From positions 2,560,001 to 2,624,000 of the forward strand of contig NZ_NQYC01000001.1 of NCBI RefSeq assembly GCF_003600835.1: a stretch of DNA of 64,000 nt, written 5' to 3'. Numbering within the stretch: the stretch's first letter is position 1; each line of letters opens with the position of its first letter. A model generated the notes under the pieces. It saw only the letters and a list, made by a program, of their open reading frames with translations. It did no database searches and was not told where the DNA came from. Shown here piece by piece: positions 1 to 64,000 of this stretch. Made by a program: the position numbers and the translations under genes. The stretch is from Bacillus sp. PK3_68 (GTDB lineage: Bacteria > Bacillota > Bacilli > Bacillales > Domibacillaceae).

Positions 1-557
1 ACTCCATTACAGCGAATGCCATCTTTTCCATACTGTGCTGCAATGTATCTTGTCAAATTTACAACGGCAGCTTTAGAAGCTCCATAGGCAGAGCGCAGAG
101 CGTCGCCAGCAAATGCCGCCATGGAAGCCGTGTTAATAATAGAGCCGCCTCCCGCTTTAATCATATGAGGAATAGCAAATCGGCTGCCTAACAACACACT
201 TTTTGTGTTGACGTTCATTAAGCGGTCCCATTCTTCTAAATCTATGTTTATGACATCTAAATCTTTATGAAGGTTTGTTAAGCCGACATTGTTAAAAAGA
301 ACAGTAATTGTTCCATATTGCTCGACTGTAAAATCAACGGCCGCTTGAATAGAATCTTCCTTAGAAGCATCCAAAAATACAGCTGCTGCTTCTCCACCTT
401 GTTTTTTTATATTTTCAGCTGCTTCTTTGGCCCCTTCGAGATTAAAGTCAGCAATAACAACCTTGGCTCCTTCTTTGGCCATTAACGAAGCTGCTGATAA
501 GCCAATTCCTGAAGCTCCCCCTGTAACGAGAGCTACTTTTCCTTCTACTCGTCCCAT
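1..557 (-). CDS. SDR family oxidoreductase (3' end outside window)
   Basis: This is the N-terminal 185 or so residues of a classical short-chain dehydrogenase/reductase. The glycine-rich nucleotide motif TGGASGIG follows the first beta strand, NNVG replaces the usual NNAG, and the catalytic region shows Ser in INTASM and the YGASK (YxxxK) pair near the window edge. The start is an ATG at 557 preceded by AAAGGAGTG. The substrate cannot be told; many such genes are called glucose dehydrogenase or 3-oxoacyl reductase without proof. It is divergent from the cytochrome bd-type operon, with about 275 bp between them that should hold both promoters. No terminator or downstream gene is visible. Confidence 0.85.
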   Translation of the reverse strand, partial: MGRVEGKVALVTGGASGIGLSAASLMAKEGAKVVIADFNLEGAKEAAENIKKQGGEAAAVFLDASKEDSIQAAVDFTVEQYGTITVLFNNVGLTNLHKDLDVINIDLEEWDRLMNVNTKSVLLGSRFAIPHMIKAGGGSIINTASMAAFAGDALRSAYGASKAAVVNLTRYIAAQYGKDGIRCNG

Positions 558-832
558 GTCTTTCACTCCTTTATTTAATGCTTCCCAGCTATTTTCTCAC
601 CGATTCATTTAATGATTAACTTGTACCTGCCAAACTATTTTAACATCTAATTATTTAATTTTAAAATGATTTGTTTATTCTATTAATGAGATAGGGACTC
701 TCTGCTTTTCAGACACTAGGCACCTTATTTCTCATTGTCTGATGAGGAGGCTTTTCTTTGCCCCAATAATGGTTACATATTCTTTCTCTCTATTGGTAAT
801 GATAGGGGCAGAAAGAAAGGACGGAAGACAGA

Positions 833-2169
833 ATGGATAATTTACTGATTGCACGTTCCTTATTTGGAACGACTATGGCATTTCATATTATTTTCGCTAC
901 CATCGGGGTGGGGCTGCCTCTCATGATTTTAACAGCAGAGCTGCTCTATCAAAAGACGAAAGACCTGGACTACGTAGTGATGGCCAAGCGCTGGACAAAA
1001 ACGTTTGCTGTTTTACTTGGAGTTGGTATTCCAACAGGCACAATTGCCGGTGTGCAGTTATCCCTTCTTTGGCCTGGGTTTATGGAGATTATTGGAAAAG
1101 TTATGCCACTGCCGTTTCAAATTGAAATTTATGCTTTCTTTGTTGAAGCCCTCTTCATGTCTATCTATGTCTACGCAGCCGAGAGAATCGCTCCGTGGAT
1201 GAGAATTGTCAGCTTAATACTAGTCGCCTTGGGAGCTTTAGCCTCTGCCGTACTGATTACAAATGTGCACGCCTTTCAAGGAACACCCGCTGGTTTTCGT
1301 TATGAAAATGGAAAGTTCTTTGATATTAATCCATGGGAAGCTTTTTTTAATCCAAGCTTTTTTGTTACGGCCGGCCATGTCGCCCTATCCGCCTATGTCG
1401 TTGGCGCTTTCGTCGTTGCCTCCGTGGCAGCGTTTAAAATGACGCGAAATAAGCACGGCTCAAGAGTGTATCTTTTTCATCAAAAAGCATTAATGGTCAG
1501 CCTTGTTTTAGGAGGGATCTTCTCTTTCTTAACGGCGATTAATGGCCATGCGTCCGCTCAATATTTACATGAGTACCAGCCTGAAAAGTTAGCTGCTGCA
1601 GAGGGGCTGTTTGAAACACAATCACATGCTCCTTTAGCGATTGGAGGCATTACCGATCGGGAAACACAAACGATCAAGGGAGCCATCGAAATTCCCTGGC
1701 TGCTGAGCTTTCTGGCAGGCAACAGCTTTGATACCGTTGTTGTCGGGTTAAACGACTTTCCTGAAGAACTGTGGCCGCCATTGTTTATCCATACTCTCTT
1801 TAATGCCATGGTAGGGATCGGTTCACTGCTTATTCTTATTTCGTTAGCCGGGATCGTATGGAGAAAATTTCTGAAGAAAGACCGATTTCCGAAATGGTTT
1901 TTGTGGCTATTAGTTCTATCTGGCCCTCTCGCTGTTATTGCGATTGAGTGCGGCTGGATTTTCGCTTGCTCAGGAAGACAGCCATGGGTGATTTATCGTG
2001 TGTTAGCAACAGCCGAATCGGTTACAACCGCTACGAACCTGGGCGTTCTTTCTCTTCTATTCTTTTTGTGTACGTTCTGTTAGGCATTACGGTTGTCATG
2101 GTGCTGCTGTATTTCTTTAGAAAGAACACTGAATTAGATGATCTTGAGAAGGCCGAGAAAGGAGCTTAG
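833..2169 (+). pseudogene. cydA: Cytochrome bd-type quinol oxidase subunit I, frameshifted near the 3' end
   Basis: Subunit I of a membrane quinol:O2 oxidoreductase. The reading frame opens at an ATG at 833 after GAAAGGA and has the family start with His18 in FHIIFATIGVGLP, the candidate high-spin heme ligand, a short Q-loop region and GRQPWVIY. The frame stops at 2083, but the expected last helix and tail (YVLLGITVVMVLLYFFRK) continue in the -1 frame to 2169. Restoring one T in the T5 run at 2063-2067 joins the two into about 445 residues, the normal length. The glutamate usually found just before GRQPW (E445 in E. coli CydA) is Cys-Ser here (FACSGRQPW). The short Q-loop and the partner gene resemble the CioA/YthA group. 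The frameshift may be a sequencing error; otherwise the last helix is lost. Confidence 0.85.
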
Positions 2170-2202
2170 CCATGCTATTTAACTATACAGGAGGCGTGAT
2201 TC

Positions 2203-3237
2203 ATGCCAAATGAGCTGATTGCTATTACGATTCTATGGGGATTTGTATTTATTTACTCGATCATGGCAACGATGGACTTTGGCGCCGGCTTCTGGTCAAT
2301 GATTTACATACATCGTGAAAAGACAAGAGCAACGAATATCGCCAACCGCTATTTGTCACCTACTTGGGAAGTGACGAACACATTTATCGTTGCCTTGGTT
2401 GTGGCTGTGTACAGCTTATTTCCGAAGGCAGCTTATACACTTGGTACAATTTTGCTCGTTCCGGGCAGCATTATCTTGTTGCTGCTCGCCGTCAGAAGCG
2501 CCTTCTTAGTCTTTTCTAATATTGCTGTAGAATATAAAAAGCCACTGACATATGTCTCAGGTATTACCGGCATCTTAATTCCGGGCTTGTTAATCAGCGT
2601 CTTACCTATCACCCACGGCACATTTATCGATTATAAAGGCGGACATCCCACTTTGAATTTACAAAAGCTTTTTACGAGTCCGAGTGAATATGCATTTATT
2701 GGATTTGCCATTAGCAGCACCTTATTTTTATCATCCTTGCTGTTAGCCGATTATTCCAAGACATCCAATGAAGAGGAAGCCTACAAAGTGTACTTGAGAG
2801 ATGGAAGAATTTTAGGGCCAATTTCTTTACTGATGGCCTTTGCCATTATGCTCACTTTAAGGGCAGAAACACCATGGTTATATACGCGCATGATGGAAGA
2901 TCTGCCTCTGCTGCTTGTGTCACTTGGCTTCTTTTTAATTGGAGGGCTTGGTTTATTTCTTCCTTCATTTTCAAAGAAAGATGTACGGGGAATGCCAAGG
3001 CTTGCTGTTGTGGCAGTTACGACTCAATATTTCATTGCCAGTTATGTGTACGGCAAAGCCCATCTGCCATATATGGTTTACCCCAATGTGACTATCCAGT
3101 CCGGTTTTACCGATCCTAACTCCTTTATGGCCGTATTTGCCACTTATATTGCCGGCTTCGTTATTCTCTTTCCCGGCTTTATTTATTTTTGGAGGCTGTT
3201 TATGCATGATAAAAAGTATTTACGGCAAAAAAGCTAA
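2203..3237 (+). CDS. cydB: Cytochrome bd-type quinol oxidase subunit II
   Basis: A 344-residue integral membrane protein with eight or nine hydrophobic segments. It begins with the family pattern of a first helix followed by MATMDFGAGFWSM, and has the PTWEVTNTF-type segment that follows in CydB proteins. It pairs with subunit I to form the oxidase; the small size and sequence fit the CioB/YthB branch rather than E. coli CydB. The ATG is preceded by a strong AGGAGGCG. It starts 33 bp after the corrected end of cydA, so the two are one transcript, ended by the hairpin at 3247-3295. No cydCD cytochrome-assembly genes are seen next to it. Confidence 0.9.
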   Translation: MPNELIAITILWGFVFIYSIMATMDFGAGFWSMIYIHREKTRATNIANRYLSPTWEVTNTFIVALVVAVYSLFPKAAYTLGTILLVPGSIILLLLAVRSAFLVFSNIAVEYKKPLTYVSGITGILIPGLLISVLPITHGTFIDYKGGHPTLNLQKLFTSPSEYAFIGFAISSTLFLSSLLLADYSKTSNEEEAYKVYLRDGRILGPISLLMAFAIMLTLRAETPWLYTRMMEDLPLLLVSLGFFLIGGLGLFLPSFSKKDVRGMPRLAVVAVTTQYFIASYVYGKAHLPYMVYPNVTIQSGFTDPNSFMAVFATYIAGFVILFPGFIYFWRLFMHDKKYLRQKS

Positions 3238-3246
3238 TGATCTTCT

Positions 3247-3295
3247 GAAAAGAAAAAGCTTGATGGGCTGCCGGCCCGTTAAGCTTTTTCTTTTC
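3247..3295 (+). terminator. Intrinsic terminator after cydAB
   Basis: A perfect 15-bp stem: GAAAAGAAAAAGCTT at 3247-3261 pairs with 3281-3295. A GC-rich inner part lies between the arms, and the second arm is itself T-rich. The A-rich left arm could also stop transcription of the opposite strand. Confidence 0.8.
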
Positions 3296-3302
3296 TAACC
3301 AT

Positions 3303-3470
3303 TCACCACTGATTCAACAGCGAGGTAATCAAAACAGTTAAAGCATAGATAAGTAAAATGACTTGCAGAAGACCCGTTCTTCTTCTCTGCTTATTCACTA
3401 AAAAGAGTCCCACACATATCATTGCCAAGATGATGCAAGTAATATCTAACAGGAGTTGATTGGCTATCAT
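3303..3470 (-). CDS. Small two-helix membrane protein, unknown
   Basis: A 55-codon frame starting with an ATG at 3470, five bases after the purU stop. The product (MIANQLLLDITCIILAMICV at its start) has two hydrophobic stretches separated by a basic turn NKQRRRTG, so it would be a two-pass membrane peptide. There is no clear ribosome binding site, which makes translation coupling to purU the likeliest way it is read. It fills the gap between purU and the cydAB terminator. I do not recognise the family. Confidence 0.45.
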   Translation of the reverse strand: MIANQLLLDITCIILAMICVGLFLVNKQRRRTGLLQVILLIYALTVLITSLLNQW

Positions 3471-3475
3471 CCGGC

Positions 3476-4372
3476 TTACGTAAACACGATTGTTTTATTG
3501 CCGTGAACGATAACTTTATCTTCCACATGCCAGGAAACGGCTTCTGCAAGGACACTTCTTTCCACATGACGACCGGCAATCTTCAAATCTTCTGCTGTGT
3601 AGCGGTGGTTGACTCGCAAGATATCCTGCTCAATAATCGGCCCTTCATCAAGCTCATTAGTTACATAATGAGCAGTCGCCCCAATCAACTTCACTCCGCG
3701 GTTAAAAGCCCTGACGTAAGGATTTGCCCCTACAAATGCCGGCAAAAATGAGTGGTGAATATTAATGATTTGGTTTGGATATTTGGCTATAAAACTAGGA
3801 GAGAGGATTTGCATATATCTTGCCAAAACAATAAAGTCGACTTTTCCTTCCATTAACTCCATCGCCTTGTGTTCAGCCTCCTCTTTCGATTCATGAGAAA
3901 GCGGGATATGATAGTAAGGAATGCCATAGCTTTCCACCATTTCTTTTAAATCAGAGTGATTGCTGATAACCATTGGAATCTCAACCGGGAGTTCTTTTGA
4001 TTTCCAGCGCCAAAGAAGCTCCAAGAGACAATGGTCTGCTTTAGAAACAAAAATCGCCATCCGCTTTGATTTTTCTTTATTTCTCAACTGCCATTCCATT
4101 GGGTAGGATTCAGATAATTCCTGCAATCTCTGCTCCAGCTTATCAATAGCAGAGCCCTTCTCATCCATATCGAACTCAACCCTCATAAAGAAAATGCCAT
4201 CTTTAGGATTCGTGGTATGCTGGTCAAATTGAACGATATTTGCTTTATGTTCCAATAATACATTAGATACGGCTGAAATAATGCCCGGTTTTTCTGGACA
4301 AGTAACTAACAATTTAAAATAATGAATATTCCCCTTTTTATGCAAAATTCTTCCCCCATCCTTAAACGCCAT
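3476..4372 (-). CDS. purU: Formyltetrahydrofolate deformylase
   Basis: PurU hydrolyses 10-formyl-THF to formate and THF, balancing one-carbon pools. The N-terminal ACT domain starts at VTCPEKPGIISAVSNVLLEHKANI, and the C-terminal part is the formyltransferase fold with the INIHHSFLPAFVGANPY segment holding the catalytic Asn-His region and a later Asp in NELDEGPIIEQD. Length is normal for the family. The start is unsure: the ATG at 4372 has a weak site, while an in-frame TTG at 4345 follows GGGGGAAG closely. It lies 18 bp after the IscA-like gene and is in the transcript led by the glycine riboswitch. E. coli PurU is known to be inhibited by glycine and activated by methionine, so glycine control here makes sense. 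Confidence 0.93.
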   Translation of the reverse strand: MAFKDGGRILHKKGNIHYFKLLVTCPEKPGIISAVSNVLLEHKANIVQFDQHTTNPKDGIFFMRVEFDMDEKGSAIDKLEQRLQELSESYPMEWQLRNKEKSKRMAIFVSKADHCLLELLWRWKSKELPVEIPMVISNHSDLKEMVESYGIPYYHIPLSHESKEEAEHKAMELMEGKVDFIVLARYMQILSPSFIAKYPNQIINIHHSFLPAFVGANPYVRAFNRGVKLIGATAHYVTNELDEGPIIEQDILRVNHRYTAEDLKIAGRHVERSVLAEAVSWHVEDKVIVHGNKTIVFT

Positions 4373-4390
4373 TCTTTGTATAACGAAAAG

Positions 4391-4690
4391 CTATTCGATC
4401 GCACAATCACTTGAGGCAAAGCTTTCTCCAACTAAGAAGCCCGTTTCCTTTGTATAGTCAATATGTGTTTCAGCATCGAGATAACGTTCAGTAAAGCGAT
4501 CTATGCGAATTTGCACCCCATTGCAATCAATCACCTTATCATTTCGGCGCGGCTCATCAAATGTAAGGGCAAACCTTACCGATATTCCACATCCACCAGC
4601 CACATCAGCATCAATTCTTGGAGAATACTTTTCTTCAAGCATCATTGCTTTTAGCTGCTTCATCGCCGGTCCTGTTAATGTAATCATCAT
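4391..4690 (-). CDS. HesB/IscA-like iron-sulfur biosynthesis domain protein
   Basis: A small protein of 99 residues with the beta-rich fold of the Fe-S biosynthesis (IscA/HesB, YqkB-like) family: ITLTGPAMKQLKAMM at the start, GGCGISVRFALTFDEP in the middle and SSDCAIE at the end. Cysteines occur in GGCG, DCNG and SSDC; this differs from the classic CGCG tail of IscA, so metal carriage is not certain. Among the stacked ATGs, 4690 has AAGGAGG at ideal spacing, so the longer upstream reading is rejected. It is the first gene after the riboswitch terminator and lies directly ahead of purU. Its link to glycine metabolism is unclear. Confidence 0.8.
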   Translation of the reverse strand: MMITLTGPAMKQLKAMMLEEKYSPRIDADVAGGCGISVRFALTFDEPRRNDKVIDCNGVQIRIDRFTERYLDAETHIDYTKETGFLVGESFASSDCAIE

Positions 4691-4760
4691 CCTTCCCTCC
4701 TTCTGCGAGCGTTTTCTAGTTATACACCTTGTTTTGCTCACTCCCTTTTTCTGCACGCAA

Positions 4761-4800
4761 AAAAGGACAGAAAAGGGTACAATCCCTTCTCTGTCCTTTT
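4761..4800 (-). terminator. Expression-platform terminator of the glycine riboswitch
   Basis: On the minus strand AAAAGGACAGAGAAGGG pairs with CCCTTTTCTGTCCTTTT and runs into a T-rich tail (plus-strand A run at 4759-4764). It directly follows the second aptamer, as expected for a glycine ON switch in which ligand binding prevents this hairpin. Confidence 0.9.
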
Positions 4801-4975
4801 ACCTGAGAGTTTAACCCTATCTTCAATAGGGCCTTCCCCTTTGGTGGCGTACTTAAACGCGCTCTCCAGAGGTGCGTCCCATTGTGGTTCTTCTACCTGA
4901 GAGATTAATTCCAAGGGCCTTTTTGGAACTTGCTCCTTCGGTGGCTTATTGCTCGCACTCTCCCACAATCGTCAT
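4801..4975 (-). promoter_or_regulatory. Tandem glycine riboswitch
   Basis: Two copies of the glycine aptamer core lie in series on the minus strand. Each has a GGAGAG-type P1 start, a conserved CACCGAAGG or CACCAAAGG segment, and the CTCTCAGGTA close (plus-strand TACCTGAGAG at 4800-4809 and 4894-4903). A short linker joins them, then the terminator at 4761-4800 follows. Family knowledge: such elements usually control glycine cleavage genes (gcvT operon) or glycine transporters. Here the downstream genes are an IscA-like gene and purU. Confidence 0.93.
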
Positions 4976-4990
4976 CCGCTATTTTTATTC

Positions 4991-5019
4991 AGAATAATTT
5001 AAATATTGGTGATTGTCAA
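4991..5019 (-). promoter_or_regulatory. Sigma-A promoter of the riboswitch operon
   Basis: On the minus strand a perfect -35 TTGACA (5014-5019) is followed after 17 bp by TATTCT (4991-4996). Transcription would begin about 10 bp before the first aptamer. Confidence 0.7.
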
Positions 5020-5040
5020 TTGTTTTCCCAATTCTCTTAC

Positions 5041-5658
5041 CTATAGACTAGATCCTCCATAATGAAAAATAACAAAACGTTCATTGTCATTTTTTTCATA
5101 GAAACCCGGCACTCTCACTTCTTTCACCAGTTGAAATGGAGTATACACTTCAAGAAATTGGATGTACTCCGCTGTCGGATAGTAAAGGACAATATCAACA
5201 GACCGTTGATGCTCTTCAACTGAGTGCAGGATATGATGGACGACCTTCATGAAAATTTGGATCGAAAAAGGATTGAAGAAGTAGAACCGATTGTCTGCCT
5301 TTTCGATCTGATACTCCTCTGCCGCGCAGCATACAAAGCGAATAGATTGATCCGACCTCTTCTTCTTTTTCATATAATCGGCTTGATTTTCAAGTGCTTC
5401 CTGGTAAAGCTGGCCGTTTACCTCAATCCCTGTTACCCGAGCGTGAAAACGATGATGGATATAAAATAGTAAACGCCCTTTTCCACAGCCGAAATCAACT
5501 ACCCCATCTGTTCTTTTCACCTCATACTCCCGAAAAAGCTCATCGATGGCCTCATAGGGGGTTGCCTCATAACGATTATAGTGAATTGACTGATATAGCC
5601 ATTCCCATGTGCCGCCTGTCTGAATCTTTAGCAAGCGATCGTATTCTTTTTCATTCAT
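5041..5658 (-). CDS. Class I SAM-dependent methyltransferase
   Basis: A 205-residue Rossmann-type methyltransferase. Motif I is VVDFGCGKGRLLFY, followed by the acidic end of beta 2 in VTGIEVN, and a FFNPFS segment sits where motif IV is expected. Of two nearby ATGs, 5658 has GGGGA at good spacing and is preferred over 5664. The acceptor substrate is not recognisable; the NPF(S) motif is used by N-, O- and C-methylating enzymes alike. It is the last gene of a minus-strand run that begins with an aldehyde dehydrogenase and MsrAB. No clear terminator follows before the riboswitch promoter. Confidence 0.8.
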   Translation of the reverse strand: MNEKEYDRLLKIQTGGTWEWLYQSIHYNRYEATPYEAIDELFREYEVKRTDGVVDFGCGKGRLLFYIHHRFHARVTGIEVNGQLYQEALENQADYMKKKKRSDQSIRFVCCAAEEYQIEKADNRFYFFNPFSIQIFMKVVHHILHSVEEHQRSVDIVLYYPTAEYIQFLEVYTPFQLVKEVRVPGFYEKNDNERFVIFHYGGSSL

Positions 5659-5685
5659 TGCCATTCCCCGATCTGTTTTTCTTTA

Positions 5686-5784
5686 TTATAAAGCGGACGA
5701 TATAATCCACTCAAACGAATACCGCTTGTCAATCTGCTGAACGGACCAATAAATTGGCTCTTGTGGCGAGTACATAAGCGTCAT
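5686..5784 (-). CDS. Possible 32-residue peptide between msrAB and the methyltransferase
   Basis: A short frame from an ATG at 5784 to a TAA at 5686-5688, beginning MTLMYSPQEPIYWS. The same frame stays open back to the msrAB stop, so it may be the tail of a longer lost gene. The ribosome binding site is weak (CGGATCA). It is kept only because the spacing on both sides fits an operon; it could equally be chance. Confidence 0.25.
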   Translation of the reverse strand: MTLMYSPQEPIYWSVQQIDKRYSFEWIISSAL

Positions 5785-5847
5785 TGATCCGTAAAGGTGC
5801 AGAATTGATGGATCAACAAACAGAAGTGGCCAATAAAGGAACTTCTC

Positions 5848-6804
5848 TTATTCGAACAGGCTTTTAAATTCTCCATAGCCCTCTTCTTCAAGCTTATCCT
5901 TTGGCACAAAACGGAGAGCAGCCGAGTTAATACAATAGCGTGCGCGGTCAGGACCAGGACCATCATCAAAGACGTGGCCTAAATGAGCGTCAGATGTTTT
6001 TGCCCGCACCTCAATCCGGCGCATGCCATGAGACGTATCAAGTTTTTCTGCTAGCTCTATCCGGCGCAAGGGCTTCGTGAAGCTTGGCCAGCCGCAGCCC
6101 GCGTCATATTTATCCGTCGAGCTGAACAAAGGCTCTCCTGAAATAATATCCACATAGATTCCCTCTTCCGTGTGGTCCCAATATTCATTATGAAATGGTG
6201 GCTCTGTCGCATTATTTCTTGTTACCTCGTATTGAAGAGGAGTGAGTTCTTCCCGTAATTGCTCATCTGTTTTTTGATCTTTCCAGTTTTCACGAATAAA
6301 TTTTGCTCGCCCGGACCCCTCTTTATAAAGATTGTAGTGGAAGGCATTCTTTTTGTAATAGTGCTGGTGCTTTTCTTCCGCTCGGTAAAAGGGCCTCGCC
6401 GGCAGAATCTCTGTCACGATCGGTTTTTGAAAACGGCCGCTTGCTGCTAATTCTGCTTTCGAAGCTTCCGCCAATTCTTTTTGTTCTTTGTCATGGTAAA
6501 AAATGGCCGTCCTATAGGATGATCCCCGGTCATTGAACTGTCCGCCCGCATCAGTTGGATCAATTTGATGCCAAAACAGCTCAAGTAATTTTTTATAAGG
6601 AAAAACTGCAGGATCATACATGATTTGTACCGCTTCATAATGACCCGTTATGTCAGAGCATACCTCTTCATACGTCGGGTTCTCTGTGTGGCCACCCGTA
6701 TAACCGGAGACAACCTCTTTAATTCCCGGTTGTTCATCAAACGGTGATACCATACACCAAAAACAGCCGCCTGCAAATGTAGCTAGCTTCCATTGTTCAC
6801 CCAA
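5848..6804 (-). CDS. msrAB: Fused peptide methionine sulfoxide reductase A/B
   Basis: A 318-residue two-domain enzyme that reduces both S- and R-methionine sulfoxide in oxidised proteins. The MsrA domain opens with [11 protein letters not shown], whose first Cys is catalytic, and includes the SGYTGG segment. The MsrB domain begins near residue 170 with [12 protein letters not shown], has [12 protein letters not shown], and ends with the catalytic [11 protein letters not shown]. Zinc-binding CxxC pairs of some MsrB proteins are absent. The start is a TTG at 6804 with AAAGGAGTG upstream. It follows the aldehyde dehydrogenase by 25 bp, suggesting a shared oxidative-damage or detoxification transcript. 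No signal peptide, so cytoplasmic. Confidence 0.95.
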
Positions 6805-6829
6805 GAATCAACACTCCTTTACATCCGTA

Positions 6830-8365
6830 TTATTTTCGGTTTCCAGTCTTCAAAAGCTGACGATAGGCCGTTAAGAATTCGCCCCAGTTTCTTTTTTTTC
6901 CCCAAAAGCTGCGAACCAGGCGTACAAATAGTTCATACTTTCCTTCATAAGGGTACCAGTTCACTTCTTTTTTCTTACGGCCCTTGTCCACCATAACGGC
7001 TGTTTGAACACAAAAGCTCTGCATGCCTACATCCCCATGATACGCGCCAATTCCTCCCTCTTTCGTTCCTCCGTAAGGAAGATAAGGATTGGCTACTGTA
7101 ATGATTACATCATTAATAACTGCATTGCCTGATACGAGCCGGGAGACAATGCGCTTGCCTCGTTCTACATCGGCCGTCCAGACACTGGCATTCAAGCCAA
7201 AGCGGGTATCGTTAGCTAAAGAAACAGCCTCTTCCTCTGTCTCGAATGGCATAATCGGCAAGACAGGCCCAAAGGTTTCCTCCTGCATAATGGCCATGTC
7301 ATGATTGACATTCGTTACTATCATAGGTCTAATGAACATCTGATCGTCTGCCCACTGATCTGGGTGCTCACCAGCAATAAGTTCTGCTCCTTTTTCGATC
7401 GCTTCTGTCACATGCTCCTTAATAATGGCTGTTTGCTGGGGAAAAGTCATCGAACCAACATCGCTGTCAGAAGCTGTCCCTTGCTTTAAAGATTGCGTTG
7501 CCTGAACTAAACGACCAACAAATTCTTCATAGACTGACTTGTCCACATACACCCGCTCAACAGACATACACACCTGGCCGCTGTTCGTAAAGGCTCCCCA
7601 AATAGCCCCCTGTACAGCTCTTTCCATATTTGCATCGGCACAAACGATCATCGGGTCTTTACCGCCAAGCTCCAGCAGCGTCGGAATTAATTGCTTAGCT
7701 GCTTCCATCTGAATGATTTTCCCTGTTCGGACAGAGCCCGTGAAATGAATAAAATCCGGCTTGCCCTCTATAAGCGCAGCTCCTAACTCCTTGCCGCCAT
7801 GCGCTACCTGTAATAGACCTCGGGGAAAGCCAGCCGCTTTAAATAAGCTTTCAATTAATACACCAACCATCGGTGTAATCTCGGACGGCTTTAAAATAAC
7901 CGCATTTCCGGCAACGAGCGCTTCAACGATCGGAATCATAGAAAGCTGGAATGGAAAGTTCCACGGGGAAATGACCAATACGGTTCCCCGTGGCTTATAT
8001 TCGATATAAGAGGATTTTCCAATAAATATCAGGGGCGTTTTAACTTTTTTTGTTTTTAACGCGGCAGCTGCTCTTCTTTCAATGTGCGAAATTGAATCAA
8101 CGACTGTCATCACTTCTGTTGTTAATGCTTCCACAGCCACTTTTCCCGTGGAGTCACTAATCACTTTCACGATATGATCCAATTCATCCAGAATGTGAAG
8201 CCGCAGCTTTCGAAGCGAGCGAATTCTCTCTGAAATTGGCAAGTCAGCCCAAGTTAAGCCAGCTCCCTTCGCGCTTTCATAGAACATATCAACTTGTTCT
8301 ACAGATGTTTCCTCCAATACGCCAATGATATTCTTTGTTGCGGGACTTCTCACTGTCCATGTCAT
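6830..8365 (-). CDS. Aldehyde dehydrogenase family protein
   Basis: A 511-residue NAD(P)-dependent aldehyde dehydrogenase. It shows the cofactor-site ISPWNFPFQLSM, the FTGSVRTGK nucleotide motif, the general base Glu in LELGGKDP, and the catalytic Cys in FTNSGQVCMSVERVYV. The C-terminus carries about 45 extra residues rich in aromatic and basic amino acids (NWYPYEGKYELFVRLVRSFW), as in membrane-associated long-chain aldehyde dehydrogenases; membrane contact is an inference. The start at 8365 has GAAGGAGGAACG; the longer reading upstream has none. The substrate is unknown. It leads the msrAB-methyltransferase run. Confidence 0.9.
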   Translation of the reverse strand: MTWTVRSPATKNIIGVLEETSVEQVDMFYESAKGAGLTWADLPISERIRSLRKLRLHILDELDHIVKVISDSTGKVAVEALTTEVMTVVDSISHIERRAAAALKTKKVKTPLIFIGKSSYIEYKPRGTVLVISPWNFPFQLSMIPIVEALVAGNAVILKPSEITPMVGVLIESLFKAAGFPRGLLQVAHGGKELGAALIEGKPDFIHFTGSVRTGKIIQMEAAKQLIPTLLELGGKDPMIVCADANMERAVQGAIWGAFTNSGQVCMSVERVYVDKSVYEEFVGRLVQATQSLKQGTASDSDVGSMTFPQQTAIIKEHVTEAIEKGAELIAGEHPDQWADDQMFIRPMIVTNVNHDMAIMQEETFGPVLPIMPFETEEEAVSLANDTRFGLNASVWTADVERGKRIVSRLVSGNAVINDVIITVANPYLPYGGTKEGGIGAYHGDVGMQSFCVQTAVMVDKGRKKKEVNWYPYEGKYELFVRLVRSFWGKKRNWGEFLTAYRQLLKTGNRK

Positions 8366-8483
8366 GTACGTTCCTCCTTCATTTACTGTTATCATTTTGT
8401 CGCAGTCGTTCCGGTATTCCTGATAAAATTAGATAGATGGAATTCATCTTTGCTGATTCGTTGAATTTGGCGTTGGAGCCTCT

Positions 8484-8606
8484 CTAATCGCTAGGATGAA
8501 CGAGCAGCTTAAACTCTGCCGCCAGTTCCCTGGTAATTAAGTTCCCAAGGATTTTTGAGGCAATGAATCCGGGCAACCCGATAATGAAGAATAATTGTTT
8601 CTTCAT
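8484..8606 (-). CDS. Possible 40-residue small protein
   Basis: A short frame from an ATG at 8606 with GAGGAGA just upstream (spacing short). The product starts MKKQLFFIIGLPGFIASKIL, with one hydrophobic stretch and a charged tail ending HPSD. It lies between the terminator of the HprK-like gene and the aldehyde dehydrogenase, so it would need its own promoter. No family is recognised. Confidence 0.35.
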   Translation of the reverse strand: MKKQLFFIIGLPGFIASKILGNLITRELAAEFKLLVHPSD

Positions 8607-8635
8607 CTTCTCCTCGTAAGACACAAATTGATTAA

Positions 8636-8678
8636 GAAAAAAGACAGGCCGTACCTGAAAAAGGACGTGTCTGTCTTT
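8636..8678 (-). terminator. Intrinsic terminator after the HprK-like gene
   Basis: On the minus strand AAAGACAG pairs with CTGTCTTT, with a partly paired inner stem, followed by six T (plus-strand A run at 8636-8642). Confidence 0.75.
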
Positions 8679-8690
8679 ATTGCAACGCTG

Positions 8691-9611
8691 TTATTCTTCA
8701 GTGAACTCCGATTGAATCCGTTTCATAAACTCCTCAGCTGCACTGTATCCTTGCTGTTGAAGGTACCAGTTATTCGCCGCTGCTTCAATTAATCCAGCCA
8801 CATCGCGGCCCGGCTGGAGCTGAATTTGAATATGAGGAACGCGAACTCCCATATATTCCGTAAACTTCGCTTCCACCTCCAGCTCATTATTCAATGAATT
8901 ATTTTGCCACTTTGTCAGCTCAATATCGAGTGCAATCCGTGTTTCTTCCTGAAAAGCTTTTCTCCCATATAGACGCACAACGTTTAATAGTCCCACACTG
9001 CGCAAGGCGAGAAATTCCTTATTCTTCTCATTGTGGGTGCCAAGCAGCGTTTGCGGGCTCAGTTTCTTGAGTACGACAATATCATCCGCCACAAGCCGAT
9101 GCCCCCGGCCGATCAACGTGTGGGCCGTTTCACTTTTTCCCACTCCTGATTTGCCCCGAAGCAAAATGCCGATCCCCGAGACATTTACACAAACTCCATG
9201 CACAGCAATCTCTTGTGCTAACGTCTTGGTCAAATAAGCATCTAATTTTCCAACAAACTCATAGGTAGATGCATCCGTACGAAGCAAAGGAATTTTTTCC
9301 TCGGTACAATATTGCGGCAAATACATTAATTCCTCTTCGTGAGCCGTAACAATAATACAAGGGGGATTATATTTAACAATATTACCAATTCGCAGCTTGC
9401 TTTCACTGTCGCTTAATCTATGTAAATAATTGATTTCATTGGTGCCGAGCACTTGGACGTGTCCACTTGGAAAAAAGTCAAAATAGTCAATGAACTCCAA
9501 ACCTGGACGCTGCGTTGGAGATTTTTCAATCTTTCGGTGCAGTTGATCCTCTCCAGCTAATACTTCTAATGAAAACCGACGGACTATGTCCTCAATCGTA
9601 ATGGATTTCAT
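8691..9611 (-). CDS. Divergent HPr kinase/phosphorylase-like protein
   Basis: About 306 residues, matching HprK along its length: N-terminal domain MKSITIEDIVRRFSLEVLAG, a His at about 138 in VHGVCVNV, the P-loop GKSGVGKSE at about 153-161, and VADD at about 175-178. HprK phosphorylates HPr on Ser46 in carbon catabolite control. Several sites differ from genuine HprK: the LEIRGLG glutamate is replaced (LALRSVG), the following Asp-Arg segment is missing, and the end reads LQPGRD instead of VRPGRN. The usual neighbours lgt and ppaX are absent. It is therefore more likely a paralog with another target than the main HprK. The start at 9611 has AAGGAGAG 12 bp away; an in-frame GTG three codons earlier lies too close to that site. 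Confidence 0.8.
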   Translation of the reverse strand: MKSITIEDIVRRFSLEVLAGEDQLHRKIEKSPTQRPGLEFIDYFDFFPSGHVQVLGTNEINYLHRLSDSESKLRIGNIVKYNPPCIIVTAHEEELMYLPQYCTEEKIPLLRTDASTYEFVGKLDAYLTKTLAQEIAVHGVCVNVSGIGILLRGKSGVGKSETAHTLIGRGHRLVADDIVVLKKLSPQTLLGTHNEKNKEFLALRSVGLLNVVRLYGRKAFQEETRIALDIELTKWQNNSLNNELEVEAKFTEYMGVRVPHIQIQLQPGRDVAGLIEAAANNWYLQQQGYSAAEEFMKRIQSEFTEE

Positions 9612-9984
9612 AATGAACACTCTCTCCTTGCTTAATCTCTTTAGAAAACTAATAGACAAAGCCAGCAGTCTATTCTTTCTAGCCCTTTAGTATACACTCT
9701 AATGTAACATAATAGTGGCATGATTATTGCATAAGTTGTCTATTTTCAATAAATGTTAACCTTTACTTTAACTAAAGAGCTTTATCATGCATTTTTAATG
9801 CGTATGAGAACCTAATGCTTTTCCAAACGGTTGATCTAATATCGGTCAATGACTTTGCGATTCTGCAGATTAGTCCTTTTATTATTTTCCATTTTCCTGA
9901 ATAATTACATTGTATCGGAAAATAATCATTTACATGCTATTTTTTATGTTAAATTCTACTTCTTTGCTCGGAACGCCCTATCAT
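9612..9984. other. AT-rich intergenic stretch
   Basis: Between the HprK-like gene and the terminator of the PAS-GGDEF gene. It should hold the promoter of the HprK-like gene, but no convincing -35/-10 pair, hairpin or coding frame was found. Confidence 0.5.
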
Positions 9985-10025
9985 TAAAAAATCCCTAGAC
10001 ACGGATGAATAACGTGCTTAGGGAT
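9985..10025 (-). terminator. Terminator of the signalling cluster
   Basis: On the minus strand ATCCCTAAGCACG pairs with CGTGTCTAGGGAT (one mismatch) and is followed by a T6 tail. It lies 100 bp after the PAS-GGDEF stop and closes the six-gene run starting at 17413. Confidence 0.75.
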
Positions 10026-10124
10026 AACAAGATAACCTGTGTACCGCCCACAAAGTGGCTTTAACGCATCAAAAACGAATGTAACCCTGCAGCAGGAAAA
10101 AGAAATTCTCTCATATATTGATAA

Positions 10125-11110
10125 TTAAAGGCTTTCTTTTATATCTGCAAAATGTGTGACACGATTTCGCCCTTTAGACTTAGATGTGTATAGAGCCTTA
10201 TCTGCTTTGGCCAATATAGAAATATTTGTATCTTCGGGAGTGAAGGTAGCTGCACCGATACTCACTGTTGTGGGACAATGGCTCCAGGAGGCATGTTCTA
10301 TACTCTTTCTTAGCCTTTCAGCTGCTTGCTTAGATTGCTCCTCATCCGCCTCTGGCAAAAGAATGATAAATTCTTCTCCACCGTAACGAGCTACTGTATC
10401 AGTTTCTTTCGAATGTTCCTTTATTATCTGTGCAAATTCCCTCAACACTTGATCCCCAGCAAGATGGCCATATGTATCATTCACTTTTTTGAAATGATCG
10501 ATATCCATAATAAGGAGTGAAAAAGGGACTTTAGAGAGAAGAAAGCTTTCAATATGTGAATCCAGCTTGTCAATAAAATAACGCCTGTTTTTCAGTCCAG
10601 TCAAAGTATCTGTTACTGCCAGGCTCTCTAATTTGGCATTTAACCTTATGAGTTCTTCTTGTTTTGCCTCAATATCCCGGTGCAATGCCTCTAATTTTTC
10701 AAGTGCCTCATTTTTAACTCTGTACGCTTCCTCCATTTCTCTCTTGGCATTGCGAATTTCTTTCTCGTAATCAATTCGTCTGCTCATCTTTACAAATACA
10801 CACTCTATGAGCTCTGTTTGATTTCCTTCACCACTTTTCCCATTTAGCAGAACAGGGACATTCTCTCCTTTGTTGGACTTCAACGTTAAATACATCTCAT
10901 CTACATGTCCGTACAGTTGAATAAACGGGTAAAAATAGGTATGAAAAAGAAACTTATTAGCCATCGACATAATCGATTCCATATGATGGTTTAATACATC
11001 ATCTTTACTGTAACCGACCATGTCAAGAAATGCTTGGTTTGCGTACGTGATAACCCCCGACTTGTAATGATGACATATCCACAAGGGGCACGGTCTAGCC
11101 GCTCATCCAT
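10125..11110 (-). pseudogene. RsbP-type PAS domain fused to GGDEF diguanylate cyclase, frameshifted near the start
   Basis: The product would make cyclic di-GMP. The true start is an ATG at 11110 with GAAAGGA; it encodes MDERLDRAPCGYVIIT, very like the opening of the RsbP PAS domain. The rest (GVITYANQAFLDMVGYS, YFYPFIQLYGHVDEMYLTL, VPVLLNG) is in the next frame. Adding one base to the C5 run at 11054-11058 joins them into about 328 residues. A coiled coil follows the PAS domain, then a GGDEF domain with MDIDHFKKVND and an intact RYGGEEF. The inhibitory RxxD site reads KETD. It lies 17 bp after rsbQ, where B. subtilis has rsbP (PAS plus PP2C phosphatase). As written, the PAS start is lost. 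Confidence 0.85.
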
Positions 11111-11127
11111 CTATATGCATCCTTTCA

Positions 11128-11946
11128 CTAGCCATGGTTCTTCTTAAAAGATGAAAGGTATTCTTGTATCAGGCAGACAGTCTCTTTTGGATGACTTAAA
11201 TGTGGGTAGTGTCCTTTTGCCTCCATTAATCGAAAAGTGCTGTTCTTAAGATGGCGTTCCAAATACTTTCCAACTTTTAAAGGAACAATGCTGTCTTCCG
11301 AACATTGTAAAATAAGTGAGGGGACCTCTACTTTTGCTAAATCTTCTCTATGATCCGAGAAAAAAGTAGCTTCGGCAAACTTGCGGGTAACAGCTGGATC
11401 AGTTGAACAAAAACTTGTTTCCAACTCTTGAGTCAACATAGGCTGATTCGGATTTTTCATCGCAAGAGGGGCAAGATAGCTTGCCCAGCCAACAAAATTC
11501 ATCTCCATCATGTCCAATAACTCTTCTACATCTTCCTTTTCAAAGCCTCCAAAATAATCAGGCTCATCATTTAAATAATGAGGAGATGGGCCAAGCATAA
11601 CTAGACATTCAAATGACTCGGGTCTTTGAATAGAGGCCAGCATGCCTATCATTGCACTGACAGAATGCCCCACGAATATAACTTTTTTTATTTCTAACAC
11701 ATCAATAACTTCTAGCAAATCCTTTACGTACCCTTTAAGAGTTCCATATCTCTCATAACTATAAGCCGTTAAGTCTGATTTTCCTGAGCCAACGTAATCG
11801 AATAACACCACTCGGTATTCCTTCTCGAAATGGGGAGCGACAAATCGCCACATATTTTGATCACACCCAAATCCATGCCCGAAAACGATGGTTTGCTCCC
11901 CTTGACCAGTCACTTTTACATTATTACGAATAAGAATGTTTTCCAT
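11128..11946 (-). CDS. rsbQ: RsbQ-type alpha/beta hydrolase
   Basis: A 272-residue alpha/beta hydrolase closely matching B. subtilis RsbQ throughout (FGCDQNMW, FDYVGSGKSDL, GHSVSAMIGMLASI, CSTDPAVTRKFA). The triad is Ser95, Asp218 and His246, at RsbQ-equivalent positions. RsbQ is required for energy-stress activation of SigB and is thought to hand a small hydrophobic ligand to the PAS domain of RsbP; it is also the bacterial relative of plant D14/KAI2 receptors. Here the downstream partner carries GGDEF instead of a phosphatase. The ATG at 11946 follows AGAGGGC. It sits 15 bp after the tandem pterin-synthase gene and 17 bp before the PAS-GGDEF gene. Confidence 0.93.
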   Translation of the reverse strand: MENILIRNNVKVTGQGEQTIVFGHGFGCDQNMWRFVAPHFEKEYRVVLFDYVGSGKSDLTAYSYERYGTLKGYVKDLLEVIDVLEIKKVIFVGHSVSAMIGMLASIQRPESFECLVMLGPSPHYLNDEPDYFGGFEKEDVEELLDMMEMNFVGWASYLAPLAMKNPNQPMLTQELETSFCSTDPAVTRKFAEATFFSDHREDLAKVEVPSLILQCSEDSIVPLKVGKYLERHLKNSTFRLMEAKGHYPHLSHPKETVCLIQEYLSSFKKNHG

Positions 11947-11961
11947 TTCATAAAAGCCCTC

Positions 11962-12780
11962 TTATTCTTTTGTTGGTCCACAGTATTCGAAATAATTTTT
12001 TGCTGTTTCCCAGAGTCCTACTTTATGCAGATTTGGTAAGCGCGATTGAAGCAAGTCCCAAAAGACGATCGACATAACTTCAGCGGTAGGATTTAACCCG
12101 TTAAACTCCTCAGTATCTAGATTCAAATGTTTGTGATCAAACTTTTGTATAATTGTTTGATCAACGATCTCGTCAAGTTCAGCCAAATTTATAATCATTC
12201 CTGTAACAGGATCAACTTCTCCCTCGACTGTTACTTCAAGAATGTAGTTGTGCCCATGCCCGTTCGGATTATTACACTTTCCAAAGATCTCTTTGTTTTC
12301 CTCATCTGATAACTGATCACTATGCAATCGATGTGCAGCAGAAAAATGATATTTTCTCGTTAATTGAATCATTGAACCTTCTCCTTTTTGAGAGAGCAAA
12401 AATGGATTCTCATGCAATATTATTTTATGAAGCTTACAATCTTCGAATCTATCTTTTAATTCATTCCATATATACGCCACAATATTTTCTGTCGTCGGGA
12501 TATGTTCTACAAAAAAAGGGTGTTCACGGTTTAGAAACCTGCCGTCTAATTCCTCTAGAACTATCCCCTTCACTACACGGTCAACATCTGTAATATTCAC
12601 TACAATACCTGATTTTTCATTAAGATGCCCTTTAACTGTCACTTCTAACAGATAATCATGGCCATGACCATTTGGATTGCTACATAGCCCAAATACTTCT
12701 CTGTTTTTGTCTTCATCCCACGATGGAACACGATAACTATGGGCTGCTGAAAACTCTACTTTTCTCGTTAATAAAACCAA
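11962..12780 (-). CDS. Tandem 6-pyruvoyl-tetrahydropterin synthase fusion (PTPS-PTPS)
   Basis: A 272-residue protein made of two 136-residue PTPS/QueD domains. Domain 2 (137-272) resembles the animal-type PTPS: zinc ligands His150, His175 and His177, catalytic Cys169 in FGKCNNPNGHGHNY, Asp215-His216 in KFDHKHLN, and substrate-anchoring Glu258. Domain 1 keeps His14, Cys33, His39, His41 and Glu124, but the catalytic Asp-His pair is Asp79-Gly80, so it is probably impaired. The start is a TTG at 12780 with GAGGTGAG. An internal ATG at 12372, exactly at the domain border, has AAGGAGAAGG ahead of it, so domain 2 could also be made alone. PTPS acts on dihydroneopterin triphosphate; no folE or queCEF genes are nearby. 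Confidence 0.9.
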   Translation of the reverse strand: MVLLTRKVEFSAAHSYRVPSWDEDKNREVFGLCSNPNGHGHDYLLEVTVKGHLNEKSGIVVNITDVDRVVKGIVLEELDGRFLNREHPFFVEHIPTTENIVAYIWNELKDRFEDCKLHKIILHENPFLLSQKGEGSMIQLTRKYHFSAAHRLHSDQLSDEENKEIFGKCNNPNGHGHNYILEVTVEGEVDPVTGMIINLAELDEIVDQTIIQKFDHKHLNLDTEEFNGLNPTAEVMSIVFWDLLQSRLPNLHKVGLWETAKNYFEYCGPTKE

Positions 12781-12831
12781 GGTCTCACCTCTTCTTCATT
12801 CAAGAATTTAACAATGCCAGCTATATTACTA

Positions 12832-15378
12832 TTATATCCTTTTATTCACCTTAGTTAGTGCCGCTTTCTGTATCTCAACAAATGTTTTGTTAAACTCTTC
12901 CACTGATAAAGGTTTGCTAAATAAATAACCTTGTACTTCATTACATTTTTGCTGTTGAAGGAAATAAAGCTGTTTGTCTGTTTCCACGCCTTCAGCAATC
13001 ACACTAACTTTTAAATTACGAGCCATTGCAATAATGGTAGCAATGATTTTATTATCATCAGAATCATCTTCGATGTCTCGAACAAATGACTTATCAATCT
13101 TTAGAGTATGGAAGGGGAACTTTTTAAGATAACTTAATGAAGAATACCCAGTTCCAAAATCGTCAATCGCAATTTTAACGCCTAAGTCTTTTAGAGCGTT
13201 CAGCTTAGCAATTACATAATCTTCGTTATACATTGCTATCGTTTCTGTAATTTCTAATTCTAGATATTGCGGTTTGAGACCCGTTTCCTCCAATACTTTG
13301 CTTACTTGCTCTACTAAGCTTGCTTGCTGGAATTGCCGCGGAGAAAGATTAATAGATATAGTCATGTGTGGAAATCCAGAATTTTGCCATTTCCGCATTT
13401 GCTTACAGGCAGTCTGTAGAACCCACTCGCCAATCGCCACAATCAGGCCGGTTTCCTCAGCTAATGGAATAAACTCCTCTGGGGAAATCACTCCCAATTG
13501 TGGATGGCGCCAGCGAATTAAGGCTTCACTTCCAGTAATAACTCCAGTATTTATATCGACCTTAGGCTGGTAAAATAAAGTAAATTCGTCATGCTCCAAT
13601 GCTTGACGCATACCTTTTTCCAGAATCGCTCTTCTCTGAATCCAGTCATTCATGCCGGATGTATAGAATTGGTGATTATTTCTACCTTGTTCTTTGGCAC
13701 GATACATAGCTATATCCGCATTTTTAATTACATCTTCGATATTGTCCCCATCTTCCGGAAACATGCTTATTCCTATGCTTGATGTGATAAACAATTCGTT
13801 TCCTTCATATAAAAAAGGCTTTTCCAGTGCTTTTAAAATCGTTTGTGCCATGCTATTCGCCGCTTCACTGCTAGTATTGGGTAAAAGTAAAATAAATTCA
13901 TCTCCCCCAATGCGTGACATCATTTCACCTTCTCTAAGAAAAGGCAAGATACGATTAGTGACAGCTTTCAAAATTACATCTCCTGCCGAATGGCCCAGCA
14001 AATCATTGATAAATTTGAACCTGTCCAAGTCAAGAAATAAGAATGCCATCGGGCTCTTTTCATTTATTTCTGCTAACTCTAATGCGGTCTTATTAAATAA
14101 ACGCGAATTAGGAAGCCCCGTCAAAAAATCATAGTAAGCATGGTACTGTATTTCTTTATTTTTTTCTTTCAGCTCATCGGTATAATCTAGCAGGTTTAAT
14201 GACATAACATTCACTTGATTGGCAAGTGATCCTAATTCATCACGGCGTTCAATCAATACCTGCTCCCCGAAATTCCCCTTAGCGATTTCATTTACCTTTA
14301 ATAAAATTTGATTAATAGGCCTAACAATATATCTAGCTAAGAAATAACTAATAACAAAGACGAGAATTAAAACAGCAATAGAAATCATTAAGTTGTTTAA
14401 CAACTGTTTATTTAATACGCTTTGGATCACTTTGTAATCTGTCACTATCCCAATAACATAAGGATCTTCAGAAGAAACAGGAACAAAGCTTTTAAACACT
14501 TTTTTACCGTTCACCGTGCTCTGAAAACTAACGAGCTTGCCCGTTCTCATCGCTTCTCTTACAGCTTTAATATCAGCTTTTTTGTCCTTATACTGGTACT
14601 TACCAAATTGAATATCCTTATTTGCCAGTTCTATAAATCTCTTTCCATTCTGCTCTGTATAGACAGGCGGAGATCCGAAAGTTTCCGGATTAAAACCGGT
14701 AATATTTAACAGCATATCATTATCGCTTAATGTTTTCCTTACAATGGCATTGGGACCAATACGTTTCTCAAAGTCTGTAATCCGCTTGTCACGCATATAG
14801 GGGCTGATTATATAATCGGTCGTGCCGTCATAATAATATCCCCATTTATCCACATGATCAGGGTTAGAGGCAGAAACATTTACAGGACCTGACCAATAGT
14901 TTGGAAGTTTTTGCCCTTGGGCAATCGTAACATTTTTATTGTTGAATAGCTGTTGGAAGGCAGTATACCAATATCCCCATTCTTTCGTACTTAAGTTTCT
15001 CTCGTGGGGATCAGAAGATTTTACTCCCACAATGTCTCCCTTCTCCTTAACAAGCAGGGTAATATGGGAGACATCCAGCTTTTTGCTAAGCTCAACGAGC
15101 TGTTCATTCGTCACATTATTTATATGAGGATCTAGTGCGTTCTCTGCCGCAATAGCTGCTGCACGGAGTTTTTCCCCTATTTCACTTTCCAGGGACTCCA
15201 CCCCAAATTGTGAATGATTAATGGCTATACTAATTTCATTCACTAAGAGCTCTGTCTGTTTTTCCTGATCTTTTATTAACAGATCTCTCGTATAGTAGTA
15301 AGATAAGATATTATTTAAAATTAGTATGGCTGTTACTATCGTAGCAAAGATGAATGATAGTTTTTTCCTTAAAGACAA
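12832..15378 (-). CDS. Membrane GGDEF-EAL cyclic-di-GMP enzyme with extracellular sensor domain
   Basis: An 848-residue signalling protein. A first membrane helix lies at about 8-30, an extracytoplasmic Cache-like domain at about 35-320, a second helix at about 328-350 and a HAMP domain at about 350-400 (RRDELGSLANQVN). The GGDEF domain has an intact RIGGDEF at 490-495 and the EAL domain an EALIRWRHP at 618-626, plus IDDFGTGYSSLSYL. Both cyclase and phosphodiesterase activities are possible; the GGDEF inhibitory site is not canonical (REGE). It is 51 bp ahead of the PTPS fusion and 64 bp after an SDR gene, all on one strand, suggesting co-transcription. The Cache ligand is unknown. Confidence 0.92.
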   Translation of the reverse strand: MSLRKKLSFIFATIVTAILILNNILSYYYTRDLLIKDQEKQTELLVNEISIAINHSQFGVESLESEIGEKLRAAAIAAENALDPHINNVTNEQLVELSKKLDVSHITLLVKEKGDIVGVKSSDPHERNLSTKEWGYWYTAFQQLFNNKNVTIAQGQKLPNYWSGPVNVSASNPDHVDKWGYYYDGTTDYIISPYMRDKRITDFEKRIGPNAIVRKTLSDNDMLLNITGFNPETFGSPPVYTEQNGKRFIELANKDIQFGKYQYKDKKADIKAVREAMRTGKLVSFQSTVNGKKVFKSFVPVSSEDPYVIGIVTDYKVIQSVLNKQLLNNLMISIAVLILVFVISYFLARYIVRPINQILLKVNEIAKGNFGEQVLIERRDELGSLANQVNVMSLNLLDYTDELKEKNKEIQYHAYYDFLTGLPNSRLFNKTALELAEINEKSPMAFLFLDLDRFKFINDLLGHSAGDVILKAVTNRILPFLREGEMMSRIGGDEFILLLPNTSSEAANSMAQTILKALEKPFLYEGNELFITSSIGISMFPEDGDNIEDVIKNADIAMYRAKEQGRNNHQFYTSGMNDWIQRRAILEKGMRQALEHDEFTLFYQPKVDINTGVITGSEALIRWRHPQLGVISPEEFIPLAEETGLIVAIGEWVLQTACKQMRKWQNSGFPHMTISINLSPRQFQQASLVEQVSKVLEETGLKPQYLELEITETIAMYNEDYVIAKLNALKDLGVKIAIDDFGTGYSSLSYLKKFPFHTLKIDKSFVRDIEDDSDDNKIIATIIAMARNLKVSVIAEGVETDKQLYFLQQQKCNEVQGYLFSKPLSVEEFNKTFVEIQKAALTKVNKRI

Positions 15379-15442
15379 ACTATCTCCCCCAATTCGAGCT
15401 GTTTATCTATAGATTTTTATTCTGTTAGCTGCCTTTAGCGTC

Positions 15443-16123
15443 CTATAATACGCCCTTGGGCGGGGTTAAGGTAATTTCGTCCATCCGAACGTGAAGAGGA
15501 GTCGCAGCCACAAATGAGACGACGCGCGCAACATCATTCACGTCCAACATATCTTCAGATGAAAACCCTTCGGCCTCTTTCCAAATATCCGTATACGTAG
15601 CACCTAACTGAATATTTGTAGTAAAAATATTGTATGGATACCATTCTTCTGCTAACACGCTTCCCAAGCCACTCATCGCTTGCTTTGAAGCTGCGTACAC
15701 AGAATTCATCGGAAGGCTTCTTTTAGTTGCAATGGAACTTATATTAACGATGCGCCCTCCTTCTTCTTTCAGTAACGGAAAAGCCTGTTGAATACAGTGA
15801 AACACACCAAAAACATTCGTTTGAAAAACAGCCTCCCATTCTTTAGCTGCAAACTCCTCAAACGCTTTAAAATAACCAATGCCTGCATTGTTAACCAATA
15901 CATCTATCGCTTTGTGTCGCTCACCGATACGTTGGAAAACCTCTTGAACTTCTTTCTCGTCCATAATATTCATCTGCAAAGGGATCAAATTTTCTATATG
16001 ATTGTCTACATTCTTCTCGCGGGTTGTGGCATATGTGACAAACCCCTGCTTGGCGAGCTCTAAACTAATAGCCTTGCCAATTCCCTTTAAACCGCCTATA
16101 ACAATAGCTACTTTCTCTCTCAT
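15443..16123 (-). CDS. SDR family reductase within the pterin / c-di-GMP cluster
   Basis: A 226-residue short-chain dehydrogenase with the GGLKGIG cofactor motif, VNNAGIG, the Ser in VNISSIA and the VYAASK Tyr-Lys pair. It lacks the insertions of larger SDRs. Sepiapterin and pteridine reductases belong to the same superfamily, so together with the PTPS fusion it could finish a reduced pterin; this is inference, as no diagnostic residue shows it. The PTR1-type TGxxxRxG motif is absent. The ATG at 16123 has AAAGAGGTG and starts 12 bp after the DNA methyltransferase stop. Confidence 0.85.
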   Translation of the reverse strand: MREKVAIVIGGLKGIGKAISLELAKQGFVTYATTREKNVDNHIENLIPLQMNIMDEKEVQEVFQRIGERHKAIDVLVNNAGIGYFKAFEEFAAKEWEAVFQTNVFGVFHCIQQAFPLLKEEGGRIVNISSIATKRSLPMNSVYAASKQAMSGLGSVLAEEWYPYNIFTTNIQLGATYTDIWKEAEGFSSEDMLDVNDVARVVSFVAATPLHVRMDEITLTPPKGVL

Positions 16124-16135
16124 ATTGCACCTCTT

Positions 16136-17413
16136 TCATTTGGTAACTTTATATACATAGCCAAAAATGTCCGTTAACACATCATATTCGCTATGTTCTT
16201 TTATACTATCAATCCAATTATTAGCGATTTTCAAATGAGCGTTATGAGCCCTTTGCTGCAACATCGGAAAATCGATAACATAACGATCGCCTTCAATCTC
16301 TCCATGTATAAGATGATACAAGATCCAACTTAATGGATTGTCGACAGCTAGCTGATAGCCCTCTTCTGTTAATGAAGGGACTGGTCTTGAAATGGCAGTG
16401 CAAATCTCACTTTTTATGCCGTCAGGAGTTATAGAAGGCATAATCAATTGAAATGTAACATTTTGATTTTCAAGTACATCTATTTCGGAGGTATACTCAT
16501 AAGCATAAACGGTAACAGGCATATCGCCTATTTCAGCCTTTAGACCTTGGTATTCATTTAAAGAAAAGGGGATTTTTGTTTTCTTTCTATACTCTCTTCC
16601 ACAAAGATAAGATCTATTAAAATCTTCAATGAGCTGGTGTACGGTGACATTCTTCCCTAACGAGCTTATTCTGCTCGCTGTAGTTTGTATAGCTAGTCGG
16701 GAATTGTCACTTGCCAGCCATCTCCTGTTCATCTTCTCTGCTGTAAATGACAGGGTGCCGCTCCCACAATAAAAATCACCGACTAAAGCTCCTTCCTCTG
16801 TTGTCATTTGCAAAATCCGTTCCATCAATTTTTCCGGTTTTTGTGTAGCGTAGGACGTATCTTCCTGTCCCAGGTATTCATACTTCCCGCCATCATCCCA
16901 AACAGAAGAATAGGTGATTCCCTTCTTTTTAAAATAATTTTCCGTTTTGGCATAAAAAAATAAAGATTCATGATTTAAACCAAATTGGGAATGTTTATAG
17001 ACAGCGTCATCAGCAAATTTCCAAATAACCTCTCCAAGAAAATGGTTCGCTCCAAATATTTCATCTAAAATGACTTTTAGATAATGCCCTTCTTTTTGCG
17101 ATGTATGAAAAACAAGGATTCCTTTTTCATTTAACAATTCCCTGGCAGCTTCTATTCTTTTCCGATAATCAGACCGATAAATATCTGATCGATAAAAATT
17201 TCTAATAGTATTGGCCTCGTTCCAAGGATCAACAATGTGTTCATTTAATGTTCGGTTAAATACGGAGAAAACCCATCCAGAATTAAACGGGCCATCAAAA
17301 TAAATCATATCGAACGCTTCCCGGTATCCTTGATTCATCAATCCTTGCATAATATATAGATTGTCACCGTAAAACAGACTGTTTTCTTTCATTGCTTCTG
17401 GCTCGAATTTCAT
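16136..17413 (-). CDS. DNA methyltransferase (N6-adenine/N4-cytosine type) with atypical DGPF motif
   Basis: A 425-residue protein of the beta-class DNA methylase family. Motif IV comes first (residues 36-43, DMIYFDGPF), then TQKPEKLMERIL before the SAM motif DFYCGSGT at about 213-220. The usual DPPY/DPPF catalytic motif reads D-G-P-F, an unusual change at the first proline. About 180 residues beyond the methylase core are of unknown role and contain the segment after RKKTKIPFSLNE. The ATG at 17413 with AAGGTGAGG is preferred over an upstream one. No restriction nuclease is adjacent, so it is an orphan methylase or a repurposed one. It heads the minus-strand signalling run. Confidence 0.82.
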   Translation of the reverse strand: MKFEPEAMKENSLFYGDNLYIMQGLMNQGYREAFDMIYFDGPFNSGWVFSVFNRTLNEHIVDPWNEANTIRNFYRSDIYRSDYRKRIEAARELLNEKGILVFHTSQKEGHYLKVILDEIFGANHFLGEVIWKFADDAVYKHSQFGLNHESLFFYAKTENYFKKKGITYSSVWDDGGKYEYLGQEDTSYATQKPEKLMERILQMTTEEGALVGDFYCGSGTLSFTAEKMNRRWLASDNSRLAIQTTASRISSLGKNVTVHQLIEDFNRSYLCGREYRKKTKIPFSLNEYQGLKAEIGDMPVTVYAYEYTSEIDVLENQNVTFQLIMPSITPDGIKSEICTAISRPVPSLTEEGYQLAVDNPLSWILYHLIHGEIEGDRYVIDFPMLQQRAHNAHLKIANNWIDSIKEHSEYDVLTDIFGYVYKVTK

Positions 17414-17600
17414 AATATCCTCACCTTCTTTTCTCTGTACCTCTGCGATATTGTAACTCATTCCTAATAAGGAAACGAGATGAATTAATACTATTAATTG
17501 TACTTTTTTTAATGAATGGTAGATACTCTTTTTATTTTCCCTTAATATACATGGTGCCTAAACTTGAGTGTAACATTACTTCTATCTAACTAAAAAGCTG

Positions 17601-17628
17601 TTAGCCCTGTTTAAAATACTGATATAAT
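17601..17628 (+). promoter_or_regulatory. Possible lytS promoter
   Basis: A good -10 TATAAT at 17623-17628 is preceded at 16 bp by a poor -35 (TTAGCC), about 50 bp before the lytS start. A weak -35 would fit an activator-dependent promoter. Confidence 0.35.
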
Positions 17629-17680
17629 AAAATAGTTACAGAAAATTCAGACGTGCATACGTAGAAAAAGGGGTCATTCT

Positions 17681-19420
17681 ATGTTGGAGTTATTTATTAC
17701 GATGATAGAACGACTTGGCATTATTGTAACCATTGCTTTCATTTTAACACGGTTTAAGTTTTTCAGGGACATGGTCTATCAGGAGCGGCTTGATGGCCCG
17801 CAACAGCTGACTGCCATTATATTTTTTGGTTTTTTCGGGATTATCGGTACATATACTGGATTAAGTCTCAGCACAGAAAGTCTGCAATTCAATCGTTGGG
17901 TTTCTGGCCTAACCACTGATGAAGCCCTTGCTAACTCGCGGGTGATTGGTGTTGTGCTAGGCGGGCTTCTTGGAGGTTATAGAGTCGGCATTGGAGCAGG
18001 CCTTATTTCTGGAATCCATCGGTTTACTTTAGGAGGATTTACAGCTGTTTCCTGTGGAGTGGCTTCCATTATTGCTGGCGTGCTTTCCGGATTGTTTCAT
18101 AGAAAAAACCGGCATGTCAGCCTCTCATCTGCCCTTTTCATTGGTGCCTTGGCGGAAACGATCCAAATGGTCGTCATCGTGCTGATCTCCCGCCCCTTTG
18201 AACAAGCCCTGACATTGGTCAAGATCATTGGTCTGCCTATGATTTTGGCTAACGGGGTAGGCTGTGCCCTTTTTCTTTTAGTTATAAAAAATGTGATTAA
18301 TGAGGAAGAAAAGGCGGTTGCTGTACAAGCACAAAAAACTTTGCGCATTGCCGACCAAACCCTTGCTTATTTGCGAGAGGGGCTCAACGTCCATTCTGCC
18401 CAAGCTGTCTGCTGCATTATCCATAATGAAATAAAAACTAGCGCAGTGGCTATAACCAATTTAACAGAAATTCTTGCACATGTCGGGCTGGGCCAAGACC
18501 ATCACCGCCCCCATAGCCCCATTCAAACCGGTGTTACTCTTGATACTCTCAAGAAAGGGAAGGTAATTGTCGCAGACCAGCATTCGATTTATTGCCAAGT
18601 AGAAAATTGCCCGCTCCGTGCTGTTGTTGTCGCTCCATTAAAACAACGAGGTGAAACGATTGGGACGTTGAAGTTTTACTTCAGCTCAGAAAAAGAGATT
18701 TCTAACGTCATCATCGAGCTTATTACTGGTCTCAGCACAATGATTAGCAATGCACTGGAGGTTGCTGCAGCAGAACAAGCCTATCAACTCGCTAAAGAAA
18801 CAGAAATCAAAGTGCTTCAAGCTCAAATAAGTCCTCACTTTCTATTTAACACATTAAACACGATTGTTTCACTCGTCCGTCTTGATCCTTCTAAAGCAAG
18901 AAAGCTGCTCATCTCCCTATCACATTATTTGCGGCAAAACATGTCTGCAACGACAAAAAGCATGACAACACTTGAACAGGAATTAAAGCATGTAAAGGCC
19001 TATCTACTAATTGAAAAAGCTCGGTTCATTAATAAACTTGAAGTGATCTACGATATTGATGAAAAGGCGCTTTTGCAGAACATTCCCCCTCTTACATTGC
19101 AGCCCATCGTTGAAAATTCAATTAAACATGGGTTCAAGGACAAAGAAAGCAACTGCATAGTGAAAATTACTGTTAAAAGAAAAAGCAGCTCTACTTATAT
19201 AAAAATACAGGACAACGGACAAGGAATGAGCAAGGAACGTTCAGAACAGATTGGTAAAGCACTTATTGATTCAAAGGAAGGAAGCGGTCTTGCGATTTAT
19301 AACGTAAATCGCAGACTAACAATGATGTTTGGAGATCAGACAATGCTTGAAATAAACAGTAAACCTGAAGAAGGCACAGAAATCACCTTTTCTATTCCAT
19401 ACATGGAGGAAGCGAATTAA
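17681..19420 (+). CDS. lytS: LytS-family sensor histidine kinase
   Basis: A 579-residue kinase. The N-terminal 190 residues are the 5TM-Lyt sensor, with glycine-rich helices (GGLLGGYRVGIGAGLISGIHRF). A GAF-like segment lies at about 215-360, then the His-kinase motif QAQISPHFLFNTLNTI and the ATP-binding parts PIVENSIKHGF and DNGQGM. LytS proteins work with LytT and respond to pyruvate in B. subtilis and to membrane potential in staphylococci. The stop codon abuts the lytT start, so the two are translated together. The neighbouring CstA-family carrier supports a pyruvate role. Confidence 0.93.
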   Translation: MLELFITMIERLGIIVTIAFILTRFKFFRDMVYQERLDGPQQLTAIIFFGFFGIIGTYTGLSLSTESLQFNRWVSGLTTDEALANSRVIGVVLGGLLGGYRVGIGAGLISGIHRFTLGGFTAVSCGVASIIAGVLSGLFHRKNRHVSLSSALFIGALAETIQMVVIVLISRPFEQALTLVKIIGLPMILANGVGCALFLLVIKNVINEEEKAVAVQAQKTLRIADQTLAYLREGLNVHSAQAVCCIIHNEIKTSAVAITNLTEILAHVGLGQDHHRPHSPIQTGVTLDTLKKGKVIVADQHSIYCQVENCPLRAVVVAPLKQRGETIGTLKFYFSSEKEISNVIIELITGLSTMISNALEVAAAEQAYQLAKETEIKVLQAQISPHFLFNTLNTIVSLVRLDPSKARKLLISLSHYLRQNMSATTKSMTTLEQELKHVKAYLLIEKARFINKLEVIYDIDEKALLQNIPPLTLQPIVENSIKHGFKDKESNCIVKITVKRKSSSTYIKIQDNGQGMSKERSEQIGKALIDSKEGSGLAIYNVNRRLTMMFGDQTMLEINSKPEEGTEITFSIPYMEEAN

Positions 19421-20152
19421 ATGGATCTATCTATTAAAACCGTCATCGCAGACGATGAATTATACAGCCGTGATGAGCTGAAGCATCTGTTAGAGGCCTT
19501 TCCCTCCATTCATATTATTGGTGAAGTTGAATCTGGAGAAGCTGCCGTCATGAAGGCACTTCATCTGCAACCGGATATTATATTTTTAGATGTCGAAATG
19601 CCACGGATGAATGGAATGGAAGCAGCTAAAGCGTTAATGGAATTAAAAAAGCCTCCCTTAATTGTTTTTGCGACTGCTTATCCGCAATTTGCGGCTGAAG
19701 CATTCCGATACGAGGCAGTTGACTACTTATTGAAGCCCTATGACGAAGATCAATTGAAGGAAACCATTGAACGCATCGAAAAAAAGATCCTCTCTGTCAC
19801 AGAGGCTGAAGCAAGCAAACCAGCGGGCAAACTGGCGGTTGAATCAAATGGGGAAATTTTTTATTTGGAGCCTAAAGAGATTCTTTACACATTTAGAGAT
19901 GATAAATTAACTAAAATTATTACGAAAACCGGTGAGTTTGATACAAAAATTCCGCTGAAGGATTTGGAAAACCGGCTTCATACTTTTCACTTTTTCCGAA
20001 TCCATAAGAGCTATCTTGTTAATTTAGAGTACATCACCCGCCTTACTCCCTGGTTTAATGGCGCTTACCAGCTGCAGGTGGAAGGAAGAGAGGAAAGGCT
20101 GTCAGTTAGTCGAAATTATGTAAAAGGGTTAAGAAGACGGTTGGAAATTTAA
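19421..20152 (+). CDS. lytT: LytTR-family response regulator
   Basis: A 243-residue regulator. The receiver domain has the acidic pair in IADDELYS, the phospho-acceptor Asp in DIIFLDVEMP, and the KPYD lysine. The C-terminal LytTR DNA-binding domain starts near residue 138 and includes LENRLHTFHFFRIHKSYLVN. It is phosphorylated by LytS, its immediate upstream neighbour. In B. subtilis LytT activates the pyruvate carrier genes pftAB, and E. coli BtsR activates the CstA-family carrier btsT; the gene downstream here is a CstA-family carrier, the likely target. Confidence 0.93.
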   Translation: MDLSIKTVIADDELYSRDELKHLLEAFPSIHIIGEVESGEAAVMKALHLQPDIIFLDVEMPRMNGMEAAKALMELKKPPLIVFATAYPQFAAEAFRYEAVDYLLKPYDEDQLKETIERIEKKILSVTEAEASKPAGKLAVESNGEIFYLEPKEILYTFRDDKLTKIITKTGEFDTKIPLKDLENRLHTFHFFRIHKSYLVNLEYITRLTPWFNGAYQLQVEGREERLSVSRNYVKGLRRRLEI

Positions 20153-20257
20153 TTTATCTGTTGCATCTTATTCTCGCTTTTTTGCATGATAATCTGAATT
20201 TTTAGCTTTTTGTCCCTGAAAACCTCTTTTCCTCCTTGCTGTTTATTATACTTATTA

Positions 20258-20271
20258 TGTAAACGCATTCA
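20258..20271 (+). promoter_or_regulatory. cre-like site upstream of cstA
   Basis: TGTAAACGCATTCA matches the CcpA consensus TGWAANCGNTNWCA at all but one position. It lies 24 bp before the cstA start, where CcpA would block transcription when preferred sugars are present. Confidence 0.6.
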
Positions 20272-20294
20272 CTTATTGAATAGGGGGGAGAAAC

Positions 20295-21745
20295 ATGTAC
20301 ACATTTTTAGCAGGAATTGCCCTTTTAATCATTGGTTACTTTACGTATGGCAAATTTATTGAGAATATTTTGGAGTAAAAGAAGAGCGGGCGACACCCGC
20401 TTATGTCAATAATGACGGAGTGGACTACGTACCGATGAGTACATCGAAAAACTCCTTAATCCAATTGTTGAACATTGCCGGCACAGGACCGATCTTTGGG
20501 CCTATTATGGGGGCGCTTTATGGGCCAGTTGCTTTTATTTGGATCGTGGTTGGCTGTATTTTTGCAGGCGCTGTTCATGACTATTTAACGGGCATGATTT
20601 CCATCCGTAACCGCGGCGCCCACTTGCCTGAACTAGCAAGTAAATTTTTAGGAAAAGTAATGAAACACATAGTCAATGCCTTTGCTGTTCTTCTTCTCTT
20701 ATTAGTAGGAACTGTATTTGTGTCGACGCCGGCCAGCTTGCTCCATGTTTTAATGAATGGCAAAGTCGCCTTAAGCATTCTTATCGCTGCTATCTTTATT
20801 TATTATATTTTAGCTACATTGCTCCCTGTAGATAAAATTATCGGTCGTCTTTATCCGTATTTTGGTGCCCTCCTAGTGATTAGTGCTCTTGGAGTAGGCA
20901 TCGCTTTAATCTTTACAGGGGCACCAATCCCAGAACTTTCTTTAACTAACTTCCATCCTGATCATGCACCGGTATTTCCATTGTTGTTCTTTACGATTAC
21001 TTGCGGCGCACTTTCAGGATTTCACGCTACCCAAACACCCATTATTTCACGCACAACTCAAAATGAAAAGCAGAGCCGAAAAATCTTCTACGGCATGATG
21101 ATTGCGGAAGGAATTATCGCTATGATTTGGGCGGCGGCGGCAATGAGCTTATTCGACGGTTATGGTGGTTTAAACGAAGTGCTTGCCGCAGGTGGTCCGG
21201 GAGCAGTGGTCAGCGAAGTGTCAACCTCCATGCTCGGTGCCGTCGGCGGAACACTGGCTGTGCTTGGTGTCGTTGTTTTACCAATTACTTCCGGAGATAC
21301 AGCTTTTCGGAGTGCTCGCATGATCATCGCTGAATATTTGAATATTGGCCAAAAGAAATTTTCGAGCCGCTTATGGATTGCTCTGCCGTTATTCGTTATT
21401 TCTGTCTTGCTTACACAGATCGACTTTAATATCTTGTGGAGATATTTTAGCTGGGCGAATCAGTCCACGGCAGTCATTGCCTTGTTTGTTGGCGCTATGT
21501 ATTTATATATTGCCCGAAAAAACTACTGGGTTTCGCTCATACCGGGAACCTTTATGCTTGTCATGGTTCTCGCTTACATCTTAAATGCACCAATTGGTTT
21601 TGGCTTATCCATGACAACCTCCTGGATCGGCAGTACTATCGGCACTATTATACTTGTTGCCCTGTTCTTTCACGCCGCTAAAAAAGCACGCGCAAACGAC
21701 CTGCCAATTGAAGAGGATGTGTCCGACTGGAATAGTGTAGCCTAA
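20295..21745 (+). pseudogene. cstA: CstA-family carrier (probable pyruvate/peptide transporter), frameshifted near the start
   Basis: A polytopic membrane carrier of about 484 residues, the short form of the CstA family. The ATG at 20295 follows GGGGGGAG and encodes MYTFLAGIALLIIGYFTYGK, then stops at 20376. The remainder continues in the next frame through VPMSTSKNSLIQLLNIAGTG, the family signature region. One T missing from the T4 run at 20368-20371 explains the break. Family members carry pyruvate (BtsT) or peptides. It follows LytS-LytT and a cre-like site, so induction by pyruvate and repression by sugars is the inferred control. Two hairpins lie after the stop. Confidence 0.85.
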
Positions 21746-21779
21746 TAGCCTCCCCTAAAACATTATCAGACGATAAATA

Positions 21780-21802
21780 GAAGGAGAAATACTTCTCCTT
21801 CT
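21780..21802. other. Hairpin after cstA
   Basis: GAAGGAGAA pairs with TTCTCCTTC across a 5-base loop, but no T tail follows. It may help stop or stabilise the cstA message. Confidence 0.4.
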
Positions 21803-21854
21803 TGGGTGCAACCATTATTTCGTTAGCCTTATGACGGGCCTTTGAAACATCTTT

Positions 21855-21888
21855 AAGTGCACGCTCATGCGTGTACTTTTATTTTTCT
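21855..21888 (+). terminator. Intrinsic terminator after cstA
   Basis: AAGTGCACGC pairs with GCGTGTACTT (one G-U pair) around a TCAT loop, followed by TTATTTTTCTT. The T tail is on the plus strand, so it ends cstA and not the converging oxidase gene. Confidence 0.75.
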
Positions 21889-21895
21889 TCTGATT

Positions 21896-23059
21896 CTATC
21901 GATAAGCATCTGTTACGAGAAAACGATCCACTTCTTTAATTGAATTTCGCCCTGAAATAGCCAGTTGCAATTCCGTCTCTGCAATAAAATTTTCAATAAC
22001 TTCTCTTACTCCTGTTTCCCCAGCTACTCCTAAAGCATAAGCGTAAGGCCGACCGATCAGTACAGCCGAGGCTCCGAGAGCCATTGCCTTGATCACGTCC
22101 GCTCCTCTCCTTACTCCGCTGTCCAGTAAAACAGGAATTTTCTGTTCAATCGCTTCGCATATGGAAGGTAAAACATCCAGCGTTGCCACCGCTCCGTCCA
22201 ATTGTCGCCCTCCGTGATTAGATACGATAATACCGGCCGCGCCATGTTCTAGCGCAAGCAAGGCATCATCCGGATGAGTTACTCCTTTGAGCAAAACCGG
22301 CAATGACGTTTGCTGGCAAATGTACTCCAGCTCTTTCCACGTAAATGCCGTGTTATTTCCCTCGTCCAGCACCTTTCGACTCGCTGCTTTTACATTTTTT
22401 TCTGGCGGCTCTTCCAGTTTTGAGCGAAACACAGGATCAGAGAAGTAATTTCCCATCCCTTCTCCTGAAAGAAAAGGCAAGTAGGCATTATGAAGATCTT
22501 TTTCCCGCCAACCGAGCAAAATGGAATCAATCGTTACTACTATTGCTGAATAGCCGGCATCTTCGGCTCTTTTTAGAAAACTATTTGTTAGGTCATGGTC
22601 TTTAGGAGGATACAACTGAAACCACCGTAAAGCATCTCCCATTGCTTCCGCCACTTCTTCCATTGACTTTGTCGAAACATTGCTGAGAATATAAGGAACT
22701 CCTAATTGAGCTGCCGCTTTTGCAGGAGCCAGCTCAGCTTCCGGATGCAAGATAGAATTTACTCCAATGGGTGCAAGAAAAATCGGCACAGGAATGGATT
22801 GATCAAACAATTTGATCGTTAAATCCCGCTTGCTGACATCACGGCAGATCCTTGGTCGGAGCTGGTACTTCTGAAAGGCCTCCAAATTGGCACGCATGGT
22901 ATCTCCCGCTCCTGCCCCGCCATTTACATAATCAAAGGGACCGGCTGCAAGCGTCTTTTTTGCCTTCTCTTCCCATTCTTTTATAGACACTGGCAAAAGT
23001 TTGGCGCCCTCGTCTCCACTCTGATAAAACTTCATCTGTATATCTTCACAGTTCCTCAT
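21896..23059 (-). CDS. FMN-dependent alpha-hydroxy-acid oxidase (lactate oxidase-like)
   Basis: A 387-residue TIM-barrel flavoenzyme of the lactate/glycolate oxidase family. Family marks are FDYVNGGAGAGDT near residue 40, RPRICRDVS, APIGVNS, the active-site His-Arg in VSNHGGRQLDG, and LDSGVRRGADVIKAMALGA for FMN phosphate binding. It would oxidise L-lactate or a similar hydroxy acid. Whether it is an oxidase, monooxygenase or dehydrogenase cannot be decided. The ATG at 23059 with GGGAGTGG is chosen over the longer frame, whose extra N-terminus overlaps AT-rich promoter DNA. It converges with cstA, so lactate and pyruvate functions are neighbours. Confidence 0.88.
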   Translation of the reverse strand: MRNCEDIQMKFYQSGDEGAKLLPVSIKEWEEKAKKTLAAGPFDYVNGGAGAGDTMRANLEAFQKYQLRPRICRDVSKRDLTIKLFDQSIPVPIFLAPIGVNSILHPEAELAPAKAAAQLGVPYILSNVSTKSMEEVAEAMGDALRWFQLYPPKDHDLTNSFLKRAEDAGYSAIVVTIDSILLGWREKDLHNAYLPFLSGEGMGNYFSDPVFRSKLEEPPEKNVKAASRKVLDEGNNTAFTWKELEYICQQTSLPVLLKGVTHPDDALLALEHGAAGIIVSNHGGRQLDGAVATLDVLPSICEAIEQKIPVLLDSGVRRGADVIKAMALGASAVLIGRPYAYALGVAGETGVREVIENFIAETELQLAISGRNSIKEVDRFLVTDAYR

Positions 23060-23375
23060 GCCACCACTCCCAAGTAAAGTTACTTTTGAAAAATATACAT
23101 TTATTATCGAATAAAAGTTAAAGATCAAATTCCTCCTGTATTATTGCCAAAAACCTTTAACTATATTGGTGTAAAAGTACGATCGCGAGGAGCAATTATG
23201 GAAAGATAGCAAAAAGAGCAGAGAGAAGATCCGAAAAGCCAGCAGATAGATAGTTGGAATAGTGGCAAGCGATCAATCTTACGAAAATGTAATATTTATG
23301 TAAGCAAAACCAATTTTTCTCCTCGAACAAATTACATATACTCTTTTTAGATTCGTTATGAGGAGGGACATATCA

Positions 23376-23975
23376 GTGAATTTTTTCCAACTAAACGTTG
23401 ATTTGTTTAGATTTATTAATGATCTCGGAAAGCATTTCACCTATTTAAATCCATCTATGACTTTCATCGCTGAATATACAGTCTTTATCTTAGCCTTAAG
23501 CGTCACTCTTTTTTGGTTTACGAGAACGGAGGACAATAGAATGATGATTATCTGTGGGGCCTTCACTCTGGCCGTAGCTGAGGTATTCGGAAAGATTGCT
23601 GGAAAACTCCATTCAAACCACCAGCCATTTGCTGAGCTGGAAAATGTAAATAAGCTGTTAGGACACGCAGTAGATAACTCTTTTCCAAGTGATCATACCA
23701 TATTATTCTTTTCGTTTTGTATGACCTTTTATTTATTTAAAAAGAGGGGGAGGTTGTTATGGATTTTATTGGCTACCCTCGTTGGCCTCTCGCGTATTTG
23801 GGTGGGTGTTCATTACCCGGCAGATGTCATTACAGGAGCACTTCTTAGTATCTTCACGGCTCTCATTGTTTGTCAGGTAGTACCTAAGTTGAGCGTCATG
23901 AGAAAGCTGTTAGCCATTTACGAGAAAGGTGAACAAGTTATCCTTCCTGCAAAAAATAATTCGAGAGAATATTAA
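23376..23975 (+). CDS. bcrC: Undecaprenyl-diphosphatase, BcrC/PAP2 type
   Basis: A 199-residue membrane phosphatase. The three PAP2 motifs are visible: a KxxxxxxxP-like stretch in KLHSNHQPF (degenerate, SNHQPF instead of RPRPF), the PSDH motif in SFPSDHT, and SRIWVGVHYPADV with the catalytic His. It would recycle undecaprenyl pyrophosphate at the membrane surface for cell-wall synthesis and protects against bacitracin in B. subtilis. The GTG at 23376 has AGGAGG at 9 bp, better than the ATG at 23358, which overlaps that site. Motif 1 differs from the usual K-x6-RP, so activity is likely but not certain. Confidence 0.85.
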   Translation: MNFFQLNVDLFRFINDLGKHFTYLNPSMTFIAEYTVFILALSVTLFWFTRTEDNRMMIICGAFTLAVAEVFGKIAGKLHSNHQPFAELENVNKLLGHAVDNSFPSDHTILFFSFCMTFYLFKKRGRLLWILLATLVGLSRIWVGVHYPADVITGALLSIFTALIVCQVVPKLSVMRKLLAIYEKGEQVILPAKNNSREY

Positions 23976-23977
23976 TA

Positions 23978-24032
23978 AGCTCATGTCAGCACTGTGCTTT
24001 GCACAAACGCACAGAAGGCAGTCATGAGCTGC
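23978..24032. other. Long imperfect hairpin after bcrC
   Basis: AGCTCATG near 23979 pairs with CATGAGCT near 24025, with CTGTGC/GCACAG pairing further in. No T run follows on either strand, so it is not a standard terminator; it may still separate the two converging genes. Confidence 0.4.
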
Positions 24033-24079
24033 TACACTTGAACAGTCATCCATACCGGCAGGTTTTATTTTAGATAACC

Positions 24080-25507
24080 TTATTTAATATCATATAATCT
24101 GCATTTATCGTAAAAGCTGGTTTTACTGATTTCTAATAGCTTGGCTGCTTTTATTTTATTTCCTTTTGCAGCAGTTAAAGCCTGTTGAATGGCTTGTTTT
24201 TCAACAACAGCTAGTGTTTCTTTTAACGGTAATACTGACATAGATGCAGAAATACTTGCTGGGTCAGGGTCACACTGTATATTGATTTCCGTTTCCTCTG
24301 CTCCTCCAGCTTCCTGGTCGCGCAAATATAGGGGCAGATGAACCAATTGAATCACCTTGCCATCCAGCACATTGATTGAACGCTCCAGCACATTTTCCAA
24401 TTCACGGATGTTTCCCGGCCAGGAATGCTGCCTTAACTTCAATGCCACCTCTTGTGATAATTCAATGCCACTGCGGTAAAATTTTTTCTCTAGCTTCTTC
24501 AGTAAAAATCGGGAGATAGAAAGCACGTCTTCCTTTCTTTGTCTCAATGGAGGAATTTCGATTTTGATGACATTTAAGCGATAGTATAAATCCTGGCGGA
24601 ACTCCCCCTCCTTCACCATCTTTTCTAAATCGCGGTGGGTCGCTGCAATGATCCGCACGTCCACAGAAATGGATTTTTGGCCGCCTACCCGGTGAATCTC
24701 TTTTTCCTGAAGCACTCTTAACAATTTACTTTGCATAGAGAGAGGCATATCCCCGATTTCATCCAAGAAAAGCGTACCTTCATTGGCCATTTCAAACTGC
24801 CCCTTCTTTCCGCCTTTTTTGGCTCCTGTAAAAGCTCCATCCTCATAGCCAAACAGCTCGGACTCCAGCAGATGTTCCGGGATAGAGGAGCAATTAATGG
24901 CAACGAAAGGACCGGACGCGCGCATGCTGTTATGGTGAATGGCGTGGGCAAACAATTCCTTTCCCGTGCCCGATTCACCGATCAGTAAGACCGAGGAGTT
25001 GCTACCTGAGATTCTTTGAGCAAGATTTTTGACCGACAGAAAAGCAGGGCTGTCTCCAATTAAATCATTAAAGTTATACCTACTTTGCAAATCTCGCTGG
25101 GCTCTTGCTTGATAATACTTCAACTCTTCCACGAGATTTTGGATTTTTGTTTTGTACATCTGCCACTCTTCTGGATTGCGAAACATGACACTGCCTACAG
25201 CGCCGACAATTTCTCCATTCTCAAACAGAGGGAACCGGTTAGCAATCATTTCGCTGCCATTAATTGATTGAAGGGCAGCCAGTTCGGTTTGTCCCGTTTG
25301 GGCAACGATATGCATGCGTGAGTTTTCAATTATGTCCTGTACCGGACGATTGACTGCTTCTTCTACCGTCGTCCCAATAAATTCGCAGTATCCCTCATTG
25401 ATATAGAGAATTATGCCGTTGCGATCGACAACAACCACTCTTTCTGCCAATAAGTTAATGATTTGCTCATACCAGCTGTCAGGAATTTTTTCAAAAGCCC
25501 GTTTCAT
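24080..25507 (-). CDS. Sigma-54-dependent activator with PAS sensor domain
   Basis: A 475-residue enhancer-binding protein. A PAS domain fills about residues 10-120 (VVVVDRNGIILYINEGYCEFIG), then the AAA+ domain with Walker A GESGTGKE, the sigma-54 contact loop GAFTGA and LFLDEIGDMP, then a Fis-type helix-turn-helix ending KAAKLLEISKTSFYDKCRLY. The ATG at 25507 has AAAGGAGGG. It follows bdhA on the same strand. Three palindromes and a -24/-12 promoter upstream of the GntP permease (28120-28265) are the probable targets. The PAS ligand is unknown; in comparable loci the inducer is the catabolised compound. Confidence 0.93.
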   Translation of the reverse strand: MKRAFEKIPDSWYEQIINLLAERVVVVDRNGIILYINEGYCEFIGTTVEEAVNRPVQDIIENSRMHIVAQTGQTELAALQSINGSEMIANRFPLFENGEIVGAVGSVMFRNPEEWQMYKTKIQNLVEELKYYQARAQRDLQSRYNFNDLIGDSPAFLSVKNLAQRISGSNSSVLLIGESGTGKELFAHAIHHNSMRASGPFVAINCSSIPEHLLESELFGYEDGAFTGAKKGGKKGQFEMANEGTLFLDEIGDMPLSMQSKLLRVLQEKEIHRVGGQKSISVDVRIIAATHRDLEKMVKEGEFRQDLYYRLNVIKIEIPPLRQRKEDVLSISRFLLKKLEKKFYRSGIELSQEVALKLRQHSWPGNIRELENVLERSINVLDGKVIQLVHLPLYLRDQEAGGAEETEINIQCDPDPASISASMSVLPLKETLAVVEKQAIQQALTAAKGNKIKAAKLLEISKTSFYDKCRLYDIK

Positions 25508-25595
25508 TCCACATCCCTCCTTTTTACATTGGTGCATTTATTATAACAAAGATTAACCCATAAATTTCCTTATGAGAAATGGATCAACGGCAAAT

Positions 25596-25634
25596 AAGAG
25601 AACCCTATTCTAACGAATCGAACAAGGTTCTCTT
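25596..25634 (-). terminator. Probable terminator between bdhA and the activator gene
   Basis: On the minus strand AAGAGAACC pairs with GGTTCTCTT followed by a short TATTT tail. The tail is weak, so read-through into the activator gene is possible. Confidence 0.5.
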
Positions 25635-25668
25635 TAATATCTAGTCTGCTTTTCGAGAAGAGAAAGCT

Positions 25669-26454
25669 TTATTGGGCTGTGTAGCCGCCATCCAGCACGA
25701 CCGCTTGCCCTGTCACCCCCCTCGCTTTGTCGCTTGCTAAAAAGACCGCATAATCAGCGATTTCTGCTACCGTTAACAGCCGTTTTTGCGGGACAAGCGG
25801 TAGTAAAACTTCCTCAATCGCACGGTCCAAACTGACATTTCTTGTTTCTGCCAAGTCGCCTAATTGCCCTCTGACTAACGGTGTATCCACGTAGCCGGGG
25901 CATAAAGCATTGACAGTGACTCCATATGCCGCACCTTCTAAGGCTGCTACCTTCGTTAGACCAATGACTCCATGCTTGGCGCTATTATATGCTGCTTTTC
26001 CAGCGAAGCCAATAATGCCGTTTACAGAAGCCATATTGATGATTCTGCCGAAGCCCTGTTCCTTCATGGCTGGGAATACGTGTTTTATTCCAATGAACGG
26101 AGCCGTTAACATCACTTTTATTAGCTGCTCAAATTTCTCTGTAGGAAACTCTTCGATGGGAGCAACATATTGAAGCCCTGCATTGTTAACTAAGATATCT
26201 ATTTTTCCGAAAGTTTGCTGTGCTGATCGAAGACTATTTTTATAAGCTTCCTCATTAGTGACATCACATGGAGCGGCCAATCCCGTGAACCCTTGTTCTT
26301 TTAATTCTGAAACCACCTGTTTACTTTTTTCTGCATTTAAATCTGAAATAACGATATTGGCTCCTTCTTCAGCAAATGTCCTGGCAATCTCTAAGCCAAT
26401 CCCGCTGGCCGATCCTGTAATAAACGCTGTTTTTCCAGCTAATGCTTTGTTCAT
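25669..26454 (-). CDS. bdhA: 3-hydroxybutyrate dehydrogenase
   Basis: A 261-residue SDR enzyme converting D-3-hydroxybutyrate to acetoacetate with NAD. It has TGSASGIG, NNAGLQYVAPIEEFP (the Gln after NNAG contacts substrate in the family), the Ser of MASVNG, YNSAKHG with the catalytic Tyr-Lys, and CPGYVDTPLV. Length matches the family. It lies 47 bp after the GntP-family permease, so uptake and first oxidation are co-expressed. The call rests on family-typical segments and the permease context. Confidence 0.9.
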   Translation of the reverse strand: MNKALAGKTAFITGSASGIGLEIARTFAEEGANIVISDLNAEKSKQVVSELKEQGFTGLAAPCDVTNEEAYKNSLRSAQQTFGKIDILVNNAGLQYVAPIEEFPTEKFEQLIKVMLTAPFIGIKHVFPAMKEQGFGRIINMASVNGIIGFAGKAAYNSAKHGVIGLTKVAALEGAAYGVTVNALCPGYVDTPLVRGQLGDLAETRNVSLDRAIEEVLLPLVPQKRLLTVAEIADYAVFLASDKARGVTGQAVVLDGGYTAQ

Positions 26455-26501
26455 ACTTCTATTGCCTCCTTAAATTTAGACACTTTAGTTATCAAACGAA
26501 C

Positions 26502-27941
26502 TTAAATAATCCCCAAAAATGTATAAAGCGCGATCACAACGAATACAGCTAATGTCTTAATGACTGTAATGGCAAATATGTCTCGATACGATTGCTTGTG
26601 TGTTAATCCAGTCACAGCAAGCAGCGTGATGACAGCCCCGTTATGAGGAAGAGTATCCATGCCGCCAGAAGCCATAGCTACTACCCTATGCATCACTTCA
26701 GGAGGGATATTAGCCGCTGCAATTGCCTGGTTGTACTTATCTGCCATCGCTCCCAATGCAATACCCATACCGCCAGAGGCCGATCCGGTCATACCGGCAA
26801 GTGTCGTTGTCGTCACTGCTCCATTTACAAGCGGGTTGGTGAATGTACTAGAAATCCCATCACTTATTTTTGCAAATCCCGGAAGCGCGGCGATAATTCC
26901 CCCAAATCCATATTCCGCCCCGGTATTCATAGTCGCCAGCAGTGAACCGCCGATTGCTGTGTTTACGCCTTCTTTAAATCCCTGTGTAACACGTTTCCAA
27001 TCGTACGCTATTGATGAGACAATCCCCACTAATAAGGCCATAATAATCGCCCAAACAGGTGCAACGGCGGCGACATCTACTGAATAATCCTTTAAGCCAA
27101 TGGCAGAAAAGTCAAAACCATTGGGGTACCATTTTGGTATATACGTAATAAACAGCTTATTAGTGATCCCAACGAGAAGAAGCGGAATAAAAGCAAGAAC
27201 CTGTCTGGCTACTGACTGTTGTGAAGCCAGATTAGAGGGCTCAACGCCCGTCCCTTGTGCCTTGGCACTTTCCACAGCAGCTGCTTCTTCTGATTCAAAG
27301 CCGTAATAGCCTTCACCGGCCTTTTCAGCTTTCTTTCTCCTCATTTCCAGATAAAACAAGCCTGCAGCTAAAACAAGAATCCCCCCAATAATCCCGAGTG
27401 TTGGCGCTGCATAAATATTTGTTTTGAAAAACGAAATAGGAATGACATTTTGAATCTGCGGCGTTCCTGGCAGGGCATCCATCGTAAAGGTAAACGCACC
27501 GAGAGCAATCGTTCCTGGAATGAGCCTTTTTGGAATATCTGCCTGCCGGAACATTTGGGCTGCGAATGGATAAATGGCAAACACGGCCACGAATAAACTA
27601 ACGCCGCTATACGTTAAAATTGCTCCTAATAACACGATCGTCAACATAGCCCGTCTGGCCCCGAGCCAACGTACAATCGTCTTGGCGATAGATTCCGCGA
27701 TTCCGGACATTTCTACGACTTTCCCAAAAATAGCCCCTAATAGAAAAACAGCAAAATAGGATTTAATAAAACCGACCATCTTTTCCATAAATACACCTGA
27801 AAAGAACGGCAAAACATGCAGCGGTGCAATTAACAGGACAGCGAGAAGCGCGCATATGGGCGCAAACAAAATAACTGAGTAACCTCGATAAGCAAAAAAG
27901 ATTAAGAGTCCGAGCGACAATAAAATAACTAGCAAATCCAT
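26502..27941 (-). CDS. GntP-family permease (probable 3-hydroxybutyrate uptake)
   Basis: A 479-residue transporter with 12 or more hydrophobic segments and the family end GMDTLPHNGAVITLL. GntP proteins take up gluconate or other small acids by proton symport; next to bdhA the likely substrate is D-3-hydroxybutyrate. The ATG at 27941 with GGGGGGATT replaces a longer frame lacking a site. It is the first gene of the sigma-54-controlled transcript, with a leader of about 170 nt that includes a cre site. Confidence 0.9.
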   Translation of the reverse strand: MDLLVILLSLGLLIFFAYRGYSVILFAPICALLAVLLIAPLHVLPFFSGVFMEKMVGFIKSYFAVFLLGAIFGKVVEMSGIAESIAKTIVRWLGARRAMLTIVLLGAILTYSGVSLFVAVFAIYPFAAQMFRQADIPKRLIPGTIALGAFTFTMDALPGTPQIQNVIPISFFKTNIYAAPTLGIIGGILVLAAGLFYLEMRRKKAEKAGEGYYGFESEEAAAVESAKAQGTGVEPSNLASQQSVARQVLAFIPLLLVGITNKLFITYIPKWYPNGFDFSAIGLKDYSVDVAAVAPVWAIIMALLVGIVSSIAYDWKRVTQGFKEGVNTAIGGSLLATMNTGAEYGFGGIIAALPGFAKISDGISSTFTNPLVNGAVTTTTLAGMTGSASGGMGIALGAMADKYNQAIAAANIPPEVMHRVVAMASGGMDTLPHNGAVITLLAVTGLTHKQSYRDIFAITVIKTLAVFVVIALYTFLGII

Positions 27942-27985
27942 GCAAATCCCCCCGTATCGTTTGATCAATCATAAAGGCCCCTCTT

Positions 27986-27999
27986 AGTAAGCGTTTACA
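27986..27999 (-). promoter_or_regulatory. cre site in the permease leader
   Basis: On the minus strand TGTAAACGCTTACT matches the CcpA operator with one end base different. It lies downstream of the sigma-54 start point, so bound CcpA would act as a roadblock under sugar-rich conditions. Confidence 0.8.
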
Positions 28000-28119
28000 A
28001 TAAAGGCTAGCCTTTATTTTGTTACTCCTTCTGCCCTCAGTCACACAGGCGAACGACCCTGCTATGTTGTTTGACCGCCATGAAACAGGATGATTTTCAT
28101 TTCTCTCTCGTCTTCAAAT

Positions 28120-28135
28120 TGCAATTATCATACCA
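28120..28135 (-). promoter_or_regulatory. Sigma-54 (-24/-12) promoter
   Basis: On the minus strand TTGGTATGATAATTGCAA has the invariant GG and GC exactly 10 bp apart with TTGCA at -12. Transcription would begin near 28109, about 170 nt before the permease start. Confidence 0.85.
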
Positions 28136-28199
28136 ATTAAAGAAGATTCAAGAATCTCCCTCTAGCAAAAGGAAGGCTTTTATAAAAATGAAAGATCCG

Positions 28200-28265
28200 T
28201 TCCGAAAACACGGAAATTTCCTGTTTTGCGGAATCTCTTCCCTTTAAAAATCCGGAAAAACGGAA
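28200..28265 (-). promoter_or_regulatory. Three upstream activator-binding palindromes
   Basis: Three 16-bp imperfect inverted repeats of the form TTCCG-N6-CGGAA occur at 28200-28215, 28218-28233 and 28250-28265. They begin 65 bp upstream of the sigma-54 promoter, the usual distance for enhancer-binding proteins. The PAS/AAA+/Fis activator encoded at 24080-25507 is the natural candidate to bind them. Confidence 0.75.
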
Positions 28266-28410
28266 AATGCCATTCATCTTATGGGCTCAAGCTATTCCCA
28301 TTGACCCCTTTCAGGACAAATAAAATTTTCTCTGCTTTCTCGTTCTTTTTTTCAAATAAGGGTGTTTAGATCACAAAAATTGATGCACTCTAAGTTAGAA
28401 CTTCAAAAAT

Positions 28411-28540
28411 AGAAGAATAGATTAAAGAAAGCTGTAAAATGTGTATCTCTTCAGCTATATGACACCGCATTCCGCTTGGGCATTATTACGAAGCAGCTGA
28501 AAAATTCTTGAAAACACACGGGTTAGTAAGTTATTCTTAA
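28411..28540 (+). pseudogene. Possible small-gene remnant
   Basis: Reading KKAVKCVSLQLYDTAFRLG and then, after a one-base shift at the G3 run 28478-28480, HYYEAAEKFLKTHG gives protein-like sequence ending in TAA at 28538. No start or ribosome binding site is seen. It could be the tail of a lost gene or chance. Confidence 0.2.
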
Positions 28541-28573
28541 GCATACAATTCTTACTTAAGGCTGTGATTAACG

Positions 28574-29281
28574 TTGCGTATTAATAAATTCATTAGCGAG
28601 TCAGGAAAAACATCCAGAAGAGGAGCAGATAAATTAATTAGTGAAGGAAAAGTAACCATCAATGGAAAGTTGGCCGAAGTAGGAAGCCAGGTAGAACCCG
28701 GCGATGACGTCCGAATTAATGGAGAATCTGTTCAAATAGAGAAAAACCATGTGTACATTGCATTAAATAAACCAGTTGGCATCACAAGTACAACAGAAAA
28801 GCATGTAAAAGGAAACATTGTTGACTTCGTCAATCACCCTTTGCGAATTTTCCATATTGGACGGCTTGATAAAGACTCAGATGGCCTCATTCTCCTTACA
28901 AATGACGGCGACATTGTAAATGAAATTTTGCGTGCTGAAAATAATCACGAGAAAGAATATATCGTCACTGTAGACAAGCCAATTACCTCCGAATTCTTAA
29001 AGAAAATGGCTAGTGGTGTGGAAATTTTAGATACAAAAACACTTCCTTGTGAAGTCATCCAAACCTCAAAGTATGAGTTTCACATCATATTAAAACAAGG
29101 CTTAAACCGGCAAATCCGCCGCATGTGCGCGGCACTCGGGTATAAAGTGTTAAGGCTCCAGCGCATCCGGATTATGAACATTCACCTAGGCAGCCTGCCT
29201 ATTGGGCAATGGAGAGATTTGACGAAAAAAGAACGCACCCAGTTATTCAAAGACCTGGACTATGAGCCGAAACAGTGGTAA
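28574..29281 (+). CDS. rluF: RluF-type 23S rRNA pseudouridine synthase
   Basis: A 235-residue enzyme of the RsuA/RluB/E/F group. The S4 RNA-binding domain ([20 protein letters not shown]) occupies about 1-60. The catalytic domain has the active-site Asp in [17 protein letters not shown] and [13 protein letters not shown]. The closest resemblance is to RluF, which modifies U2604 of 23S rRNA in E. coli. The start is a TTG at 28574; the AAGG ahead of it is 13 bp away, so translation may be modest. It stands alone, ended by the terminator at 29285-29325. Confidence 0.88.
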
Positions 29282-29284
29282 ATG

Positions 29285-29325
29285 AAAAAGCCAAATGAGT
29301 GATCACTCATTTGGCTTCTTTTTCT
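29285..29325 (+). terminator. Intrinsic terminator after rluF
   Basis: A perfect 26-base palindrome with arms GCCAAATGAGTGA at 29290-29315, flanked by an A run before and CTTTTT after. Confidence 0.85.
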
Positions 29326-29367
29326 GTAAAGAGATAATAAAGTTAGTTAATTTTGAGAGTAAATATA

Positions 29368-29403
29368 GGAGCCTTGCTACATTTTATTGTGTAGCAAGGC
29401 TCC
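29368..29403 (-). terminator. Intrinsic terminator after the 29.5-kb SDR gene
   Basis: GGAGCCTTGCTACA (29368-29381) pairs perfectly with 29390-29403. The minus-strand tail is TATATTT. It lies 50 bp after the SDR stop. Confidence 0.7.
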
Positions 29404-29451
29404 TTAAAGTTGTTTAATTCTAACTCAACTGACGCCTCCGTTAGTTCTAGC

Positions 29452-30207
29452 CTACCCGCGAACAAATCCACCCTCTGAATGTATGATTTGTCCAGTTATC
29501 CATTCAGCCTCATCACTTGCAAGAAAAGCAATAACCCGTGCCACGTCATCTGGTGTACCAATACGGCCCATTGGAAATCTAGGTAAAAGAAAATTTCTTA
29601 TTTCATCCGTCATCCATGTAGAATCTGTTGGACCTGGATTTACAGCATTAACAGTGATTCCTAATGGTGCAAGTTCTTGTGATAACGACCTAGTAAAGGC
29701 AGAAATAGCCCCTTTAGTTGCTACATAGGCTAACTCCCCGGGCATAGGAGCTAAATCCTGCCCTGATGTCATATTTATTATTCTTCCCGATTCTAAATTA
29801 GATTTTTTAAAACGACGAGCAAACTCCACACAAAGAAGAAAATTTGACCTCATATTAACCGCATAATGATCATCAAGTGATTTAGCATCTAACGATAAAT
29901 AATCATTACTTGTGGAATGAGCTGCATTATTAATTAAGATTGAGGGATACCCTAATTTAGCCAAAATTTCCTCATATATGATAAAGGCAGCATTTGCATC
30001 TGATAAATCAATTTTCATTGCCCCGCAACGGACACCCATTCGTAAAATTTCTTGCTGAAATTTTTCTATCCATACCTCATCAGAATTCCAGTGAGTAAAG
30101 AAAATATTTATCCCCTGTGAGGCTAACTTACGACAAATAGCTGTACCAATCTCTCCTTGACTGCTCGCTCCTGTAATTAGTGCAATTTTTTTTTGAATAT
30201 GACTCAT
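29452..30207 (-). CDS. SDR family oxidoreductase
   Basis: A 251-residue enoyl/ketoacyl-reductase-like SDR. The cofactor loop is TGASSQGEIG, longer than the usual TGxxxGIG, followed by NNAAHS, the Ser in INMTSGQ, YVATKG with the catalytic Tyr-Lys, and NAVNPGPTDSTWM. This pattern is common in Bacillus proteins named 3-oxoacyl reductase; the true substrate is unknown. The ATG has GGGGG eight bases upstream. It is monocistronic. Confidence 0.85.
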   Translation of the reverse strand: MSHIQKKIALITGASSQGEIGTAICRKLASQGINIFFTHWNSDEVWIEKFQQEILRMGVRCGAMKIDLSDANAAFIIYEEILAKLGYPSILINNAAHSTSNDYLSLDAKSLDDHYAVNMRSNFLLCVEFARRFKKSNLESGRIINMTSGQDLAPMPGELAYVATKGAISAFTRSLSQELAPLGITVNAVNPGPTDSTWMTDEIRNFLLPRFPMGRIGTPDDVARVIAFLASDEAEWITGQIIHSEGGFVRG

Positions 30208-30532
30208 TATTTTAACCCCCAGATTATAGGGATAATATGCTATGGGTAATAGAGATGTCGATTCTCATAAAAACAAAAGCAGACCCCCTAATAGTATCTG
30301 CCTAGTCAATGGATATTTTATAACTCCACACCATGTATCCCCGAATGATTATCATTCAAATAACTAGACACATGCCTCCCCTTAAATGGGTATAAAGTTA
30401 AAGCTGTCTATTTATGATTATTCATCACAGAGTTTGCCACATGTAGAATCTTAATTCCCCTTTCCATGCATCTCTAAGCTTATCTTACTTATTAGACTGA
30501 AAAAAACAACAATTTATTAGAGGAACTTGTGT
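30208..30532. other. Non-coding stretch
   Basis: AT-rich DNA upstream of the SDR gene. No credible gene; one run near 30340 (ATGATTATCATTCAAAT) resembles a Fur-box half but does not give a full inverted repeat. Confidence 0.4.
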
Positions 30533-30742
30533 ATGTACTATACTCGCATTCAACTATTCCGCCCCGTTAGTCCAATAAAAATTAACAACTTTATTGTCAA
30601 TCCCTCCGTCGATCTTCACGGAGAAGAAAAAGAAGTACAAGCTGTTGCCGGCAGGTTGGATTCTGTTGGCATTACAAAACAAACTAGGCTGCTCACTCAT
30701 GAAGAAGGAGAACGTTTTATAGTCCTCTTCCTTTTTCTTTAA
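30533..30742 (+). CDS. Possible 69-residue protein, unknown
   Basis: The ATG at 30533 has AGAGGAA seven bases before it. The product begins MYYTRIQLFRPVSPI and has a charged middle (GEEKEVQAVAGRLD, THEEGERF) and a hydrophobic end. The charged part looks coding, but no family is recognised and no terminator follows. It stands alone in a long gene-poor region. Confidence 0.35.
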   Translation: MYYTRIQLFRPVSPIKINNFIVNPSVDLHGEEKEVQAVAGRLDSVGITKQTRLLTHEEGERFIVLFLFL

Positions 30743-31425
30743 TGGTTAAGCATGGACCGTTACATTGTCTCCCTTGTTCTAATAATAAAGGAACAGAATG
30801 AAAGCAAGTAAAAAAGCAACTGATGCTTATTGCTCTAATCTAACAAATTGTATAAAATATTATTATTATTAGCAACAATCTGTCTATTGTTTAGCAATGT
30901 TTTTAATTATATAGTTTATATAACTATTTCATTACTAAGTCTCTTTACACTTCATTATCGATCTTCTCTGCGGGCGGTCCGTGAGCCTCCTCGTTGCGTG
31001 CGCTTCTGCTTGTTCTCACCAGGACTCGCTTTTCCCGCTAGACTCATCATCTTTCGCTGCAATCAACTAGTGAAAAAACAATATTCATCTTTAGCCAAGC
31101 CAATTACTCAGCAATTTTTTCCTCATCATCTCTCTAAATGGGAATCCATGCTAAAAACTTGCTTCAATCATTAGAAGGAATCTTGTGTCTTTAAATGATC
31201 GGAGCAGTCAAAGAGCGATAGCTTATGTTTAAGATTCGCCCTTCTAAAAAGCTAACCTTGTCCTTCTATCTCCATACCCTGTTATAACTGGTATGTATAG
31301 GCGGATAGAAAGTACTAAATCTATGCCACCAGCCCAGATGACCACTCTTTATAGGCATATCTCTTTAAACATCTACTTATCCAATTTTTTATCATTTGTA
31401 AACAGCTGCATGTATAGACTAATGA
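30743..31425. other. Gene-poor stretch holding one dispersed repeat
   Basis: No supported gene. It contains the degenerate repeat at 30961-31100 and the leader region of the dehydrogenase gene at 31476. Open frames crossing it have no ribosome binding site. Confidence 0.5.
30961..31100. repeat. Dispersed non-coding repeat, copy A
   Basis: Shares blocks with 40103-40250: GCGGTCCGTGAGCC, AGGACTCGCTTTTC, CGCTGCAATCAACTA and a trailing GTGAAAAAACA. Elements with this consensus are frequent between genes in many Bacillus genomes. Copy A lacks the first block (CGCTGCAGGCGGACGCTTTCC) seen in copy B. Confidence 0.7.
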
Positions 31426-31439
31426 ATGAAAGCTTTCAT
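31426..31439 (+). promoter_or_regulatory. Perfect palindrome upstream of mmsA
   Basis: ATGAAAGCTTTCAT lies 36 bp before the start codon. It resembles a cre site with the central CG missing, so CcpA binding is doubtful; another repressor may use it. Confidence 0.35.
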
Positions 31440-31475
31440 ATAAAAATAATGAATAAGGTGGAGGAGATAGCGAAG

Positions 31476-32993
31476 ATGGAAAAATTAGTCGAGGTACAAA
31501 AGATCACTCATTTTATCGGTGGAGAAATGAAGCCAGGGACGAGCAAGCGTTTCGGCAAAGTGTACAAGCCTTCAACAGGTGAGATAATGGCTCTATGTCC
31601 ATATGCTTCAACAGAGGAAGTAAATGCAACAGTAGAAATAGCTAAAAAAGCTTTTGGTGTCTGGAAAAAAACGCCTGTTGCTCAAAGGATAGAAGTCATT
31701 CACCGCTTCAGAAGCCTGCTAGTTGAGAAGACTGATGAACTAGCAAACTTAATTGGCCTCGAGAGCGGCAAAACCCTTTCTGATGCTAAAGGTGAAATCA
31801 GCAGGGGCATTGAATCGGTTGATCTAGCCATTAATGCTCCCCATCTTTTGAAAGGCGAGTACTCCGTTAATGTAGGCGGAGAAATTAATGCTTATTCGAT
31901 GAAGCAACCACTTGGTGTAGTCGCTGCTATTTCGCCATTTAATTTTCCTTTCATGGTTCCGGTTTCCATGTCGACAATGGCTGTAGCGTGCGGAAATGCC
32001 GTTATTTTAAAACCTTCCGAAAAAGTACCCAATTCGGCGTTATTCTTCTCGGAGCTCTGGAAACAGGCGGGTCTGCCGGATGGCGTATGGAATGTCATTA
32101 ACGGGGATAAAGAAGCGGTAGATGCTTTGCTGAAACATCCTGATGTTCCGGCCATCTCTTTTGTAGGGTCTACGAAGATTGCCCAATATATTTACGAGGA
32201 AGGATGCCGGAATCATAAAAGAGTAGCGGCCTTCGGTGGTGGAAAAAATCATATGATTATTATGCCTGATGCTGATTTAGACCTCGCTGTTAACTCCTTC
32301 CTCGGAGCAGCATACGGAGCTGCTTCCCAGCGCTGCATGGCTATCTCTGCAGCGGTGCCCGTAGGAGAAAAAACAGCGGAGGCCTTCGTAGCCAAGTTAA
32401 AAAGTCGAGTGGAAGAATTGAAGGTTGGTGCCTATAACGATGAGAACGCCGACTTTGGTGCTCTTATTTCACAAGAATCAAAGGAAACAGTGACAAGATT
32501 TATAGAACAGAGCATTCAAGAGGGTGCCCACTTATGCGTAGACGGACGGAATCCCAAAGTTGAGAATGCACAAGGCTTCTTTCTTGGAGCCACTTTGCTC
32601 GATCATGTAACTCCTAATATGGAAATCTATCGTGAAGAAGTATTTGGTCCAGCGCGGATCGTCGTTCGTGTCGATACGTTGGACGAAGCGATTGAACTAA
32701 TTAATAATCACGAATATGGAAATGGCGTAACGATATTTACAAATAACGGATATGCAGGCCGAAAGTTCGCGGAACAAATTGAAGTCGGCATGGTCGGCAT
32801 CAATGTACCGATTCCAATTCCGGTCGGTTACCACAATTTTGGCGGATGGAAGCGTTCAAAGTTTGGCGAAGGCCATATGTTTGGGCCGGACACGGCACGC
32901 TTCTTTACAAAATCAAAAACAATCTCCGAAAGATGGCCGGAAAACCAGGTTTATAGCGACCAGGTAGACTTTGACTTCCCTAGCAATCGGTAA
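31476..32993 (+). CDS. mmsA: Methylmalonate-semialdehyde dehydrogenase (CoA-acylating)
   Basis: A 505-residue aldehyde dehydrogenase of the MmsA/IolA branch, which converts malonate or methylmalonate semialdehyde plus CoA to acetyl- or propionyl-CoA. It shows ISPFNFPFMVP, FVGSTKIAQYIY, and the catalytic Cys in GAASQRCMAISAAVPVG; the usual ALDH glutamate is replaced in FGGGKNHMI, typical of this branch. The ATG at 31476 has GGAGGAG; the longer upstream frame overlaps the palindrome and lacks a site. It stands alone, without inositol or valine degradation genes, and ends at the terminator at 33047-33081. Confidence 0.93.
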   Translation: MEKLVEVQKITHFIGGEMKPGTSKRFGKVYKPSTGEIMALCPYASTEEVNATVEIAKKAFGVWKKTPVAQRIEVIHRFRSLLVEKTDELANLIGLESGKTLSDAKGEISRGIESVDLAINAPHLLKGEYSVNVGGEINAYSMKQPLGVVAAISPFNFPFMVPVSMSTMAVACGNAVILKPSEKVPNSALFFSELWKQAGLPDGVWNVINGDKEAVDALLKHPDVPAISFVGSTKIAQYIYEEGCRNHKRVAAFGGGKNHMIIMPDADLDLAVNSFLGAAYGAASQRCMAISAAVPVGEKTAEAFVAKLKSRVEELKVGAYNDENADFGALISQESKETVTRFIEQSIQEGAHLCVDGRNPKVENAQGFFLGATLLDHVTPNMEIYREEVFGPARIVVRVDTLDEAIELINNHEYGNGVTIFTNNGYAGRKFAEQIEVGMVGINVPIPIPVGYHNFGGWKRSKFGEGHMFGPDTARFFTKSKTISERWPENQVYSDQVDFDFPSNR

Positions 32994-33046
32994 AATAATT
33001 CCTATCCTTCCAATCCATAAAAGATAGCCCTCAACAATAAATGAAG

Positions 33047-33081
33047 TCCGGCAAAGAACAATAGTTTTTGCCGGATTTTTT
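33047..33081 (+). terminator. Intrinsic terminator after mmsA
   Basis: TCCGGCAAA pairs with TTTGCCGGA and is followed by T6. Confidence 0.9.
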
Positions 33082-33184
33082 CGCTGTCGCCTCACTAAGC
33101 TCCCAAAACAAGAAAGTAGGCTCGCTGACTGTAAATATCTCTTCCTTAATCATCTTCATTGCTATGAATCACTTAAGAGTTTTT

Positions 33185-33772
33185 TCAAGCATTCACGCTT
33201 TTAAAATAGCGATATACTTTCTCCAGCTTTTTTGCTTGTTTTCCTTTTGGGCTTTCCATATTGCCAAATTCAAAAAACTTCACTTTTTTAATACCTACAA
33301 AGCGAAATAAAGCTCTTTTCATTAAGATCTTATGCGCATTGTTTAACCAGAAAAGAGGATATTTTGCAGGCCCCTTCATGGTGGATACACATACAACTGA
33401 TTTTCCTTTTAATAACCCTTCCGGGAAAAGTCCCTTCTTGTCTCTGTAAGCAAAATTCGCAGCAAATAATTGATCTATATATCCCAACAGCATAGCCGGT
33501 GGTCTTCCCCACCAAATGGGATAGATAAAAACAATCTTGTCAGCCCAGGTAATTTGTTGTCTATATTTTTCAATCTGAGGATCACGATATATATCGCGTC
33601 TCCGCTTATCTTTATTAAACACTAGAAGAGGATTAAATTGCTCTTCATATAAATCAAGAACTTGCAATTCGTTTATGAAGAAATTTTCATGGCTCCCTTG
33701 GATTACTTTTTGTAAAAAGGCATGACATAAACTTTCATTATTAGGATGTGCATAAATAACTAGTGTTTTCAT
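33185..33772 (-). CDS. NAD(P)H quinone oxidoreductase, flavodoxin-like
   Basis: A 195-residue flavoprotein of the NQO1/KefF/YwrO family. MKTLVIYAHPNNESLCHAFL binds FMN phosphate, and FIYPIWWGRPPAMLLGYID is the conserved flavin-ring segment, followed by VVCVSTMKGPAKY. It would reduce quinones by two electrons, avoiding radicals. The ATG at 33772 has GAGGTG. It is divergent from a MarR regulator, an arrangement usual for quinone- or aldehyde-induced reductases. Confidence 0.88.
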   Translation of the reverse strand: MKTLVIYAHPNNESLCHAFLQKVIQGSHENFFINELQVLDLYEEQFNPLLVFNKDKRRRDIYRDPQIEKYRQQITWADKIVFIYPIWWGRPPAMLLGYIDQLFAANFAYRDKKGLFPEGLLKGKSVVCVSTMKGPAKYPLFWLNNAHKILMKRALFRFVGIKKVKFFEFGNMESPKGKQAKKLEKVYRYFKSVNA

Positions 33773-33788
33773 AAAGCACCTCATTTAG

Positions 33789-33802
33789 TTATCATATGAT
33801 AA
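33789..33802. promoter_or_regulatory. Operator candidate between quinone reductase and marR
   Basis: TTATCATATGATAA is a perfect 14-bp palindrome; a second palindrome (AATAATTATT) follows and a related half TGATAATTG lies near 33838. It sits 17 bp upstream of the reductase start, where MarR could repress the reductase. Confidence 0.5.
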
Positions 33803-33893
33803 TAATTATTATATGACGATTCGTGTTTTGTTGTCAAATGATAATTGTGCATTGATAATAAATTTGTTATCTTGTCAATAAGAGGTGAAAACT

Positions 33894-34321
33894 ATGGACA
33901 AAAAAGCTCTTTTTTTAAATGTGTGTCCTTCACAGCTTCGGTTCATCGTGTGACGCATGAATTAACAAAAAACGCTAAATCCGATTCTATTACACCTGTT
34001 CAATATACGATCCTTGAACATATAACCGTTAATCAGCCGGTTACTCCCAGTGAAATGAGTGAATGCATGCATGTATCCATGCCAAATATGAGCCGTGAAT
34101 TAAAAAAATTAAGCGAAAAAAACTTAATTGAGAGGTTAACCGACCCTAAAGATCGACGAAAACAATATGTACGTCTCTCTAAAAAGGGAAAAACTATGAT
34201 GGATGATGCCTTTTCACTTATAGAATCCAACTTCTTAAGCCGTGTACAGCATGCTTCGAAGGAAGATTTAGAGGATATTGACCGCGCCCTCGATGTCCTT
34301 CAAACAAAGCTCTTTTATTAA
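33894..34321 (+). pseudogene. MarR-family regulator, frameshifted near the start
   Basis: A winged-helix repressor of about 142 residues. The real start is the ATG at 33894 with AAGAGGTG; it encodes MDKKALF, then the frame must shift by one in the T7 run at 33910-33916 to enter KCVSFTASVHRVTHELTKN. The rest is typical: TPVQYTILEHI, the recognition helix VSMPNMSRELKKL, and the wing with LTDPKDRRKQYVRLS. A longer reading from a TTG at 33845 avoids the shift but has no ribosome site. It probably controls the divergent quinone reductase. Confidence 0.85.
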
Positions 34322-34335
34322 TAAAGCAATAACGC

Positions 34336-34366
34336 AAAAAACACCCTCAATTGAAGGTGTTTTTTT
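34336..34366 (+). terminator. Intrinsic terminator after marR
   Basis: AAAAAACACC pairs with GGTGTTTTTT around a short AT-rich inner stem, with a T7 tail. Confidence 0.88.
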
Positions 34367-34407
34367 ACCGTATATTCCTACTGCATTCTAGTTATCAATG
34401 TCTATGA

Positions 34408-35619
34408 TTATTTCGAGGGAAAGCGTATAGTCACTGTTGTTCCTCTACCTTTTGAGCTTTGAAAATCAATGGTTCCCTTGTACTTTTCTACAACATTGTA
34501 ACAAATCATCATTCCTAGGCCTGTCCCTTTACTTTTCAAGGAATAAAAAGGTGTACCGAGGGTCTTAATTTCTGCTTCTGACATGCCTTGTCCATAATCG
34601 ATCACTTTGATCTCAATGAAATCTTTCTTTCTATTAGCTGATACAATTACAGGATCGCCGGCATTGGAAGCCTCAATGGCATTTTTAATAATATTTACGA
34701 GTAACTGCTTAAACTCTATATTATTAGCAGCAATAAAAAAGTCATCTACGACGTTTAACTGGATCTTATTATCATGTAACAACCCATAAGAACAAAGAAA
34801 ATCCGTTACACTCTGAAGAACATTCTTTACATTGACAGTTTCCATTTCTTTATCTTTATCTGGCTTGGCAATCTCTAAAAATTGAGAAATCACCTGTTCA
34901 GCTGTATCCAATTCATCAATCATCAAAGCAAAATGCCTTTTGGCATCTTCACAATTAGGTGCTGTCTCTTGTTGATATAGCTGCAAAAATCCTTTTATGA
35001 CAGTCAAAGGGTTTCTAATTTCATGAGCAACAGCCGCTGCCAGTTGTCCTGTTATTCTTAGGCGCTCCGATTGTTGTATTTGTTCATAGTATAACTGCTG
35101 CTTTTTTATTCGGCGGTGCGATAGATAGAAGATGAAGTACACCATCACCTGGCTGCCTATAAAATTAAGGATATTGCCGGTTATATCTTCTTTTATATAG
35201 GGATAGGAATGTCCTTGATCAAAGACTGCAATATAACTAAATGCAAGAACGATAGCCACACTATTTAATAACAATGAAAAATAAAATAGCTTGGAATCAA
35301 AAAATAAGATAGAAACAGCTGGCACTAGGCAGAGAAAAATAAAGGTAGACCAAGTGTCTGGATAGAGAAAGAAAAGCGTATAAAAATAAATGAATGTCAC
35401 TATTGTAATTACCACTCTAAAAATATGCGTAGCATATTTAGGGTAAAATAACAAACAGCCTGCTAGCATAAAAACAAGCACAATGTGGAAAAGATGGCCA
35501 AAATCTATTTTTTCCAAATGCGGGTTATCTATTAACAAGCCTACAATCATAAGAGCTATTACACTTACTGCTGTAATGTAATATAATGTTTTATTTACAT
35601 GAGTATAAATCCCGTTCAT
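34408..35619 (-). CDS. Multi-pass sensor histidine kinase (sporulation-kinase-like)
   Basis: A 403-residue kinase with about six membrane helices in residues 12-175 and no obvious extracellular domain. The His box is AAAVAHEIRNPLTVIKGFLQLY, followed by a HATPase domain with NIIKNAIEAS, DYGQGMSE and GTGLGMMICYNVVEKYKG. The layout and the NPLTVIKGFLQL box resemble KinB-type phosphorelay kinases. No response regulator is adjacent, so it may feed Spo0F; this is inference. It neighbours a second orphan kinase. Confidence 0.88.
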   Translation of the reverse strand: MNGIYTHVNKTLYYITAVSVIALMIVGLLIDNPHLEKIDFGHLFHIVLVFMLAGCLLFYPKYATHIFRVVITIVTFIYFYTLFFLYPDTWSTFIFLCLVPAVSILFFDSKLFYFSLLLNSVAIVLAFSYIAVFDQGHSYPYIKEDITGNILNFIGSQVMVYFIFYLSHRRIKKQQLYYEQIQQSERLRITGQLAAAVAHEIRNPLTVIKGFLQLYQQETAPNCEDAKRHFALMIDELDTAEQVISQFLEIAKPDKDKEMETVNVKNVLQSVTDFLCSYGLLHDNKIQLNVVDDFFIAANNIEFKQLLVNIIKNAIEASNAGDPVIVSANRKKDFIEIKVIDYGQGMSEAEIKTLGTPFYSLKSKGTGLGMMICYNVVEKYKGTIDFQSSKGRGTTVTIRFPSK

Positions 35620-35887
35620 ATCTACTCCTTTTTATTTTTATATCAAAAAATAACCGCCATTGTTCAATTATTCTCATCACGTCATCTTAAATAACTTTTA
35701 TATAGTACCATACAATTTTTGTATAACTGGTAGATTATTTTAAGAATTGAAAAATAGGTAAAATAGACGGAGACAGATTCATGATTCAACTCTTCCCTGT
35801 CAGAATTAGCAGCTACTATAGCCATTAGTTTACAACCTAATAATGAAATTTAATAAAGGAAAGAAAATATTTCCTACGTATTTTTTC

Positions 35888-35916
35888 AAAAAAAAGAGAG
35901 AGAAGTTCTCTCCCCG
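35888..35916 (-). terminator. Probable terminator after the GAF/PAS kinase
   Basis: On the minus strand GGAGAG and CTCTCTC flank a short AACTT loop and are followed by T8. The stem is short but the tail is strong. Confidence 0.55.
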
Positions 35917-35928
35917 TTTAACATATAG

Positions 35929-38016
35929 TTACTGATTGCTTAAATGAAATTTAATAAAAAATGTCGTGCCTTCCGGTCCTGTTTGAGTTTCAATCTTTGC
36001 ATGATGTCGAGCGGCAATAGCATAACACACCCCTAAACCTAAACCAGTTCCATTATCCTTTGTAGTGAAAAATGGGGTACCTAGCTTCTCTAATATTTCC
36101 GGCTCGATCCCTGTTCCTTGATCTTGTACAGTAAGAACCACATTGTCGTTTCCTTCTTTATAGGTTTTAATAGTAAGCGTTTGCCCTTCACTCATTGCTT
36201 CTAGTCCATTCCGATATAGATTGATTAATAACTGGCGTATTTCATTGCGATTTAAAAGTAGCTCTGGAATAGGTGTCGTATGAATTTTAATAATTTTGTT
36301 TTGGCTGAACGCATCCACTTTAATCAAGGGAGTCATATCATGAATAAGAGCATTTAAATCCTGCATCTGCAAATCAGAGGTCCTCGTATTGCCCATGGAA
36401 AGAAACTCCGTGATAATAGAATTTGCACGGTCCAGCTCTTCAATCATTAAATTAAAATAATGATTGTATTGATCAAAACGATCCTCTTTCTTTAATAATT
36501 GTAAAAACCCGCGGACAGTTGTCATTGGATTCCTAATTTCATGGCTGATGCCTGCCGCCATTTGTCCTATTAAATCCAAGCTCGACAATCGCTTTAATTC
36601 CTTCTCATATTTCTTTTTGTCAGTTACATTTTTAAAGAGGCAACAGAGACCGTCGTCATAAGGATAAGCGACTATCTCATGCCAATAATCTTCATAGACT
36701 GAAGGCGTTTCAAACTGTATGGATATCTGCTCTGACAGTACCCGATGAAACTCCTTATACATCGTTGTTCCAATTACCTCCGGGTATATCTCCCAGATGT
36801 TTTTTCCTATTACATCTTCTATTGTTTTATTTTTTGGAAGAAACTGATGTTTGTTTATATAAGTAAATTTCCATTCTTTATCTAAGGTGAAAAATCCATC
36901 CGTGATGCCTTCAATGATACTTGTCACTTTCTTATTGGCCGTAGCCAATTCTCTTGTTCGTTCTTCCACTATATATTCAAGTTGATTCATATATTGCAAG
37001 TTTAAAAATGCTGGAACCGTCGCATCAACAATTGATTGCGCTATTCGAATTTGGGAATCACAGTAATAGTGGCCTTTCTCCTTTAGATTGACGACAGCTA
37101 TTACGCCAAGCACTTCTCCCATTGAAATAAATGGGATCATAAGCAGGTTCTCAATATGAAGATGGCTACAACTGTCATGATCCATTCTTTCATCTGCACA
37201 AACATCCGGTATAAAAACAGCATTTTTCGCCTTAATAACCTCTTGAATAATAGCTTCGTAGTTTAAACTCATTTGAATATTTTGATACTCTGCTTCTGTC
37301 CAATCGCTCTCTTTGCTTAGCCTTACAGATTTTATTACCTTCTTATCCAACGGACCTAGAAGGCATGCAGCTATATGGTGGCTACCTAATACCTTCCCTA
37401 AATAGGAAAAGCATGTATCGAGACTTTCCTGCACAGAGGAGCACATCGGTAACTCACGTGTAATATCTAGTAATAACTGCTTTTCGGTAATCAGATTTTC
37501 TTTTTGCATAAGGTTGTTCGCATTTTGAATAGCAACAGCAGCCATATTTACATAGGCTTCCACACTTTGAATTTCAGCTTCCGTTAAATTCATTGGAATG
37601 CCATAATCAAATAAAAAAACAAGGCCAAATAGCTCTTGCTCGTACGAGATGGGCAGTACTAGTAAGGATTTAATTTTAAAGGCGTTGATAACTGCTGGAT
37701 CTGGCCTTGAATCCTTTGATGTATGAGGTATATAAATAGGTTTCTTCGTTTCAATTACCTCTTTGGCTAATAAGTCTTTTTTCGGATCAATGATCTGTTT
37801 ATCAATCGTTATTCCAGCTATAAAATCAGGCTTCCCTACAAATCCTTTAAATGTTCCATCTTGCTGCGGCAAATAAATACCTACAGCATCACACTGAACA
37901 ATTTCTTCAGATATGGCCTTTGTTACATGTTCAAGCACTTCCCGTAATTCTAACTTTGTATTGATAATCTTTGTTATATTTGCAAGCCGAGAATATCTCG
38001 TCTGTTCTACTCCCAT
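35929..38016 (-). CDS. Soluble GAF-GAF-PAS histidine kinase
   Basis: A 695-residue cytoplasmic kinase. Two GAF-like domains cover about residues 15-180 and 195-350, a PAS domain follows a coiled coil at about 375-490 (DGFFTLDKEWKFTYINK), then the His box AAGISHEIRNPMTTVRGFLQLLKKEDRF and HATPase with NLYRNGLEAM, DQGTGI and GTGLGLGVCYAIA. The ATG at 38016 with GGGGATC is preferred. The His box matches the Spo0F-directed sporulation kinases. No regulator gene is adjacent. The ligands of the GAF domains are unknown. Confidence 0.88.
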   Translation of the reverse strand: MGVEQTRYSRLANITKIINTKLELREVLEHVTKAISEEIVQCDAVGIYLPQQDGTFKGFVGKPDFIAGITIDKQIIDPKKDLLAKEVIETKKPIYIPHTSKDSRPDPAVINAFKIKSLLVLPISYEQELFGLVFLFDYGIPMNLTEAEIQSVEAYVNMAAVAIQNANNLMQKENLITEKQLLLDITRELPMCSSVQESLDTCFSYLGKVLGSHHIAACLLGPLDKKVIKSVRLSKESDWTEAEYQNIQMSLNYEAIIQEVIKAKNAVFIPDVCADERMDHDSCSHLHIENLLMIPFISMGEVLGVIAVVNLKEKGHYYCDSQIRIAQSIVDATVPAFLNLQYMNQLEYIVEERTRELATANKKVTSIIEGITDGFFTLDKEWKFTYINKHQFLPKNKTIEDVIGKNIWEIYPEVIGTTMYKEFHRVLSEQISIQFETPSVYEDYWHEIVAYPYDDGLCCLFKNVTDKKKYEKELKRLSSLDLIGQMAAGISHEIRNPMTTVRGFLQLLKKEDRFDQYNHYFNLMIEELDRANSIITEFLSMGNTRTSDLQMQDLNALIHDMTPLIKVDAFSQNKIIKIHTTPIPELLLNRNEIRQLLINLYRNGLEAMSEGQTLTIKTYKEGNDNVVLTVQDQGTGIEPEILEKLGTPFFTTKDNGTGLGLGVCYAIAARHHAKIETQTGPEGTTFFIKFHLSNQ

Positions 38017-38082
38017 TTGCCGATCCCCAATCGTAGAGATAATAAAATAAACCTTATTACATAAACAAGGCCTGCATAGCAC

Positions 38083-38392
38083 TGTTTTGCTTTATTTATG
38101 AATATTTTATTACTTCTTATTGTACAGAGGTTCCATTAAATTTAATATAGGCAATAAAGAAAATAATACCAACCTGTAAGAAACATAAGGATATTTTCTT
38201 AAAAGCAACCAATTACACGGACGAGCCATAAATAAATTATACCTGAATAAGTAAGACCCCTAGATACCAATTACCTCTAAATACCCTCAAAAATTACAAA
38301 TTATTGATTTTTTTACTATTTGTCCTTCCTGAATAAAACAATATACATGTTCCCTTTTTATTTCAAATACCATATTGGAATCTAAAAACTTT
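38083..38392. other. Non-coding stretch upstream of the kinase gene
   Basis: AT-rich, with no supported gene; it should contain the kinase promoter. A short open frame on the minus strand overlaps the SelO terminator and is dismissed. Confidence 0.5.
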
Positions 38393-38436
38393 AAAAAGCA
38401 AACGAATGCTGTCAAAAGAAAGACAGCATTCGCTTG
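38393..38436 (-). terminator. Intrinsic terminator after selO
   Basis: On the minus strand CAAGCGAATGCTGTC pairs with GACAGCATTCGTTTG (one G-T), followed by CTTTTT, 8 bp after the selO stop. Confidence 0.85.
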
Positions 38437-38443
38437 CGCCATA

Positions 38444-39910
38444 TCAGGTACCACAATAGGTTCGGTAAGGATGGGAAGTGGGTGCAGCTGGCGTACAGTA
38501 ATCCTCATACTTATTAGAATATGCGTACGGATTGGAAAGCGCGTCTAGAAGCCTGTGCATGACGCTGTCATCTCCTTCTTCCACAGCTGCAGCTAGCGCC
38601 TCTTCTACCCTGTGATTCCTTGGAATGAGCGCAGGGTTGCTTTCACGCATCAGCTGATTGGAAGCATCTTTCGACTCCTTTTGTCTGCCTCGCCTCTCTT
38701 TCCAACGTTCATGCCACTTATTAAATTCAGAAGTGGCGAATAGCTCTTGATCCTTCAGACTGTTAAGGGTTAAAGCTCTAAAAGTATTCGTATAGTCGGC
38801 ATGGTGTTGTTCCATCATATGAAGAAGATCTTTAATTAAGGCTTCATCCTCCGCTTCTTCATTCACTAACCCAAGCTTGGCTCTCATTCCTGCAAACCAA
38901 TAAGAGTGATATAACTTGGTGAAATGAGAGATTTCCTTTTGAGCTAATTCAACCGCTTTTTCCTCCTCCTCATGCAGCAGTGGCAATAAAGCTTCTGCAA
39001 AGCGCGCAAGGTTCCACCCGCCAATGTATGGCTGATTTCCGTAGGCATAGCGGCCTTGAAGGTCGATGGAGCTAAATACAGTCGCCGGGTCATAGGTATC
39101 CATAAAAGCGCAAGGACCATAATCAATCGTTTCTCCGCTGATAGTCATATTGTCGGTATTCATTACGCCGTGAATAAATCCAACAAGCTGCCATTTAGCA
39201 ATTAGTTCTGCTTGACGCCTAATCACTTCTTGAAGCAGAGACAAATATTGCTCTCCATCCCTTTCAATGTCTGGGAAATGCCGGCGTAATGCATAATCTG
39301 CCAATGTTTGAAGATCTTCTGCTTTTCCCCAATTCGCTACATACTGAAAAGTACCAACACGCAGGTGGCTGGCAGCCACTCGAGTGAGAATAGCGCCCGG
39401 AAGCTCGGTTTCGCGAAATACAGGCTCACCCGTTGTGACCACGGCTAAACTGCGGGTAGTAGGAATACGAAGCGCATGCATGGCTTCACTGATAATATAC
39501 TCGCGAAGCATCGGCCCAAGAGATGCACGGCCATCCCCGCCACGAGAAAACGGTGTTCTGCCAGAGCCCTTAAGCTGAATGTCAACCCGCTCTCCTTGTG
39601 GAGTCACCTGCTCGCCCAGCAGTACCGCTCGCCCGTCCCCTAGCATGGTAAAGTTTCCGAATTGATGCCCCGCGTATGCTTGAGCAAGAGGAGAAGCCTC
39701 CTCGGGAATTTTGTTTCCAGCAAGCACGGCTATGCCCTCCTTGCTTTTCAATCCCTGTGCGCTCAAACCTAAATGCTCCGCCAATCGGTCATTAAAAACC
39801 ACCAGCTCCGGTGAGGGCACAGGGGTCGGATTAGTATGGGAGAAAAAGAAGTTTGGCAGACGGGCATAACTATTGTCCGTGTTCCATCCTATACTCTTAC
39901 TTTTTGTCAT
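38444..39910 (-). CDS. selO: SelO/YdiU protein adenylyltransferase
   Basis: A 488-residue pseudokinase that transfers AMP to protein Ser, Thr or Tyr. It has [30 protein letters not shown], the RTRxxA-like PTTRSLAVV, and the metal-binding HGVMNTDNM and DYGPCAFMD. The tail YRTYCGT keeps a Cys near the end, the position of selenocysteine in animal SelO and of the redox Cys in E. coli YdiU. The ATG has AAAGGAGAAG. It stands alone between terminators and probably serves oxidative-stress adaptation. Confidence 0.95.
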
Positions 39911-40102
39911 AGCTTCTCCTTTCTTTTTATAAATGTTTTTTGTATATGCAAGAAATGATTTTAACGATCTACACTCATAAAAATACGATGCAGTCTCTTT
40001 TTAATGTCTACTTCTACCAATTTATTATACCCTTTCCACAGCTCAATGACGCTTCTTAAATAAAGTTGCTGTCTCTACTATAAAGGCTATGGTATAACCG
40101 GT

Positions 40103-40250
40103 TGTTGATTTCCGCTGCAGGCGGACGCTTTCCAAGAGCGGTCCGTAAGCCGACTCTTTACATGCGCTCTTATGGGGTCTTATCAGGACTCGCTTTTCTC
40201 CCTAGAGTCAACGCTATCGCTACAATCAACTATTGAAAAAACCACATTTC
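40103..40250. repeat. Dispersed non-coding repeat, copy B
   Basis: The fuller copy of the element at 30961-31100. It starts GATTTCCGCTGCAGGCGGAC, includes GCGGTCCGTAAGCC and CAGGACTCGCTTTTC, and ends with TACAATCAACTATTGAAAAA. It occupies the gap between selO and the permease. Confidence 0.7.
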
Positions 40251-40266
40251 TCTTAAACAGAGCCAA

Positions 40267-40302
40267 ATAAAAAGAAGCAGCTTTAGATCGCCGCTTCTTT
40301 TC
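40267..40302 (-). terminator. Intrinsic terminator after the amino-acid permease
   Basis: On the minus strand AAAAGAAGC pairs with GCTTCTTTT, with an inner GC/GC pair, followed by TATTT. Confidence 0.75.
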
Positions 40303-40339
40303 CACCTGTCTACCTCAAATTATTTTACCTTTTGTTACC

Positions 40340-41730
40340 TTATCCCTTAGTCACTTCATCATCTGTTTGTCCTTCTACAGGAACACGCTTGCCTATTCGA
40401 AAAGCATAAAAGCTAACTGTGATCACGGCAAGAAAAACAACACCGACAATCAGCGATATGCGCGTATCATCGTTGAACCACATACCGATTAATACCATGA
40501 TTAAGAAAGCAATGGTTAGATAATTCGATACCGGGGCAAACGGCATTTTAAATGGATGTTTCTCCATTTCTGCCCCTTTCATTCTTCTGAATGAAATTTG
40601 GCTAATCAAAATGATAAACCACGGAACCATGCCGGGAAGTACACTGGCACTATATACATAGACAAATAAATTTTCCGGGGCAAGATAACTTAAAATAACA
40701 CCGACGGCCAAACCAACGAGTACGCCAAGCGTACCGATTAAAGGAACGCCATTTTTGGACAGCTTCGTAAAGAACTTAGGAGCCTGGCCATTCACTCCTA
40801 ATGTGTAAAGCATGCGGCCTGCGCTGTAAATACCGCTATTACAGCCAGACATAGCCGCCGTGATAACGACAAAATTAATCAGTGCAGCCGCAGCCGTAAT
40901 GCCGACCTTTGCAAAAGTGGCAACGAACGGGCTGCCAATAGAATTCAATTGATCCCAAGGATAAACTGTGACAATGATAAAAATCGCACCGATATAAAAA
41001 ATTAAAATACGCCAAATAATACTTTGAATAGCTTTTGTTAATGTTTTCTTTGGATCTTTTGCTTCGCCAGCCGTAATTCCAATCAACTCGACACCCTGAT
41101 AAGCTGCTACAACGAGTGAAAGAGCAAAGAAAAAGCCTGACCAGCCACCTGCAAAGAAACCACCGTGTGTCCAAAGATTAGACAACCCCAGAGCACCCCC
41201 GCCATTGCCAATACCGAAGAAAATAAGTCCAAATCCCGCCACAATCATTAAAACAATAGTGACAATTTTAATCATTGCAAACCAAAATTCGAACTCCCCA
41301 AACGATTTAACAGAAATTAAATTGGCTGCACCAAGAATAATCATAGCAATCATACCCGGGATCCAAGCTGGCAGGTTGGGAAACCAATACTGCATGTATG
41401 CTCCAACCGCAATAATTTCTGACATTCCGACAATCACCCATTGAAACCAGTTGCTCCAGGCAGTGATATATCCGGCGAGCGGATGAATATATTTATAGCC
41501 AAACGTTGCAAAGGAACCTGTACTTGGCTCTACATACAACATTTCTCCCATTGCACGCATGATAAAAATATAAAAACTCCCGAAATGGCATAAGCCAGCA
41601 TAACAGACGGGCCTGTCCATTGAATCGTGCTTGCCGACCCCATAAATAAACCGACACCAATCGTTCCACCTAAAGCAATCATCTGAATGTGACGCGACTC
41701 CAGGCCTCTCTTCAATTCTTTATTTGCCAC
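40340..41730 (-). pseudogene. Amino-acid permease (APC family), frameshifted
   Basis: A 12-helix carrier of about 464 residues. The start is a GTG at 41730 with GAGGAGG eight bases upstream; it encodes [20 protein letters not shown], typical of AapA/CycA-type permeases, with [12 protein letters not shown]. The frame breaks in helix 2; one base missing from the A5 run at 41564-41568 restores [18 protein letters not shown]. The rest is complete to the hydrophilic tail. The family takes up neutral amino acids such as alanine, glycine or D-serine. It is monocistronic. Confidence 0.87.
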
Positions 41731-42296
41731 TTTTATTTCCTCCTCTTCTACTCCAACAATAGCCGAAATGTTAAGCGGCATACTCTACGCTTTTATTTAA
41801 CATCAAAGGAACCCATCCAGCGTCACTTCTTATCTACCCTTGAGTATTTCCTTGCTTCTTTTTAGTGTTCCCGCCATTCGAAAGAATGGCCATCTTCCCT
41901 TTTGTAATCAACACTAGCAACTTTCTTATTCTATCATAATATTTTTTCAGAAAAATACAACTGTCTTTCTCAGAAAAACACATGTTAATCAATGTAAACA
42001 AAGTTAATATCTTTTAATTACAAAAATAATAATTATATTCTGATAACTATAACTAAAAGCCAGTTGCGTGTTATAAAATGGAAGCAGCCAAGAAAAGAAT
42101 TTTCCCTTGGCTGGATTCATTACTCCAATAAGCTTTCTATACGCTTGCCTTCAGTATAAGTCAACTCTCACATTTCTAGGCAATTGCCATATATTGTTTT
42201 GAGGCAAAGTATCATAAATCCCCCCCTATCAACAGCAAACATTTATATGTTAATACTTAGATGAATAAAATCTAATATTGTAATGGAGGCGTAAGG
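41731..42296. other. Intergenic stretch between two divergent genes
   Basis: It should hold both promoters. One hairpin (CAGCCAAG and CTTGGCTG, about 42092-42116) is visible without a clear T tail. Two near-copies of TTTTCTGAGAAA lie at about 41945-41980 on the minus strand and could be a regulator site. No gene is supported. Confidence 0.45.
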
Positions 42297-42791
42297 ATGG
42301 TCAATTTCAAAGCCTATCAAGGGACTATTACATCGATTAGTGATCTGATAACTGGTCAAAATGATATAGGAGCAGGTTGTTATAAACTGCTATCTGCAGA
42401 CAATGGATCTGGATCTATCGTTAATTTTGTTGCTTCGCCTGCCACTTACTTTGTAGACCATGCGATGGTAGCTGTAGGAGATAAAGTTACAGGCTATTAT
42501 GATGCAAATGCACCTGCCCCTCTTATTTTCCCGCCGCAATTTCAAGCGCTTGTCATGGCAAAATTTAATCCGCTTCAGAATGTAAAAGTAGACTATTTTA
42601 ACAGTCAGTTAGAGAGCAGCGACGGCCAATTAAAATTAAATCTCTCGCCCTTTACCCAAATCGTTTTAACCAACGGCCAGGCTTTTTCCAACAATCCAGC
42701 AAATCGTAATCTCATTGCTATCTATGGCCCTAGCACAAAAAGCATTCCAGCTCAAACGACCCCCTACAAAATTGTCGTTTTATGCTTTTAA
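42297..42791 (+). CDS. Conserved protein of unknown function
   Basis: A 164-residue soluble protein that begins MVNFKAYQGTITSISDL and ends GPSTKSIPAQTTPYKIVVLC. It has no signal peptide or membrane helix and is rich in beta-forming residues, with NPANRNLIAIYG and PAPLIFPPQFQALV segments that I recall from conserved hypothetical proteins of spore-forming Firmicutes. A small beta-barrel is likely. The ATG has AATGGAGGCG. It is monocistronic, ending at the terminator at 42842-42890. Function unknown. Confidence 0.75.
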   Translation: MVNFKAYQGTITSISDLITGQNDIGAGCYKLLSADNGSGSIVNFVASPATYFVDHAMVAVGDKVTGYYDANAPAPLIFPPQFQALVMAKFNPLQNVKVDYFNSQLESSDGQLKLNLSPFTQIVLTNGQAFSNNPANRNLIAIYGPSTKSIPAQTTPYKIVVLCF

Positions 42792-42841
42792 TTTTTATTA
42801 CCTATAGGCCACTACTTACCAAAAATGACTTAAAATCCTAT

Positions 42842-42890
42842 AAGAAAGCGCCTGAATCCCTTTGCCTCGGGAAACAGGCGCTTTCTTTTT
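42842..42890 (+). terminator. Intrinsic terminator
   Basis: AAGAAAGCGCCTG pairs perfectly with CAGGCGCTTTCTT and is followed by T5. It ends the unknown gene at 42297-42791. Confidence 0.9.
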
Positions 42891-43059
42891 ACATCTCTTA
42901 TTCTTTCTAGAAGTACATTTAATGTATTTTTTTACTTTTACACCATCTATCCCCTCTATCTGGAGAGCGTTTGCTTGCTGCACGCTGTCTTCCCATAAAT
43001 AAAATAATTTTTTACAGCTACTTTGAACCGCTATTCTTTCATTTAAGATACACCTTACT

Positions 43060-43082
43060 ATGATGGGGGTATGCCCCATCAT
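43060..43082. other. Inverted repeat after the Crp-family gene
   Basis: ATGATGGGG and CCCCATCAT flank five bases, 8 bp beyond the regulator stop. No T tail follows, so termination is uncertain. Confidence 0.4.
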
Positions 43083-43089
43083 ACGCTCA

Positions 43090-43761
43090 CTATTTATTCC
43101 TCAGCACCTCTGCGAGTTCATATAGCGAGTGATACTGCCGAATGCGATAATGCCGGCCTTCTTTTTGCAAATAGTCTTTATCGCAAAATTGGGCAAGCAC
43201 ATGTAATAAATGTCGATAAGAGACGCCTAAAAAATCACAAACCGTTACGTGTTTTTCCTTATAAACCCCTTCATCAGCGGTTTGTAAAATAAAATCCGCC
43301 AGCCGGTTTTCAAGCGGGAAAGCAAGGCTTTGTGAGTACTTTGCGGCCATTTGCGTGGCTTTCACACTTAAAAACCTCGTTAACTCACGAAGAAATGTGA
43401 CATCTTCCAGCATCTGGGCACGGCAGCGATATAAAGGAATGGCAAAGCAAATGGTCTTGGTAGAGGTCTGAATCCCTTTTGTGTAGTAAACCTCATGTAG
43501 TAACTCCATTTCCCCGATATAATCATTGGTATTGATAAAATTTATTAAGGAAACTTTCCCATTTTGATGGGTCACATAAATTTTTGCTTTTCCTTCTACA
43601 ACATAAAACAAGAAATCTGGCCTTGTTCCCTCTTGAATGATCCATTCATCACGTTGATATTCCTGTACTTCGATAAACTCTTCAATCGGAAAAGAAAATA
43701 AATGAGCAATAGAGTGTTCGTTCAAATAGCACTGTCTTTTTTTATTCTTATAAACTTTCAT
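43090..43761 (-). CDS. Crp/Fnr-family regulator (YeiL-like)
   Basis: A 223-residue regulator. The cyclic-nucleotide-binding fold runs to about residue 125 (GEMELLHEV matches the conserved Gly-Glu turn, but the cAMP-binding Arg-Ser is absent), followed by a long dimer helix and a winged helix (VCDFLGVSYRHLLHVLAQF). It resembles E. coli YeiL in order and in its N-terminal NEHSIAHLFSFPIEEF. The ATG has GAGGTGAC. It is divergent from an MFS carrier, separated by 81 bp that contain a perfect 22-bp palindrome, so it probably controls that carrier and itself. Confidence 0.85.
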   Translation of the reverse strand: MKVYKNKKRQCYLNEHSIAHLFSFPIEEFIEVQEYQRDEWIIQEGTRPDFLFYVVEGKAKIYVTHQNGKVSLINFINTNDYIGEMELLHEVYYTKGIQTSTKTICFAIPLYRCRAQMLEDVTFLRELTRFLSVKATQMAAKYSQSLAFPLENRLADFILQTADEGVYKEKHVTVCDFLGVSYRHLLHVLAQFCDKDYLQKEGRHYRIRQYHSLYELAEVLRNK

Positions 43762-43774
43762 TAGTCACCTCAAG

Positions 43775-43796
43775 AAATATGAGATATCTCATATTT
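43775..43796. promoter_or_regulatory. Perfect 22-bp palindromic operator
   Basis: AAATATGAGAT followed by its exact reverse complement lies between the divergent Crp-family and MFS genes, 14 bp before the regulator start. It is the obvious site for the Crp-family protein. Confidence 0.7.
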
Positions 43797-43842
43797 TTGT
43801 CTGCACCTCCATGATATCATGCAAATAATGGGAGGATAAAAA

Positions 43843-45015
43843 ATGAATACACAACGCTGGATGAGCAAACAATTCTTTAGTTTTTTTATGACATGGGGGA
43901 TTTTTCTCCCCTATTGGACAGGATGGATGATTCATACAAAAGGGATTACGGTTTCCGAGGCTAGTTTGATTATGAGTTTAGGCTTGGTCGCCAGAGGGCT
44001 TGCTACACTGGTTGTATTTCCCTATTTATCAGGAAAATTCAGCAGCAAAACTTTATTAAACGGAATGGCGATTGGGACGCTTATTTCGCTCCTATGCTAT
44101 ATTCCGGCAAGTTCTTTTGCCAGCCTGCTTGTGGTGACATTGCTTCTGCACTTTTTTTATCCAAGTTTGATGCCGGCTTTAGACAGCATTGCTGGCTTCC
44201 TGGCACAAAATAAACAATTAAAGCATTATGGAAAAAGCCGTTCATGGGGATCGATCGGGTTTGTCGTAGCCGGAATGATCTTAACCGTCTTTACAGGCGC
44301 GCTTGGAGATAAAGTTATTTTATGGGCGCTGTTGCTCGGTACAGTCATCTTCGCAGGCTTGGGTATCATGCGTGCCCCTGCTGTCTTATCAGAGAAACCG
44401 ACGGCGGAGCAAACAAACACCGGAGGGATGCTGCAACTATTTCGCATTAAACACTTTGGTCTAGTGCTTGCCATCGTGGTTTTACTGCAGGCAGCACATG
44501 CTTCTTATTACAGCTACGGCTATATTTTTTTACAAGATATCCATGCACCTAAATACTTAATTGGCGTCATTATTAACATTGCTGTGATCGCAGAAATCAT
44601 TTTCTTTTCCATCGCCGATCGAAGTTTTCATAAATTTTCCGTCGGCTCCTTGCTAGCGCTAGCCGCACTTGGTTCATCTATACGCTGGATATTGGTATTC
44701 GCTTTTCCAAACGTGATCGTTTTCTGTATCGCACAAACGCTGCATGCTTGTTCCTTTGCAATGGGCCATTATGCCTTTATGAAATATTTAATCAAACATA
44801 TTCCACAGGCGCAGATTCCGAAAGCCCAAGGCATGTATTCAGCGTTAGCCCTTAGCTGGAGCACAGCTATATTCACCATTTTCGGCGGTTATTTATACGA
44901 AATTGAGCCAAGATACGCCTTTATTGGGATGATTGTGTGCAGCGTTCCATCTATGTTGTTGGCGCTTGTTTACCGAAGATTGGGACATAAAAAGGACGTT
45001 TCCGTTTCTGTTTAA
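43843..45015 (+). CDS. MFS transporter (HcaT/3-phenylpropionate-type)
   Basis: A 390-residue 12-helix carrier. The start FFSFFMTWGIFLPYWTGWMI and MSLGLVARGLATLVVFPYLSG fit the MFS_1-like group that includes E. coli HcaT and nucleoside carriers. The inner repeat reads HYGKSRSWGSIGFVVAG, the usual RxWGSxG of this group. The ATG has GGGAGGAT. The substrate is unknown; pairing with a YeiL-like regulator hints at a nucleoside or aromatic acid. It ends at the terminator at 45115-45160. Confidence 0.85.
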   Translation: MNTQRWMSKQFFSFFMTWGIFLPYWTGWMIHTKGITVSEASLIMSLGLVARGLATLVVFPYLSGKFSSKTLLNGMAIGTLISLLCYIPASSFASLLVVTLLLHFFYPSLMPALDSIAGFLAQNKQLKHYGKSRSWGSIGFVVAGMILTVFTGALGDKVILWALLLGTVIFAGLGIMRAPAVLSEKPTAEQTNTGGMLQLFRIKHFGLVLAIVVLLQAAHASYYSYGYIFLQDIHAPKYLIGVIINIAVIAEIIFFSIADRSFHKFSVGSLLALAALGSSIRWILVFAFPNVIVFCIAQTLHACSFAMGHYAFMKYLIKHIPQAQIPKAQGMYSALALSWSTAIFTIFGGYLYEIEPRYAFIGMIVCSVPSMLLALVYRRLGHKKDVSVSV

Positions 45016-45114
45016 TTTGTTAGAGTTTATGAAGGGTAGTACACCACTCCTAACCACTGTAGAGGTCTTTACTTATTTTAACGGTGGCAGTATTTCGCGT
45101 CTGCATCAAGATAG

Positions 45115-45160
45115 AAGAAAGGAGGCCTGTCCATAATGGGTAAGCCTCCTTTCTTTATTT
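45115..45160 (+). terminator. Intrinsic terminator after the MFS gene
   Basis: GAAAGGAGGC pairs with GCCTCCTTTC around a 17-base loop, followed by TTTATTTTA. Confidence 0.75.
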
Positions 45161-45302
45161 TATGAAATGAGCTGCTATTCTGATTTGAACAACTCAATAG
45201 TCAAAGAGAGTATTATATTTATTCCTCTTTGGGTAAAGTAAATGAGGATCAAGCAAAGAGAAACTATAGGCAGAATTCCAAAAATGAATGGAGGAATTTA
45301 TA

Positions 45303-45725
45303 ATGGCAAATCCGCTATTTACATCAACTGTCACAGCAGTGGGAGGACGAGAAGGAAAAGTAGAATCTCCCGATGGCGTCATCAAATTAGACTTGGCCAT
45401 GCCGGGAACACCAAGAGCCAAACAGCTTTCTCAGGCAACCAATCCAGAACAGCTTTTTGCAGCTGGATATTCCGCTTGTTTTGACAGCGCCCTGCAATTA
45501 ATTGCGAAAAAAGAACGCGTCACCTTTCAATCAGAAGTAACGGCAAACGTGAGTTTATTAAAAGACGAATCCGACCAAGGGTTTAAATTAGCCGTAACTC
45601 TTCAAGTAAAAGGCAGTGGAATCGACAGAGAACAGCTTGAAGAACTGGCTCACAAGGCTCATGCATTCTGCCCTTATTCAAAAGCAACTCGCGGGAATAT
45701 CGATGTTACACTAGAAATTATATAA
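45303..45725 (+). CDS. ohr: Organic hydroperoxide resistance protein (Ohr/OsmC)
   Basis: A 140-residue thiol peroxidase. The two reactive cysteines are in GYSACFDSALQLIA and HAFCPYSKATRGN, both typical of Ohr rather than OsmC. It reduces organic hydroperoxides. The ATG at 45303 with GGAGGAA is chosen over one at 45288 that overlaps that site. No OhrR regulator is adjacent, which is unusual since ohr and ohrR are normally neighbours. Single gene with a strong terminator. Confidence 0.95.
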   Translation: MANPLFTSTVTAVGGREGKVESPDGVIKLDLAMPGTPRAKQLSQATNPEQLFAAGYSACFDSALQLIAKKERVTFQSEVTANVSLLKDESDQGFKLAVTLQVKGSGIDREQLEELAHKAHAFCPYSKATRGNIDVTLEII

Positions 45726-45750
45726 ATGCCTTTCGTAACTTTATTTCTAA

Positions 45751-45798
45751 AAAGAAGCATCGAAGATTATTTAAATAATCTTCGATGCTTCTTTCTTT
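45751..45798 (+). terminator. Intrinsic terminator after ohr
   Basis: GAAGCATCGAAGATTATT pairs perfectly with its complement at 45774-45791, then CTTTCTTT. The A-rich left flank could serve hmoA transcripts as well. Confidence 0.9.
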
Positions 45799-45874
45799 AG
45801 CTATTCTACCCCTGATAAATCGCTCTTTATTATTAAAATAAGATTGAGCCCTACTTAAAACTTCTGTAAAGAAG

Positions 45875-46195
45875 TTAGTTTGCTGGCTTCTTAATTGTTT
45901 TTACTTCGTATACTCCACCTTCTGAATGGATAATATATTCAGGCTTTGGCTTTCCAAGATTGGCTCTATGGCCGGCAATATGAGCATCACTTTTCTCCCA
46001 TTGTTTCCAATGCTCCTCAGATTCCCATCTAATCATGACAACAACCTCTTCATCGCCACGTCGCACTTTTTTTACCATGACTGTTGCATCAATAAATCCT
46101 TCTTGCTCTTCAATCAGCCCTTTTCCACTAAAACGCTCCACTACCTTCTCTGCATTGCCTTCCGTAACCACAGTCTTTCTCATTTGTACAAACAT
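45875..46195 (-). CDS. hmoA: Heme-degrading monooxygenase HmoA-like
   Basis: A 106-residue ABM-fold protein almost collinear with B. subtilis HmoA (YetG): MFVQMRKTVVTEGNAEKVVE at the start and WKQWEKSDAHIAGHR in the middle, where the His is near the heme. It would open the heme ring to release iron. The start is one of two adjacent ATGs (46198 or 46195) behind GGGAGAG; 46195 gives the usual MFVQ. It lies downstream of the ABC exporter genes on the same strand but is in a separate region upstream of the ohr terminator. Confidence 0.9.
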   Translation of the reverse strand: MFVQMRKTVVTEGNAEKVVERFSGKGLIEEQEGFIDATVMVKKVRRGDEEVVVMIRWESEEHWKQWEKSDAHIAGHRANLGKPKPEYIIHSEGGVYEVKTIKKPAN

Positions 46196-46246
46196 CATTA
46201 TCTCTCCCATTCTTATATGATTTATACTATAAATGGCCGCCAGTTT

Positions 46247-48091
46247 TTACCTAGACAAACCTGATGGTTTCCCCCGAAAATGGAACTGGCTTTCATACAT
46301 ACTAAAGTAAAATCCTTTTCTCTGTAACAGCTCTTGATGTGTGCCCGATTCAATGATTTCTCCTTGATGAATAACTAAAATTCGATCAGCATTTTCGATG
46401 GTTTTCAATCGGTGGGCAATGACAAAGCTTGTCCGCCCTTTCATCAGCTGATTGATCCCTTTTTGGATTTCTATTTCAGTCTTTGTGTCAATACTTGACG
46501 TAGCTTCATCAAGAATCAAAATATCTGAATCACCTAAAATTGCTCTAGCAATAGCCAATAATTGGCGCTGCCCCTGGCTCAAATTAGCCCCGCCAGAAGT
46601 AAGCGGAGTTTGATAGCCTTGAGGCAAATGCTTAATATATTGATGAGCCGATGCCATTTTTGCCGCGGCTATCACTTCCTCATCCGTCGCTTCTAAACGC
46701 CCGTAGCGTATATTCTCCATAACCGTTCCTGAAAATAAGAACGTGTCTTGAAGAACGATCCCTACTCTTTTTCGCAGCCCGTTTATTTGATAATCACGAA
46801 TACCCCTGCCATCCACTTTGATTTCACCAGCAGTTACATCATAAAATCTCATTAACAAATTAATAATTGTTGTCTTTCCTGAACCCGTTGGGCCGACAAG
46901 TGCAATTTTCTCACCCGGTTGAATTTGAAAATGAATACCCTTTAATACATCCTTCTCTTTTTCATAACTAAAGTGGACATGAGAGAATTCGACATGGCCT
47001 GCAAATGAATCTACAGCAATCGCATCCTTCTTATCCAGTACGTCTGGCGTCTCATCCATAATTTCAAATACACGCTCCGCACCAGCGATAGCCGACTGAA
47101 ACATATTAAATAAATTAGACAGCTGGCTAATCGGGCGAAAAAACTGACGGGAATAGGTAACAAAGGCGGCAATGATTCCAACCGTCGCTTGCCCATGAAC
47201 CGTCATAATGGCTCCAATCGCAATAACGAAGCCTAACCCGACATTATTAATGAAGTTATTAATAGGGCCAAGAAATCCTGATACGGTATCAGCAGCTAGA
47301 GCAGAGTGACGCAATCGCTCATTGACAATTGAAAATTGCTGATTGATTTTTTCCTCTTTGCCAAAAAGCGTAGTCACTTCGCTTCCTGAAATTGATTCCT
47401 CGATGAATCCGTTGAGTTCCCCTAAATCCCGCTGCCTTTTAATAAAATAATGGCCGCTGTAAGTGATAACTTTTTTAGTAAAAAAAATCATTAGCGGAAT
47501 GACAAGAAGCGTAGCAATAGCGAGCACCCAGTTCAGTGAAAACATGGCAATAGCTACCCCTGAAACCATTAAAACAGATGAAAAGATTTGTATAACACTC
47601 TGGCTGAGTGCGCTATTCAAATTTTCTATATCATTCGTTATCCTGCTCATCAGATCGCCATGTGTACGTCTATCAAAAAAACTTAGCGACAGCGTTTGAA
47701 ACTTATCAAATAAATCCTGTCTTAATGTTCGAACCGTTTGTAACGATACCCGGACCATCATAAAGGTTTGCAGCCAGGTAAATAGAGCCGCTGTTAAATA
47801 AACAACCGTAAGCAGAGCTAAAAATCGAACCGTTCCTGTGATATCCTTCGGAAGGATATATTCGTCAATGATCATCCCAATCATATAAGGCCCCAGAAGA
47901 CTCAACAAGGTGGAGAGGATAACAAAAATAATCGAAGCCATCAATGATGCTTTTTGCTTCTCCATATATGACCAAATGCGTTTGAGGGTTCCCTTCCAAT
48001 CCTTTGCTTTTTCGACTGGTCCATTTATTCCTCTCGGACCACGCGCGCGATGGATCATATTAGGGTTCACCGGTGAAGCTGGCTTACTCAT
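46247..48091 (-). CDS. ABC exporter half-transporter, catalytic subunit
   Basis: A 614-residue fusion of six membrane helices and an ATPase domain. Walker A is GPTGSGKTT, Walker B with the catalytic Glu is ILILDEATSSID, and the H-loop is VIAHRL. Its own signature is LSQGQ, less canonical than its partner's LSGGQ. It pairs with the next subunit in a heterodimeric multidrug-type exporter, as in YfiB/YfiC or BmrC/BmrD. The start overlaps the partner's stop by four bases (ATGA), showing translational coupling. The substrate is unknown. Confidence 0.9.
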   Translation of the reverse strand: MSKPASPVNPNMIHRARGPRGINGPVEKAKDWKGTLKRIWSYMEKQKASLMASIIFVILSTLLSLLGPYMIGMIIDEYILPKDITGTVRFLALLTVVYLTAALFTWLQTFMMVRVSLQTVRTLRQDLFDKFQTLSLSFFDRRTHGDLMSRITNDIENLNSALSQSVIQIFSSVLMVSGVAIAMFSLNWVLAIATLLVIPLMIFFTKKVITYSGHYFIKRQRDLGELNGFIEESISGSEVTTLFGKEEKINQQFSIVNERLRHSALAADTVSGFLGPINNFINNVGLGFVIAIGAIMTVHGQATVGIIAAFVTYSRQFFRPISQLSNLFNMFQSAIAGAERVFEIMDETPDVLDKKDAIAVDSFAGHVEFSHVHFSYEKEKDVLKGIHFQIQPGEKIALVGPTGSGKTTIINLLMRFYDVTAGEIKVDGRGIRDYQINGLRKRVGIVLQDTFLFSGTVMENIRYGRLEATDEEVIAAAKMASAHQYIKHLPQGYQTPLTSGGANLSQGQRQLLAIARAILGDSDILILDEATSSIDTKTEIEIQKGINQLMKGRTSFVIAHRLKTIENADRILVIHQGEIIESGTHQELLQRKGFYFSMYESQFHFRGKPSGLSR

Positions 48092-49827
48092 CTGTATTTC
48101 ACCTCCCTGCCACCCTGGGAAGAATAAATGTCATGATACACTTTACTGTTAGTAAGCAATTCATCATGCGTGCCACTGGCCTCAATTCTTCCATCTTCCA
48201 TAACGAGTATCTGGTCCGCATCAATCACGGAGGATATTTTGGATGAAATGATGAACAACGTTGCATGGGAATGAGCCTGTCTTAAAGCTTGCTGCACAGC
48301 CGATTCTGACAAAGCATCAATGGCTGAAGTTGAATCATCAAGAATTAATATACGAGGTCTGCGGATAAATGCACGCGCCATAGATAACCGCTGCTTTTGA
48401 CCTCCGGATAAATTCGTCGCTCCCTGCATGAGTTGGTGTTCGAACGTTGTATCAAAACGATTAATAAATTCAGAAGCGGCAGCAGATTGAGCTGCTTGCT
48501 CCATCTCATCAATCGTTGCCTCTTCTTTCCCAAAGCGTAAGTTATCCTTGATTGATCCTGAAAATAACATAGGTTTTTGCGGAACAAACCCAATAGAGGC
48601 ACGGAGTTGTTCAAGAGGGAAGTCCTTTACATTCATCCCATCTATAAGAATGTCTCCTGAATCTGGATCATATAAGCGGGGAATCAGTTTGACAAGTGTT
48701 GATTTTCCGCTGCCGGTTGAGCCGATGATGCCAATGGTTTGTCCAGCCTTTGCTTTAAAGGAAAGATCTTTAAGTACATATTCTCCATTTCTACTATAGC
48801 TGAAATGTACCTGTTTAAATTCCACTTCACCAATGATGGCAGGCTCAGAGAACGGCTTAGCCGTCTTAATAATATCGCTTTCTGTTTCAAGTACCTGAAC
48901 AACTCGCTTCGCTGAAGGAAAGGCACGAGCAATCTGCATTAATACATGGCTGCTGCTCATTAATCCATTCATCATAATATTTAAGTAATTAATAAAGGCA
49001 AGAATCACCCCTACTTGGAGCGTTCCTTCATTTACCTTTATGGCACCCATCCACATTCCAGCAATCATTCCTAGATTCACAACGAACATCATAATAGGCA
49101 TTAAAGTTACAATTAGCTGTTCAGCCGTCATATTTCGTTTCATTAACAAATCATTAACCGCTTTAAACTGTCCCTTTTCATAATTGTGACGGTCAAATGC
49201 TTTGATCACCCGAATGCCTGCTAGCATTTCTTGAAGCTTCGTATTTACCTGATCCATCGCTTTTTGAACTTTTGAAAAAAGTTTTCCTGAATGTATGGAA
49301 AAATAATAGATGAAGGCAATAAGAATAGGGATTACTGCTAGGAGAATAGGAAATAATTCTCGTGCAGTGAGCCAAACAATCATAACAGATCCTATAAATA
49401 ATAAAGGACCTCTTACAAATACACGCAATGTCATAATAATGGCCTGCTTTAGCGTTTCGATATCACTGGTTACGATAGTGATTAATTTACCAGCACCAAA
49501 TGAATCTGTATTACGGCTTGAAAACTGTCCCATCTTCTCGAACACATCACGGCGAATATCCACAGCAAAGTGAACGGCTGCTTTTGCAGCATACACAGAA
49601 CTTCCCATTCCACCAATTAATCCAACAAATGCGCTGAGCAGCATAATGAGCCCCAGCTTAACAACATAGTCATTGTCTTGATTAGCAATGCCAGTATCAA
49701 TCATCTTCTGCATGATGGTTGGCTGCAAAAGATCCATCGCCACTTCCATACACATCAATGCTGGTCCCAAAATTGCAAAAAGGGTGTATGGCTGAATATA
49801 GTGCAATAATTTCCTTATAGCATTCAT
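48088..49827 (-). CDS. ABC exporter half-transporter, degenerate-site subunit
   Basis: A 579-residue exporter subunit with six helices and an ATPase domain. Walker A GSTGSGKST and the LSGGQ signature are normal, but the catalytic Glu is Asp (ILDDSTSAID) and the H-loop His is Ser (FIISSKISS). This is the degenerate half typical of heterodimeric exporters, which lends its good signature to the partner's active site. The gene follows a PadR regulator by 11 bp and overlaps the catalytic partner. Function: probable drug or lipid export. Confidence 0.9.
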   Translation of the reverse strand: MNAIRKLLHYIQPYTLFAILGPALMCMEVAMDLLQPTIMQKMIDTGIANQDNDYVVKLGLIMLLSAFVGLIGGMGSSVYAAKAAVHFAVDIRRDVFEKMGQFSSRNTDSFGAGKLITIVTSDIETLKQAIIMTLRVFVRGPLLFIGSVMIVWLTARELFPILLAVIPILIAFIYYFSIHSGKLFSKVQKAMDQVNTKLQEMLAGIRVIKAFDRHNYEKGQFKAVNDLLMKRNMTAEQLIVTLMPIMMFVVNLGMIAGMWMGAIKVNEGTLQVGVILAFINYLNIMMNGLMSSSHVLMQIARAFPSAKRVVQVLETESDIIKTAKPFSEPAIIGEVEFKQVHFSYSRNGEYVLKDLSFKAKAGQTIGIIGSTGSGKSTLVKLIPRLYDPDSGDILIDGMNVKDFPLEQLRASIGFVPQKPMLFSGSIKDNLRFGKEEATIDEMEQAAQSAAASEFINRFDTTFEHQLMQGATNLSGGQKQRLSMARAFIRRPRILILDDSTSAIDALSESAVQQALRQAHSHATLFIISSKISSVIDADQILVMEDGRIEASGTHDELLTNSKVYHDIYSSQGGREVKYR

Positions 49828-49838
49828 GCAATGTCCCC

Positions 49839-50303
49839 TTACTTCATGACATTCTTTTTTAAACGATCCGTCATGTCATTCACAAAGGCAATTAATTCTA
49901 GCACGCTTTCTGAATTCCCCCGGGCTTCTTTCATCGCTTTTCGAAATTCTCTTTCCCATCGTTCCATTGCTGCCCTTAATTGCGTTGCCTGCTCAGAATT
50001 CTTCCACATCATTCTCTCTTTCCATTCAACCCAAAAATCGACTTCCTCCTGTTCAGCTATTTCCTCCAGTCTTTTGGTTCCATTTCTGTTAATAGAATAA
50101 ATTTTTTTATCAGATTCAGCATTCAGTTCAATCAACTGCTGGTCCAGCAATTCCTGAAGCGCAGGATACACCGTTCCAGCACTTGCCGAATAAGCACCAT
50201 TTGACCGCTCTTCCAGCTCCTTCATGATTTGATAGCCATGCATAGATTCTTCTTTCAATAAATGCAATATAGCTATTTGAACAAATCCTCGCCGTCTTCT
50301 CAT
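49839..50303 (-). CDS. PadR-family transcriptional regulator
   Basis: A 154-residue repressor. The winged helix covers about residues 5-85 with IAILHLLKEESMHGYQIMKEL and SAGTVYPALQELLDQQLI; a helical C-terminal domain rich in charged residues mediates pairing. The ATG has AGGAGGAAG. It lies 11 bp ahead of the exporter pair, so it controls its own operon, likely through the palindromes at 50338-50351, and is released by exporter substrates as in LmrR. Confidence 0.88.
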   Translation of the reverse strand: MRRRRGFVQIAILHLLKEESMHGYQIMKELEERSNGAYSASAGTVYPALQELLDQQLIELNAESDKKIYSINRNGTKRLEEIAEQEEVDFWVEWKERMMWKNSEQATQLRAAMERWEREFRKAMKEARGNSESVLELIAFVNDMTDRLKKNVMK

Positions 50304-50337
50304 TTTCTTCCTCCTTGTTTATATCGGCTATTTTAAA

Positions 50338-50351
50338 CGATATATCGATAT
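50338..50351. promoter_or_regulatory. Operator candidate for the PadR operon
   Basis: Two overlapping palindromes, CGATATATCG and ATATCGATAT, lie 35 bp upstream of the regulator; a related ATATCGGC is 20 bp nearer. PadR sites are usually of this ATAT-rich kind. Confidence 0.5.
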
Positions 50352-50485
50352 TTTTCAAACGTAATGAATTAGATCACTTTAAAGTTACAAAAAAATCCTT
50401 TTTAAGAAAAACTCTATCTGTAGGCGACAGGATCTAGTGGATATTATTTAATTCCGTAATGAAATTTGATTAAAAAAACTGACAT

Positions 50486-50523
50486 AACAAACAAAAGACC
50501 ACTCCAATGAAGAGCAGTCTTTC
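50486..50523 (-). terminator. Terminator of the chemotaxis receptor gene
   Basis: On the minus strand AAAGAC pairs with GTCTTT and an inner CTC with GAG, followed by TGTTTGTT. It lies just past the stop. Confidence 0.65.
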
Positions 50524-50530
50524 TAATCTG

Positions 50531-52285
50531 TTAGAGGGTCCCGTTTTTGCTTTCTTTAATCGTAAAAGAATTTAATTTTCCCTCTAAATTTTTTACCATT
50601 TCTGCGATCGCCTGCGAAGATTCCTCCATAACTTTCATGGAGTGCAGCTGTTTTTCCGTCTCAGAGGACAGCTCTTTAAAAATAGTTAAGGAGTTTTGAG
50701 CCGCATGGGCAATCTCATCTACTGTTGCATTGACTTCCTCTGAACTAGCAGACATTTCTTCATAAACAGCCGAAGATTCTTGAATTTCTTCGCTAACTCG
50801 TTTGGTCGATTCAACAATTTCATTAATTACTTGCCCGACATTATCAATCACCTGAACACCGGTTGCCACTTCCATCGTTCCTCTTGTCATCGCTTCTACA
50901 GCCTGTTTCGTATCTCCCTGGGTTAACTGGATGATGTTCACGATTTTTGCGGCAGCCACTTTTGATTGTTCCGCCAAATTGCGCACCTCATCGGCAACGA
51001 CAGCAAACCCTCTTCCCGCTTCACCGGCCCTTGCTGCTTCAATAGCTGCATTTAAAGCAAGTAAATTGGTTTGCTCAGTAATTTCAGAGATAACTGAAGC
51101 AATTTGCCCGATTTCTTGGGAACGCGTGCCTAATCTCGTAACAACTTCCGCAGAGCCGCCAACTGTTTCATTGATGTTTTGCATTTGATCAACAGCTTGT
51201 TGAATCAAATTCCTGCCATTATGGGTTTCTGATAACGTATCTTCTGACTTCATGGCAATGGTTGAGGCTGATTCTGCTGCCCGCTGAATCCCCGTAGCCA
51301 TCTCTTCCATGACTCGTGCACTTTCTGTTGAGCTGACTGTTTGATGCTCTAAGCTTTCAGTCACTTGATGAATCGATGTGGAAAACTGATTAGCCGATTG
51401 AACGGTATCGCTGGCAATCTTTAAAAATTCTGCAGAGGATTGATAGACCTTATCGGTTACAAGCCGGGCTTCTTTAATCAAGGAACTTAATGTTTCGGTC
51501 ATCTTATTAAATTGATGACTCAATTCACCTAGCTCATCCTTGCTTGTTACATTAATAGTCGTAGAGAGATCGCCATCACTCACTTTGCCAATAGCTGTTT
51601 GGATCTCTGCAATAGGCGACAATAACTTCTTTGTACCAAAATATTGGAGTATTAACACAATGATTAAGCAAATAACGATACTGATGCTCAGCCATAATAA
51701 AAATTGATATTTCAGGTCATTCATAATGCTTGCATCTAAATCAACACCAAATACCGCTGTTACTTCATTATTTTCATCTAGGATAGGAACCAATGCCGCT
51801 TGCCAGGTCCCAAACTCATCTGTGTAAATCTCCGAATAAGCTGTTTGTTTACTAGAAACCGCTTTTTCCAGCGCCTGTGCTAATAACTCGCTCGAGAAAG
51901 TTTCACCAGGATATAATTCAGCCTCTATGTTATTCGTTGGAACGGCGATTAATTGAATCTCCTTCTTTCCATCGGTCAATTTGCTATCCATGACATATCC
52001 TTGCGCAACAGATGGTTCATTTTTTGCCAGGTGGTCCAGGTGTTTAATGAACTTTTGTTGAATCTCACTGTCTACATCACTATTAGTTTTTGCACGTTCA
52101 ATATCCGAAATGTCTATCGTGCTGGCCCAGAGCTTCGCAATCCCTCCTGATCTGTCGTGAATAACCGTTTTGACAATATAATTATTAATCGCATAGCTAA
52201 TCACACCCGTACACAGTCCAACTAAAACAACAATAGCAAAAGATAAAAATAAATTTTTCCCCACTAAGGTTCTTCTTCTTTTCAT
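50531..52285 (-). CDS. Methyl-accepting chemotaxis protein
   Basis: A 584-residue receptor. A first helix lies at about 12-34, an extracytoplasmic sensor at about 35-185, a second helix at about 190-212, then HAMP ([19 protein letters not shown]) and a long coiled-coil signalling domain with the hairpin tip [41 protein letters not shown]. The tip binds CheA/CheW. The sensor resembles a single Cache-like fold ([18 protein letters not shown]). Ligand unknown. The ATG has GGGGGAT. Single gene. Confidence 0.93.
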
Positions 52286-52569
52286 GATATCCCCCGATAG
52301 TAATGTATTGAATTAAATAAAGTAATTTATAATAATTGATTCTTTATTGCTTTATATATCTAAAAAGCTTCTCTAGGTAATTGGGAAGGCGATAAACGTG
52401 TCCTTATACCTATTGCCCAGCTAATTAATCGCTCTTTTCAGGAATTTCAACCTATAACTTTTAACGCTTAATAGTCTACTCTTCAATATGATGGAAGTCT
52501 ACGAAAAATATTTTTCTATTCCTTATTTTCAGTAAATTTTAAGGAGTTTTGATTCACTGCTCTCTCCTC
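52286..52569. other. Non-coding stretch upstream of the receptor gene
   Basis: AT-rich; no gene, repeat or clear promoter pair was recognised. It should contain the receptor promoter. Confidence 0.4.
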
Positions 52570-52601
52570 TAAAAATAAAAAGACACCCTAAAAGAGTGTC
52601 T
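52570..52601 (-). terminator. Terminator of the small membrane protein gene
   Basis: On the minus strand AGACACTC pairs with GGGTGTCT around TTTTA (one mismatch), followed by TTTTATTTTT. Confidence 0.8.
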
Positions 52602-52711
52602 GTCATGCTTTCGCAAAAGGATTTTTAAAATAGCCTGTTTCTCTATCCTGAGCCTAAGTAAGTTATCTTGAGAATAAAGGGGCCAAGCTCTTTTATTTGT
52701 ATTTCACTTGC

Positions 52712-52864
52712 TTAAAAAAGATCAGTTAAATAGGATTGAATCGAGTTTGGCAATAATCGAAAGAATAAGCCTTCATATTTAATATCAAGGAAACCTGCAA
52801 TCAGAAGGACCAGCACGATTAATACCAAAATAGATTTCTTGTTCTTTTTAGACATCCACTTCAC
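52712..52864 (-). CDS. Small single-helix membrane protein, unknown
   Basis: A 50-residue protein read from a GTG at 52864 behind AGTGGGGGCGAC; an ATG at 52912 with AAGG is an alternative giving 66 residues. The product has a basic N-terminus (MSKKNKKS), one helix ILVLIVLVLLIAGFL and a short outer tail. The strong terminator after it argues for a real gene. No family is recognised. Confidence 0.5.
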   Translation of the reverse strand: MKWMSKKNKKSILVLIVLVLLIAGFLDIKYEGLFFRLLPNSIQSYLTDLF

Positions 52865-53008
52865 AAAGTCGCCCCCACTAAACAAATACAATATATCATT
52901 GATTCGTGACATATTTATATACCTTATTTATGATAAGATTCACCATCATCTATCTAAATGAGACTTTTCTTCATTCATTTAAGAAATATTTTCAAAGTCC
53001 CTCATTCA

Positions 53009-53380
53009 TCATTTTAGATGTTCATTTAGAACGTTCTCTTCCAAGACATCAGATGTATCGCCGTACACTTTGATAATATGTTTTTCTCCCCAAGTGCAAA
53101 GCGAATTTAAAATACCTTGTAAGCTCCATCCATACTCACTTAACTCATACTCCACTTTTGGAGGAACTTGATTGTAAACAATTCTATTAATGACTCCGTC
53201 TTCCTCTAATTCACGTAATTGTTGAGTTAACATCTTCTGTGTAATATCCGGCATAAGGCGCTTTAATTCACTTGTTCGTTTCTTGCCGTGTGTCAGATGA
53301 CATAGAATGACACATTTCCACTTTCCTCCTATTACTTCTAGCGTCGCTTCTACTGAAATATTGTATTTCTTTTTCTTCAT
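53009..53380 (-). CDS. ytcD: HxlR-family regulator, YtcD-like
   Basis: A 123-residue winged-helix protein: LEVIGGKWKCVILCHLTHGKKRTSELKRLMPDITQKMLTQQLRELEEDG is the family core, followed by the wing and YELSEYG. The ATG has AGGAGGAAAG. The single Cys in the core (CVILCHL) may sense aldehydes or quinones as in HxlR/YodB, but this is inference. It is divergent from ytbD and ytbE, the same order as in B. subtilis, and a 16-bp inverted repeat lies in its leader. Confidence 0.88.
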   Translation of the reverse strand: MKKKKYNISVEATLEVIGGKWKCVILCHLTHGKKRTSELKRLMPDITQKMLTQQLRELEEDGVINRIVYNQVPPKVEYELSEYGWSLQGILNSLCTWGEKHIIKVYGDTSDVLEENVLNEHLK

Positions 53381-53400
53381 ATATCTTTCCTCCTCATATA

Positions 53401-53439
53401 TAGGAACTTAAAAGTACCTATAATACTTTTAAGTTCCTA
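53401..53439. promoter_or_regulatory. Operator with perfect 16-bp arms between ytcD and ytbD
   Basis: TAGGAACTTAAAAGTA (53401-53416) and its exact complement (53424-53439) flank seven bases. Related halves AGTACTTTCAAGTGCGTACTT follow at about 53441-53461. These are natural sites for the HxlR-type regulator. Confidence 0.75.
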
Positions 53440-53579
53440 TAGTACTTTCAAGTGCGTACTTCCCTAATACTTTCATATATACCATAATAACATTTATCGG
53501 TTGAGTGTAATGTAATTATTTTTTATTTTACTTAAAACAAGACCGTTCATGCATGACTAAATGATGAAGGAGGATCACC

Positions 53580-54791
53580 ATGTCTTTAGATAAAAAACAA
53601 AGTACATTAGCACTTTTAGCCTTAGCCATCAGTGCATTTGCCATAGGAACAACAGAGTTTATCAGTGTAGGTCTATTGCCATTAATAGCGAATGATTTGC
53701 AAATATCTGTTACAACAGCAGGCTTAACCGTTTCCTTATATGCATTAGGAGTAACATTCGGGGCACCGGTTTTAACATCCATTACTTCTAGTATGTCACG
53801 AAAATCATTACTGCTTTGGATTATGGTCATTTTTATTATAGGCAATAGTATGGCTGCTAGTGCGACAAGCATTGGTATGTTGCTTGTTGCCCGCATTCTT
53901 TCTGCCTTTTCGCATGGAGTTTTTATGTCCATTGGCTCTACCATTGCGGCAGATTTAGTGCCAGAAAACAGAAGAGCTAGTGCCATATCCATTATGTTTT
54001 CCGGACTTACAGTAGCCACTGTAACAGGCGTACCATTGGGAACATTTATTGGCCAACAGTTTGGTTGGAGAATGGCTTTTCTCATTATTATTGGCGTCGG
54101 TGTTGTTGCCTTAATCGCGAATAGTATCCTGGTTCCATCTAGTTTACGAAAAGGGACTCGCACCACACTTCGGGACCAATTAAAATTAGTGACAAATGGT
54201 CGCCTATTACTTTTATTTACAATTACTGCTCTAGGCTATGGAGGAACCTTCGTTGTCTTTACTTATCTATCTCCCATGCTGCAGGAAATAACAGGATATA
54301 AAGAAGGAACCGTCGCTGTCATTCTTCTTGTATATGGCATTGCGATCGCGATTGGCAACATGGCAGGTGGAAAGTTATCTAATCGCAAGCCGATTCTGGC
54401 ATTGTTTTACATGTTCATTGTACAAGCGGTGATACTGTTTATATTGATGTTTACGGCGCCATTTAAAATAGCAGGATTGATTACCATTTTCTTCATGGGA
54501 CTTCTAGCTTTTATGAATGTGCCAGGATTACAAGTGTATGTAGTCATGTTAGCGGAACGATTTGTACCGACTGGAGTAGACGTAGCGTCAGCCATCAATA
54601 TTGCTGCATTTAATGCGGGAATTGCCATTGGCTCCTATTTAGGTGGCATGATCACAGACTCTATTGGCTTAATTCATACTTCTTGGGTGGGAGCACTTAT
54701 GGTATTGATTGCTGCTATCCTTACGGGTTGGAGTGTCTCCCTTGAAAGAAAAGATCAAAAAGGGAATGAACTAAAGGAGGTGGTTTCCTAA
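53580..54791 (+). CDS. ytbD: MFS efflux transporter, YtbD-like
   Basis: A 403-residue 12-helix carrier of the AraJ/YdhP group: FAIGTTEFISVGLLPLIANDL is the family opening and GVTFGAPVLTSITSSMSRK the first loop. Such carriers export sugars, drugs or nucleosides. The ATG at 53580 follows GAAGGAGGATCACC. An AAAGGAGG overlaps its stop region and leads to the aldo-keto reductase, so the two are one operon controlled by the divergent ytcD. Confidence 0.88.
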   Translation: MSLDKKQSTLALLALAISAFAIGTTEFISVGLLPLIANDLQISVTTAGLTVSLYALGVTFGAPVLTSITSSMSRKSLLLWIMVIFIIGNSMAASATSIGMLLVARILSAFSHGVFMSIGSTIAADLVPENRRASAISIMFSGLTVATVTGVPLGTFIGQQFGWRMAFLIIIGVGVVALIANSILVPSSLRKGTRTTLRDQLKLVTNGRLLLLFTITALGYGGTFVVFTYLSPMLQEITGYKEGTVAVILLVYGIAIAIGNMAGGKLSNRKPILALFYMFIVQAVILFILMFTAPFKIAGLITIFFMGLLAFMNVPGLQVYVVMLAERFVPTGVDVASAINIAAFNAGIAIGSYLGGMITDSIGLIHTSWVGALMVLIAAILTGWSVSLERKDQKGNELKEVVS

Positions 54792-54863
54792 GAATCGATA
54801 AATGACATGACCAAATATAGAATGATCTCATTTCTTATAATAAAAAGTGGAGGTTTATTTATA

Positions 54864-55706
54864 ATGATTAAAAACTTACAAGATACAACTACTTTGCATA
54901 ATGGGGTAAAAATGCCTTGGCTTGGAATTGGGGTGTTTAAAGTAGAAGAAGGGCCTGAACTAGTTAACGCTGTGAAATTGGCCATTAAACACGGGTACCG
55001 TAGCATTGACACGGCAGCCATTTATGAAAATGAAGAAGGAGTTGGCCAAGCGATCCGAGAAGGGATAAAAGAAGCCAATATCTCTAGAGAAGAACTATTT
55101 GTAACATCGAAAGTTTGGAATTCTGATCTAGGCTACGAATCCACTATAGCTGCTTATGAAACAAGCCTAAAGAAACTGGGTCTTGAGTATCTAGATCTAT
55201 ATCTTATACACTGGCCTGTAGAAGGTAAATACAAGGAAGCTTGGCGTGCATTAGAGACTCTTTATAAAGAAGGAAGAGTAAAGGCTATTGGAGTAAGTAA
55301 CTTCCAAATCCACCATCTTGAAGACTTAATGTCTGATGCCGAAATTAAACCGATGATCAATCAAGTAGAATACCATCCACGTTTAAGTCAGAAAGAAGTT
55401 CAAGCCTTTTGTCAAGAACAGGGAATCCAGCTAGAAGCTTGGTCACCTTTAATGCAAGGCCAATTATTAGATAATCCAGTCTTACAAGAGATTGCAAATA
55501 AGCATAATAAGTCCATTGCACAAGTTATTTTACGATGGGATTTACAAAATGGCGTTGTCACCATTCCAAAATCTACGAAAGAACATCGAATTGTTGAAAA
55601 CTCAACTGTCTTCGACTTTGAACTAACGAAAGAAGAGATGGAGCGAATTAACGACCTAAATCAAAATCATCGAGTAGGACCAGACCCTGACAACTTTGAC
55701 TTTTAA
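54864..55706 (+). CDS. ytbE: Aldo/keto reductase, YtbE-like
   Basis: A 280-residue TIM-barrel NADPH reductase: the tetrad Asp-Tyr-Lys-His is seen in SIDTAAIYENEEG, VTSKVWN and LYLIHWPVEG. GVSNFQIHHLEDL and IPKST bind the cofactor. B. subtilis YtbE and YvgN, close relatives, reduce aldehydes such as methylglyoxal. The ATG at 54864 with GTGGAGG is preferred to one at 54807. It follows ytbD and ends at the terminator at 55750-55800. Confidence 0.93.
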   Translation: MIKNLQDTTTLHNGVKMPWLGIGVFKVEEGPELVNAVKLAIKHGYRSIDTAAIYENEEGVGQAIREGIKEANISREELFVTSKVWNSDLGYESTIAAYETSLKKLGLEYLDLYLIHWPVEGKYKEAWRALETLYKEGRVKAIGVSNFQIHHLEDLMSDAEIKPMINQVEYHPRLSQKEVQAFCQEQGIQLEAWSPLMQGQLLDNPVLQEIANKHNKSIAQVILRWDLQNGVVTIPKSTKEHRIVENSTVFDFELTKEEMERINDLNQNHRVGPDPDNFDF

Positions 55707-55749
55707 ATAAAAACGAGCATAAGAACAGGCACTTTTCCTCTGATAAATG

Positions 55750-55800
55750 CACTGCACCCCAATTGTTAGATACATCTATCAATTGGCGGTGTAGTTTTTT
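55750..55800 (+). terminator. Intrinsic terminator after ytbE
   Basis: ACTGCACC-C-CAATTG pairs with CAATTG-G-CGGTGTAGT (one internal mismatch and one G-T pair), followed by T5-T6. Confidence 0.85.
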
Positions 55801-55903
55801 ATCGCTGCATATACTTTAGAATAAAAATGAACCAATGCCCATTCGTTCATAAATTTATGATACGGTTCAGCATAATATTAGTAACTGATCCTATTGAGAC
55901 TGT

Positions 55904-56842
55904 TCAGGAAGTGGCAGCCTCTCCATCTAGAAATGAATGAATCGCTTCTTTATTTTTATCAAACTCAATATCTAAAGTCATTCCTACATTCTCATATCTT
56001 ACATCTGTATAAGAGTCATCAATCGGAATCGTTAGCGTTTCAATTCTATCAGGCCGATGTAAAGCAAAATCTTTCATTAAATTGATAAGATCAGCACCTT
56101 GAAGATTCGTCTGAATATAAGGCTGGACAGTTCCGATGAGCTTTGGAAGCTTCATCGCGCCATTTGTGCTTAGAATCTCGTCTTTTAAAGCATTAATGAC
56201 TTCCTGCTGGCGTTTTACTCGTCCAAAATCTGATTCTGCATCCTTGCGAAAACGGGCATATCCTAATAATTCTTTTCCATTTAACCTTTGTAAGCCAGGC
56301 TTCAATGTGACACCAATATTTGCTGACATTTTCTTAGGAACATTTATTTCAATGCCATTAGGAGCAAGCGTATCAACCACACTTTCAAAGCCTTTAAAAT
56401 CAATCAAGGCATAATACTCAATATCTAAGTCGAAGTCCTTTTTTAACGTTTGGCGCAATAATTCCGGGCCACCTAAATAAAAAGCCGTATTCATTTTATA
56501 ATTTCGATACCCCGGAATTTCGGTATAAATATCCCGCATGATAGACACTAATTTTGCAGTTCCTTTTTTCCGATCATATTGTGCAACCATGATTGTGTCT
56601 GTACGAGATTTTTCCTCATCTGGACGTACATCGACTCCCAAAAGCAACACATTTACCTTGTCGAGATTTTTCTTTCCATTAAACTCAAATTCCTGATCCA
56701 TTGCGGGCCCGGCATTGTTCATGCCCTGTTGATATTGATAGATAAAATATCCGCATGCCGCTACAAGCATCATGAGCAATGTCGCAAGTACTTTTAAAAA
56801 CCTGCTTTTTCTTTTCCTTTTCAAGCGTTTTTGTCTGCTCAT
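55904..56842 (-). CDS. LytR-CpsA-Psr (LCP) family protein
   Basis: A 312-residue membrane-anchored enzyme. A very basic N-terminus (RQKRLKRKRKSRF) precedes one helix, then the LCP domain: VLLLGVDVRPDEEKSRTDTIMVAQYD, VSIMRDIYTEIPGY and GYARFRKDAESDFGRVKRQQEVI, which hold the metal- and phosphate-binding Asp and Arg residues. LCP proteins (TagT/U/V) transfer teichoic acid or other glycopolymers to peptidoglycan. The ATG at 56842 has AAAGGATTG. Single gene. Confidence 0.92.
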   Translation of the reverse strand: MSRQKRLKRKRKSRFLKVLATLLMMLVAACGYFIYQYQQGMNNAGPAMDQEFEFNGKKNLDKVNVLLLGVDVRPDEEKSRTDTIMVAQYDRKKGTAKLVSIMRDIYTEIPGYRNYKMNTAFYLGGPELLRQTLKKDFDLDIEYYALIDFKGFESVVDTLAPNGIEINVPKKMSANIGVTLKPGLQRLNGKELLGYARFRKDAESDFGRVKRQQEVINALKDEILSTNGAMKLPKLIGTVQPYIQTNLQGADLINLMKDFALHRPDRIETLTIPIDDSYTDVRYENVGMTLDIEFDKNKEAIHSFLDGEAATS

Positions 56843-56911
56843 TTTATATTCAATCCTTTTTATAGGCAATCATTTTTCTTGCTGTGCTTTACATTAAATG
56901 ATCCGTGGCAT

Positions 56912-57547
56912 CTATTTGCTTAACGAAAGCCCATTCATAATCCAACCAATAACCAGTGCGTCATCTATATATCCGACTGGAAAGAGATAATCCGGAATAC
57001 AATCAACCGTCGAAATAAAGTAGAGGAGCACACCTCCCATTAAAGCAAGTTCAACCTTCGTCCCTCTTCTCTGAGAAAACCCTTTATATATTTCCTTTAT
57101 CTGACTAATAAAAGGACCCATGCTTCCTACTTTTTTTAATTTCTCCTCAAATTTAGTCAGTATGGTTTCTGTTCCTTCTTCTGTTTGCGAAAATTGTTCG
57201 TATTTTACCAATTCTTGTTTCACGTCTTCAATACGGAACTCTTTATCCACTAAATGAGTGGATGCAAGAAGCGCCTGAATATGGTCAATCGAAGTATAAA
57301 GATCTGACTGCTTTTGGTCAACTGGATATCCCGCAGCCTTATATAATGCCCAGATAGAAACTTCAAGATGGTCAGCAAATTTCTGCAGATGATCTGGGGT
57401 TGCCTTTCGTTTTCCATTGATGATTTTTGAGATGACGGCTGTATCTACCCCGGTTAACTCACTAAACTTTCTCATAGATAAAGATTGTTCTTTCAACAGA
57501 GCTTTTAACATTGAACCTATTTCATTGCTTTTGTTTTCATCCCGCAT
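56912..57547 (-). CDS. XRE regulator fused to DUF1232
   Basis: A 211-residue protein. An HTH_3 domain covers about 10-70 (SMRKFSELTGVDTAVISKIINGKRKATPDHLQKF). A middle helical segment follows, and the C-terminus is a DUF1232/YkvA-type membrane segment, LMGGVLLYFISTVDCIPDYLFPVGYIDDALVIGWIM. So a DNA-binding head is joined to a small membrane domain. A 27-bp perfect palindrome overlapping its promoter lies 75 bp upstream, fitting self-repression. What the membrane part senses is unknown. Confidence 0.88.
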   Translation of the reverse strand: MRDENKSNEIGSMLKALLKEQSLSMRKFSELTGVDTAVISKIINGKRKATPDHLQKFADHLEVSIWALYKAAGYPVDQKQSDLYTSIDHIQALLASTHLVDKEFRIEDVKQELVKYEQFSQTEEGTETILTKFEEKLKKVGSMGPFISQIKEIYKGFSQRRGTKVELALMGGVLLYFISTVDCIPDYLFPVGYIDDALVIGWIMNGLSLSK

Positions 57548-57621
57548 ACTCTATTTTCCTTTCTATGAACTCATCAGGCATTTAAAGATTGTAAGACAGC
57601 CCAATACCTACAAATATACAA

Positions 57622-57648
57622 ATAACGTTGACAATTTGTCAACGTTAT
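57622..57648 (-). promoter_or_regulatory. Perfect palindromic operator over a sigma-A promoter
   Basis: Arms ATAACGTTGACAA flank one base and are exact complements. On the minus strand a TTGACA -35 lies inside it and TATATT follows at 18 bp, so a bound repressor would cover the promoter of the XRE-DUF1232 gene. Confidence 0.8.
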
Positions 57649-57953
57649 AGGCGGACTCCTTTTAAATTATCTATTTAATCACTGGCATCTTGTCAACAGT
57701 TAGCCAAAAAGCTGGTTGGTTAATTTTTCAATCATTAGAAGGCGGCGTTTCCAGTGAGAAAAGCAAGTCCCAGTAGTTCACAGATCGCACACGGAAAGCG
57801 TCTGCCTGCATCAAAATCAACAACCAGATATCACAGGGCCAAACAAAAAAAGCAGTCTGTCTGCCGTTTAAGCATTGACCACTTTCCTAAAAATTCTTCT
57901 ATGCTACTTAAACCATTCCCTATGAGACGGTTCGCCGTACTACACTTAAATCC
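57649..57953. other. Non-coding gap upstream of the XRE gene
   Basis: Between the XRE-DUF1232 operator and the alkA-ogt stop. An open frame at 57754-58026 overlaps alkA-ogt on the other strand and has no supported start. No terminator for alkA-ogt was found. Confidence 0.4.
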
Positions 57954-59341
57954 CTACTTCTGTTTCCTGTTGCAGGACTTCTCATGCTGGAGCAGCCACT
58001 CTTTTCTCCACAGCCCTCCTGCATAGCCAGTTAATGTCCCATTAGAACCAATAATTCTGTGGCAGGGAATGACAATACTTAGCTTATTTTTTCCATTTGC
58101 ACTTCCTACAGCTCTAATAGCTTTTTGATTTCCAATAGAAACAGCAATATCCTTGTAAGATCCCGTTTCTGCATACGGAATTTCTTTTAATGCTTCCCAT
58201 ACTTTTTTTTGAAAATCAGTTCCTTCAAATTGATAAGGAAATGTAAATTCATAGCGATCGCCTTTAAAATATTCGTCAAGTTGGTTATAGCATTCTGCTA
58301 AAACTGGAGGAGTGTCCGGTTGTAAAACATTCACCTTTTTATCCTCTTCAGAGAACAGAATAGAAAGGATCACTTCATCAGTACCAAGTATTTCGATTAC
58401 GCCAATTGGCGATTCATAATCTAATTTATATTTTTTGTCATATAAAGACCTCCAAAGATAAAAGGTAGCGTATGCCTGCCAGCCTTTCCATCCCAATGCT
58501 AATTCTTCAATTTCTTTTATAGTCGGCTTCTTCTTAAGTCCTAGCAGATTCTTCAATGCATGATGAAGTCCGACATCTGTTATTGGGAAGGAAGAAGTAT
58601 CGTGTAGACATTTCATCATTACATAATCTGCCGTCCATGCTCCAACCCCTCTTATCGCCATTAATGATTTTTTTATTTGCTGGTAATCTTTTTGCTGGAG
58701 CAGCCATTCCTTTGTTAATTCTCCATTTGTCATGGCTTTCGCAATGCCAATAATATATTCAGCCTTCCTAGCAGAAAATTGAAGTTCCCTTAAATCATCC
58801 ACACTTACAGAAGCAATTTTTTCAAATGAGGGGAATATCCAAAATATTTCTCCCTCAAAAACTAGGCACTCGCCAAAGTGTTCAACGAAGCGTCTCTTTA
58901 ATGTGTAAGCAAATGCTAAATTAATTTGCTGTCCGATAATTGCCCACACTAATGCTTCAAATAAATCCGGTATACATATAATCCGTAGCCCATCATATTG
59001 ATGAGCAAGTTTTTTAAAATTTGATCTTGGTGAGCTGCCCGATAAAATCCTTCTACATCCTGCTCCAAATCAAACCATTCCCAAATGTACTCCCCCACTT
59101 TTTGGCGAGAGGGACCAGAGGGAGTGCTTATTAGAAATTCAACCTTTATCGAATGATTGATGTATCCAATTTTACATAAAATCAAAGATTCATCCACTTT
59201 TATCAGTTTAACGATAGATTTCCCTTTCATTTGATGAAGCACTTCCTGATTGGACCTTCCTAAAAAAGTAAGACATTCTTCAAAATTAAATTCCTTAGGA
59301 GGATAAATCTCTATATAAGATCCATAATCAGCCCAATTCAT
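57954..59341 (-). pseudogene. AlkA DNA glycosylase fused to O6-alkylguanine methyltransferase, frameshifted
   Basis: One gene of about 462 residues split by a frameshift. The first part (from the ATG at 59341) is the AlkA N-terminal domain. After one base missing in the C3 run at 58989-58991 it continues with CIPDLFEALVWAIIGQQINL, the helix-hairpin-helix MAIRGVGAWTADYVMMK and the catalytic Asp of ITDVGL. The last 170 residues are an Ogt/AdaB domain with IPCHRIIGSNGTLTGYAGG, whose Cys accepts the alkyl group. It removes alkylated bases by two routes. The start overlaps the adaA stop by 14 bp. A broken gene would still give an Ogt-containing fragment only if re-initiated. Confidence 0.88.
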
Positions 59342-59900
59342 TTAGGAATCCCTTTCGATATTCACTCGGTGAACAGTTTTTTAAGCTTCGAAACACTTTA
59401 TAAAAATTAGAAGGACTTTGAAATCCTACCTCATAGCAGATCTCCAGATTCGTAAGGGCTGTGCATTTGAGAAGATAGGCTGCTTTATCGATACGTATCT
59501 TTTCTAAATAAGTACGAGGAGTCTCAGAGGTTTCTTGTTTAAATAAGCGTTCCAAATAAAAGGGACTTAGACCGACTTCTGCCGCTATATCTTTTAATAT
59601 CAGGTTTTGTTTATAATGATTGACCAGAAACGTAATGATGTCTCTGACAATCTCCATATGCGGGGATTGCTCAACTTCCGGCCGACACCTCTTACAAGCG
59701 CGAAAACCAGCTTTTTCTACTTCATTTATGTCGGTGTAAAATTCCACATTCATTTTTTTGGGTTTCCTTGACCTGCAGGAAGGACGGCAATATATTCTGG
59801 TTGTTTTCACGGCTGTAAAAAATAATCCATCATACTTACGGTCACAAGCCATAATTTTCTCCCACATCTCTTCGAATGAAAGATTAATAGTATTCACCAT
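59328..59900 (-). CDS. adaA: Ada-type methylphosphotriester-DNA methyltransferase/activator
   Basis: A 190-residue AdaA. The N-terminal zinc domain has the four Cys in YCRPSCRSRKPKK and ACKRCRPE, the first accepting methyl from phosphotriesters; the C-terminal AraC-type domain has LKDIAAEVGLSPFYLERLFKQ and the second helix-turn-helix in NLEICYEVGFQSPSNFYKVFRS. Methylated AdaA activates its own operon, here including alkA-ogt. The ATG at 59900 has AGGAGAGGG and lies one base after the stop of the PEP-mutase-like gene, so the three genes are probably one transcript. Confidence 0.93.
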   Translation of the reverse strand: MVNTINLSFEEMWEKIMACDRKYDGLFFTAVKTTRIYCRPSCRSRKPKKMNVEFYTDINEVEKAGFRACKRCRPEVEQSPHMEIVRDIITFLVNHYKQNLILKDIAAEVGLSPFYLERLFKQETSETPRTYLEKIRIDKAAYLLKCTALTNLEICYEVGFQSPSNFYKVFRSLKNCSPSEYRKGFLNELG

Positions 59901-59901
59901 A

Positions 59902-60540
59902 TTACATCCCTCTCCTTCCTGCACTGGGCGCATTTTCATACAAATGGGAAGTATCCATATACTCTACTAATTTACCAGCAGGCTCTTTTAATCCGGGGAC
60001 AAGAATTTCACTAGCGCCACTCTCCACATACGCCCTTGCTCGTTCTATTGTTTCTATCAAAGGGTTTCGGCTTTGAAAGTAATTATCTATTCTGGCGTTA
60101 CTATAAAAATATTTATAATCATTATGGTCTAGCGCTACTCTTATTTTTTCTAGAAGATGAGCGTGCTGTAAAACCTCTCTTAAGTCCATTGATTTTTTCA
60201 ATGAATCTTCCATATTGATGCCCGCCACCCCGACATCTGCCGTTCTAAAAACATTTTCTATAATCATGTTCGCGTCTTCGCTATATCCGGCCTCAATATC
60301 GGCTGAAACAGAAATTTTCACATTCTCTACTATAGTTTTGATGATTCCTAAATGTCTGTCAAATCCCATCCATTCTCCATCTGAAAATCCTAGTGAATTT
60401 GCGATACTCCAACTGGTCGTGCCGATTGCTTTGAACCCTGCTTTTTCAAGTATTAAGGCTGAAAGTAAGTCCCAAGCATTTCCTATGAATAATAATTCCT
60501 TTGAGGAAGGCCACTCATTGAATTCCTGAATCTTCTTCAT
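59902..60540 (-). CDS. PEP mutase/isocitrate lyase family protein, shortened at the C-terminus
   Basis: A 212-residue protein with the family barrel start FIGNAWDLLSALILEKAGFKAIGTTSWSIANSLGF, the metal-binding SADIEAGY, and GVAGINMED. It stops soon after EILVPGLKEP, where relatives run 40-60 residues further through LGVxRxSxG. Its last codons overlap the ribosome site of adaA, with the stop one base before that start. This looks like a truncation created when the repair genes joined here. Activity is doubtful. Relatives cleave C-C or P-C bonds of 2-oxo or phosphono acids; the substrate is unknown. Confidence 0.8.
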   Translation of the reverse strand: MKKIQEFNEWPSSKELLFIGNAWDLLSALILEKAGFKAIGTTSWSIANSLGFSDGEWMGFDRHLGIIKTIVENVKISVSADIEAGYSEDANMIIENVFRTADVGVAGINMEDSLKKSMDLREVLQHAHLLEKIRVALDHNDYKYFYSNARIDNYFQSRNPLIETIERARAYVESGASEILVPGLKEPAGKLVEYMDTSHLYENAPSAGRRGM

Positions 60541-60718
60541 TTCAGCTCCCCCTAATATTTGTTGGATTCATTTTAACAAGTAACCTCTCTCCAATTCGTC
60601 CTCATTCTTGCTCTTATGGTCTGTCTTAAGAGAACCTGGTAAGATACAAAAGAGATTTTATTTAAAGGTGTTATATGGATGACTTTAGCTAATCCTCAAA
60701 TTTTTTAACTACAAATTA

Positions 60719-60744
60719 AAGGCTGAATCCTAAGGTTCAGCCTT
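60719..60744 (-). terminator. Probable terminator after the YcgL-like gene
   Basis: AAGGCTGAAtCC and its complement form a 12-bp stem, ending nine bases from the stop, with minus-strand tail TAATTTG. Confidence 0.65.
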
Positions 60745-60753
60745 AACCAAGCA

Positions 60754-61539
60754 TTATTTCCACACTTCCTCCAATGTGCTTCTAAACAACTCATTTAACT
60801 TATGGGTTGGGTCCTTCCTTTCAGCAGTGAGCGTTTTAGCATATTCTTCGAGACGTCCAATCTCATTTTCTACAAAATCGGTTATCACTTGAATACGAGG
60901 TTCATGATCTAACTCATCACCTATTATCTTTCGTTTTAAAAGATGTTCAACCTCATTTTTTAATTCACCTTCTGGAATGATGTCTTCTACTAATTCATGA
61001 AAGCTAATTGGAGGTGTCATATTATATGCCTCAATCCACTTACAAGCCAGTATAGGGCGCAGTACGTAGAAGTACTTTTTTATTCTTACTTCCGGCCCCT
61101 GCAGGTAGTGGCGATAGTTAGTTTTCGCCATATTTAAATAATGGTACAAAATAGAATTTGGATAAAAAACTTCAGGTTCCAAAGATCTCATGCTATCGAT
61201 AAATGAGTACTTTTGATAATAAATTATATTGCTTCTCAGCCATTCCAAAAGAGGCGGATTGTTTTTTCTAAAAAGTCGCAGCGCCTTTGTTATTTCCCAA
61301 CCGCTAATATCTAACAAATCATTAATGGGCTCTTCTATCACATCTCTCTTGTTGCCAATTCCTTGCGGGTCAATAGAAAGATACCATTCTGGTCGGTGAA
61401 TATAAATAAATCGGACATCAAAATCACTATCTTTCGAAGGAAATCCCCACGCTCTGCTTCCAGCTTCCACAGCATATAAAATCTTTACTTGTGCTCTCTC
61501 TTCTATTGCTGCTAATTTATTTTGAATGATTTCATTCAT
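60754..61539 (-). CDS. ycgL: YcgL-like nucleotidyltransferase
   Basis: A 261-residue protein of the COG3541/RlaP-type nucleotidyltransferases. The active-site signature is AVEAGSRAWGFPSKDSDFDVRFIYI, with the two catalytic Asp in DFD. A helical C-terminal half follows. B. subtilis YcgL is of the same length. Some relatives sit in RNA-repair operons; here no ligase or RNA-repair gene is nearby. The ATG has AGGCGAAC. Function unknown. Confidence 0.85.
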   Translation of the reverse strand: MNEIIQNKLAAIEERAQVKILYAVEAGSRAWGFPSKDSDFDVRFIYIHRPEWYLSIDPQGIGNKRDVIEEPINDLLDISGWEITKALRLFRKNNPPLLEWLRSNIIYYQKYSFIDSMRSLEPEVFYPNSILYHYLNMAKTNYRHYLQGPEVRIKKYFYVLRPILACKWIEAYNMTPPISFHELVEDIIPEGELKNEVEHLLKRKIIGDELDHEPRIQVITDFVENEIGRLEEYAKTLTAERKDPTHKLNELFRSTLEEVWK

Positions 61540-61647
61540 TGGTTCGCCTCCTTATAAAGTTAATCATGCTTAGAACTTTTTTAAAGTGTTTCTAACCGTC
61601 CAGAGACATTTATCCTTTTCCAAGTGTGCGAAAATAAGGGCAACTGC

Positions 61648-62609
61648 CTATGAGAAATATACGCATAACCTCTCCTGTAAATCTGCTAAGACTTCTTGTG
61701 GCACTTCCCTGACCTTGATATCCTCACCTAGGAAAAGCAGCCAATTTGTCATTTCTGTCAATTCTTCGGAATGATTAACATCGATAAAAGTCTTTAGAAT
61801 GGCTGTGGTTTGGTAAGGATTTGTATAGGAAATAGAAACTTTTAAAGGGTGGTATTTTTTAAATTGAGCAATCGCTTTTGGACCAAGTTCAAGGACAAGG
61901 TTGATTGCTTCCTCCTGCTTACTTAGTTTTTCTAAAATTTTTTTCTTGCTTACTCTTTTTTCGTCGGGTAAGGTTCAGCATGAATAAGATTATCGACAGG
62001 AAAAATCCGCTTCTTTTCTTCCTTTAAGTCAAAGCCTTCAATCAGCCAAAGGCTTTTTTCACGATAAAGGTGCAAGAGATAAATCGAATAAGACTTTACT
62101 ACCTTCTCTTCTTTGATGGTGATCAATAAGTAGCTATCCAGAAGCAGGACTTGGATGAGTTTTTCTAACATAGGATGAGGGAGGTCTGACAGATCAAGCA
62201 AGTCAGGATTATTCGGGTTGGTCCCTTCAAATAGCAAGATTTGATTTAAAAGAACGAGGGTCTCTTGCTGGTTTTCTGAGAGGAGGCCTAATAGTTTTTC
62301 AGCTAAAGACTGACGGCTCTTTAGATAGGGAAGTTGTTGATTTCTTGTAGCCATAAAGGCAATAAAAAGAGCTTTGACCTCATTGCTGGTAAAGCGAACA
62401 TCGGGCAAGACAGAGTTGTGCATGACACAATATCCTCCATCCCTTCCAACTTCAGCGACAAGCGGCATCCCCATAGCCTCAATTTCTCTAATATCTCTAA
62501 TAGCGGTTGAACGAGAGATATTAAATTCGCGCATGATTTCAGAAACGGTAAAGTGGGAGCGGTTGTTGATATACCGCATTATGGTGTTAATCCGTTCAAC
62601 TTTTTTCAT
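61648..62609 (-). pseudogene. HTH-WYL transcriptional regulator (YafY-like), frameshifted
   Basis: About 320 residues when repaired. The N-terminal HTH (FTVSEIMREFNISRSTAIRDIREIEAMGMPLV) is followed by the GGYCV wing and a WYL-type ligand domain (SIYLLHLYREKSLWLIEGFDLKEEKKRIFPVDNL). The frame stops at 61950, but the next frame continues with SKKKILEKLSKQEEAIN and the family tail through YHPLKVSISYTNPYQTTAI to 61648. One base missing in the T6 run at 61956-61961 explains it. The ATG has TAGGAGTTC. It is divergent from two small genes that it probably controls. Confidence 0.85.
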
Positions 62610-62719
62610 CCGAACTCCTAAACAGTATCATTTTTTGACATAATTTAAGGCTATCATATACCTATCAAGTGAAGACTACAAGTCATTTGATAAATCTAAA
62701 AAAGAGGAAGGTTTTGACT

Positions 62720-63199
62720 ATGACAAATTATACCCTCGAAGAAAAAGACAGCTTTATCGTTTTAGGTTTTGGAACTGAGCTTACGAGCGACTACACAGAC
62801 TCTGCTGGCTTAAACAAGGAAAAGGCCGACTTTTGGCAGGCCTTCAGCCAAGATGGAAGGCTTGATGCTTTAAAAGCTATAGCTATAAATGACTACGTTT
62901 TTGCCGTGAACGAAGCCGTAAATAGCAAGATGATGCATTATGCTGGCGTTATGACAGAGGAAGCGGCATCAGAAGAAGCCAGAGTCATCCAATTTCCTAA
63001 GGGAAAATACTTAGTCGTGAAAGGGGAAGGGAAAACGGCTGGTGAATTGGAGAATAAGCTTACTGGCATTGCCTTTGGTCAAGTCTTGCCTGAAGCAAAG
63101 GACTTTGCTTATGTTGGCGGGCCAAATGCAACGGTTGAAATGGGTCAGCGAAACGGCTTGGTATTTGGTGAAATGTGGATTCCTGTTGTAGGGAAATAA
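62720..63199 (+). CDS. GyrI-like effector-binding domain protein
   Basis: A 159-residue stand-alone protein of the GyrI-like/AraC effector-binding fold: MTNYTLEEKDSFIVLGFGTEL opens the first repeat, and KGKYLVVKGEGKTAGELENKLTG with FGEMWIPV closes the second. Such domains bind or hydrolyse small cationic or amphipathic compounds. The ATG at 62720 has GAGGAAGG; the earlier frame lacks a site. It is divergent from the WYL regulator and forms an operon with the next gene. Confidence 0.82.
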   Translation: MTNYTLEEKDSFIVLGFGTELTSDYTDSAGLNKEKADFWQAFSQDGRLDALKAIAINDYVFAVNEAVNSKMMHYAGVMTEEAASEEARVIQFPKGKYLVVKGEGKTAGELENKLTGIAFGQVLPEAKDFAYVGGPNATVEMGQRNGLVFGEMWIPVVGK

Positions 63200-63221
63200 A
63201 GGAATAAAAGGAGGAAGGAAA

Positions 63222-63686
63222 ATGGCCTATGTCGTTGATTTTAAAAATGTTTCTACGGTTGGTGTAGAGTCTTCACCTGTAGTAGACGCACTTGCTGGTT
63301 TGCGTGCTAATGAAGCCCGTTACTTTATGAACAAATACAAGCATGAATTTACGGTTGTGCCAGCTAGCGAGTCCTGTGAGACGCTTAATTATGTGAACCG
63401 GATTTTAAAAGAAGAACGGGATATTGAGTTTGCGGCCAAGCCTTTAGAAACGTCACGTTTTCAAGTAGAAAATATCAAAATGGCTTACATCTTTTATGAG
63501 GATGGTCTTGTTGTCAACGTCATGTATACAGTTGATGTCCCTAAAAAGCGGGCCGTCGGCTTTAAGCTTTCTGAAGGGATGGAAGTGCCAAAGGAGTTAG
63601 AAGGAAAGTTTAAGTTTGCCAGGCAAAAGTCTAAACTAGCTGGAACCATTCGAGGCTCATTTTTTGTAATTAAAGGAGCCTATTAA
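63222..63686 (+). CDS. Conserved small protein of unknown function
   Basis: A 154-residue soluble protein beginning MAYVVDFKNVSTVGVESSPV and containing GLRANEARYFMNKYKHEFTVVP and KFKFARQKSKLAGTIRGSFFVIKG. I recall similar proteins next to GyrI-like and WYL genes in streptococci, suggesting the trio moves together; no function is known. The ATG has AAAGGAGGAAGG. No membrane segment or signal peptide. Confidence 0.75.
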   Translation: MAYVVDFKNVSTVGVESSPVVDALAGLRANEARYFMNKYKHEFTVVPASESCETLNYVNRILKEERDIEFAAKPLETSRFQVENIKMAYIFYEDGLVVNVMYTVDVPKKRAVGFKLSEGMEVPKELEGKFKFARQKSKLAGTIRGSFFVIKGAY

Positions 63687-63830
63687 TGCAAGCAAAAATG
63701 CAAATAAAGGAATTCAGTCATTTTTAGCAGTGGGTCATTCTTTTTCTTTATTTAGATAAAAAATCTAATTCAGTCTAGGAGCAAAATAAGCATTCATGCA
63801 ACGAATGCTCACCTAGGCATTCAAATAACC
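63687..63830. other. Gap before the terminator
   Basis: A hairpin (GCATTC and GAATGC, about 63790-63808) is seen; no gene is supported. Confidence 0.4.
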
Positions 63831-63875
63831 AAACAGCACCTCTCCATCCAATTAGTGAGTGCTGTTATTTTTTTT
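63831..63875 (+). terminator. Intrinsic terminator after the 63-kb small genes
   Basis: AACAGCAC pairs with GTGCTGTT over a long loop, followed by ATTTTTTTT. Confidence 0.7.
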
Positions 63876-64000
63876 GCAAAAATTCCATTTACTCATGGTA
63901 CTGTTCACCATCATGCATCTAAATGAAGTTTTTAAACTGGTTTTCACTATTAGATTTTCATTAAAGCCTTCTCCTTACTCCAATAAATTTTTGTTCCTTG

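Follow-up and report, generated by a model that had tools for sequence, protein, structure and literature searches.

A possible modular pterin-to-c-di-GMP cassette in front of an RsbQ and PAS-GGDEF pair in Bacillus sp. PK3_68

Gene content of the locus

We analysed a 64,000-nucleotide stretch of Bacillus sp. PK3_68 DNA (the window), in which six minus-strand open reading frames span positions 10125-17461 (Table 1). Their coordinates bore out the original prediction of six genes on this strand, spaced by 12, 64, 51, 15 and 17 bp, and folding showed the proposed terminator to be real; a consensus terminator scan missed this hairpin, probably on account of the 9-nt loop. Pfam searches agreed with the functions assigned to the genes (N6_N4_Mtase, adh_short, HAMP-GGDEF-EAL, two PTPS stretches, alpha/beta hydrolase and GGDEF), except that the "Cache" label of the membrane protein was not established. 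The sensor-type Pfam families closest to its extracellular domain, the PF21563 chemotaxis sensor domain (E 0.0028) and sCache_3_3 (E 0.05), both fell below the cut-off, and Cache-family matches at E <= 1 were obtained for 5 of 36 sensor domains, the best at 0.012. The start first chosen for the methylase, 17413, may well be the right one rather than 17461, because the purine-rich AAGGTGAGG lies just upstream. A methylase gene is also found upstream of the SDR gene at two other loci (L041, L042) and within a FolE-PTPS-SDR operon at a third (L045).

Table 1. Features of the locus, in window coordinates
Feature	Coordinates	Strand	Basis and remarks
Intrinsic terminator	9985..10025	-	Stem 9991-10025 and U run; fold -18 kcal/mol, z -2.43
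RsbP-type PAS-GGDEF gene	10125..11110	-	Frame broken near 5' end in this assembly; open from 11084
RsbQ alpha/beta hydrolase, resident module	11128..11946	-	B. subtilis RsbQ 1wom, E 4e-109
Tandem 6-pyruvoyl-tetrahydropterin synthase (PTPS), PTPS-II type	11962..12780	-	Two Pfam PTPS stretches
Membrane sensor-HAMP-GGDEF-EAL protein	12832..15378	-	Pfam HAMP, GGDEF, EAL; GGDEF and EAL motifs in translation
Extracellular sensor domain codons, residues 38-318 (query A5)	14425..15267	-	Outside any Pfam family
SDR, proposed sepiapterin-reductase-like	15443..16123	-	Pfam adh_short, E 2e-50
N6/N4-type DNA methylase	16136..17461	-	Pfam PF01555, E 1.6e-25; start possibly 17413

The six genes are two modules. 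The first is a four-gene cassette, which besides the DNA methylase and the SDR encodes the membrane sensor-HAMP-GGDEF-EAL protein and a biopterin-type (PTPS-II) tandem PTPS, and the second is a resident RsbQ and PAS-GGDEF pair, a known module (Nadezhdin 2011). Another genome of the same genus carries RsbQ-PAS-GGDEF at the same site with the cassette missing, and Metabacillus carries the four-gene cassette at an unrelated site without the RsbQ/PAS-GGDEF pair.

Gene neighbourhoods of the two modules in Bacillales

In order to count these associations, we used a sample of 397 genomes drawn evenly from Bacillales, with thresholds of 1e-40 for the tandem PTPS, 1e-8 for the sensor and 1e-50 for RsbQ. 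The tandem PTPS occurred in 22 of these genomes, at 24 places and in 18 of 135 genera. All 22 held the sensor domain, compared with 54 of the 397 genomes overall, as detected with a profile (A5) built from sensors found next to PTPS; by coordinates, the sensor lay within 6 kb of the tandem PTPS at 22 of the 24 places and in 20 of the 22 genomes. Additionally, a set of named loci was fetched by their PTPS (at least 593 stretches matched, 582 were confirmed, and the best 80 of the 582 were kept), with neighbours labelled by our own profile searches and FolE, PTPS and SDR as the pterin genes sought. Within this best 80 of 582, a sensor was present in the retrieved flank of 31 of the 34 Bacillota tandem-PTPS loci, fused to GGDEF-EAL in ten cases and belonging in 21 to PTPS-SDR partner-switching operons, a second arrangement in which 18 of the 21 operons also had a FolE gene. 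As the original prediction required, PTPS and SDR are conserved beside c-di-GMP genes in relatives: the combination of SDR, sensor-GGDEF-EAL and tandem PTPS recurs in the window's genus, Domibacillus, Metabacillus and Paenibacillus, in two gene orders, with no SDR recognised by the neighbour profile searches at one Paenibacillus locus (L072). Genes for pterin synthesis are associated with the gene for sensor-GGDEF-EAL in various lineages across Bacillales.

The association also takes other forms. At five sensor-GGDEF-EAL loci without PTPS the next gene is FolE, and all five genomes with FolE next to the sensor have two folE genes, compared with one in a cousin that lacks the arrangement. In two genomes where PTPS lies away from the sensor, its neighbours, in a third arrangement, are GGDEF-EAL and GGDEF proteins, an SDR and a small protein that is PilZ-like where tested. 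The patchy distribution over genera, and the presence of the four-gene block at unrelated sites in Metabacillus and the window's genus, might suggest unrelated genes moving as a block with no functional link. However, the association persists in lineages with unlike gene orders, pterin genes are found with more than one sensor subtype and more than one c-di-GMP protein, and the FolE beside the sensor in the five genomes is a second copy, so that we consider such hitchhiking improbable. PTPS/SDR and the sensor are likely to be one functional unit.

The pterin might instead simply serve as a cofactor of NO synthase, an aromatic amino acid hydroxylase or another enzyme, the shared neighbourhood reflecting shared regulation. 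Among 25 tandem-PTPS genomes searched, 16 had NO synthase and three had Biopterin_H; one genome (G118) encodes NO synthase about 7 kb away from the sensor gene, but not next to PTPS. Against this, nine of the 25 had neither enzyme, and by coordinates no NO synthase or hydroxylase match adjoined any tandem PTPS place, where the recurrent partner is the sensor; cofactor supply is therefore an unlikely explanation. Four PTPS genomes (G163, G230, G285 and G395) have no FolE other than the copy next to PTPS, which would therefore also have to serve folate.

The RsbQ and PAS-GGDEF pair had a different distribution. The RsbQ assignment is genuine. In the PAS-GGDEF gene, the PAS match is just below the Pfam cut-off and above that of the NCBIfam PAS model. 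The ATG at 11110 is out of frame with the GGDEF part, whose own frame opens only at a TTG at 11084; a frameshift therefore disrupts the PAS-encoding start, and this is either an assembly error or a real break. Bacillus wudalianchiensis has an intact copy (L031:10987-11973), and there, as in the window, an RsbQ homologue is directly upstream. In plain B. subtilis numbering without alignment, this PAS keeps C10, Y59, E72 and P86 of the residues distinctive of B. subtilis RsbP-PAS, and has Met at L13 and L48 and K, L and F at Q53, F55 and C56. The available part of Nadezhdin, Brody and Price (2011, PMC3183031) describes RsbQ and RsbP-PAS as a bipartite sensing module, with diguanylate cyclase output, whose signal was unknown in 2011. 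The window resembles the module described there in having RsbQ followed directly by PAS-GGDEF, and differs from it in the broken PAS frame of this assembly and in the joined pterin cassette, the latter in this genus only, as far as seen.

In the version first proposed, RsbQ would process a pterin and deliver it to PAS-GGDEF through the PAS domain of that protein, a reading compatible with the shared operon in two species of one genus and with a module whose signal was then unknown. RsbQ was found in 45 of the 397 genomes, at 46 places, and by coordinates it adjoined the tandem PTPS or the sensor in only one of these 45, the window genome (a genome outside the sample, G003, has the same adjacency); among 20 of the 46 places that were read, none had a labelled PTPS or FolE near RsbQ. 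Together with the same-genus genome that has the pair without the cassette, this distribution led us to reject RsbQ as the pterin partner, and the broken PAS frame in the window further argues against the proposal. The PAS-GGDEF protein as a pterin reader was likewise not supported, and we regard this version as very improbable; the RsbQ-pterin link appears to be confined to the window's genus, as far as seen.

Pterin enzymes and the sensor domain

Both halves of the window's tandem PTPS contain the PTPS-II motif CxxxxxHGH, and the C-terminal half resembles the PTPS structures 1b66 and 3i2b, which we take to be the rat and human enzymes (E 1e-44). Residues were counted over 40 Bacillota rows and 40 of 46 non-Bacillota loci, leaving out rows scoring 230 bits or less and L155, which was taken as the same locus as L073; roles in catalysis and zinc binding were assumed from rat PTPS. 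The Cys/Asp/His triad and the zinc histidines of the C half were complete in all 40 Bacillota rows, and in the N-terminal half the catalytic His was replaced by Gly in all 40, so that the C-terminal half is predicted to be catalytically complete and the N-terminal half to lack the catalytic His. A role in queuosine synthesis was rejected, as 1b66 and 3i2b matched far better than 6-carboxytetrahydropterin synthases, and because a separate single-domain PTPS-family gene, probably QueD, is located at C1:1704705. The cluster itself has no folE, as originally stated; the genome has a single FolE, at C1:1030709.

The SDR may be a sepiapterin reductase, although the match is not specific: profile A2 (six type A and four type B rows) matched sepiapterin reductase 2bd0 over positions 3-224 with E 1e-42, the fifth of 481 matches, with general SDRs ranking above it. 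Its sequence GGLKGIG has a glycine where the pteridine-reductase motif TGX3RXG has arginine, and the analogy originally drawn with PruA fails at this residue. The locus resembles the tetrahydrobiopterin pathway of FolE, PTPS-II and sepiapterin reductase, as far as the accessible text of PMC5041015 describes it, in the PTPS-II motif of both halves and in the FolE-PTPS-SDR operons of relatives. Unlike that pathway, the PTPS is a tandem protein, with the altered N half noted above, and is tied to signalling proteins.

For the sensor's extracellular domain we know of no pterin-binding signature, and the motif WX7E was absent from 35 of 36 sensor domains, the window's among them. In a tree that left out one short fragment (L171), the PTPS-linked sensors of GGDEF-EAL type formed one clade (12/12, support 100/99). 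The tree suggested that the GGDEF-EAL sensor clade recruited PTPS twice independently, which we do not claim because a single origin was not rejected (AU p 0.34). Two residues, S169 and P237, were common to 36 linked sensor rows, and were found in four and one, respectively, of the 12 rows of one unlinked clade and in none of the 17 rows of a clade of GGDEF-EAL sensors without PTPS; this comparison left out six rows outside the four clades, and the conservation counts left out two divergent rows. They are only a lead and were rejected as a mark of PTPS-linked sensors, because both are also present in L153 and L154, two rows that have no pterin genes.

Neither FolE nor PTPS lay beside the sensor in 29 of the 54 sensor genomes, nor beside any member of one 12-row sensor clade, and the sensor domain may therefore bind something else; it was also found in partner-switching operons without labelled pterin genes. 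These 29 genomes favour the reverse direction of control, in which the sensor responds to an unrelated signal from outside and the c-di-GMP or partner-switch output controls a pterin made as an antioxidant, pigment or exported product, as do the alpha/beta hydrolase and AMP-forming ligase of the partner-switching operons, which could modify a product. However, the four-gene cassette has no transcription factor or known c-di-GMP receptor (a PilZ-like protein is present only in the third arrangement), and the leading position of the pterin genes in most partner-switching operons is compatible with supply and with output. We consider this reverse direction somewhat unlikely.

A possible route from pterin to c-di-GMP

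The best explanation, in our judgement about evenly balanced between right and wrong, is that a modular cassette linking a pterin to c-di-GMP was placed before an RsbQ-PAS-GGDEF pair, which also occurs without it. The genome's single FolE would supply dihydroneopterin triphosphate, which the catalytically complete half of the tandem PTPS would convert to 6-pyruvoyl-tetrahydropterin, and the SDR would reduce this to a biopterin-type tetrahydropterin. The pterin would then reach the outer face of the membrane (no exporter was seen in the four-gene cassette) and be read by the extracellular domain, and HAMP would pass the sensor state to GGDEF and EAL, setting c-di-GMP; RsbQ and PAS-GGDEF would give this messenger a second, independent input. 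That a pterin is the sensor's input ligand we propose tentatively, with the balance tipping slightly against it. Of the original proposal that PTPS and SDR make a reduced pterin read by the c-di-GMP enzymes, the conserved pairing of PTPS/SDR with sensor-GGDEF-EAL survives, and the share of RsbQ and PAS-GGDEF does not.

The partner-switching operons resemble SiaABCD, presumably the partner-switching biofilm control of Pseudomonas (the name comes from an NCBIfam match), in having a kinase-like HATPase, a STAS protein, a membrane sensor and a SpoIIE-type phosphatase, whose SiaA match is far below the cut-off. Unlike SiaABCD, their sensor and phosphatase are separate proteins, and FolE, PTPS, SDR, a hydrolase, a ligase and a FapA-like protein are added. 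In a more speculative and rather doubtful version, the extracellular domain is itself the receptor for the pterin, with no need of a PruR-like carrier, and biopterin-type pterins made by the Bacillota themselves are an extracellular signal with two outputs, c-di-GMP through the GGDEF-EAL fusion and a kinase/STAS/phosphatase partner switch. If so, its patchy spread and the two unrelated positions of the four-gene cassette would mark it as an exchangeable module for pterin signals.

We know of no pterin control of c-di-GMP besides systems of the PruA-PruR-DcpA type, and among the matches listed in the open-licence literature (titles and abstract starts) we found no link of PTPS or sepiapterin reductase to c-di-GMP in Bacillota. 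In the accessible portion of a 2026 review (PMC13259868), pterin control of c-di-GMP is described for Proteobacteria through systems of this type, Agrobacterium DcpA being a pterin-controlled GGDEF-EAL protein. The cassette is similar to the system outlined there in tying reduced-pterin enzymes to a membrane GGDEF-EAL protein with an extracytoplasmic domain, and the GGDEF-EAL output is present in the window's sensor protein. In contrast to that system, the window genome lacks the PruR fold, the SDR lacks the arginine and the extracellular domain lacks WX7E; the route is PTPS-II with a possible sepiapterin reductase, not FolM/PruA, and the host is one of the Bacillota, not Proteobacteria. PruR is a pterin-binding protein of the SUOX fold whose gene lies next to dcpA; PF00174, the PruR fold, had no match anywhere in the window genome, nor in G003, with some in 12 of the 25 tandem-PTPS genomes. 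Lacking PruA, PruR and the DcpA motif, this is not the Agrobacterium system.

The recurrence of the PTPS/SDR-sensor pairing in related bacteria suggests that pterins may signal outside the group where this is known. If the proposed reading is true, the cassette would be a Gram-positive counterpart that uses other enzymes and another sensor, so that pterins would have been recruited as signals more than once, and biopterin-type synthesis would have a purpose in genomes where no NO synthase or aromatic hydroxylase was found. The cassette is small, and its ligand, receptor and output are directly testable.

Composition of the six-gene cluster

Six minus-strand genes ending at a terminator had been predicted, and both the open reading frames and a good terminator at their end bore this out. 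Pfam identified the products as a DNA methylase, an SDR, a HAMP-GGDEF-EAL membrane protein (whose extracellular domain, about residues 38-318, we call the sensor), a tandem PTPS, an alpha/beta hydrolase and a GGDEF protein whose PAS match fell slightly below the Pfam cut-off. The hydrolase is a true RsbQ, as had been proposed (match to 1wom, E 4e-109). The RsbP-like PAS-GGDEF protein was recovered in part: the RsbP-like N-terminus and the GGDEF domain are present, but the reading frame is broken close to the 5' end in this assembly, with the N-terminus opened by an ATG out of frame with the rest of the gene. The break may be an assembly error or may be real; the gene is intact in Bacillus wudalianchiensis. 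This species belongs to the genus of the window, which we take to be Pseudobacillus, as does the genome G003.

The cluster consists of a four-gene cassette (methylase, SDR, sensor-GGDEF-EAL, PTPS) that precedes an RsbQ-PAS-GGDEF pair also found without it, a difference that may reflect either insertion or loss. In G002, a genome of the same genus, the pair lies between conserved flanking genes, with the presumably CstA-like gene plus four others to its one side and HPr kinase to the opposite side; all four cassette genes are absent from the site. The same four genes occur without RsbQ at an unrelated site in Metabacillus fastidiosus. Because the pair stands alone in the former and the four genes in the latter, we regard them as two modules. 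At the G002 locus (L181), a different GGDEF-EAL protein of 888 aa follows the pair on the same strand. An intact LytS/LytR pair adjoins the cassette in the window, and only short pieces matching that LytS gene lie beside the cassette in the stretch retrieved from B. wudalianchiensis (L031).

RsbQ was found in 45 of the 397 Bacillales genomes, at 46 places. At the 20 loci read, PAS-GGDEF came next in 8, PAS-PPM adjoined in 11 (one of them divergent) and a PAS protein without labelled output followed in 1; none of these 20 carried a labelled PTPS or FolE. This result and the G002 pair argue against the original prediction that RsbQ is a partner in pterin signalling. A 2011 paper already described an RsbQ-PAS module with diguanylate cyclase output (PMC3183031).

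Coordinates of features in the window and in related loci
Feature	Location	Remark
Six-gene cluster	window 17461 down to 10125	minus strand
N6/N4-type DNA methylase family	window 16136-17461; L041:5298-6599 (M. fastidiosus); L042:5341-6696; L045:8891-10219	recurs with pterin-sensor genes
Tandem PTPS	window 11962-12780	
ATG of RsbP-like N-terminus	window 11110	
GGDEF part of PAS-GGDEF gene	window 11084	open only from here
Frame interruption	window 11040-11110	
CstA-like gene (presumed)	window 20420-21745	kept in G002
888-aa GGDEF-EAL protein	L181:4906-7572	no cassette
Pieces matching LytS	L031:4182-4426	beside cassette
NO synthase gene	G118:C3:580258-581325	
Locus L143, with sensor-GGDEF-EAL gene	G118:C3:563500-581500	

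Pterin genes beside the sensor

Pterin genes and sensor genes are coupled. Across the 397 Bacillales genomes, tandem PTPS (E <= 1e-40) occurred in 22, at 24 places, and the sensor domain (E <= 1e-8) in 54, including all 22 with tandem PTPS. A sensor lay within 6 kb at 22 of the 24 places, in 20 of the 22 genomes, where we estimate a chance expectation of well below one case. The predicted conservation in relatives held, as PTPS and SDR remain beside sensor-GGDEF-EAL in Metabacillus, Domibacillus and Paenibacillus.

Two arrangements were distinguished among the 34 Bacillota loci within the best 80 of at least 582 confirmed PTPS matches. Type A (sensor-GGDEF-EAL with PTPS) accounts for 10, of which 9 have a recognised SDR (L072 is the exception); the order is SDR-sensor-PTPS in Metabacillus, B. 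wudalianchiensis and Domibacillus and SDR-PTPS-sensor in Paenibacillus, and sensor and PTPS are separated by 5 to 128 bp in 9 loci and by 233 bp in L043. Type B, with 21 loci, has the order FolE-PTPS-SDR-HATPase-hydrolase-AMP ligase-sensor-STAS-SpoIIE phosphatase-FapA, some members being absent in some loci; FolE is labelled in 18, and such operons occur in many genera (L036-L039 and the 21 named loci, such as L059 and L062). No sensor was found in the retrieved flanks of L053, L057 and L073. In three type A loci the methylase gene precedes the SDR gene; in one type B operon it is an internal member, with gaps of 43 and 11 bp to its neighbours.

In a sensor tree of 71 rows, the type A sensors (n = 12) formed one clade (support 100/99), whose sister comprised 17 GGDEF-EAL sensors, 5 of them adjoined by FolE. 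Type B sensors fell elsewhere, and 12 sensors without pterin genes formed a further separate clade. Type A PTPS were not one clade in the best tree; a one-clade constraint was not rejected (p 0.34), so a single inheritance is possible.

The sensor stands away from tandem PTPS at 36 loci in the 397 genomes, and these were read as well. In five (L140, L141, L146, L172, L173) FolE directly follows sensor-GGDEF-EAL, and is itself followed by an oxidoreductase of one family, directly in four and after a 5'-nucleotidase in L146; Pfam placed the L141 copy among pyridine nucleotide-disulphide oxidoreductases (FAD/NAD(P)-type), and the other copies cluster with it. Each of these five genomes has two folE genes, and the close cousin G066, without the arrangement, has one. 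The remaining 31 loci showed no labelled FolE or PTPS. Among sensors without pterin genes, 12 belong to GGDEF-EAL proteins, and others lie within partner-switching operons. In L139, L142, L146 and L152 the gene immediately preceding sensor-GGDEF-EAL encodes an alpha/beta hydrolase of about 250 aa (identified by Pfam in L142 and L146; the other two copies cluster with L142). In G072 and G118, whose PTPS has no adjacent sensor, PTPS is accompanied by GGDEF-EAL, an alpha/beta hydrolase, a GGDEF protein, a small protein and an SDR; the small protein of G072 matches PilZ slightly below the Pfam cut-off (E 4e-4), and a FolE gene adjoins this group on the opposite strand.

Pterin enzymes and the role of the product

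The C-terminal PTPS half matched 3i2b and 1b66, which we take to be the human and rat enzymes, at E 1e-44, against 5e-10 for the 6-carboxytetrahydropterin synthase 4ntm. With residue roles that we assume to transfer from rat PTPS, this half kept every checked catalytic residue in 40 of 40 Bacillota tandem rows; in the N-terminal half Gly replaces the catalytic His in all 40 and Cys is kept in 38. The N-terminal half is altered in other phyla too, mostly at Cys (kept in 6 of 40 rows among the loci listed). Both halves contain CxxxxxHGH, described in PMC5041015 as the PTPS-II signature of biopterin synthesis. The arginine of pteridine reductases is missing from the window SDR, which shows similarity to sepiapterin reductase 2bd0 as one among many SDRs. 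That folE is missing was correct for the cluster, but a single FolE is encoded elsewhere in the genome. In 24 Candidatus Poribacteria loci (L075-L100, among the best 80 of at least 582 matches) an SDR is close to tandem PTPS in all 24 and FolE is present in 21, an apparent biopterin operon; no labelled sensor was seen in these 24 loci.

As the most likely mechanism, we infer that PTPS and SDR would convert the FolE product into a biopterin-type tetrahydropterin that, once exported, would be bound and read by the extracellular sensor domain (putatively Cache, from matches below Pfam cut-offs), which would set the GGDEF/EAL balance. The 29 of 54 sensor genomes without FolE or PTPS beside the sensor count against such an input. 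Alternatively, the pterin could be a cofactor for NO synthase or aromatic amino acid hydroxylase, which can explain part of the genomes: NO synthase occurs in 16 of 25 tandem-PTPS genomes (in G118, about 7 kb separate it from sensor-GGDEF-EAL) and the hydroxylase in 3. However, because 9 of the 25 have neither, supply to these two enzyme families does not explain all genomes. The accessible text of PMC12189478, on NO synthase in Paenibacillus, names tetrahydrobiopterin analogues only in general terms.

Relation to known pterin signalling

A 2026 review of pterin signalling (PMC13259868) describes PruA, PruR and DcpA in Proteobacteria, and a word search of its accessible text returned no Bacillus, PTPS, sepiapterin, RsbQ, gram-positive or Firmicutes; the word 'pterin' is likewise absent from the accessible text of a 2022 census of c-di-GMP stimuli (PMC8846402). 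The proposed analogy with PruA and DcpA extends to the GGDEF-EAL output, but the pteridine-reductase arginine, PruR and WX7E, three defining features of that pathway, were all lacking in the window system, which therefore does not belong to it. If sensing of a pterin by the sensor domain holds, the window cassette would work like a pterin/c-di-GMP pathway, yet not as a member of the known one.
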